From assembly GCA_017852835.1 (NCBI GenBank), contig JAFMKS010000021.1, positions 1 through 32,080 on the forward strand: DNA of 32,080 bases, given 5' to 3'. Position 1 is the first letter of the stretch. Every line of letters begins with the position of its first letter. The notes under the pieces are model-generated. The model searched no databases, was not told the DNA's origin, and saw only the letters and a program-made list of their open reading frames with translations. The translations under genes were made by a program, and so were the position numbers. Shown here piece by piece: positions 1-32,080 of the stretch. This stretch comes from Paracoccaceae bacterium. GTDB lineage: Bacteria; Pseudomonadota; Alphaproteobacteria; Rhodobacterales; Rhodobacteraceae.

Positions 1-60
1 GACGGTCTCCCGCCTACACACTTTCCAGGCGTGCGCCTTCGACCACTCGGCCACCGCTCC
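1..60 (-). tRNA. tRNA-Ser (anticodon GGA), cut at its 3' end by the window edge
   Basis: Read on the minus strand from position 60, the sequence opens with the acceptor strand GGAGCGG, then a D-arm of the GCCGAGTGG type typical of serine tRNAs. A five-pair anticodon stem (CACGC/GTGTG) follows, closing the loop CTGGAAA with anticodon GGA, which reads UCC/UCU serine codons. The start of the long variable arm is visible. The T-arm and 3' acceptor strand lie outside the window, so the gene is partial here. Confidence 0.9.
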
Positions 61-122
61 GTTATGGGGGGTTTAGACTGATTGCTTTGGGAATATCAAG
101 GGGGGATTGGGAAATTCCCGCA

Positions 123-842
123 TCAATCCTGAAATACCAGATGAACACGTCTGTTCTGTTTGCCCTTTTTCTCGACTTTGCTGATCGCAACGCGTCCAAT
201 TTCACCTGTTTTGGCAACATGCGTGCCCCCACAGGGTTGCAAATCAACTTGCTCGCTTACATCGCCGATGCGCACCAAACGAATGCGCCCTGCACTGCGC
301 GGGGGTTGCACAGACATTGTTTTCACAAGCCCCGGATTTGCATCCAGCTCTGCATCACTGATCCAGCGTTCGGTGATATCAAAATTACGCGCGATGATCG
401 CGTTCAACATCTCTGTTAGGGCGTCTTTGTCATCAGGCGCCTCTGGCATGTCGAAATCCAAACGCCCTTTCACCGCTGTGATGGCACCACCTGTGACGGG
501 CAATGGGATCACGACCGACAATAAATGCAACGCCGTGTGCATGCGCATATGCGCGTACCGCATATCCCAATTTATATCCTGTTTGACCGCTTGCCCAACC
601 GCGGGGCGCGTGGCCCCCTCAGCGGGGATAAGGACAATGGATCCCCCCTCGCCCTTGATCGTGGTTGTGATTTTAATGTCCTGATCGTCCCAAATCAGTG
701 TGCCACTATCCCCAGGTTGACCACCAGATGTGGCATAGAATAGGGACTGATCAAGGATAATGCCGCCCTGCTCGGTTATGCCAGTGACACTTCCCTCGGC
801 GCGCGTTTGATAGGCATCCTCCAGGTACAGTGGCGCTGTCAT
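123..842 (-). CDS. alaX: AlaX-type alanyl-tRNA editing protein
   Basis: A free-standing trans-editing hydrolase, related to the editing domain of alanyl-tRNA synthetase, that removes wrongly attached serine or glycine from tRNA-Ala in the cytoplasm. The 239-residue protein carries both zinc-binding motifs of the family: HTALH (His102, His106) and CGGTHV (Cys204, His208). The FYATSGGQPGD segment near residues 35-46 is also typical of AlaX. The length fits the AlaX forms that have an N-terminal beta-barrel part plus the catalytic part. Its ATG overlaps the TGA of the upstream mechanosensitive channel gene (ATGA), so the two are probably translationally coupled in one operon with cysK. No clear terminator follows before the tRNA gene. 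Confidence 0.88.
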   Translation of the reverse strand: MTAPLYLEDAYQTRAEGSVTGITEQGGIILDQSLFYATSGGQPGDSGTLIWDDQDIKITTTIKGEGGSIVLIPAEGATRPAVGQAVKQDINWDMRYAHMRMHTALHLLSVVIPLPVTGGAITAVKGRLDFDMPEAPDDKDALTEMLNAIIARNFDITERWISDAELDANPGLVKTMSVQPPRSAGRIRLVRIGDVSEQVDLQPCGGTHVAKTGEIGRVAISKVEKKGKQNRRVHLVFQD

Positions 843-3121
843 TCGCTGCCCTTACCGAAATCAGCAATGTTTTTGATTGTGATATCACGCTGAGCGAATG
901 GAATTTCGATGCCTTCGGCGACAAAACGTTCAGCGATTTGGTGATTGATTTCTGATTTGACGCTGAGCATGAAATTCACATCCCGTAAAATCGCGCGAAT
1001 TTCAAAATCCATGCTGTCCGCACCAAAGCCTTGGAACACAACGGATGGTCCAGGGTTTAAAACGACCATTGGCTGGGCCTCGGCAATTTCGTGCAAAATT
1101 TCTTCCACCTTCCGCGTATCAGTTCCATAGGCCACACCCACAGGCACAATCAAGCGGCCAATCGTATTGCCACGGGTATAGTTCGTAACCTTACCAGAAA
1201 CCAAATCAGCGTTTGGCACGATCACATCGCTGCGATCAAAGGTTTCGATGCGGGTGGATCGCACGCTGATGTCGCGCACGTATCCCATGGTGCCCCCCAC
1301 GTCGATCCAGTCCCCCTTAGTCACGGGGCGCTCAATCAACAAAATGATCCCTGAGACAAAGTTTGAAACGATGTTTTGCAATCCAAAACCAATCCCCACG
1401 GACAAGGCACCAGCAACAATAGCTAGGGAGGAGAGGTCCAGTCCCGTGCTGGAAATCGCAACCATTGCCGCGATGAAAATACCGACATACCCCAAACCCG
1501 ACACAATCGCGTTTTGCGCCCCTGCATCCAGTCGTGTTTTTGGTAAAACTGATCCGCGCAACGCCGATTGGATCAGTCGGGTGGCCATGTATCCGATTGT
1601 AAAGATCAGAACAAAGGTCAGGAAATCCAAGGGGGAAATGCGGGTGCCCGCAATTGGAACGCCCTCCTTCACCTGATCCCAAACCTCTGACAGGTTGGAA
1701 ACCCGCGCGCCCCAAATCAACGCAAAGAACGGCAATGATGCAAAGGCGATCACGAAACTGATCAGGATAGGGACCAAACCATCCTCTTGTTCGCCCTCAC
1801 GCCCAATCGCGCGGGCATATAGATCAACGAGACCGCCTTGTAGGATCACAATGACAGAACACAACACCAAGGTTAGGAGTGAAGCCAGAACCAAACTATA
1901 GGCTGCAGTCACATACCCAACTGCGCCTAAAACAGGTGCACCAAAGGTGATGAAACGCCCAACTTGGGCTAAAAGGCGGGCAAAGCGGATTGCGAAAACA
2001 CCATCTGGGCCTGCAACCTCACTGTCACTGGCTTGTCGCAATTTCACAGTTGCACGCGACAGGACATAGGAGCCCAACAGGATCAAAACGAAATGCAACA
2101 CTGAAATCGATGCGACACTGACTTCGTTGAACACGAAAACATGCTCAAGCGCGTGATCAATGACAAAGATCAACGCTCCCAGAACAAAGGTGCGGCGGAT
2201 CGAGCCTTCTTCAATGTCGCTTGGCAATTCGAATGCCGATCCCGATCCTGTAGCCAGACGATCCGAGATAAAGATGGCCGCAATGATATAGCCCGCCCAA
2301 ATGGGCATGGCGTCCAAGACCAAGGCACCACGCACCCCAAACATGCCCGTTTGCAACAACGCAGCCCCCAAGGTATAAAAGGCTGCAATAAGCATGGCCA
2401 TTTTGATGGATGCAGCAATCAAATGCGCTAATCGGGGATTGCGCGCCACGTTTTGTGAGAGATCCCGCGCCTGCAGAGACACCCGCGATGCACCAAAGAA
2501 AAATGCAATAGTTAAAGATAGTTGCAGGACAATATTCAACAAGTTCGATTGAAATGATGCCCGAGCCGCCGCATTGTTAAATGCATCTGATACTTCATCG
2601 ACAAGCCCAGAAATCACGCCAACCACCTCTGTCGTGGCCGTCAACCATTTTGACGGCGCAAGCGGTGTTGGCCCCAATTCCAACAATGCATTTGTGCGCC
2701 GTGCGCTGATGATTTGGTCAATTTCACGGATCAACCCGCTGGCACGGGAATATGCCTCTTCTGCGCGAAGCAGGGGCGCGCGTGCGGCGTTTAATTGTTC
2801 GCTTAGTGCCGCGCGACGATCAGCCAATGGATCCGCACCCGTTTCGGGTACAGGTGCCAGCGCATTTAATTGATCTTCCAAAATTGCAACGCGTGCAATG
2901 TCTTGGGATTGCGCATCTAAGAACTTTTGTCGCCAATCCACAATTTGACTGCGCAATGCCTCAAGCGCTGCATCAGAGGCTTCGGCATTTTCGACAACGG
3001 CTTCGGCGCGTGTCGCATCTTTGTTCCAACTGTCATAGGCCTCGGGCGCGACCCCTTGGGCAAAACTGGGGGAAACCAATGTGATCCATAGGATCAAACA
3101 AAATCGAAACAGTCGCACCAT
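839..3121 (-). CDS. MscS-family mechanosensitive channel with DUF3772-like N-terminal region
   Basis: A large mechanosensitive channel of the inner membrane that would release solutes on hypo-osmotic shock. From the ATG at 3121 it has 760 residues. A cleavable signal peptide comes first (hydrophobic core, then SFAQG), followed by an alpha-helical, charged periplasmic region of about 150 residues resembling DUF3772. Next come many membrane helices, and then the MscS core. The core shows the Gly/Ala-rich pore helix (SVGIGFGLQNIVSNFVSGI) followed by the beta domain (RPVTKGDWIDVGG, then RSTRIETFDRSDVIVPNADL). A longer frame opens with GTG at 3163, but that would overlap cysK by 38 bases and bury the signal peptide, so the ATG five bases after the cysK stop is preferred. 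The gene overlaps alaX downstream by four bases. Confidence 0.85.
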   Translation of the reverse strand: MVRLFRFCLILWITLVSPSFAQGVAPEAYDSWNKDATRAEAVVENAEASDAALEALRSQIVDWRQKFLDAQSQDIARVAILEDQLNALAPVPETGADPLADRRAALSEQLNAARAPLLRAEEAYSRASGLIREIDQIISARRTNALLELGPTPLAPSKWLTATTEVVGVISGLVDEVSDAFNNAAARASFQSNLLNIVLQLSLTIAFFFGASRVSLQARDLSQNVARNPRLAHLIAASIKMAMLIAAFYTLGAALLQTGMFGVRGALVLDAMPIWAGYIIAAIFISDRLATGSGSAFELPSDIEEGSIRRTFVLGALIFVIDHALEHVFVFNEVSVASISVLHFVLILLGSYVLSRATVKLRQASDSEVAGPDGVFAIRFARLLAQVGRFITFGAPVLGAVGYVTAAYSLVLASLLTLVLCSVIVILQGGLVDLYARAIGREGEQEDGLVPILISFVIAFASLPFFALIWGARVSNLSEVWDQVKEGVPIAGTRISPLDFLTFVLIFTIGYMATRLIQSALRGSVLPKTRLDAGAQNAIVSGLGYVGIFIAAMVAISSTGLDLSSLAIVAGALSVGIGFGLQNIVSNFVSGIILLIERPVTKGDWIDVGGTMGYVRDISVRSTRIETFDRSDVIVPNADLVSGKVTNYTRGNTIGRLIVPVGVAYGTDTRKVEEILHEIAEAQPMVVLNPGPSVVFQGFGADSMDFEIRAILRDVNFMLSVKSEINHQIAERFVAEGIEIPFAQRDITIKNIADFGKGSE

Positions 3122-3125
3122 ATAT

Positions 3126-4157
3126 TTAGTCCACAAATACCCCTGGAATTGCCTGTGGTCCACGCTCTAGCCAGTCAGGAACAGGCAGGCCTTTGGATTT
3201 CAAGAAATCAGGATTATAAAGCTTAGATTGATAGCGCGTGCCATAATCACAAAGAATGGTTACGATGGTATGGCCCGGGCCTAGATCGCGGGCAAGTTTC
3301 ACTGCACCCACAATGTTGATCCCAGATGACCCACCCAAACACAGGCCTTCGTTCGCCAGCAGGTCAAAGACGATTGGCAGTGCCTCTTCATCGCTAACTT
3401 GATAGGAATGATCGGGGGTGAACCCCTCAAGGTTGGCGGTGATGCGCCCCTGCCCGATTCCCTCGCTGATCGAGGATCCTTCTGATGCCAAGGTACCCGT
3501 TGTATAGAACGAATGCAGTGCAGCCCCCATCGGATCAGCCAGACCAATTTTCACGCCCTTGGGTTGTAGGTATTCGGCGCACCCTGCAAGCGTACCACCC
3601 GATCCCACAGCGGCAACAAAACCATCAACCTTGCCATCGGTTTGGGACCAGATTTCTGGGCCTGTGGTTTCAATATGCGCACGACGATTGGCCACGTTAT
3701 CAAATTGGTTTGCCCAAATGGCCCCATTAGGTTCTGTTTTTGCCAATTCATTGGCCAAACGTTCCGAATAACGCACATAGTTATTTGGGTTCTTATAGGG
3801 CGCTGCGGGCACTTGTACCAATTCAGCCCCTGCAAGGCGGAGCATGTCCTTTTTCTCTTGGCTTTGGGTTTCAGGGATCACGATCACCGTTTTAAAGCCC
3901 ATGGATGCCCCAACCAGTGCCAAACCAATACCGGTGTTCCCTGCTGTCCCCTCGACAATGGTACCGCCAGGTTTCAGCGTTCCGCGTTCGATTGCATCGC
4001 GAATGATAAACAGCGCCGCGCGATCCTTGACCGATTGCCCAGGGTTCAAAAACTCTGCCTTGCCTAAAATTGTGCACCCTGTTTCTTCGCTAACACGGCG
4101 CAGTTTGATTAGGGGGGTGTTACCGACGGCATTTGTCAAATCAGACGCGTACTGCAT
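3126..4157 (-). CDS. cysK: Cysteine synthase A (O-acetylserine sulfhydrylase)
   Basis: A cytoplasmic PLP enzyme that makes cysteine from O-acetylserine and sulfide. The 343-residue protein has the family motifs in order: GNTPL, the PLP lysine in PGQSVKDRAA (Lys44), the phosphate- and substrate-binding loop EGTAGNTGIGLA, and the glycine-rich VGSGGTLAG loop. The start is decided by the ribosome site: GAGGA lies seven bases before the ATG at 4157, whereas the longer frame begins with TTG at 4169 and would include the Shine-Dalgarno sequence itself. Length is slightly above the usual ~310-330 residues because of a C-terminal extension. It stands 40 bases after a cyclotransferase/Nudix fusion gene. 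From memory, a Nudix-type gene (trgB) next to cysK was described as a tellurite-resistance locus in Rhodobacter sphaeroides. A role beyond biosynthesis here is inference. Confidence 0.92.
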   Translation of the reverse strand: MQYASDLTNAVGNTPLIKLRRVSEETGCTILGKAEFLNPGQSVKDRAALFIIRDAIERGTLKPGGTIVEGTAGNTGIGLALVGASMGFKTVIVIPETQSQEKKDMLRLAGAELVQVPAAPYKNPNNYVRYSERLANELAKTEPNGAIWANQFDNVANRRAHIETTGPEIWSQTDGKVDGFVAAVGSGGTLAGCAEYLQPKGVKIGLADPMGAALHSFYTTGTLASEGSSISEGIGQGRITANLEGFTPDHSYQVSDEEALPIVFDLLANEGLCLGGSSGINIVGAVKLARDLGPGHTIVTILCDYGTRYQSKLYNPDFLKSKGLPVPDWLERGPQAIPGVFVD

Positions 4158-4197
4158 ATCATTCCTCAATTCACGTAAATCTATGCTATGAGCGAAC

Positions 4198-5325
4198 TTA
4201 GCGACTTACAAGATCACTTTGGCGATATTGTTGTAGCCATAGCACCATCATCGCCAAGGGAAGTGCGCGAAAACGACCCTGAATGGCCATTTCAATCGCC
4301 TGATCAACGGACATAAGATGGGTCCGGATGTCTTCGTTTTCGGCGTCAAGCCCACCAATTTTTGGCGTATAGCTTTTCAAATCACAGATCCCCAAAAAGC
4401 TGTGGAAAAACGTCGTTGATCCACCGGGGCTGGGATATGATTTTGAAATAGGGATCAGGTCGAAAATGTTCAAACCCGCCTCCTCTTCTGCCTCGCGCCG
4501 TGCACAGGTTTCGGGTGTTTCGCCTAAATCAATCATTCCTGCGATGGGTTCGAAGAGCCATGGGTTTTTATCCCCTCGCGCGAAAGGTGCCATCCGAAAT
4601 TGTTCCAACACCAAAATTTGCTCGGTTTTGGGATCATAGGGCAAAACCAATGAGGCATCCCCTGAAACAATAGCCGCGCGTGATACTTCGGCGCTCATCG
4701 ATCCATCAAAGTGACGATAGCGCAGGCGATAATCGCACATAGCAAAAAAACCTGTATAGGGGCGCGTCATTTCAATCACCTCAACATGACGATCCCCCGC
4801 GCCTTCCTCGGGGCCCTGATCTGGGTCCTCTTGGGCCATGCGCCAGGAATGCGCGCGCCGTTCCATCATTGGGAATTTTGGATCCATTTTAGACGCAGGG
4901 GATTTTCCAAAATGATACATGAATTCTTCGGCAGCCCCATAGGCGGTTGGCCCCCATTTTTCCGACCAATCCGATAGGCTCCATTTATCGCCAGACACAA
5001 CATCGGGATCATCACAATAATAAACGCTGACGTCCTTCGGTCCTGCTTCTGTTTCTACGGTCACAGGGACAGGGGCATAATCAAATCCGCTTTCATAATA
5101 ATCCAGCTTGTCAATATCGGTTTGATCTAACCCCGTCAGCAACAGGCCCCTGGCAAGCGATCCTTGTTCGCGAACGATCACTGGAAAATTTTCGCCCCGC
5201 GCCCAATAGACGGCGTGATCGTGCAACACCGCCTCGGAAAACTGCATGTGATCGCGCGAACGTCCCAGTACGATTTCACACAAACGCAAATCGCACAGCG
5301 TTCCATAGAAAAACATTGATGGCAT
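4198..5325 (-). CDS. Gamma-glutamylcyclotransferase-like / Nudix hydrolase fusion protein (TrgB-like)
   Basis: Two enzymatic domains in one chain. Residues 1 to about 130 are a gamma-glutamylcyclotransferase (AIG2-like) fold: the FFYGTL substrate loop is at the N-terminus and the conserved acid appears in LDYYESGFDY. Residues from about 190 to the end are an ADP-ribose-pyrophosphatase-type Nudix hydrolase with a perfect Nudix box: Gly, five residues, Glu, seven residues, then REAEEEAGL. The substrate is likely ADP-ribose or a related nucleotide diphosphate. The first domain may act on gamma-glutamyl peptides or may only be structural. Its neighbour cysK supplies cysteine, the precursor of glutathione, which fits a thiol-related role. 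The start at 5325 follows the purine-rich GGGGGCGG. An in-frame ATG at 5337 has no visible ribosome site but cannot be excluded. Confidence 0.85.
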   Translation of the reverse strand: MPSMFFYGTLCDLRLCEIVLGRSRDHMQFSEAVLHDHAVYWARGENFPVIVREQGSLARGLLLTGLDQTDIDKLDYYESGFDYAPVPVTVETEAGPKDVSVYYCDDPDVVSGDKWSLSDWSEKWGPTAYGAAEEFMYHFGKSPASKMDPKFPMMERRAHSWRMAQEDPDQGPEEGAGDRHVEVIEMTRPYTGFFAMCDYRLRYRHFDGSMSAEVSRAAIVSGDASLVLPYDPKTEQILVLEQFRMAPFARGDKNPWLFEPIAGMIDLGETPETCARREAEEEAGLNIFDLIPISKSYPSPGGSTTFFHSFLGICDLKSYTPKIGGLDAENEDIRTHLMSVDQAIEMAIQGRFRALPLAMMVLWLQQYRQSDLVSR

Positions 5326-5390
5326 ATCCGCCCCCATCTGATGGTCGTGATCGCGGTGTAGAGGGTTCCAACCCGCTTGCCTAGGGCAAA

Positions 5391-5420
5391 ATAAGGCGCG
5401 CTAAAACGTACGCGCCTTAT
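5391..5420 (-). terminator. Intrinsic terminator overlapping the photolyase stop codon
   Basis: A perfect ten-pair inverted repeat (ATAAGGCGCG / CGCGCCTTAT) encloses a ten-base loop. On the minus strand the rising arm lies in the last sense codons of the photolyase gene, the TAG stop sits in the loop, and the falling arm is followed by the T-rich ATTTTG. The GC-rich stem and T tract are as expected for factor-independent termination. Confidence 0.7.
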
Positions 5421-6819
5421 AGCTTTCTAAGGCAAGGTTGCGCCCTGTAGACAGATCAACAATCGGATCGGGATAGCGCATGTCAGGTCGCAAATTCCAC
5501 GCCTGTGGGATCGCGTCATAAAAATCTAGCGCTGTTTTGGGCGCATTCCTTTGCCCCTCGGCAATCCACGCATTGCGATAGGCACCGCCATCGTCAAATT
5601 TTTTCGCCTGCGTATCAGGATTAAAGACACGGAAATACGGGGTTGCATCAGGACCCGATCCCGCGACCCACTGCCACCCAAGCGCATTCAGTGCAGGGTC
5701 CCAGTCCACCAAACACTCCTCAAACCATTTTTGTCCGATGCGCCAATGCGTCAACAGATGCTTTGTCAAATAGGATCCAACATTCATCCGTCCGCGATTG
5801 TGCATATAGCCCGTCACATAGATTTCGCGCATGGCCGCGTCGATCAATGGAATGCCCGTGCGCCCCTGTTTCCACGCCAAGACATGTGGATGATCTTCAT
5901 CCTCTTGCCATGGAAAATGATCCCATTTTTCGGACCAATTTCCTGTTGTGATATGTGGGGTATGATACATCAGGTGATAGCCAAATTCACGCCAGACCAG
6001 CTGTTTGATAAAGGCCTCTGCATCTGCAGCGCCCTGCATCAACGCCTGACAGGCGACATGCCACACCTGACGCGGACTAATTTCACCCAGCGTCAGAAAC
6101 TGCGATAGGCGCGAGGTGCCGTTAACCCCCATCAAATCGCGCCCTGTGGCATAGTGATCAACGCCGTTTTCCATGAATTGAAATAGGATATTCTGCGCGA
6201 CATCTTCGCCCGCGCTTAGATATTGTGACAGAACTGACTGTCCACGACGCAGGCCCGCGCCCATGGTCCAATCCGACAAGTGTTCGCTTTGTGGCCATGT
6301 CTCAGGCGATGAAATTTTTGTGGGCGCAGGAAGGGGTGTGGGCACATCCCGCCCCGAAACCGCCCGCCAGAACGGAGTGTAGACACGGAAAAAGCCACCG
6401 ACCTTGGTTTCCACCGTCCATGGTTCAAACATCAGATGGCCCGATACGCTTTTGGCATCAATGCCATCGGCCTTTAGTGCGGCTTTAACCTGAGTATCAC
6501 GCGCAACACTTTCTGGATCATATAGGCGTGACCAATAAACCGAACTCGCATCTGTTTCACGCACCAATCCAGTCAACACATCAACGGGATCACCACTGCG
6601 ATAAATGATCCGCGATCCAAGCGCGCGTAAGGAGTTATCCATGGCCTCAAACCCCATGGACATGCGATAGGCCGAGGCCGCACCAAGACCGCGTTGAATA
6701 TCGTCATTTATCACCACAGGGATAACGGGGCCACCGCGGTTGATCGCCCCAACCAAAGTGGGATTGTCACCAAGCCGCAGGTCGCGGCGGATCCAGTAAA
6801 TTGTTGCCGTATTTGTCAT
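5401..6819 (-). CDS. phrB: Deoxyribodipyrimidine photolyase (cryptochrome/photolyase family)
   Basis: A blue-light flavoenzyme that splits cyclobutane pyrimidine dimers in DNA. The 472-residue protein shows the N-terminal antenna-binding Rossmann domain (WIRRDLRLGDNP at the start). The C-terminal helical FAD domain carries LVWREFGYHL, then MHNRGRMNVGSYLTKHLL, then LGWQWVAGSGPDATPYFRVFNP, with several tryptophans of the type used for FAD photoreduction. Length and motif order match class I photolyases. A longer frame opens with TTG at 6843, but the ATG at 6819 begins the conserved fold directly. A cryptochrome role cannot be excluded from sequence alone. Repair is more likely for a surface-water bacterium. 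Its stop codon lies inside the terminator hairpin. Confidence 0.9.
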   Translation of the reverse strand: MTNTATIYWIRRDLRLGDNPTLVGAINRGGPVIPVVINDDIQRGLGAASAYRMSMGFEAMDNSLRALGSRIIYRSGDPVDVLTGLVRETDASSVYWSRLYDPESVARDTQVKAALKADGIDAKSVSGHLMFEPWTVETKVGGFFRVYTPFWRAVSGRDVPTPLPAPTKISSPETWPQSEHLSDWTMGAGLRRGQSVLSQYLSAGEDVAQNILFQFMENGVDHYATGRDLMGVNGTSRLSQFLTLGEISPRQVWHVACQALMQGAADAEAFIKQLVWREFGYHLMYHTPHITTGNWSEKWDHFPWQEDEDHPHVLAWKQGRTGIPLIDAAMREIYVTGYMHNRGRMNVGSYLTKHLLTHWRIGQKWFEECLVDWDPALNALGWQWVAGSGPDATPYFRVFNPDTQAKKFDDGGAYRNAWIAEGQRNAPKTALDFYDAIPQAWNLRPDMRYPDPIVDLSTGRNLALESYKARTF

Positions 6820-6886
6820 ACAGTGTGTACGCAGGTCCCGCAAATTAGATCAATAATTTCAGACCGTTTGCATAAACCGTTCTGGG

Positions 6887-8110
6887 TCACAAATGCGTGC
6901 CTAAGGCATCAATCAATTTCGCAATATCGGCATCACTTGTATAATGCACAAAGCTCAGGCGTAACACACCATGATCGGGTTTCACGTTCATGGCCGTCAA
7001 AGGGCGCACGGCGTAAAAATCACCACCCCCCGCCATGATCCCTGCGGTTGCGAGGGTTCCGGCAAACTCTTCTGCATTGCGACCAATGTCCAAGGCGACT
7101 GTGGGCGCGCGTGCAACACTGTCCACAGGACCCAAAACACGGACATCATTGCGACCACGTAAAAATTCCATCAATGGCTCCATGCGGGCAATTTCGGCTT
7201 CTCGGAACAGTGTGTGGACAAGGGCTCCGCGATCCGGTGCGGATAAATCCGCGCCACCATGATTGGCGGCCACCGCATCAAAATAATCCACCATCCCCGC
7301 ACAGGCCGCAACCTGTGCATGATCGGGTCCTGCGGGCGTGAATTTTTTATAGAGGCTGCCACCGTTGAATGAATGGGCCTGATTGGGCAGCAATTCTGCC
7401 AATTGACGGCGCACCACCATGATCCCCTGATGGGGTCCATAGGTTTTATAAGACGAAAACATATAAATATCTGGCCCCAAATCCCCAACATTTGGGATGC
7501 CATGGGGCGCATAACTGACCCCATCCACACAGACAAACGCCCCCGCCCCATGGGCCAATGCGGTGATTTCCACAACAGGATTAATTTCGCCCACAACGTT
7601 TGAACAATGTGGAAAACATACCAAACGCACCTGATCATCCAGCAAATTCATCAGATCACTTGTGTCAAGCCGCCCTGTTTCTGGATTGATTTGCCATTCG
7701 CGCACCTCGATCCCGCGCTCGGTCAAACGCCGCCAAGCGCCTGAATTGGCCTCGTGATCTTGGTTGGTGACGATGATCGCGTCCCCTTCGTTCATCCATT
7801 CACCAAAAGCCTTGGCCAAGACATAGACGTTCTGCGTGGTTGATGGACCAAAGCTTAGCTCATCTTCATGAACCCCCATCATCGCCGACAGACGCCTGCG
7901 CGCCTCATCCATTTCCTCGCCCCCCAAACGGCTGGCGTCATAGGGGGCATAAGGTTGCACCTTGCGTTCATTATAAAAGCGAAACAGACGATCAATCACC
8001 TGACGACAGGTAAAACTGCCACCTGCATTTTCGAAAAACGATTGCCCCGCAAGCGCGGGTTCGGAAAAAGCCGGAAATTGGCTGCGGATAAAGTCAAGAT
8101 CGAGCTGCAT
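6887..8110 (-). CDS. Cysteine desulfurase-like / class V aminotransferase-fold PLP enzyme
   Basis: A 407-residue PLP enzyme of the aminotransferase class V fold, close to the cysteine desulfurase-like subgroup that is distinct from IscS and SufS. Visible landmarks are the N-terminal FFENAGGSF, the PLP-stacking His119 in NQDHEANSG, the pyridine-nitrogen aspartate in CVDGVSYAPHG (Asp196) and the Schiff-base lysine in SSYKTYGPHQG (Lys222). There is no typical catalytic-loop cysteine of IscS type that I can identify, so desulfurase activity is not assured and a lyase or racemase-like reaction is possible. It stands alone between the photolyase and a 264-base non-coding gap that holds an RNA-like fold on its upstream side. 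Confidence 0.8.
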   Translation of the reverse strand: MQLDLDFIRSQFPAFSEPALAGQSFFENAGGSFTCRQVIDRLFRFYNERKVQPYAPYDASRLGGEEMDEARRRLSAMMGVHEDELSFGPSTTQNVYVLAKAFGEWMNEGDAIIVTNQDHEANSGAWRRLTERGIEVREWQINPETGRLDTSDLMNLLDDQVRLVCFPHCSNVVGEINPVVEITALAHGAGAFVCVDGVSYAPHGIPNVGDLGPDIYMFSSYKTYGPHQGIMVVRRQLAELLPNQAHSFNGGSLYKKFTPAGPDHAQVAACAGMVDYFDAVAANHGGADLSAPDRGALVHTLFREAEIARMEPLMEFLRGRNDVRVLGPVDSVARAPTVALDIGRNAEEFAGTLATAGIMAGGGDFYAVRPLTAMNVKPDHGVLRLSFVHYTSDADIAKLIDALGTHL

Positions 8111-8232
8111 GTCGACCCCCTTTTGTTTTCAGGCACTGTGCAAGCGGTTTGGGGGATTTGCAAGGGGCGTCATTGGGATTGGGCCTATAAATGGCAGTGC
8201 AATCTAAGCCGCAAAGCTAAAGCCTATGACAG

Positions 8233-8299
8233 TAAAACCTTAGCCAATCTTCAGATTGGCAAGGCGCCTTCGTCGCCACCCGAGGTGGGCTAAGTTTTA
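8233..8299. ncRNA. Candidate structured RNA (multi-branched fold), strand uncertain
   Basis: The two ends of this 67-base segment pair over twelve base pairs with one bulged base (8233-8245 with 8288-8299). The enclosed 42 bases can form further short hairpins: AATC-TTCA-GATT at 8246-8257, GGCG with CGCC at 8263-8277, or CACC with GGTG at 8277-8287, the last two being mutually exclusive. A closing stem plus two or three internal arms resembles a riboswitch or small RNA. If it is transcribed on the minus strand it lies about 120 bases upstream of the aminotransferase-like gene. I do not recognise a known family, and the fold could be coincidental. Confidence 0.4.
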
Positions 8300-8336
8300 T
8301 GAATAACTTAATGAAAGCAACATCAAATTCTATCAA

Positions 8337-8366
8337 CTGCGCCCCACCACCTTGGGCGGGGCGCAG
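8337..8366 (-). terminator. Hairpin terminator downstream of acuI
   Basis: A twelve-pair stem (one G-T wobble) with a six-base loop begins about nine bases after the acuI stop codon on the minus strand. The stem is very GC-rich (GCGCCCC paired with GGGGCGC). The sequence after it is AT-rich but has no long T tract, so it may act as a terminator or as a 3'-end stabiliser. Confidence 0.6.
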
Positions 8367-8374
8367 TGAAATTA

Positions 8375-9367
8375 TTAGGCGTTTACGTCAACGACGACGC
8401 GACCCTTAACTTGTCCCTTTAGGATGTCTTTGCCCAATGCTGGCAAATCACTCAAAGTTGCGGGGTGGATCATAGCCTCAAGCTTATCCATCGGCAGGTC
8501 TTTTGCGATGCGTTCCCAGGCACGTAGGCGGTTGTCATAGGGTTGCATCACGCTGTCGATCCCCAATAGGTTCACGCCGCGCAATAGAAACGGGATAACC
8601 GTTGCAGGCAGGCCCGCGCCCCCTGCCAAACCAACCGCCGAAACCGATCCGCCGTATTTCATTTGCCCCAGCACACGTGCCAACATGTCACCACCCACGG
8701 CGTCCACACATCCTGCCCATGTTTCACGCTCGAGCGGGCGTTTAACGGTTTCGTTGATCTCTTCCCGTGGCACGATTTGGGTAGCGCCAAGGGCGCGCAA
8801 ATACTCTTCGGTTTCAGGACGTCCTGTGACGGCCGCAACCTCATACCCAAGGTTTGCTAGGATCGCTGTTGCAACAGATCCGACACCCCCCGCAGCGCCC
8901 GTTACCAAAACAGGGCCTTGATCCGGCTTCAACCCATGATCCTCAAGCGCCATAACCGCCAACATCGCGGTAAAGCCCGCGGTCCCAACCGCCATCGCCT
9001 GACGCGATGACAGACCGCTCGGTAATGGAACCAGCCAATCGGCATTGACGCGGGCCTTTTGAGCGTATCCGCCCCAATGCACCTCACCCACGCGCCAACC
9101 CGTTAGGACAACACTGTCCCCTGTTCTGTAGCGTAGATCATCCGAGCTTTCGATGGTCCCTGCGAAATCAATTCCTGGAACATGGGGATATTCGCGCACC
9201 AAACCGCCCCCTGGACCAATGCAAAGGCCGTCCTTGTAGTTTACGGTTGAATATTCAACGTTCACCACAACATTGCCTTCAGGCAGTTGATCGGTGCTGA
9301 TCTGTTCGACCGCTGCGGATGTTTTGCCGCTTTCTTCATCCTTATTGACCACTAATGCATTAAACAT
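8375..9367 (-). CDS. acuI: Acryloyl-CoA reductase AcuI (MDR family)
   Basis: An NADPH-dependent medium-chain reductase that converts toxic acryloyl-CoA to propionyl-CoA, the detoxification step after DMSP cleavage to acrylate. The 330-residue protein has the YhdH/AcuI features: an N-terminal GroES-like domain with STVNYKDGL and HVPGIDFAGTI, then a Rossmann domain with the cofactor loop VTGAAGGVGSVA. There are no zinc-binding cysteines, as expected for this zinc-free branch. A strong AGGAGG site lies five bases before the ATG, and the gene starts 17 bases after dmdA, so they form one transcription unit. This dmdA-acuI order is well known in roseobacters and supports AcuI over a general quinone reductase. 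A hairpin follows its stop codon. Confidence 0.9.
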   Translation of the reverse strand: MFNALVVNKDEESGKTSAAVEQISTDQLPEGNVVVNVEYSTVNYKDGLCIGPGGGLVREYPHVPGIDFAGTIESSDDLRYRTGDSVVLTGWRVGEVHWGGYAQKARVNADWLVPLPSGLSSRQAMAVGTAGFTAMLAVMALEDHGLKPDQGPVLVTGAAGGVGSVATAILANLGYEVAAVTGRPETEEYLRALGATQIVPREEINETVKRPLERETWAGCVDAVGGDMLARVLGQMKYGGSVSAVGLAGGAGLPATVIPFLLRGVNLLGIDSVMQPYDNRLRAWERIAKDLPMDKLEAMIHPATLSDLPALGKDILKGQVKGRVVVDVNA

Positions 9368-9384
9368 CTGATCCTCCTACTTTC

Positions 9385-10485
9385 TTAAATCCAAAATCTG
9401 TCTTTCACGCGGGCGCTGCGTTCGCCCACGCCTGTGTCTACGATTAATTCTTGGCCCGCTTCCCAATAGCCCGCATCAATCATGCCAATGGCCACGTTTG
9501 TGTTGAAATCTGGGGACCACGTGGCCGATGCGATCAGACCCACATTTTTCCCATCCACATAAACCGACCAACCGGTCGCATTATGGGGCAGATCGCCAGA
9601 ACCCGAAATTTCGATGGGACGAATTTGTCGAGGGGTGCCGTTTTCCTTTTGTGCTTCGATCACGGATTTGCCGATGTAATCCTCGGGGGAATTACAGAAT
9701 TTGGCCAAGCCCGCCTCAACAGGGGTATTTTCGCGCGTCATGTCCGAGCCGAAGGACAACAATCCGCCTTCTATCCGTTCGATCAGATTTGGACAGCCTG
9801 CGCGTACGTTCAAATCCTTACCCGCCGCCATCAAGGCATCCCACAGCGGCATGCCGAATTGCGTGCCATCCACATAGATTTCAAAGCCGCCCTGTTTGGA
9901 CCAACCAGAGCGCGCAACCACAAATTCGGTATCCATAAACGCCATGCGTTTGTAACGGAAGAAACGTATATCGCGCACATCATCCCCAAAAACACGCGAC
10001 ATCAGTTCGTCGGCCTTTGGCCCCTGCACCGCAAGTGGCGACACATCGGGTTCCACAATGTCAACATCCATCTTTGATGCAATCGCAAGCCCAAGCGCAT
10101 ATTGCAGCAAATCACCATCCGCCAATGACAGCCAATAATGATCCTGCGCCAATTTGATCGCCACAGGGTCATTCAACATGCCCCCATTATGATCACAAAT
10201 CGGCACATAGTAACACTGATCATCCGCCATGCGATCCATGTCGCGCGGACTCATCAACTTCATCAGGCGCAGGGCATCGGGGCCCTGAATGCTGACCTGT
10301 CGCTCAACGGCAACATCCCAAACCTGAACATGCTCTTTCAGGTGGCGATAATCGGCCTCATAGCTTTCAAAATAGCTAGGCAGCAACATGTGGTTATAAA
10401 CCGTATATGCCTTGGCGCCAGCCGCCTGAACACCGGCTGTAAACGGGGTGCCGCGCACGCGGCGTGATGGAACAATACCTGCCAT
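9385..10485 (-). CDS. dmdA: Dimethylsulfoniopropionate demethylase DmdA
   Basis: A cytoplasmic tetrahydrofolate-dependent enzyme that moves a methyl group from DMSP to THF, giving 3-methylmercaptopropionate and 5-methyl-THF. This is the first step of the DMSP demethylation pathway. The 366-residue protein has the glycine-cleavage T-protein (GcvT) fold. Its N-terminal PSRRVRGTPF, YTVYNHMLLP and HLKEHVQVWDV segments and the later VRAGCPNLIERIEGGLLSFG match DmdA as I remember it, more closely than ordinary GcvT. The acuI gene directly downstream strengthens the call. The ribosome site AGGAG lies seven bases before the ATG and sits inside a small palindrome (10488-10498). A stable hairpin separates it from the DUF1326 gene upstream. 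Confidence 0.87.
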   Translation of the reverse strand: MAGIVPSRRVRGTPFTAGVQAAGAKAYTVYNHMLLPSYFESYEADYRHLKEHVQVWDVAVERQVSIQGPDALRLMKLMSPRDMDRMADDQCYYVPICDHNGGMLNDPVAIKLAQDHYWLSLADGDLLQYALGLAIASKMDVDIVEPDVSPLAVQGPKADELMSRVFGDDVRDIRFFRYKRMAFMDTEFVVARSGWSKQGGFEIYVDGTQFGMPLWDALMAAGKDLNVRAGCPNLIERIEGGLLSFGSDMTRENTPVEAGLAKFCNSPEDYIGKSVIEAQKENGTPRQIRPIEISGSGDLPHNATGWSVYVDGKNVGLIASATWSPDFNTNVAIGMIDAGYWEAGQELIVDTGVGERSARVKDRFWI

Positions 10486-10487
10486 CC

Positions 10488-10498
10488 TAGGACTCCTA
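10488..10498 (-). promoter_or_regulatory. Palindrome covering the dmdA ribosome-binding site
   Basis: An eleven-base perfect palindrome (TAGGA-C-TCCTA on the plus strand) includes the AGGAG Shine-Dalgarno sequence of dmdA. Self-pairing within one strand would leave too small a loop, so occlusion of the ribosome site would need pairing with other sequence or binding of a protein. The palindrome itself is certain. Any function is inferred. Confidence 0.4.
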
Positions 10499-10516
10499 AT
10501 CCAAAGAGAAACGAAA

Positions 10517-10548
10517 ACAGAGGGATAGGTTTCAAACCTACCCCCTGT
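10517..10548 (-). terminator. Intercistronic hairpin between the DUF1326 gene and dmdA
   Basis: A nearly perfect inverted repeat of about 15 pairs (ACAG, GGG and TAGGTTT arms) lies 18 bases after the DUF1326 stop codon. On the minus strand it is followed by the T-rich TCTGTTTTCGTTTC. It has the form of an intrinsic terminator or attenuator. Only about 30 bases remain before the dmdA start, too few for an independent promoter after it, so transcription probably reads through in part, or the hairpin protects a processed mRNA end. Confidence 0.55.
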
Positions 10549-10565
10549 TTCAATTCAAAACGGGT

Positions 10566-11249
10566 TTAGCTTGGACCGTGCCAATCGATTTGACAGATCT
10601 CGGCAGAGCGGCCGTCAAAATCCCAAACGCGGCCATGGGCGCGCACACGGCCTTGGGTAGCAGTAGCGACAGTGATATCTGGACCCATCCAGTATTCTGT
10701 GTTTTTCACAACGATTTCTTCGCCCTTGTGACCAGGAACTGGAACAACCTCGCCCTGAATAACCTTGCCCACCATCAAGCGGCGTGCATTGCCTTCGGTT
10801 GTGAATTCAACAGGGGCGCGTTCTGCGCCCAAAAATTCGCTGACCAACACCTTGAACAACCCTGTTGTGCCCTTGGCCTGACCGCTAAAGATTTTAATCA
10901 ATGCCTCATAGGCGGCATAGCTTGCGCGTTCGTCAATATAGGCTGCCGCTTTCCAGTTGCCGCGCGCCATCAGGCCCGGGATTTCCAACACCAAACCGAC
11001 GTTCAAACCTGATAGGTCTTCGTCGCCATAGTGCCCTTCATCGATGCGCACACCTGCCCATGCCTGACAGTAGCCTTCTGTTGGGGCATGTTTACCCAAG
11101 GATACAACGCAGGGGCAGAACACTGTACAGTTACAGTTTAGGATCAATTCACCTTTAATCGCCCAAGGCGTTAGACCCGGATCCTTTTTCATCGCCTCTG
11201 GATGACGGCTATCAATTTTTGCAGGTACCTCTAAACGATCACTTGCCAT
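10566..11249 (-). CDS. DUF1326 domain-containing protein with CxC-x3-CxC motif
   Basis: A 227-residue soluble protein of unknown function in the DUF1326 family. The conserved NCNCTVFCPC motif puts four cysteines at residues 39, 41, 45 and 47, an arrangement suited to metal or thiol chemistry. Further cysteines occur in EGYCQAW and in ICQIDWHG at the C-terminus. No signal peptide or membrane helix is visible. The start is fixed by AAGGAG six bases before the ATG at 11249. A longer frame to 11306 would run through the end of the upstream gene. It begins ten bases after the DUF2182 gene, and the two families are typically found as a pair. A role as a metal-binding partner of the membrane protein is inference. 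Confidence 0.85.
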   Translation of the reverse strand: MASDRLEVPAKIDSRHPEAMKKDPGLTPWAIKGELILNCNCTVFCPCVVSLGKHAPTEGYCQAWAGVRIDEGHYGDEDLSGLNVGLVLEIPGLMARGNWKAAAYIDERASYAAYEALIKIFSGQAKGTTGLFKVLVSEFLGAERAPVEFTTEGNARRLMVGKVIQGEVVPVPGHKGEEIVVKNTEYWMGPDITVATATQGRVRAHGRVWDFDGRSAEICQIDWHGPS

Positions 11250-11259
11250 GATGTTCTCC

Positions 11260-12021
11260 TTAAATAAGACCAAGGGCAATGAGTGCTGCACCACACAACA
11301 AAGCATAACCCAAAGGTTTCGTTATATACGTTCCAATTTGCGGTAGCTTTTCCACCACCATTAACACAGTCGCCAGTCCCATAAATACCAAATTCATCAC
11401 ACCGCCGACAAAGGCCAGACACATCAGCGCCCAACAACATCCCAAACAGACAAGACCAAGGCGCAGACCATTGCGCCATGCCCCTTCGTCAAAATATTGC
11501 ATGAAAAAGGTAAGTGGCGCGCGGCATTTGGAGAGGCAGGCTTCTTTCACATTTGAAAACTGATAGGCCCCCGCAATTGCCAACAGAACCGCCGAGAGAT
11601 AGCGAGAGGTTGATTGCCCAAATTGATCCGCCGCACCGTAAACAAACAGCGCCATCTGCAACGCGCTTGCAGCCAACGAAAAGCCGATCCAAACAACCAG
11701 ATATCCTACCATCAATTTCCACAGGTTTGTTTGCGCCACGGCCCCCAAATCATCATAAGTCGCGAATGCAGGCAGCGCGGTGGGTGCCATCATCGCAATA
11801 CTCATCAACGACCACATAGAGAACAGGCGGAAAAATCCCGCACCATCTGGACTAACCACACAAAGCGTTGCCCAAAATTCTGCGCCGTAAATCGCCCGTA
11901 ATTCCCGCAAATCGCCCACAGACAGCGACATGGCATAAAGCACGCCCCACGCAACCAAAATCGCCCCGTAAAGGCCGATCCAGTGCCATCTCGTCATTTT
12001 GCGAATGTGTTCAGAAACCAT
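11260..12021 (-). CDS. DUF2182 multi-pass membrane protein (predicted metal-binding)
   Basis: A 253-residue inner-membrane protein with about seven hydrophobic segments. It has the DUF2182 signatures: WSLMSIAMMAPTALPAF with its Met-rich AMMxP core, then KEACLSKCRAPL, and later LGCCWALMCLAFVGGVMNLVFMG. Paired cysteines and methionines in or next to membrane helices suggest metal or redox chemistry, but the biochemical function is unknown. The ATG at 12021 (GGA eight bases upstream) is chosen because the longer frame opens with GTG at 12090 and would run across the divergent GntR start and its operator. It is the first gene of a likely DUF2182-DUF1326-dmdA-acuI unit. Confidence 0.82.
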   Translation of the reverse strand: MVSEHIRKMTRWHWIGLYGAILVAWGVLYAMSLSVGDLRELRAIYGAEFWATLCVVSPDGAGFFRLFSMWSLMSIAMMAPTALPAFATYDDLGAVAQTNLWKLMVGYLVVWIGFSLAASALQMALFVYGAADQFGQSTSRYLSAVLLAIAGAYQFSNVKEACLSKCRAPLTFFMQYFDEGAWRNGLRLGLVCLGCCWALMCLAFVGGVMNLVFMGLATVLMVVEKLPQIGTYITKPLGYALLCGAALIALGLI

Positions 12022-12042
12022 TGCGGCGATTCCAATTAATAC

Positions 12043-12071
12043 TTGCAATTTAAATGTCAGACTTTTAATTG
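12043..12071 (+). promoter_or_regulatory. Candidate promoter of the GntR-family gene
   Basis: TTGCAA (12043-12048) and TAATTG (12066-12071) are separated by 17 bases, as for a housekeeping-sigma promoter with a weak -10. The predicted start point near 12078 is at or just before the ATG at 12080, so the message would be leaderless or nearly so. The operator overlaps this promoter. Confidence 0.35.
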
Positions 12072-12078
12072 TCTGACA
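12055..12078. promoter_or_regulatory. Perfect inverted repeat, likely operator of the divergent GntR regulator
   Basis: TGTCAGAC (12055-12062) and GTCTGACA (12071-12078) form an exact eight-base inverted repeat with an eight-base AT-only spacer. Each arm contains GT-N3-AC, the core recognised by FadR/FCD-type GntR proteins, and the right arm in context (TTGTCTGACAA) fits T-N-GT-N3-AC-N-A. It lies between the DUF2182 gene and the GntR gene and covers a possible minus-strand -35 hexamer (TTGTCA). Binding there could control both directions. Confidence 0.7.
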
Positions 12079-12079
12079 A

Positions 12080-12808
12080 ATGAAAAACACACGAAATGAC
12101 GCAACGGATCTTTCGGCTCAAATCGCATCTAAAATTCGGGATTCGATTGTTGAGGGGCGATTGATTGTAAATGAGCGCCTCCCGTCTGAGGCCGAGCTTT
12201 CCGAACAATTTTCTGTCTCGCGCTCAACTGTACGAGAGGCGTTGAAACGTTTGGCGGCGCAATCGCTGATCCGCACGCAACGCGGGGCCTTTGGTGGCGC
12301 TTTTGTGAATAAGCTCAGCTATCAGGACGCCTATTCGCAAAACATCACCACATCGACCCTGTTGTTGTCGATGAATGATATTAACATTGATGTCGCCTGC
12401 GAGGCGCGCTTTGCGCTGGAACGCTCTTGTGTGCCATTGGCCTGCGCCCGGCGCAGCGAAGAGCAACTGTCCGTCATGCGCCGTGAATTGCACCGCCAAA
12501 CCTCGCCCGATCTAAGTGATGAGGAATGGTGCGCATCGGACGTGGCCTTTCACCGATCCTTTGTGGATTGTGCCCAAAACCCCGTGCTGTCCTATCAACT
12601 GACGGGCGCGGTTGAGGCGATGCAGCCGCTGATGAACATGATCACCTTCACCGCACGGTCCCGCGCCAAAATCATCAGCCACCACGCGGCCCTGATCACA
12701 TCATTGGAGACGCAGGATATTCCATTGGCGGAACGCACATTGGGCGAATTGGCCGAGTATTCCATGCAATTGGCGGCCAAGGTTTTGGCGGATCGCGAAA
12801 AAAAATAA
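12080..12808 (+). CDS. GntR-family transcriptional regulator (FadR/FCD subfamily)
   Basis: A 242-residue DNA-binding repressor or activator. The N-terminal winged helix-turn-helix spans about residues 10-75, with RLPSEAELSEQFSVSRSTVREALKRL as the helix-turn-helix. The C-terminal helical ligand domain is of the FCD type, with acidic and histidine residues that could bind a metal-assisted carboxylate ligand (for example FHRSFVDCAQN and SHHAAL). The gene diverges from the DUF2182-DUF1326-dmdA-acuI unit across a perfect inverted repeat, so it probably regulates itself and that unit, perhaps in response to a DMSP breakdown product. There is no Shine-Dalgarno sequence before the ATG, and a promoter is placed so that the mRNA may be leaderless. 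Confidence 0.85.
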   Translation: MKNTRNDATDLSAQIASKIRDSIVEGRLIVNERLPSEAELSEQFSVSRSTVREALKRLAAQSLIRTQRGAFGGAFVNKLSYQDAYSQNITTSTLLLSMNDINIDVACEARFALERSCVPLACARRSEEQLSVMRRELHRQTSPDLSDEEWCASDVAFHRSFVDCAQNPVLSYQLTGAVEAMQPLMNMITFTARSRAKIISHHAALITSLETQDIPLAERTLGELAEYSMQLAAKVLADREKK

Positions 12809-12861
12809 ACAGCGGCTGCCCATAAAATCACTTTCGGCCCTTCACATCCCCATGGATCAGA

Positions 12862-13175
12862 CATATGTTCAACGTGTCCTTCGGGACTATGGACATAAAC
12901 GCGCGCGTAATAAGCGGATCGGACCCGGGGGCGGTACCCGGCAGCTCCACCAAACAATAGGGGGCTGAAATAGGATCGACGAACGTCTAAAGGTGTTAGC
13001 TTTGTCTCGGCTGTCTGCCACCGTTATCGGCGAAAACTGTACAATTGCAAATGACAATCGTGCTCCAGTAGCAATGGCCGCGTAAGCGGTCGGAGATACT
13101 GAAATCTAAAGCCCTAGGGTCAAGCAACGCTAGGCGGGGTTACGGGGGTTCCTGGCAACAGAATACCCCCACTTC
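12862..13175 (+). ncRNA. ssrA: Circularly permuted (two-piece) tmRNA, alphaproteobacterial type
   Basis: The acceptor piece comes first and ends in a T-arm-like CCGGG/CCCGG hairpin and CAGCTCC-ACCA at 12942-12952. After an eight-base spacer the coding piece starts at 12961 with GGGGCTGAAATAGGATCGACG. GGGGCTG pairs with CAGCTCC over seven pairs and includes the G3-U70 alanine identity pair. The tag frame at 13047-13085 encodes ANDNRAPVAMAA followed by TAA. A pseudoknot-like hairpin ends near 13170. The outer limits are estimates: the 5' boundary follows an irregular hairpin at 12864-12897. The RNA rescues stalled ribosomes and tags the nascent protein for ClpXP. It stands 70-odd bases before sspB, which delivers such tagged proteins. 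The T-loop-like sequence (GGCGGTA) is not the usual TTCGANT. Confidence 0.92.
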
Positions 13176-13241
13176 ACAAAAATATCCGCTTTTGTTTCCA
13201 CAGAAATCCCTTATGGTTAAGAGAACAACAAGGAGTTTCCC

Positions 13242-13721
13242 ATGACAGATACATTGGATTACGGATCATTGATGCATCGCGCCATGCGGGGTCTGATTTT
13301 TAATGTGCTGGAACAGGTGCGCGATCACGGCCTACCTGGAAACCACCATTTCTTTATCACGTTTGATACCACGCATCCTGATGTGCAATTGGCAGATTGG
13401 CTGAAGGATCGCTATCCTGAGGAAATGACCGTTGTTATTCAGCATTGGTTTGACAATCTGGTTGTGCGTGAGGACGGGTTTTCCATCACGCTGAACTTCG
13501 GTGATCAACCAGAGCCCATTCAGATCCCATTTGATGCGATCCAAACATTCGTTGACCCATCGGTCGAATTTGGTTTGCGCTTTGAAAACCAAGATATGGA
13601 TGAGATTGAGGATGAGGCCGAGGCAGACGAGAGTGAACCGAGTGCTGACACCGCAGAGACATCAGATGAAGCACCCCGCCAAGAGGCCGAGGTTGTCTCA
13701 TTGGATCAATTCCGCAGGTAA
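13242..13721 (+). CDS. sspB: SspB-type ClpXP adaptor (alphaproteobacterial SspB)
   Basis: A ClpXP protease specificity factor that binds ssrA-tagged proteins and tethers them to the N-domain of ClpX. The 159-residue protein has the SspB fold at residues 1-115 (for example LDYGSLMHRAMRG, HHFFITFDTTHPDVQL, VVIQHWFDNL and SITLNFG, with IPFDAIQTFVDPSVEFGLRF at its end). An acidic, flexible linker of about 30 residues follows, then the short basic/hydrophobic ClpX-docking tail EVVSLDQFRR. AAGGAG precedes the ATG by six bases. It is the first gene after ssrA on the same strand, and DUF4169 and ribbon-helix-helix genes follow closely, so the three are probably cotranscribed. Confidence 0.92.
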   Translation: MTDTLDYGSLMHRAMRGLIFNVLEQVRDHGLPGNHHFFITFDTTHPDVQLADWLKDRYPEEMTVVIQHWFDNLVVREDGFSITLNFGDQPEPIQIPFDAIQTFVDPSVEFGLRFENQDMDEIEDEAEADESEPSADTAETSDEAPRQEAEVVSLDQFRR

Positions 13722-13736
13722 CACAGTTCCTCTATC

Positions 13737-13913
13737 ATGGCCGAGATCATCAATCTAAACCGTGCCCGCAAAACCAAGACCCGCGCGGAAAAACGAAAAA
13801 TCGCCGATCAGAACGCTCAGAAATTTGGGCGTACCAAGGGCGAAAAGAAACGGGATGTTGTGATTGCCGCCAAGGCCAAAGACCACGTGGATCAACATAA
13901 GCGCGACATATGA
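13737..13913 (+). CDS. DUF4169 small basic protein
   Basis: A 58-residue, strongly basic protein beginning MAEIINLNRARKTK and containing KFGRTKGEKKRD, the pattern of the DUF4169 family, whose function is unknown. It is largely charged and probably helical. It starts 15 bases after sspB, and its stop overlaps the ATG of the next gene (ATGA), so the three genes look like one operon. The frame is short and easily missed, but the family match and the tight coupling support it. Confidence 0.8.
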   Translation: MAEIINLNRARKTKTRAEKRKIADQNAQKFGRTKGEKKRDVVIAAKAKDHVDQHKRDI

Positions 13914-14152
13914 CCCTGCGCCCCAAAAAACGCTCTCTCACATTGCGGGGGCATCGTACGTCTGTCAGTGTCGAAGATCGCTTTTGGACAGCCTTTTGTT
14001 CGATTGCCCGCGAACGCGATTTGGCGATCAACGAATTGGCGGCCCTGATCGACGAAACACGCGATATCGAAACCGAAGGATTGGCCAGCGCCATTCGTGA
14101 TTACGTTTTACGTCACTATATGGAACGCGCAGCGGATCAATCGCGCGATTGA
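13910..14152 (+). CDS. Ribbon-helix-helix domain protein
   Basis: An 80-residue protein of the alphaproteobacterial ribbon-helix-helix family (RHH_4-like). A basic strand with RPKKRSLTLRGHRTSVSVEDRFW would form the DNA-contacting beta ribbon, followed by two helices ending in LRHYME. Its ATG overlaps the DUF4169 stop by four bases. The pairing with DUF4169 after sspB suggests a conserved operon, but no target is known. The last codons and stop lie in a 16-base perfect palindrome (14137-14152). Confidence 0.8.
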   Translation: MTLRPKKRSLTLRGHRTSVSVEDRFWTAFCSIARERDLAINELAALIDETRDIETEGLASAIRDYVLRHYMERAADQSRD

Positions 14153-14160
14153 AGGTTCAA

Positions 14161-14470
14161 CTAAATCCCATCCTTGGCCCGCACGGTTAAATGCGCCACA
14201 GGCACGGGCCGACCATGATCGGTCATGGAAATCCGATATTTCCACAAAATCGCCGCGATCAACAATCGCCCCTCAATCGTGCTGGTGACACGCCAGCCGA
14301 AATTGTCGGTGCTGCGCAGGGGTTCCTGCGCGATTGTGTAATTTGATATGCCCGCCTGCTCTAGGGACTCCGGTTGGTATAATTCGCGGTAACGGCGGGG
14401 TGGAAACGGATCAAATCCGGGTATGTAAAAGACCCGCCTGCGAAAAACATCTTGTGCATTTGCGCGTCAT
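14161..14470 (-). pseudogene. Broken gene after ccdA: frameshift at a T run and probable 3' truncation
   Basis: A minus-strand frame open from 14466 to the TAG at 14161 encodes a plausible protein, with RRRVFYIPGFDPFPPRRYRELYQ near its start. I recall this opening from longer roseobacter proteins of alpha/beta-hydrolase type, but cannot verify it. The frame has no ATG, GTG or TTG before that sequence. A good ribosome site (AAGGAG) and ATG at 14470 are in another frame. A change of one base in the T5 run at 14443-14447 would join them: one T fewer joins the 14470 start, and one T more would join ATGs at 14459 and 14450. The product would be only about 100 residues. It follows ccdA by 47 bases. 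A sequencing error in the T run is the main alternative for the frameshift. Confidence 0.5.
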
Positions 14471-14517
14471 CCCGCCCGTCTCCTTCTTCTGACTATGGCG
14501 GGAAAACGGGTGTAAAT

Positions 14518-15267
14518 CTAGCCCAAGGTTGCAAGTGCAGGGAAGTTTTCCAAAAGCCAAAAGGACATCGCCGAAAATCCGCCTGTCAGCATCAACAAAC
14601 CAATGGTCCAAAGCAACAGCCCCATAAGCTTTTCAATTTGTTCCATGTGGCGCTTCATCCAAGTCAGAACACCACCCAAACGGGACAAAAATACTGCGAC
14701 CAGCAAAAATGGCACCCCAAGCCCAAGCGCATAAACCGCCAGTAATATCGTGCCCCGCATCACAGATGCCTCTTGGGCTGCAAGGCTTAGGATCGCGCCC
14801 AGTTGTGGACCGATACAGGGGGTCCAGCCAAAGGCAAAGGCCAGACCGAGGATATAGGCCCCAAAGGCAGAACCGCCCTGATCCCCCGCATCCATACGCG
14901 CCTCACGATCCAGCAACCCAATCCGGTAAACGCCTACAAAATGCGCCCCAAAAATCATAACCAAGATCGCGGCAACCGTATTGAAATAAGATTGATAGGT
15001 CGCAAAAACCGACCCAAGGGTCGAGGCCGCAAATCCCAAGATTAGGAAAACGGTGCTCAGCCCAAAAACGAAAAAGATTGCTGGTAAAACGGCAGAAGAT
15101 CTGCGCGAGCAATCGTTTAGATCATTCAGTGAAACGCCACTCATATAGGCCAAATAGGGCGGCACAATCGGCAGCACACAGGGGCTTAAAAACGACAACA
15201 AACCTGCCACCGCAGCCACAATCATTGCGGGCAGCAATCCCGCATCTATCAGATCGATTCCAAACAT
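14518..15267 (-). CDS. ccdA: CcdA-type thiol-disulfide membrane transporter (cytochrome c biogenesis)
   Basis: A six-helix inner-membrane protein that passes reducing equivalents from cytoplasmic thioredoxin to periplasmic thiol partners, mainly for cytochrome c maturation. The 249-residue chain has the two conserved redox cysteines in their motifs, SPCVLP (Cys30) and TPCIGP (Cys151), each next to prolines in helices 1 and 4. The length matches stand-alone CcdA rather than DsbD. It diverges from the TusA-like gene and is followed by a broken gene on the same strand. Confidence 0.92.
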   Translation of the reverse strand: MFGIDLIDAGLLPAMIVAAVAGLLSFLSPCVLPIVPPYLAYMSGVSLNDLNDCSRRSSAVLPAIFFVFGLSTVFLILGFAASTLGSVFATYQSYFNTVAAILVMIFGAHFVGVYRIGLLDREARMDAGDQGGSAFGAYILGLAFAFGWTPCIGPQLGAILSLAAQEASVMRGTILLAVYALGLGVPFLLVAVFLSRLGGVLTWMKRHMEQIEKLMGLLLWTIGLLMLTGGFSAMSFWLLENFPALATLG

Positions 15268-15321
15268 ATCAATGATCTAGGACATTTTTCCGAAGAGGTC
15301 ACGCGACAATGGATCACAAGA

Positions 15322-15351
15322 TTGTGGACTTCATCTAGGACGCGCTATATC
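15322..15351 (+). promoter_or_regulatory. Candidate promoter of the TusA-like gene
   Basis: TTGTGG (15322-15327) and TATATC (15346-15351) are spaced by 18 bases. Transcription would start near 15358, two bases before the ATG at 15360, which has no Shine-Dalgarno sequence. This suggests a nearly leaderless message. Confidence 0.35.
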
Positions 15352-15359
15352 TCAGCCTT

Positions 15360-15584
15360 ATGATACATGATCTTGATGCCCGCGGGCTGTTGTGCCCGCT
15401 TCCCGTTTTAAAAGCGCGTAAACGTCTCAGGGATCTTGCGCAGGGCGATGTGTTGCGCATGCATGCGGATGATCCTGCCGCGCGGATTGATGTGCCCCAT
15501 TTTTGTAATGAAAGTGGAAACATCCTGCGCGAGGCCTTCGATCAGGGCGACGGCTCTTTCATCTACAATATTGAAAAGGCATAA
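15360..15584 (+). CDS. TusA/SirA-family sulfurtransferase
   Basis: A 74-residue cytoplasmic protein of the TusA family, which carries persulfide sulfur for tRNA thiolation, molybdenum cofactor or other sulfur-relay reactions. The LDARGLLCPLPVLKARKRL segment contains the CPxP motif with its active cysteine at residue 12, and the length is standard. It is transcribed alone, diverging from ccdA and converging on rne, with which it shares a terminator. Which sulfur pathway it serves cannot be decided from sequence. Confidence 0.88.
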   Translation: MIHDLDARGLLCPLPVLKARKRLRDLAQGDVLRMHADDPAARIDVPHFCNESGNILREAFDQGDGSFIYNIEKA

Positions 15585-15586
15585 AA

Positions 15587-15606
15587 AAACCCGCTTTCGC
15601 GGGTTT
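15587..15606. terminator. Bidirectional terminator between the TusA-like gene and rne
   Basis: AAACCCGC and GCGGGTTT form a perfect eight-pair stem with the loop TTTC. On the plus strand it is followed by CTTTTT, and on the minus strand by a run of A-pairing T residues, so it can end both convergent transcripts. It lies two bases after the TusA-like stop and four bases after the rne stop. Confidence 0.88.
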
Positions 15607-15610
15607 CTTT

Positions 15611-18421
15611 TTACCGTTTCAAGGACCACCATCCGCGCCGTTTTGATTTGGCGGGTTCTTCGGGCTTTTCCTCTGCCTTTTCGGCCACAGGCGCGTCCGC
15701 CTCAGGCTCTGGCACGGCTTCCACAACTGGCGCTTCCTCGACCGCGGGCGCAGGCTCGGCGGGTGTCTCTACTGCTGCGGCTTCGGCTGCGGCCTGTTCG
15801 GCGACTTCTGCCTCTTTTTGAGCCTTTGTTTTGCGTGGGGCGCGCTTGCGTTTGGGCTTTTCTTCCTTCGGCGCGTCCTCTGCTTCTGCAGGGGTTTCAG
15901 TTTCTGCTGCCTCTTCCTTCACCTCATCCACTTTTTTACGGCGGGTGCGGCGTTTGGGCTTTGGCGCTTCTTCTTCCGTAGCAGCAGGCTCATCTGCTGG
16001 GGTCTCCGCAGGTTTCACCTCTTCGCTTGGCTGTTCTTCTTCAGATTCAACTTTTTTCTTGCGTGAACGGCGCGCGCGTTTTGGTTTTTCTTCTCTGGCT
16101 GCGTCCTCTACTGGCGCATCCTCTTCAGCACTATCACCCGCATCTGCGTCTGCGTCGGCATCCTCGTCAGCGACGGCTTCACCAGATGTTTGATCCCCGG
16201 GTCCCTCACCCTGATCGCCACCCTGCCCTTTACGACGACGACGGCGACGGCGGCGACGTTTTGGCTTGCGCTCATCGTCCTGTTCGCTTTCGGGTGTTTC
16301 GATGTCATCTTCTTCGGCGATATCCTCGTCAATTTCATCCATGACGATTGTATCGGCCGACACTACAGGTTCCGTGGCCTCGGGGACATAGCGTGTTGCT
16401 GTTTTAAATTTCTCGATCAAAAAATCGGGGCTGACCAACATCGGATCGCCCTCGACACGCACGGACAGGCCATAGCGCGCCTCGATCTGGGCGACGTGAT
16501 CGCGTTTTTGGTTCATGATAAAGTTTGAAATGCCAACCGGGCATTTCACCAAAACTTCACGCGAACGACGGCGCACGCCTTCTTCTTCAATCTGACGCAG
16601 GATAGACAGAGCCAAATTGTCATCGGACCGGATCAGACCCGTACCATGACAGGATGGACAGGGCTGCGTTGTGGTCTCAATCATACCTGGGCGCAGGCGC
16701 TGACGGCTCATCTCTAACAGACCAAAGCCTGAAATGCGGCCCACTTGGATCCGCGAACGATCCGTTTTCAATTTGTCTTTCAGGCGTTTTTCAACCGCAT
16801 TATTGTTGCGCCTTTCATCCATGTCGATGAAATCGATCACAATCAAACCTGCCAAATCGCGCAGACGCATTTGACGCGCGACTTCTTCTGCCGCCTCTAG
16901 GTTGGTTTTTAGCGCGGTTTCTTCGATGGACCCCTCTTTGGTCGCACGACCCGAGTTCACATCGACCGCAACCAAGGCTTCAGTCACACCAATCACCAAG
17001 TAGCCACCTGATTTCAGTTGGACCACAGGATTGAACATGGAGGACAGATAGCTTTCCACCTGATAGCGCGCGAAAAGCGGGAGCGCATCGGTGTAATGTT
17101 TTACGTTTTTCGCATGACTTGGCATGATCATTTTCATGAAGTCTTTGGCATTGCGATAACCGCGTTCGCCCTCAACCAAAACCTCATCAATGTCGCGATT
17201 GTAAAGATCGCGGATTGATCGTTTGATCAAATCGCCTTCTTCATAAATTTTCGCAGGCGCGATTGACTTCAGCGTCAATTCACGAATTTGTTCCCATAGA
17301 CGCTGCAAATATTCGTAATCGCGTTTGATTTCGGTTTTGGTGCGCTTGGCCCCAGCCGTGCGGATAATCAAACCCGCTCCTGTTGGAACGTCGATTTCTG
17401 TTGCGATTTCCTTAAGCTTTTTGCGATCCGCTGCATTTGTGATTTTACGCGAAATCCCGCCACCGCGCGCCGTGTTCGGCATAAGAACACAGTAGCGACC
17501 AGCAAGAGATAGATACGTGGTCAGCGCTGCGCCCTTGTTGCCACGCTCTTCTTTGACAACCTGCACCAACATGATTTGGCGCACTTTGATCACTTCTTGA
17601 ATTTTGTAACGGCGTGGACGGGACCGACGTTGTGGACGCAGATCCATGGCATCGTCATCGTCAGATACGGATTCGATCCCATCGTCCTGATCGTCCTCTG
17701 CGGTACCCGCGTCCGCGGGCTGTTCGCTGTCGTCTGCGGCAGGTTCATCATCCGAAGCGGCAGGTGCCTCTTCAAATGTTTCCTCGCTTACGGCGTCTGC
17801 TGCAGGCGCATAATCTTGGGCGTCATCTGATGGCGCGACAGACTCTGTTTCAGCCTCAGGCGCGTCTGCGTCTACCGCGTCAGTATCCGCAGCTTCTTCT
17901 GGTGCATCAATCTCTTGCGTGACGATCATTGGTTCGTCTTCAACGATGGGTGCCGCCATGGGGGCATCGTTTTCGTCACTTTCATCCGATGCATCCAAAT
18001 CGATGGTTTCCATTCCATCCACTTCTGTCTCGGTCACAGCCTCAGCAGGTTTGTTGTTGCGACGACGCGGACCACGACGACGGCGTTTCTTGGGCGCTTC
18101 GTCCTCTTCTTCGGCGCGTGCATCCGCCTCTGCCAATGCACGTTCCTCTTCCATCAGCGCTTCACGATCGGCAACTGGGATCTGATAATAATCAGGGTGG
18201 ATTTCGGAAAACGCCAAGAATCCATGACGGTTTCCACCATAATCCACAAAGGCCGCCTGAAGTGACGGTTCGACCCGTGTTACTTTTGCAAGATAGATGT
18301 TGCCAGCGATTTGGCGTTTGTTTTCAGATTCAAAGTCAAATTCCTCAACCTTGTTTCCGTCAACCACAACCACGCGCGTTTCCTCGTCGTGGGTGGCGTC
18401 GATAAGCATTTTCTTAGCCAT
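15611..18421 (-). CDS. rne: Ribonuclease E
   Basis: The main endoribonuclease of RNA decay and rRNA/tRNA processing, and the scaffold of the degradosome. The N-terminal half (numbered from 18430) holds the S1 domain, interrupted by an acidic, Arg-flanked insertion at about residues 95-262. Catalytic aspartates are in LVAVDVNSG (about 490) and IVIDFIDMD (about 533), and the zinc-link cysteines in CPSCHGTG (591-594). The C-terminal ~260 residues are low complexity, with a run of about ten arginines near 725 and Ala/Glu/Pro-rich stretches with RKK clusters, as expected for RNA and partner binding. The ATG at 18421 gives the usual MAKKMLIDATH start. The ATG at 18430 is also possible. A long structured leader precedes it. 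It converges with the TusA-like gene. Confidence 0.93.
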   Translation of the reverse strand: MAKKMLIDATHDEETRVVVVDGNKVEEFDFESENKRQIAGNIYLAKVTRVEPSLQAAFVDYGGNRHGFLAFSEIHPDYYQIPVADREALMEEERALAEADARAEEEDEAPKKRRRRGPRRRNNKPAEAVTETEVDGMETIDLDASDESDENDAPMAAPIVEDEPMIVTQEIDAPEEAADTDAVDADAPEAETESVAPSDDAQDYAPAADAVSEETFEEAPAASDDEPAADDSEQPADAGTAEDDQDDGIESVSDDDDAMDLRPQRRSRPRRYKIQEVIKVRQIMLVQVVKEERGNKGAALTTYLSLAGRYCVLMPNTARGGGISRKITNAADRKKLKEIATEIDVPTGAGLIIRTAGAKRTKTEIKRDYEYLQRLWEQIRELTLKSIAPAKIYEEGDLIKRSIRDLYNRDIDEVLVEGERGYRNAKDFMKMIMPSHAKNVKHYTDALPLFARYQVESYLSSMFNPVVQLKSGGYLVIGVTEALVAVDVNSGRATKEGSIEETALKTNLEAAEEVARQMRLRDLAGLIVIDFIDMDERRNNNAVEKRLKDKLKTDRSRIQVGRISGFGLLEMSRQRLRPGMIETTTQPCPSCHGTGLIRSDDNLALSILRQIEEEGVRRRSREVLVKCPVGISNFIMNQKRDHVAQIEARYGLSVRVEGDPMLVSPDFLIEKFKTATRYVPEATEPVVSADTIVMDEIDEDIAEEDDIETPESEQDDERKPKRRRRRRRRRKGQGGDQGEGPGDQTSGEAVADEDADADADAGDSAEEDAPVEDAAREEKPKRARRSRKKKVESEEEQPSEEVKPAETPADEPAATEEEAPKPKRRTRRKKVDEVKEEAAETETPAEAEDAPKEEKPKRKRAPRKTKAQKEAEVAEQAAAEAAAVETPAEPAPAVEEAPVVEAVPEPEADAPVAEKAEEKPEEPAKSKRRGWWSLKR

Positions 18422-18430
18422 ATTATCCAT

Positions 18431-18750
18431 TCACACATCGCATCCCAAACGCGCCGTTCAACGGCGTATGGGACATAAACGATGTGATTGTCTCTTTGGG
18501 CGATAGCGCGCGCGCGTGCAGGCCGACCGCGTTGGGCCCCTGCTCGATTAACGATATGTCGTTCGCGTTGCATTGCGTCTTCATCTCCGATCAGGCGAAC
18601 CTAACCAATTTTTGTCCCGTCGCAAAAGCGGTCCGGGGGCGGGTGACCCAATGGGTCTTATCAATCTGAAGTTCGGGAACCAGTCGCTATGCCGGGTCAC
18701 ATCGAAAAACAGTGAAACTCTCAAGGCAGGGTAATATATTAAAAAAAGAG
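18431..18750 (-). promoter_or_regulatory. Long structured 5' leader region of rne
   Basis: About 300-450 non-coding bases precede rne. Just upstream of the start, 18444-18472 forms a strong hairpin (CCCA with TGGG, then ACGCCG with CGGCG-GT, loop TTGAA). Farther up is an AT-rich stretch (18731-18747) with a TATATT that could be the -10 element, inside AAGGCAG...CTGCCTT arms (18723-18757). Long leaders that let RNase E cut its own message are known in enterobacteria. Autoregulation here is inferred from length, position and structure only. No convincing ORF was found in it. Confidence 0.45.
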
Positions 18751-18850
18751 CTGCCTTTGGTGAGCATAAAGGGAAAAATGCGGAAAGTACAATGGGCAAA
18801 TTACAAATGTGCGGAATTGAGCAGAATTAAATCCATAAAATCCGTCAAAT

Positions 18851-18872
18851 GGGGCGCGTTACTGCGCGCCCC
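18851..18872 (-). terminator. Terminator hairpin after the hydroxyacid dehydrogenase gene
   Basis: GGGGCGCG and CGCGCCCC form an eight-pair stem around a six-base loop, 12 bases after the dehydrogenase stop codon on the minus strand. The downstream sequence ATTTGACGGATTTTATGG is T-rich but without a long run, so termination efficiency is uncertain. Confidence 0.6.
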
Positions 18873-18884
18873 GAGGGGATAAAC

Positions 18885-19757
18885 TTATCCCAAATTTTGC
18901 AAACGTTTGAAAAGGCTGGATGTATCCCAGCGCCCACCACCCATTTTTTGCACGTCTTTATAAAACTGATCGACCAATGCCGTCACAGGAAGGCTTGCAC
19001 CCGTTTCATCAGCCGCTTGCAGACAGATCCCCAAATCTTTGCGCATCCAATCAACGGCAAACCCGTGTTCAAAATGATCGTCCAACATAGTTTGATAGCG
19101 GTTGGACATTTGCCAACTGCCCGCAGCGCCTTGGGAAATCACCTCAACCACGGCCGCTCCATCAAGACCCGCTTTTTCTGCAAAATGTAATGCTTCTGAC
19201 AGGCCTTGAACCAGTCCCGCGATCGCAATCTGGTTGCACATCTTGGTTTTTTGCCCTGCGCCGCTGTCACCGATACGACGACAAATGCGTGAATAGGCCG
19301 CCATAATCGGCTCTGCCGCGTCATAGGCGGTTTGATCCCCACCACACATGATAGACAGCACGCCGTTTTCTGCGCCCGCTTGGCCGCCAGATATCGGCGC
19401 ATCCACAGAGCTTAACCCCAGTTCCGCGGATGCTACATATAGCTCTGCTGTCACTTTTGCCGAAACGGTTGTGTGGTCCACAAAAATCGCACCTTTGGAC
19501 ATGCCCGCAAATGCCCCCGTATCCCCCAAGCACACACCGCGCAGGTCGTCGTCATTGCCCACGCAGGCCATGACGAAATCAGCGCCTTGTGCCGCCTCGG
19601 CTGGGGTAGTGGCCATTGCGCCACCATGCTCTGCTACCCAGGTTTCTGCCTTGGCAGAGGTGCGGTTATAGACAGTAACAGAATGCCCTGCGCTTTGAAG
19701 ATGCCCCGCCATTGGGTATCCCATGACGCCAAGGCCTAGAAATGCAACATTTGCCAT
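18885..19757 (-). CDS. Beta-hydroxyacid dehydrogenase family protein (3-hydroxyisobutyrate dehydrogenase / tartronate semialdehyde reductase-like)
   Basis: An NAD(P)-dependent dehydrogenase of 290 residues. The Rossmann domain opens with FLGLGVMGYPMAGHL. The substrate motif DAPISGGQAGAENGVLSIMCGG follows, and the catalytic lysine is in GAGQKTKMCNQI, with its partner asparagine. These are the four family landmarks in order, and the length is normal. Specificity among 3-hydroxyisobutyrate, tartronate semialdehyde, succinic semialdehyde or glyoxylate cannot be read safely. AGAGGA lies six bases before the ATG. It stands alone, diverging from the penicillin-acylase-like gene, with a hairpin after its stop. 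Confidence 0.88.
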   Translation of the reverse strand: MANVAFLGLGVMGYPMAGHLQSAGHSVTVYNRTSAKAETWVAEHGGAMATTPAEAAQGADFVMACVGNDDDLRGVCLGDTGAFAGMSKGAIFVDHTTVSAKVTAELYVASAELGLSSVDAPISGGQAGAENGVLSIMCGGDQTAYDAAEPIMAAYSRICRRIGDSGAGQKTKMCNQIAIAGLVQGLSEALHFAEKAGLDGAAVVEVISQGAAGSWQMSNRYQTMLDDHFEHGFAVDWMRKDLGICLQAADETGASLPVTALVDQFYKDVQKMGGGRWDTSSLFKRLQNLG

Positions 19758-19844
19758 AATTATTCCTCTAAATTCTTGGTTTCATACTTGTGTCGCGGTA
19801 TGAAACCTGATGCAAGGGGGTGAGGGCAAAAAGGTAGGTTTAGG

Positions 19845-22313
19845 ATGGCAGGCGTTTTTCACATTCTTCTGCGCATTGCAATTGGATCAATCGCATTGGT
19901 CGTTTGTGCGGTTGTCGTTGCCTATTACCTCGCTGCACGCTCTCTCCCAGATTACGACGCCGAGCTGGAGTTGCCCGGCGCTTTGGGTAAGATAGAAGTC
20001 GTTCGGGATACGGCAAATGTTCCCCATATTTTTGCAGATCGAGACGAGGATGTGTTTTTTGGTCTAGGCTATGTCCATGCGCAGGATCGTTTGTGGCAAA
20101 TGTCGATGATGCGGCGTACGGCGCAGGGGCGGTTATCGGAAATCTTTGGTCCAGATACTGTGCATATTGATACCTACATGCGGCATCTTGATCTCTATTC
20201 GACCGCCGTACGTAGCCTATCGGTGCAATCCCCCGAAACGCTTGCCGCATTAAACGCCTATGCACGTGGTGTGAATGCGCGCCTACATGAAATCAACACC
20301 TATGCCCGTGGGCGCGGCGCACCCGAGATGTTTTTGTTCAACGCCCCCTTTGCCACATGGCAAGCTGCAGACAGTTTGGTGATGCTAAAACTGATGTCTG
20401 TGACACTGTCATCGCATATGAAGCGGGAAATACGACGCGCCAAAGTCTCGCTTGCGCTGCCTGATCCGGAACGCATTGTTGACATTTTGCCCGATCACCC
20501 TGAGACCGCAACCATTGCGCTGCCTGATTATGCATCTTTGTGGAACACACCGATGTTTGAAACCGCATTGGTTGATGCATCCCCCGATCACCCCCTTGCC
20601 CCCTGGAAATCTATTGAACAGGCTGGTGCCTCAAACGCCTTTGCCGCGGCCCCTGCCCGCAGTGCGGCGGGTGGCACGATATTGGCCAATGATCCGCATT
20701 TGGAACTGACCGCGCCTACAATTTGGTATCTGGCGCGCATGGAGCTTTCTAAGGGTGGCGTGATTGGCGCAACGATCCCTGGTATTCCCCTAATCCTATC
20801 AGGGCGAAACGAAAAATTAGCTTGGGGGATGACGTCATCCTACCTGGACGATCAAGATATCCTGATGGAAGAGGTTAATGCCGACAATCCATCGGAATAT
20901 CGTACCGAAGAGGGTTGGAAAAAATTTCGCACACGCCAATCCATTATCAATGTGGCGGATGGCACCCCAAAAACCCTGACCCTGCGGTGGAGTGACAATG
21001 GCCCGATCCTGCCATTGGATATGTTTGAATTGGCCTCTGTGACACCGCGTGGACATGTTCCTGCCTTGTCGTTTTCGGCACTTTCCCCCGCCGACACAAC
21101 GATGAGTGCCGCGTTCAATATGATCCAAGCTGAAAATGTAATCGATGCTATCGCCGCATTAGAGGGGTATATCGCGCCCTCACAAAACGTGACGTTCATT
21201 GATCGTGACAGCATCGGGTTTAAGGTAATTGGTGCGATGCCCAAACGCAGCATCAGCCACCAAACCCAAGGCCGCATGCCTGCACTTGGCTGGGTGCGGA
21301 ACAATCAATGGAATGAACGCCTACCCTATTCCGATAACCCCGAGATGATAAACCTAGAGACAGGGATCATTGGAAACACCAACAACAAAACAACCGATGC
21401 AGATTTCCCAAATCACGTGTCCTTTGAATGGGGCGACAGCCAGCGGATCAATCGCCTGAAGCGGCTTATGGAAATGCGCAAGGTGCATACGCGCGAAAGT
21501 CTGATCGAAGCGCAACTGGATACAGTTAGTTTTACCGCACAATCACTTTTGCCATTGATCGGCAAAGAGCTGTGGTTCACGGGCGAGGCAGGCGAGCGCG
21601 GTACATTGGCCTGGCAACGCACAACGGCGCTGTCCCTCTTGGCCGATTGGAATGGAGAGATGAACGAACATCTGCCCGAACCCTTGATCTATTCCGCGTG
21701 GTTGCGCGCCATTCAAACGCGATTGATCCGTGACGAATTGGGTCCATTGGCCGAAGAATTCACCCATGTTGAACCCCTGTTTATTGAACGGGTATACCGC
21801 GATATTGAGGGTGCCTCAGTCTGGTGTGATGTGATCCAAAGCGCGCCTGTGGAGACCTGTGATCAAATCGCCTCCCGCGCGCTGGATGATGCGCTAGTCT
21901 GGCTTAGTGATAATTTCAACCGTGATCCCAACGCGCTGCGTTGGGGGGACGCGCATCAGGCCACGCATGATCACGTGGTTTTGGGTAAAATTCCCGTGCT
22001 GCATTATTTCGCCAACATTCGCCAATCCACATCAGGGGGCGACAATACCCTGTTGCGGGGCCGCACACGTGGCGGGGATGTGGACCCATTCCACAACGTG
22101 CATGCCGCAGGGTATCGCAGTGTGGTGGATTTCGCCGATCCTGACAGTTCGGTTTTTGTCACCTCAACCGGGCAATCAGGACATTTCCTATCGCGTCATT
22201 ATGATGATTTGGGACAGCTGTGGCGTTTGGGGGAATATGTTCCCATGTCGCTTGATCCCCGTCTTGCCCGCGCGGCAGCAACAGGGATCACAACAATCAC
22301 TCCGCTGAATTAG
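19845..22313 (+). CDS. Penicillin acylase family protein (Ntn-hydrolase)
   Basis: An 822-residue member of the S45 N-terminal nucleophile family, which includes penicillin G acylases and acyl-homoserine lactone acylases. An N-terminal hydrophobic segment (about residues 7-29) suggests membrane anchoring or export. The alpha-chain part contains GLGYVHAQDRLWQM. The self-cleavage site is at QAGA-SNAF, placing the nucleophile Ser263 at the N-terminus of the beta chain. The ANDPHLEL and later NTNNKT segments are typical of the family. It might cleave amides such as acyl-homoserine lactones or peptide-like compounds, but the substrate is unknown. It converges on hflX, overlapping its 3' end by 17 bases. 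Confidence 0.88.
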   Translation: MAGVFHILLRIAIGSIALVVCAVVVAYYLAARSLPDYDAELELPGALGKIEVVRDTANVPHIFADRDEDVFFGLGYVHAQDRLWQMSMMRRTAQGRLSEIFGPDTVHIDTYMRHLDLYSTAVRSLSVQSPETLAALNAYARGVNARLHEINTYARGRGAPEMFLFNAPFATWQAADSLVMLKLMSVTLSSHMKREIRRAKVSLALPDPERIVDILPDHPETATIALPDYASLWNTPMFETALVDASPDHPLAPWKSIEQAGASNAFAAAPARSAAGGTILANDPHLELTAPTIWYLARMELSKGGVIGATIPGIPLILSGRNEKLAWGMTSSYLDDQDILMEEVNADNPSEYRTEEGWKKFRTRQSIINVADGTPKTLTLRWSDNGPILPLDMFELASVTPRGHVPALSFSALSPADTTMSAAFNMIQAENVIDAIAALEGYIAPSQNVTFIDRDSIGFKVIGAMPKRSISHQTQGRMPALGWVRNNQWNERLPYSDNPEMINLETGIIGNTNNKTTDADFPNHVSFEWGDSQRINRLKRLMEMRKVHTRESLIEAQLDTVSFTAQSLLPLIGKELWFTGEAGERGTLAWQRTTALSLLADWNGEMNEHLPEPLIYSAWLRAIQTRLIRDELGPLAEEFTHVEPLFIERVYRDIEGASVWCDVIQSAPVETCDQIASRALDDALVWLSDNFNRDPNALRWGDAHQATHDHVVLGKIPVLHYFANIRQSTSGGDNTLLRGRTRGGDVDPFHNVHAAGYRSVVDFADPDSSVFVTSTGQSGHFLSRHYDDLGQLWRLGEYVPMSLDPRLARAAATGITTITPLN

Positions 22314-23595
22314 TGATCCCAAAAGATTTTTCAAACTGCGCTTTTTGTTTCGCGTTCCAACGCAGATGAAACAGGCTGCCATCCTCACCTTGGGTTTCAC
22401 GTTCAACCACGCCTTGTTCAAATAACCATGCCCGCGCACGTCCGTCTGCATAGGGTAAATGGATGTCATCCTCGATAATATCGCGGGTCAGATGCGTTGA
22501 CACACGGTTGACCAATTCGTCCAATCCCTGCCCCGTGATAGCAGAAATGGTTAGAATATGATCATTGCGTTCGGCAATTTTCCCCAAAGCATCGCGATCA
22601 TCCGCATGAATCAAATCGACCTTGTTCCACACCTCAAGCTGCGGTGTATCCTCAGATATCCCAAGGCTTTCAAGGATCTTTTCAACGTCTTCGGCCTGTT
22701 CCTCTGTTGCAGGATGAGAGATATCGCGCACATGCAAGATGATGTCGGCCTCTAGCACCTCTTCCAATGTCGCGCGAAAGGCCGCAACCAATTCTGTGGG
22801 CAGGTCAGAGATAAACCCAACGGTGTCAGATAGGATAATATCCACCCCACTGGACAGTTTGATCGAACGCATGGTCGGGTCCAGCGTGGCAAAGAGCATA
22901 TCTTTGGCCATCACCTCTGCCCCTGTAAGACGGTTGAACAGGGTGGATTTCCCCGCGTTGGTATACCCAACCAAGGCAACAATCGGGAACGGAACCCTGG
23001 CACGTGCGGCGCGATGCAGGCTGCGGGTTTTCACGACCTTATCCAATTGACGGCGCAGGCGCACCAATTGTTCGTCAATTGCGCGTCTGTCGGCCTCTAT
23101 CTGGGTTTCACCCGGACCACCGACAAACCCCAAACCACCCCGCTGCCGTTCAAGGTGGGTCCATGCCCGCACCAAGCGTGTCCGTTGATAGGTCAGATGC
23201 GCCATTTCCACCTGCAACACACCTTCACGGGTGGCCGCACGATCAGAAAAGATTTCAAGGATCAAACCCGTTCTATCAAGGATTTTAACCTTCCATTCCT
23301 TTTCCAAATTGCGCTGCTGCACGGGTGTGACGGGTCCATCAATAAGGACCAATTCAACCTCATGATCCTGGAACAGCATTTTCAGCTCTTCCAACTTTCC
23401 TTTCCCAAACAACTTTCCCGGTTGCGGTTTTGGCAGCGGCACCAATGTTGCGCCCGCAACCTCAAGGTTTGGTAGGGCCGCCGCCAATGAAACCGCCTCT
23501 TCCAAGGCGAGTTCGCCCGGACGGCGGTCAGGATCGGATTTTATGTCAGGATGCAGAACCCATGCACGGGTTGGCGTCACATCGTGTGATTTCAA
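22297..23595 (-). CDS. hflX: GTPase HflX
   Basis: A ribosome-associated GTPase that helps split or rescue stalled 70S ribosomes under stress. The 432-residue protein shows the HflX N-terminal domain ([18 protein letters not shown]) and the glycine-rich linker [21 protein letters not shown]. The GTPase domain has G1 GYTNAGKS (210-217), G3 DTVGF and G4 NKVD. The frame opens with TTG overlapping the hfq TGA (TTGA), which implies translational coupling. An in-frame GTG at 23580 is an alternative start. The hfq-hflX pairing is a conserved proteobacterial arrangement. Its 3' end overlaps the penicillin-acylase-like gene by 17 bases, with no clear terminator. Confidence 0.93.
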
Positions 23596-23831
23596 CTTGG
23601 CTCTTCGCCTTCGTATAGGGATACGTTTTGCGCAGGCATGATCGTTGAAATCGCATGTTTGTACACCAATTGCGATTGTCCATCACGGCGCAGCAGAATA
23701 CAAAAATTGTCAAACCAAGTGATCACACCCTGCAATTTAACACCGTTGATCAAAAACACAGTGACAGAAATCTTCTGCTTACGGACGTGGTTTAAAAATG
23801 CATCTTGTAGATTTTGACGGTCGGATGCCAT
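23592..23831 (-). CDS. hfq: RNA chaperone Hfq
   Basis: The hexameric Sm-like chaperone that pairs small RNAs with mRNAs. The 79-residue protein has the Sm1 motif ([23 protein letters not shown]) and the Sm2 motif with YKHAIST. It starts after [14 protein letters not shown], which lines the proximal uridine-binding face. It is short, with the brief C-terminal tail usual in alphaproteobacteria. A purine-rich GAAGAGG lies upstream of the ATG. Its stop overlaps the hflX start. A 96-base gap from trkH may hold its own promoter. Confidence 0.97.
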
Positions 23832-23927
23832 GATCTGGGCCTCTTCTTATAATTGTTGTTCTTTGTTCAACCGAATGCGATATAGCGTAACAGTCAAAAT
23901 TTCAAATGACAATGCTAGAATAACAAA

Positions 23928-25433
23928 TTATCGCCGCCAAAGAGAGGGCGACAAAAGTGCTATAACCACAAGAATTTCCAACCGCCCCAAAATCATCGCG
24001 AGCGCAAGCGACAGTTTAAAGAGGACAGGTGCCGCAATCAGGTCAATTTCGGGCAACATCATCACATCCAACAAAGGCCCAGTGTTCGTAAGTGCCGCAA
24101 AGACCAACACACAGGCCTGTTCAAAATCCAAATGAAGCGCAGAGAACAGAACCGTAAACCCCGCAATGGCCACCACATAGATCATAAAAAACACCCATGC
24201 GATATTTGCCCCCTGCCGGAGATCGCCCCGCATATGTGATCGTGATTGCCCAACGCTGGACGGATAGGTCATTTTATCCAATTCGCGGCGCACGCTTAGG
24301 TAAAGCACATAAACCCGCAGCAATTTTGCGCCCCCTGCCGTAGTTGCAAATCCACCACCGATAAAGGCCAAGCCCATCAACAACACAAAAGGCGTATCAA
24401 GCCCCGACCAAGATTGTGCGTCTTGCCAATATTCGCTGATGAACCCTGTAGTTGTTAAAAACGACGCCACCGTGAACAGGGCACCCCAAAGCGCGCGTAA
24501 AGCGGAAAGGAGTTCATTATCGCTCTCAATGCCAAGGGCCACGGCCCAATGTCTGAGGAACAACAAAAGCGGCACGCCAATGATCAAAACACTGGCAAGG
24601 CGCAGCTCAACATCGCGGCGTAACCCGCCAAAATTCAAACGACCATGATCCGTCGTAAAGCTTAGCCTGCTAAGCGCGAAGATGAGAAAGGCAAAAACAA
24701 ACGCCTCGCCCATGAATCCCACGCCTGTATCCGACTCTGCAGGTAAAATGCCCGATGTGGACATGGTCGACATCGCATAGATCAGGGCATCCCCCGCTGG
24801 CGTTTGCGCGATGAACAGTAAAATGAACAGGATTAGGGTAAGTCCAAGATAGACAGGAAACAGCTCTCTCGTTTGACGGTAGAGCAAATGCGTCGTTTGC
24901 GTGGTGCTTAACCCATATCCACCTGCGCTGTACGTATGGCGGGTTTGTGCAGAAACCTCGTACCCGCCAATGTTCAGCGGGGCAAAAATGGCGCCTGCTG
25001 CGATCCAAATTAACGCGCCACCACACCAGGCAACAAAGGCGCGCCAAAAATGCAAAACCTCGGGCAGGCGCGCATCCTCAAACACACGTAATCCCGTGGT
25101 GGTCAATGCACCGACCATATCCAAATAGGCGTTCAGATAGCTGGTGTTCATGATGATTTGCTGAACGGGCAGCGCAAGAAAGGCAGGGAGTGCGAAATAT
25201 ACCAGCCCCAAATCAATCAACAATGACAGTCCCCCGCCCTGCGATTTACGCGAAGACAGCGTAATGCCCATGATTGTGACAAAAGTCAGACCCAACAATC
25301 CCGAATAAAAAAATGTGCGCGATTGATAATGCTGTTCAGCAACAAGGCAGACAAGCGCAGGCACCCACATGGCAAGCGCTGCAATGCACATCAATTTCAA
25401 GAATAAGGGAAGGTTTGAAAACGCGCTTTGCAT
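23928..25433 (-). CDS. trkH: Potassium uptake membrane protein TrkH
   Basis: The K+-translocating subunit of the Trk system in the inner membrane. The 501-residue chain has about ten to twelve hydrophobic segments and the repeated pore loops of the family: ALTTTGL (111-115), STMSTSGI, SFLTTTGFI and ALTNTGP. Each holds the glycine of a selectivity filter. It starts 17 bases after trkA, which encodes the regulatory subunit, so the pair is cotranscribed. No strong ribosome site precedes the ATG. Confidence 0.93.
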   Translation of the reverse strand: MQSAFSNLPLFLKLMCIAALAMWVPALVCLVAEQHYQSRTFFYSGLLGLTFVTIMGITLSSRKSQGGGLSLLIDLGLVYFALPAFLALPVQQIIMNTSYLNAYLDMVGALTTTGLRVFEDARLPEVLHFWRAFVAWCGGALIWIAAGAIFAPLNIGGYEVSAQTRHTYSAGGYGLSTTQTTHLLYRQTRELFPVYLGLTLILFILLFIAQTPAGDALIYAMSTMSTSGILPAESDTGVGFMGEAFVFAFLIFALSRLSFTTDHGRLNFGGLRRDVELRLASVLIIGVPLLLFLRHWAVALGIESDNELLSALRALWGALFTVASFLTTTGFISEYWQDAQSWSGLDTPFVLLMGLAFIGGGFATTAGGAKLLRVYVLYLSVRRELDKMTYPSSVGQSRSHMRGDLRQGANIAWVFFMIYVVAIAGFTVLFSALHLDFEQACVLVFAALTNTGPLLDVMMLPEIDLIAAPVLFKLSLALAMILGRLEILVVIALLSPSLWRR

Positions 25434-25450
25434 ATGAACAACCGCGCCGA

Positions 25451-26827
25451 TCAGAAAAAGTCGATGGAAACCTGAAGCAAACGTTCCAGTTCAGGTACGT
25501 CTTTGGCCAATGCAAAGATCGCAAGAATATCCCCATCTTCGATCCGAAGGCCCCCAGTTGGTTTCACCATTTCGCCGTTTTTCAAAACTCCACCAATCAA
25601 CACACCCTCTGGGAAGTTGATGTCGCGAATGCGTTGCCCCGCGATGGGTGAGGTGTTTAAAACCTGTGCTTCGATCACTTCGGCCTCGGCATCCCCAATC
25701 GAATACACATCGCGCACACGACCATGGCGGATATGGCGCAAAATCGAACTGACCGTTGTGGCACGGGGGTTGATATGCGCATCAATGCCCAAGGTCCCCA
25801 TCATAGGTACCATTGTAGGGTCATTGATCAGGGCAATCGCCATTTTACAGCCCATGGATTTGGCACGAACGGCCGCCAGCATGTTTGTTTTGTCGTCATC
25901 TGTAATTGCCAAAACCGCATCGGCGCGTCCAATCCCCGCCTCGATCAACAGCGTGCTGTCCAAGCCATCACCATTCAGCACGATTGTGCGTTCCAATGCG
26001 TCCGCGGCCTCTTCCGCGACTGAACGGTTGCGCTCAATCACCTTGATGCGCATACGCCGGTCATCTTGTTCAAGGGCTTGGGCCACACGTTGCCCCACGT
26101 TTCCGCCCCCAACAATGACAATGCGTTCTTGCTTTGCGGTGGGTTTGCCAAAAATTTCAGTGGTGCGCAGGCGATCCTGATGATGGCACATCACGTAACA
26201 TTCATCACCTGAAAACAACTGATCGCCCGCCTCGGGGGCAAACAATACCCCCTGACGGCGCACACCCACCACAATCGTGCGCAGCGTTGAAAACAAATCT
26301 GTCAATTGCCGCAAGGGCGTATTGATCACGGGACAGTTTTCATCCAGTCGAAATCCCAGCAATTGCGCCTGTCCATCCAGAAAACTTTCTGTGTCAAACG
26401 ATGTGGGCGTGGACAAACGTTTTAACGCGGCCTCGGCCACCTCAAGTTCTGGGGAAATCACAACATCAATGGGCAAATGATCCCGACGATAAAGATCGGA
26501 ATAAATCGCATCCAAATAGGATTGAGAGCGCAGGCGTGCGATTTTACGGGGCACACCGAAAATGGAATGCGCCACCTGACAGACGACCATGTTGACTTCA
26601 TCAGAGTGGGTGGCCGCGATGATCATATCCGCATCACTGGTCCCTGCCCGTTCCAAAACATTTGGGTATGAGGCAAACCCTGATACACCGTTCACATCCA
26701 ATGTATCTGTGGCACGCCGCACCAAGGCTTCGTTACTGTCAACAACAGTTACATCATTGCGCTCTCCTGACAGATGGCGGGCAATTTGCCACCCAACCTG
26801 TCCTGCACCGCAGATCACAACTTTCAT
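25451..26827 (-). CDS. trkA: Trk system potassium regulatory protein TrkA
   Basis: The cytoplasmic NAD(H)-binding subunit that controls TrkH. The 458-residue protein contains two RCK_N domains, opening with VVICGAGQVGWQIARHL at the N-terminus and IVIVGGGNVGQRVAQAL in the middle. Each is followed by an RCK_C domain, the usual TrkA layout. It sits between ntrX and trkH, as in other alphaproteobacteria. A 77-base gap separates it from ntrX without a visible terminator. Confidence 0.95.
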   Translation of the reverse strand: MKVVICGAGQVGWQIARHLSGERNDVTVVDSNEALVRRATDTLDVNGVSGFASYPNVLERAGTSDADMIIAATHSDEVNMVVCQVAHSIFGVPRKIARLRSQSYLDAIYSDLYRRDHLPIDVVISPELEVAEAALKRLSTPTSFDTESFLDGQAQLLGFRLDENCPVINTPLRQLTDLFSTLRTIVVGVRRQGVLFAPEAGDQLFSGDECYVMCHHQDRLRTTEIFGKPTAKQERIVIVGGGNVGQRVAQALEQDDRRMRIKVIERNRSVAEEAADALERTIVLNGDGLDSTLLIEAGIGRADAVLAITDDDKTNMLAAVRAKSMGCKMAIALINDPTMVPMMGTLGIDAHINPRATTVSSILRHIRHGRVRDVYSIGDAEAEVIEAQVLNTSPIAGQRIRDINFPEGVLIGGVLKNGEMVKPTGGLRIEDGDILAIFALAKDVPELERLLQVSIDFF

Positions 26828-26904
26828 CTCAGCGTCCTTCGACTACGTAACCAAGCAGTCAAATCCTTGTCAGATCGCGCAAAGGCGGTCAATCGAATTC
26901 GAAA

Positions 26905-28293
26905 CTAGGCCTCTTCGGCAGATTTTGATTTATTCCCCGAAATCACACCCAGAGATTTGAGTTTTCGATGCAAGGCAGAGCGTTCCATTCCAACAAAATT
27001 TGCGGTTTTTGAGATATTGCCGCCAAAACGGTTGATCTGTGTGATCAGGTATTCCCGTTCAAAAGCCTCGCGCGCCTCGCGCAGGGGCAGTGTTGCCCAA
27101 TTGGCTGACATGCCGCCCCCGTCATTCGCGCCTGCTGATTTTTGCTTGTCTGTGGGAATTTCATCCGCCGAAATCGGACCCGTTCCATCAGACAGGATCA
27201 AAATGCGTTCAATGACGTTTTTTAGCTGACGAATATTTCCAGGCCATGGCAGGGTTTGCAATAATGTCGCCGCATCATCGGACAGTTTGCGCATGTTCAA
27301 TCCTTGGGTTTGATTGAAATGTTCGACAAAATGTTCGACCAGTTCTGGAATATCCTCGCGCCGCTCTTCTAATGTTGGCACCTCAACTGGAACCACGTTT
27401 AGGCGATGATACAGCTCTTCTCGGAACCTCCGTTCGGCAATTTCCACCTCAAGATCACAACTAGTTGAGGAAAGAACGCGCAAATCCACCTTGATCTGAT
27501 CATTGCCCCCGACACGTTGGAATTTTTGATCGACCAAAACGCGCAGAATTTTTGATTGGGTCACCAATGGCATATCGGCCACTTCATCGAAATAGATCAC
27601 GCCGCCATGGGCCTGTTCCAACAATCCTTGCGCCCAGTTTTGATCGCCACTTTCGCGGCCAAACAGCACTTCTTCCATGCGATCGGGTTCAATGGTTGCA
27701 CAGCCCACCACAACGAACGGGCCAGCGGCGCGATCCGATTGGGCGTGGATGTAACGCGCGGCGGTTTCTTTGCCCACGCCCGATCCACCGCGCAACATGA
27801 TGCGGCTGTTTGATTTGGCCACCTTATCCAATTGCGACACCAGCGCACGGAACCCCGCGCTGCTGCCAATCAAATCACTGACAGGAGCATCTTTTTTACG
27901 AAGGGTGATGTTTTCACGGCGCAAACGTGATGTTTCCATTGCGCGGCGAATAACCACCAGCAACTGATCAATATTAAAGGGTTTTTCGATAAAATCATAC
28001 GCGCCCTGTTTGATTGCGGCGACCGCGATTTCAATATTTCCGTGCCCTGAAATAATGACAACGGGAACTTCGGGATAGTCAGATTTCACCTTTTTCAGAA
28101 TATCAATTCCGTCCATATCGCTGTCTTTCAGCCAGATATCCAAGATCAACAAACCCGGAGACTGTGAGGTGACTTCGCGCATTGCATCATCGGCTGTGCC
28201 TGCCAAACGGGTTGTGTACCCCTCATCGATCAGGATTTCCGAAATCAACTCTCGGATATCGCGTTCGTCATCTACAATTAAAATATCGCTCAT
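26905..28293 (-). CDS. ntrX: Response regulator NtrX
   Basis: The partner of the sensor NtrY, affecting nitrogen metabolism, redox control and envelope or cell-cycle functions in alphaproteobacteria. The 462-residue protein has a receiver domain (Asp52 phosphorylation site, Lys103 in EKPF) and an AAA+ domain with Walker A GGSGVGKE (168-175) and Walker B VIYFDEVAD. The C-terminal helix-turn-helix includes NRFGGNISKTANFVGMERSALHRKLKSL. The sigma-54 contact loop GAFTGA is absent: the equivalent stretch reads GRESGDQNWA. Its ATG overlaps the ntrY stop by four bases. A function without sigma-54 is inferred from that loss. Confidence 0.94.
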   Translation of the reverse strand: MSDILIVDDERDIRELISEILIDEGYTTRLAGTADDAMREVTSQSPGLLILDIWLKDSDMDGIDILKKVKSDYPEVPVVIISGHGNIEIAVAAIKQGAYDFIEKPFNIDQLLVVIRRAMETSRLRRENITLRKKDAPVSDLIGSSAGFRALVSQLDKVAKSNSRIMLRGGSGVGKETAARYIHAQSDRAAGPFVVVGCATIEPDRMEEVLFGRESGDQNWAQGLLEQAHGGVIYFDEVADMPLVTQSKILRVLVDQKFQRVGGNDQIKVDLRVLSSTSCDLEVEIAERRFREELYHRLNVVPVEVPTLEERREDIPELVEHFVEHFNQTQGLNMRKLSDDAATLLQTLPWPGNIRQLKNVIERILILSDGTGPISADEIPTDKQKSAGANDGGGMSANWATLPLREAREAFEREYLITQINRFGGNISKTANFVGMERSALHRKLKSLGVISGNKSKSAEEA

Positions 28294-30551
28294 TGCTCGT
28301 GCACCTTTTTACTTTTACGACCCGCATCCTCGGCTTGTAGTTTGGGCAATTCGATGGTGGCCGCAGCACCCACATGCTGCGTGCCACCAATGGGTTCAGC
28401 ATCATCCAAGCGAAGCACCCCTCCGTGTTCTTCGATGATTTTCTTCACAATCGGCAGGCCAAGACCGGTGCCCTTGTCCCGTGTAGTGACATAGGGTTCA
28501 AACAGTTTGGCCCGATCTTGTGGAAGTCCTATTCCATTGTCGCTGATCGTAATGGACACTTGTGTATCCTGATCCGTCAATGAAATTGCAATCGCTGGTT
28601 TCAAATCCAGTGAAACGCCCTTTTCAATACGGGTATCAATGGCTTCTCCTGCGTTCTTGATGAGGTTTGTCAACGCCTGCGAAATCATAGTCGCATCAAG
28701 GCTTAGGGGGATCACCTGATCTGGGATATCGATATGAAATGTCACATCGGGTTGCCCCGCCTGCTGCAATGTCACCGCCTGATGCAGGATCGCGGCAATG
28801 TCTTCGCGCTGTTTTACGGCCTCTGGCATGCGGGCAAATTTTGAAAATTCGTCCACAATGCGGCGCAGATCATTCGTTTGCCGCACGATCACTTGTGTCA
28901 TGCGATCCAAATCATCCGCGTCCGCATCCAATTTTGGGCTGAATTTTCGACGAATGCGCTCAGCAGACAGTTGGATGGGCGTCAGTGGGTTTTTAATCTC
29001 ATGCGCAATGCGGCGTGCAACATCCCCCCACGCGGCTGAACGTTGCGCCGCCACCAAATCCGTCACGTCATCAAAGGCGATCACATAACCTTCTAATGCA
29101 CCACCTTCGAATGTGCGCGGGGCAACACGGACCAGCAAATTTTCCAATCGGCCCCCTCTGACGACCTTGACTTCATCTTGAACGCTGTCGTTTCCACTTT
29201 CTTTCAAACGAGCAAACAAGGGGGAAAATTCGGGGACGACCACCTCAAGGTGATGCTCGCTGTGTTCCCCCACGGCCCAGCCCAGCAAGCGGCGAGCCGA
29301 TCTATTGACGAAACTTACGCGACCCTGCGCGTCCAATCCCACAACACCCGAAGTGACCGATGACAGAACGGAATCAAACAGGCGGCGGCGTTCCTCGATC
29401 TGCGCGGTATTTTCCAACAGCCTGTCACGCTGCCCCTTCAGCTGACGGGTCATTTTGTTGAAATAGACGCTTAACTGCGCGATTTCATCGTCACCCTCTT
29501 CTTCAAGAACTTGGGTCTCTAACTCACCATCCCCAACTCGCTGCGCCGCCCCTACCAAGCGCCCGATGGGACGCGACAGACGTTCCGCAAACCATAGCGA
29601 TAAAAGAGCAGACGACACGATTAGCAAAACCGCAAAGGCCAGATACAACAGGCCAAAGTTGAACAAATACAAATCACGATCTTGTTCAAGCTGTTGATAC
29701 AGTCGCGCGGTTTGCTGCGTTTGATCCAATAGGCCTAAAAGTACGCCATCAACCTCACGCGTGACATACAAATACTGATCCCCAAATCCGCGCAACGACA
29801 CCAATGCACGCAGTTCGTTGTTTTCGTAATCACGGATTAGGTGTACATCCTCAAACGCCAAATCAAAGGCCTGCGGCGGCGGCATTTCATAGTCGAATTT
29901 GTAACTGCGAAATCCCCGCAGGCGCAGTGTGCCATCACCCGTTATTACGAAAGCCTCTTTCAATCCGCGTTGAATGGATTGCTGCCCGCGGTCCAATTCC
30001 TGTCGAATGGCACCTGGATCCTCAATGCGCTGTGCTGCTTTTACCTGCTCTAGACGTCGACCAAGTGATTTTGCATCCTCACGCAGGCCTGATTTTTGTT
30101 CAAATTCATAGGCCTGTGCCGCATCCAATGACACGCGGATCACGTTTTGAACGCGATCTGAAAACCATGCCTCAAAACCCATGTTGATAGAAATGGTTGC
30201 AAACACGGCGACCGTGATCGTCGGAACCAGCGACATAAGTGTGAAAAATCCTGTCAGACGCAGATGCAATTGGGAACCAGCGGATTTTCGCCGCCGCTGT
30301 GCGATAATGGCCATAATGCGTTGAAACAACAGCCCAATGATCAGCAGGACATAGACCAAATCACACATCAAAATAATGCGCAGTGCCGTGCCACGTGATC
30401 CCGTATCAAGAGGCCCTAACAAAAGGTAAGTGACCACCGCAAGAACGGGTCCTAAGACAATCATAATAAATGTAAAATAGCTTTTCAGGCGCTTCAATTT
30501 GCGCAGGTTGGAATACCTTATCCAACGACTATTCCGCAGTTTATCAGCCAA
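28290..30551 (-). CDS. ntrY: Sensor histidine kinase NtrY
   Basis: The membrane sensor of the NtrY/NtrX pair. The 753-residue protein has hydrophobic helices at about 25-46, 54-77 and 98-122, and another at about 298-320 that bounds a periplasmic region. HAMP (about 321-375), PAS (about 390-500), HisKA (His517 in RIAHEIKNPLTP) and HATPase_c domains (DNGIGLP and TGLGLPIVKKI) follow. The start is TTG, supported by GGGGAG five bases upstream. It overlaps ntrX by four bases and is separated from ntrC by 65 bases. Confidence 0.95.
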   Translation of the reverse strand: MADKLRNSRWIRYSNLRKLKRLKSYFTFIMIVLGPVLAVVTYLLLGPLDTGSRGTALRIILMCDLVYVLLIIGLLFQRIMAIIAQRRRKSAGSQLHLRLTGFFTLMSLVPTITVAVFATISINMGFEAWFSDRVQNVIRVSLDAAQAYEFEQKSGLREDAKSLGRRLEQVKAAQRIEDPGAIRQELDRGQQSIQRGLKEAFVITGDGTLRLRGFRSYKFDYEMPPPQAFDLAFEDVHLIRDYENNELRALVSLRGFGDQYLYVTREVDGVLLGLLDQTQQTARLYQQLEQDRDLYLFNFGLLYLAFAVLLIVSSALLSLWFAERLSRPIGRLVGAAQRVGDGELETQVLEEEGDDEIAQLSVYFNKMTRQLKGQRDRLLENTAQIEERRRLFDSVLSSVTSGVVGLDAQGRVSFVNRSARRLLGWAVGEHSEHHLEVVVPEFSPLFARLKESGNDSVQDEVKVVRGGRLENLLVRVAPRTFEGGALEGYVIAFDDVTDLVAAQRSAAWGDVARRIAHEIKNPLTPIQLSAERIRRKFSPKLDADADDLDRMTQVIVRQTNDLRRIVDEFSKFARMPEAVKQREDIAAILHQAVTLQQAGQPDVTFHIDIPDQVIPLSLDATMISQALTNLIKNAGEAIDTRIEKGVSLDLKPAIAISLTDQDTQVSITISDNGIGLPQDRAKLFEPYVTTRDKGTGLGLPIVKKIIEEHGGVLRLDDAEPIGGTQHVGAAATIELPKLQAEDAGRKSKKVHEQ

Positions 30552-30616
30552 TGAAACTCCCCAGACGCCTTACGTGGACCGCCGCCTGTCGCCTGTGTAA
30601 CACAGTTGTTGCGGAA

Positions 30617-31987
30617 TTACATCAGTTTTCGCCGCCGCGTGACTTTTATGTCGAGTTCGTTAATCTTTTTGCGAAGCGTATTGCGGTTAATCCCCAGCAA
30701 ATCGGCACATTTCGCCTGATTACCCCCCGTTGCATCAAGCGCGATTTCAATCATGGGCGCTTCAACCTCTCGCAAGACGCGCGCATGTAATCCAGGTGGC
30801 GGCAGATCCCCACCATGCAACTCGAAATAGCGACGCAAATGGCGTTCCACATCTGCGTTAAGTTTTTCACCACCACGATGGGGAAGTTTATCTGCCTCTG
30901 GCTGCATCCGCAGGGCCGCTTCAACCTCGGCTTTGGAAATACTTGTTTCCTGCGCCGTTAATCCCAACCGCCGAACAATATTTTCCAATTGGCGCACGTT
31001 TCCCGGCCACACATATTTCCGCATCAGGTCCAATGCATCATCGGACAGTCGACTGGTGCTTGCGCCATCGCGATCCAATTTTGCCAAAAAGTGATCGGCC
31101 AAGAGTGCGATATCTTCGACGCGTTCACGCAATGAAGGGACATCAATCGTCGCGCCAGCAATGCGATAATACAAATCATCCCGCACCAAGCCTTCGCTTA
31201 GCGCACTCGGCACATCCCCCTGCAGGGTGCCGATAAAGCGCGGTGCATGCGCCCCCGAATTATCAATCATCGTGACAATACGCGCCTGTACGTTTGGGGG
31301 GAAATCACCAATTTCCTCAAATACGATTGTGCCGCCTTTGGCCCGCGCCAACACTTTGGCAGGGCCTTCAAGATCGGTTAAATCATCCGCCCCCACAGAA
31401 ACAAAGGGTAAGTTGCGGCGATCTGAAAAGTTGTGCAACAGTTTTGCAATTAGGCTTTTACCTGTTCCACTTTCGCCACTGACAAGGATCGGAAGGTTCG
31501 AATTCATAATACGCGCGATCGTGCGATAAAGTTCCTGCATGATTGGGGTTGTCCCAACCAATGGCAGGGCCCCATCCCCTGCACCATCGCTCCCCTGTTC
31601 TGTACCACCCCGTGACAGCGTGCGGCGGGACTGCAGTGCCTTGCCCACGCGGGTCATCAAATCGGGCAGATCAAAGGGTTTTGGCAGGTAATCAAAGGCC
31701 TTTGCCTCATTCGCCTGAATGGCCGTCATGATCGTGTTTTGTGCGGAAATTACAATCACGGGCAGGCCGGGACGATCTTGGGCAATTTTTGGCAACATCT
31801 CGATCCCATTGCCATCTGGCATCATGACATCTGTGATCACGGTGTCGCCTTTGCCTTCGGAAATCCATCGCATCAATGTGGTCAAACTGGATGTCGCATG
31901 TACGTTGCACCCTGCCCGCGTTAAGGCCTGTGTCAAAACCGTTCGAATGGTGCGATCATCATCTGCAATCAGTACGGTACCGTCCAT
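30617..31987 (-). CDS. ntrC: Nitrogen regulation response regulator NtrC (Rhodobacter type)
   Basis: The response regulator of the NtrB/NtrC nitrogen system. The 456-residue protein has a receiver domain with Asp53 and KPFD. The AAA+ domain carries Walker A GESGTGKS (171-178), but Walker B has EE (Glu224-Glu225) where DE is usual. The whole GAFTGA segment is deleted ([18 protein letters not shown] stands there). The C-terminal Fis-type helix-turn-helix is intact ([21 protein letters not shown]). Rhodobacter capsulatus NtrC, which also lacks GAFTGA, activates the housekeeping polymerase rather than sigma-54, and the same is inferred here. It starts three bases after the ntrB stop. Confidence 0.95.
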
Positions 31988-31990
31988 CTG

Positions 31991-32080
31991 TTACGCTCCT
32001 TTCTGGGTCGTCGCCATGGGCAAAGACATTCTAAAAACTGTGCGCCCCGGAACGGAATTCACAGAAATCCATCCCCCGTG
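31991..32080 (-). CDS. ntrB: NtrB histidine kinase, C-terminal end only
   Basis: The last 29 codons of a minus-strand gene that continues past the window edge. The sequence HGGWISVNSVPGRTVFRMSL followed by a short tail is the typical end of a HATPase_c domain in NtrB-type kinases. Its stop is three bases before the ntrC start, the standard ntrBC arrangement. An AAAGGAG near its end is the likely ribosome site for ntrC. Confidence 0.85.
   Translation of the reverse strand, partial: HGGWISVNSVPGRTVFRMSLPMATTQKGA

Follow-up and report, generated by a model that had tools for sequence, protein, structure and literature searches.

Gene order and control region

The window, a stretch of 32,080 nucleotides of contig JAFMKS010000021.1 from a Paracoccaceae bacterium, carries a gene for a GntR/FCD-family regulator on the plus strand and, divergent from it on the minus strand, the four genes DUF2182, DUF1326, dmdA, and acuI; all five lie where a preliminary description of this DNA had placed them, and all exceed the curated cut-offs of their families. 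The regulator (12080–12808) contains both the GntR HTH domain (PF00392, 67.6 versus 27 bits) and the FCD domain (PF07729, 63.1 versus 24.3 bits). DUF2182 (11260–12021, 253 residues) is an integral membrane protein of the PpoB2 family (PF09948, 187.8 versus 28.7 bits), and DUF1326 (10566–11249, 227 residues) matches PF07040 (178.9 bits versus a gathering score of 25). They are followed by dmdA for the DMSP demethylase (9385–10485; NF009133, 567 bits versus a cut-off of 410) and, directly 3′ of it after a gap of 17 bp, by acuI for the acrylyl-CoA reductase (8375–9367), which passes NF051456 narrowly (441.5 versus 440) and TIGR02823 (461.9 versus 297).

Comparison with relatives indicates that the likely start codons of DUF2182 and DUF1326 are the ATGs at 12021 and 11249, respectively, instead of the ends of the longest open reading frames (12090, with GTG, and 11306). 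The divergent control region is therefore 12022–12079 (58 bp), single as had been described, and it contains a dyad, TGTCnGAC-N8-GTCnGAC (12055–12078), with 1 base between it and the start codon of GntR and 33 bases between it and that of DUF2182. Allowing one mismatch, this dyad is the sole match in the window's own genome (82.5% complete), in which a reversed-pattern control gave no match. A GntR gene of the window kind is present in 63 of 78 loci compared out of the 98, besides the window, in which the DUF pair is linked to dmdA (hereafter linked loci); among the best 80 of at least 585 relatives (named loci), a choice that favors the subtype of the window, GntR was found in 59, DUF2182 in 79, acuI in 71, and dmdA in 54. 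The half-site (≤2 mismatches) occurs in 68 of 71 GntR loci, against 5.5 expected from shuffles, and in the 77 of the 80 named loci that could be tested, counting GntR only above 45% identity, the full dyad accompanies 52 of 58 loci with GntR versus 2 of 19 without it. The dyad is thus conserved and its occurrence largely follows that of GntR, which makes it a putative GntR operator and GntR a candidate regulator of the acrylate response. In the predicted mechanism, GntR would repress from the dyad and be released by an acrylate-derived ligand.

The four minus-strand genes do not form a seamless unit, since a strong terminator-like hairpin with a T-rich tail (10521–10545, minus strand; fold of 10486–10565, MFE −29.6 kcal/mol, z −3.7) splits DUF1326 from dmdA. 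It is kept in HIMB11, and the DUF1326 stop abuts the dmdA start in three of nine relatives compared; the hairpin is possibly an attenuator or a processing site. In Ruegeria pomeroyi, the one species for which a report of induction was found, acrylate and DMSP induce dmdA-acuI, and a stretch of 350 bp whose end falls inside dmdA contains an acrylate-responsive promoter (PMC3338564), so that induction there needs no read-through from the pair. The window resembles the roseobacter operon of that report (Todd et al. 2012) in that acuI directly follows dmdA in the same orientation, an arrangement given for 24 of 26 dmdA-containing roseobacters, but differs in starting with DUF2182-DUF1326; many relatives also include a DinB-family gene. 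The main text of the report does not name the dmdA-acuI regulator as GntR, nor does it contain the words GntR, DUF, copper, transmembrane, or hypothetical. A known operon that responds to acrylate and also includes acuI and a dedicated regulator is likewise distinct, having a TetR-family regulator and a DMSP lyase as partner in place of the DUF pair. Literature searches with DmdR and the tags SPO1909–1912 found no paper, and those with DUF1326 and DUF2182 found none by either name, a result that may owe something to the form in which these names appear in print.

Linkage of DUF2182-DUF1326 to dmdA and acuI

Among 295 genomes of the family sampled, 125 contain dmdA, and in 99 of these dmdA is preceded on its own strand by the DUF2182-DUF1326 pair (91 of 91 from the matches listed, plus eight confirmed by sequence; these eight, out of 106 genomes with dmdA and DUF1326, had no DUF1326 match listed and were all checked in this way). 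At the genome level, DUF1326 is associated with dmdA with an odds ratio of 15.5 (p = 1.9e-24, uncorrected for relatedness). The tie of the pair to dmdA-acuI and one GntR regulator, proposed earlier from the single sequence, is thus borne out by the survey of dmdA neighborhoods; the outcome that would have spoken against it, a pair never found near dmdA, is clearly at odds with these counts, and the linkage is wider than is visible from the window alone. The general order is GntR, operator, DUF2182, DUF1326, (DinB), (dmdA), and acuI, in which the bracketed genes come and go. The cluster is also plasmid-borne in Marinovum and Antarctobacter and is found in Roseibium, Labrenzia, and Stappia. It is therefore well supported that DUF2182-DUF1326 is a regular part, or module, of a GntR-controlled acrylate/DMSP locus in roseobacters and their relatives.

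The pair is nevertheless dispensable: DUF1326 is absent from 19 of the 125 dmdA genomes, the pair is missing from two of four genomes of the same genus, and dmdA-acuI stands behind GntR (with or without DinB) but without the pair at 3 of 20 loci examined out of 26 selected for having dmdA without DUF1326 or both unlinked. Seven genomes carry dmdA and DUF1326 unlinked, a few of which may represent contig breaks in fragmented assemblies. Conversely, 45 genomes contain DUF1326 with no DmdA above the cut-off, and 31 of the 40 examined carry the cluster subtype, with acuI near the pair in 26 (three of the other five being short or broken contigs). The pair is thus tied to the acuI locus no less than to dmdA.

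A DinB-family gene lies between DUF1326 and dmdA in 38–39 of the 78 linked loci, though not in the window, and a DinB-family gene is found in 9 of the first 20 dmdA-less loci; the encoded proteins have conserved His residues. The gap of 545–570 bp that in many relatives separates DUF1326 from dmdA, considered as a conserved non-coding stretch, proved to be this gene. A closely similar arrangement is that on plasmid pMaD9 of Marinovum algicola (CP010864, MALG_05024–05030), in which a regulator is followed by DUF2182, DUF1326, an AMP ligase, DmdA, and an acuI-like gene; it differs from the window in being plasmid-borne and in having an extra DmdB-like ligase and SBP56. In the pMaD9 record the pair is already annotated as "(Transmembrane) protein involved in DMSP breakdown", a name for which its annotation table gives no basis.

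The principal bacterial route for DMSP opens with dmdA, and acuI protects against the toxic by-product. The position of the pair at the front of this cluster, beside a shared regulator, in many marine bacteria hints at an as yet unstudied component of a major marine sulfur pathway, the breakdown of the algal compound DMSP. If two conserved proteins without an assigned role open the cluster in 99 of 125 dmdA genomes, the pathway as presently drawn misses a part, and studies of dmdA promoters or of polar effects on dmdA would need to consider the pair. The analysis also supplies candidates for the regulator and the operator of the acrylate response, together with a concrete, testable proposal that links copper to ocean sulfur cycling.

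Possible roles of the two DUF proteins

Both proteins had been described as Cys- and Met-rich, which holds for DUF2182 (8 Cys and 14 Met in 253 residues) but only as to cysteine for DUF1326 (6 Cys and 5 Met in 227 residues). Across 58 aligned DUF2182 sequences, Met69, Met73, Met77, Met78, Cys166, Cys192, Cys195, and Cys196 are invariant and Cys162 is nearly so; in 11 diverse members of DUF1326, Cys39, Cys41, Cys45, Cys47, and Cys61 are invariant, forming a CxCxxxCPC...C cluster. The AlphaFold2 model of DUF2182 (pLDDT 85.6) is nearly all helical and has no convincing fold match: no Foldseek match fell below E 0.8, and the best VIA-align Z score, 5.8, with many MFS-type transporters among the hits, is within the range of common helical arrangements. 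The model of DUF1326 is poor (pLDDT 46.7), and sequence searches found no solved relative of either protein.

Pfam now names PF09948, formerly DUF2182, PpoB2, "copper chaperone". PpoB2 of Marinomonas mediterranea (COG5486), a member of this family, is encoded in an operon with a tyrosinase (PMC2855505), whereas the partner of DUF2182 in the window is DUF1326. No tyrosinase or other copper enzyme, nor any copper gene beside the pair, occurs among the nine window proteins scanned, and DUF2182 is therefore not filed as a tyrosinase chaperone. From the family name and the invariant cysteines, DUF2182 and DUF1326 are probably cysteine-rich metal (copper) handlers, so that of the earlier suggestion of metal or methanethiol handling the metal part gains support. 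The reading that we favor, with slightly less than even confidence, is that of two Cu(I)-handling proteins, under GntR control, that would protect cells in which acrylate and methanethiol put the thiols under stress. In this mechanism both proteins would bind Cu(I), DUF1326 doing so, presumably in the cytoplasm, through its cysteine cluster and handing Cu(I) to, or taking it from, the Met and Cys residues of DUF2182 in the membrane. Acrylate and acryloyl-CoA would use up the thiols by which Cu(I) is normally buffered, and the demethylation of DMSP would release methanethiol, able to reduce and bind copper; for these reasons, we propose, copper handling may be raised together with acrylate removal.

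The chemistry of the DMSP pathway is rich in thiols, and the DinB family includes known thiol-dependent transferases. It is thus conceivable, although rather unlikely, that the cysteines of the pair have a non-metal role, as thiol/disulfide or thiol-carrier groups capturing or exporting methanethiol, acrylate–thiol adducts, or oxidized thiols, with which the Cys clusters of both proteins and the His-containing DinB neighbor described above would also be compatible. Neither protein matches a thiol enzyme in Pfam or NCBIfam, however, and DUF1326-DUF2182 pairs occur on plasmids of Streptomyces, Sinorhizobium, Bradyrhizobium, and Nocardioides, where the annotation shows no DMSP gene within 4 kb of them. 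Moreover, the role reported for a member of PF09948 is in copper handling (PMC2855505).

The methanethiol-specific part of the earlier suggestion is not supported, being weakened by the retention of the pair with acuI in genomes without DmdA and by the distribution of methanethiol oxidase (MtoX/SBP56), the step after demethylation. MtoX is Cu-dependent (PMC5739008), SBP56 lies inside the pMaD9 cluster as well as in 3 of 80 named and 2 of 78 linked loci, and it is associated with the pair family in DmdA-less genomes (12/45 versus 13/125, p = 0.013), all in favor of a dedicated copper chaperone for this enzyme. Yet neither the window genome nor HIMB11 (99% complete), both of which have the pair, gave an SBP56 match, and among dmdA genomes the pair shows no association with SBP56 (65/106 versus 10/19, p = 0.61), on which grounds this was rejected as the main role; MtoX also often has SCO1/MauG neighbors of its own (PMC5739008), and the proposal is most unlikely.

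DinB-family proteins usually bind metal. It is very unlikely that the pair delivers metal to an enzyme that belongs to the operon or is induced along with it, be it the DinB-like protein lying inside the cluster in about half of the linked loci or a DMSP lyase, because the other half of the loci, like the window, lack DinB, and cupin DMSP lyases (PF16867), the one lyase type examined, follow neither DUF1326 in dmdA-less genomes (20 of 45 with it versus 13 of 35 without, p = 0.65) nor the cluster subtype (17 of 31 genomes, p = 0.22).

Inheritance of the locus

Away from the acrylate/DMSP locus, DUF1326-DUF2182 occurs mostly in the reverse order and with no acuI (20 of the 50 DUF1326-bearing genomes in other families of the class being examined). 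Among 20 neighbors at 11 DUF1326 loci away from dmdA, none matched a copper family above its curated cut-off, one (locus L351) having a sub-threshold HlyD/CusB-type match (28.0 versus 30); this tells against the copper reading, as does the lack of a copper gene beside the pair in the window. The difference in gene order argues against the pair being a hitch-hiker in an inherited neighborhood, with no functional tie to dmdA and acuI. The linkage counts are uncorrected for phylogeny, and sspB, csd, phr, rne, or ccdA also flank 39 of the 78 linked loci, as such inheritance would predict; the other 39 keep the cluster with none of these genes, plasmids and Stappiaceae carry it too, the dyad stands in front of the pair, and the pair and dmdA vary independently of the neighbors at the same place, all of which render hitch-hiking hardly likely.

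DUF2182 and DUF1326 agree in subtype in 59 of 61 loci, and their identities correlate with r = 0.78, as compared with 0.06–0.26 for every other gene pair (0.15 for dmdA-acuI). The two thus co-vary and may perhaps be exchanged between lineages as a unit. Taken jointly with this exchange, Cu(I) handling could be, as a bolder and more doubtful extension of the favored reading, a built-in, acrylate-induced arm of roseobacter DMSP catabolism, a two-part membrane/cytosol system under the same GntR as dmdA-acuI that would link the choice between demethylation and cleavage of DMSP to copper status. The independent variation noted above, seen by identity clustering, suggests replacement of the pair and dmdA in place, with old duplication and differential loss as an alternative; the weak correlation of identities between unlike genes throughout the locus limits this reading. 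By the same clustering, the dmdA of the window belongs to a minor clade, with 54–62% identity to DmdA of the common clade.

Linkage of the DUF2182–DUF1326 pair to dmdA and acuI

The five genes named in the preliminary description are present and in the order it gave, that is, a GntR gene (12080–12808, plus strand) facing DUF2182, DUF1326, dmdA and acuI (minus strand, 8375–12021), and all five proteins, including the GntR/FCD regulator, are matched by curated models. The same cluster occurs in the Rhodobacteraceae bacterium HIMB11 (locus L269), whose DUF1326 protein is 98% identical to that of the window; the DMSP genes reported for HIMB11 (PMC4148974) include dmdA, dmdB, dmdC, a dmdD-like gene, dddP and dddD. 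Not every genome in the genus of the window has the pair or dmdA: of four, two have DUF1326 and three have DmdA above cut-off.

Across 295 family genomes from 294 genera, profiles matched DmdA above cut-off in 125, DUF1326 in 151 and DUF2182 (PF09948) in 156; DmdA and DUF1326 occur together in 106, DmdA only in 19, DUF1326 only in 45 and neither in 125 (odds ratio 15.5, p = 1.9e-24, from genome counts with kinship ignored). Among genomes with a listed match, DUF1326 lies within 15 kb of dmdA in 91, upstream on the same strand in every one (91/91), and eight further genomes have the same arrangement, as established from their sequence. The claimed tie of the pair to dmdA is thus borne out by the neighborhood survey in 99 of the 125 dmdA genomes, whereas in seven genomes with both genes, some of them fragmented assemblies, no contig carries the two within 15 kb of each other. 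The 78 linked loci compared carry DUF2182 (78), acuI (72) and GntR (63).

The pair is tied to acuI as much as to dmdA. Among the 45 genomes that have DUF1326 and lack a DmdA above cut-off, loci were compared for 40; 31 are of the dmdA-cluster kind (more than 50% identity to a DUF1326 query of that kind, with DUF2182 ahead of DUF1326), and acuI is within the stretch in 26 of these, on the opposite strand in two (L354 and L364). Three of the five loci without acuI are on short or broken contigs (L146, L356 and L370), and its absence at L149 and L162 looks real. In the other nine loci, which represent another kind, DUF1326 comes first and acuI is missing from that strand. Near the dmdA-less cluster (DUF2182–DUF1326–acuI), several loci, among them L149, L143, L144 and L158, carry a BCCT (betaine/DMSP-type) transporter gene, in agreement with the dddT-like neighbor of acuI described in PMC3338564. 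Outside the family, where 50 genomes have a DUF1326 match, 20 loci were compared: two resemble the cluster (L239 and L245), DUF1326 precedes DUF2182 in 13, the reverse order occurs in one, and DUF2182 is unmatched in four. The named loci, the best 80 of at least 585 relatives, carry DUF2182 (79), acuI (71), GntR (59), dmdA (54) and, less frequently, DinB (34), a DmdB-like ligase (9) and SBP56 (3), and include Roseovarius, Jannaschia, Yoonia, Roseibium, Labrenzia and Stappia.

The dmdA–acuI operon and its acrylate induction are already known, and the association of the pair with DMSP is not new to annotators, since the CP010864 annotation already ascribes to each of the two a part in DMSP breakdown; our literature search found no published account of it. 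What the present analysis adds is how far the linkage extends, the retention of the pair beside acuI where dmdA is missing, the DinB gene as a further member, the dyad described below and the finding that the two DUF proteins vary together.

Additional members and possible exchange of genes

A DinB-family gene (PF05163, 73.6 bits for one member), encoding proteins with conserved histidines, occurs in 39 of the 78 linked loci, between DUF1326 and dmdA in 38 and after dmdA in one (L069), and also in nine of the first 20 dmdA-less loci; it is absent from the cluster in the window. A DmdB-like AMP-binding ligase is inserted before dmdA at L293 and L301 and after it at L325, L331, L332, L336, L337, L338 and L347, Roseibium and Labrenzia included, so that the locus may have gained the following step of demethylation. 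As side observations, a DUF4345 protein (PF14248; L065, 6422–6886) follows GntR on the same strand in some loci, with homologues in 12 of the 80 named loci (best 80 of at least 585 relatives). Downstream of acuI in the window lies a cysteine-desulfurase-like class V aminotransferase (6887–8110, minus strand; TIGR01976 below cut-off), which has a homologue in 19 of the 78 linked loci.

In the 61 loci where the set of five genes is complete, the pairwise identities of the DUF1326 proteins correlate with those of the DUF2182 proteins at r = 0.78, against 0.06–0.26 for all other gene pairs (dmdA–acuI, 0.15), and the DUF pair therefore stands out. Each protein forms two subtypes (within/between identity, 0.75/0.56 and 0.64/0.40), concordant in 59 of the 61 loci. 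The window DmdA belongs to a clade of eight, with 54–62% identity to the other 53; the closest relatives of its AcuI, DUF and GntR proteins after HIMB11 are those of L105, the DmdA of which falls in the common clade. The simplest reading would be that dmdA was replaced at its site and that the DUF pair, as one unit, was replaced separately.

Possible function of the pair

Five cysteines of DUF1326 (C39, C41, C45, C47 and C61) show no variation among 11 diverse members, which include proteins from Streptomyces and Sinorhizobium. In DUF2182, M69, M73, M77, M78, C166, C192, C195 and C196 are invariant in 58 aligned sequences, M73, M77, M78 and five cysteines are also kept when sequences from Streptomyces and Sinorhizobium are part of the set, and the structure model places M69–M78 and C192–C196 within long helices. 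Weighed against these residues, the neighborhoods scanned contain no copper gene (a single HlyD/CusB-type match stayed below threshold), sequence searches found no solved relative, and fold comparison gave no match of weight; copper handling is consequently ranked ahead of a thiol-carrier role with modest confidence. As a proposed purpose, the pair may guard Cu(I) while cellular thiols are perturbed by acrylate, acryloyl-CoA and methanethiol.

It is tempting to regard the pair instead as a chaperone for the copper enzyme methanethiol oxidase (SBP56, MtoX), as SBP56 follows the same cluster in Marinovum pMaD9 and is associated with DUF1326 among dmdA-less genomes (12/45 versus 13/125 without DUF1326, p = 0.013). 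However, SBP56 was not found in the pair-bearing genomes of the window (2.36 Mb, 82.5% complete) and HIMB11, and SBP56 and DUF1326 are unassociated within dmdA genomes (65/106 versus 10/19, p = 0.61).

Regulator and transcript

The 58-bp divergent region (12022–12079) contains a putative GntR operator (12055–12078), the dyad TGTCAGAC-N8-GTCTGACA in minus-strand reading, found once in the genome of the window. The best match to the half-site consensus TTGTCnGACAA near the GntR start has at most one mismatch in 58 and at most two in 68 of the 71 loci that carry this GntR, the window among them (shuffles, 0.5 and 5.5). Upstream of DUF2182, the full dyad (at most two mismatches) is present in 54 of the 77 testable named loci (from the best 80 of at least 585 relatives), about 1.7 being expected from random stretches of the same loci, and it tracks GntR (52/58 with versus 2/19 without, p = 3e-10). 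At L173, L177 and L179, which have no DUF pair, GntR and dyad-type sites precede dmdA or DinB. We infer that GntR regulates the entire unit as well as its own gene. In R. pomeroyi, dmdA–acuI is induced about 12-fold by acrylate and 14-fold by DMSP, with an acrylate-responsive promoter close upstream of dmdA; GntR and DUF proteins are unmentioned in the main text of that paper (PMC3338564).

The 80-bp gap between DUF1326 and dmdA in the window holds a stable hairpin with a T-rich tail, kept in HIMB11, and the 35 bp from it to the dmdA start would leave little space for another promoter. In three of the nine relatives used for comparison (L270, L271 and L281), the DUF1326 stop and dmdA start codons abut instead, as in coupled genes. 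Judging from these arrangements, a single transcript probably spans the unit and, in the lineage of the window, would be subject to attenuation.

The dyad ends one base short of the GntR ATG (12080), where a ribosome-binding site cannot fit; the GntR mRNA may be leaderless, or the true start may lie further downstream. Directly 3' of GntR are a tmRNA gene (12860–13176; tag ANDNRAPVAMAA) and then sspB (13242–13721), a gene that borders the cluster in 23 of the 78 linked loci as well.
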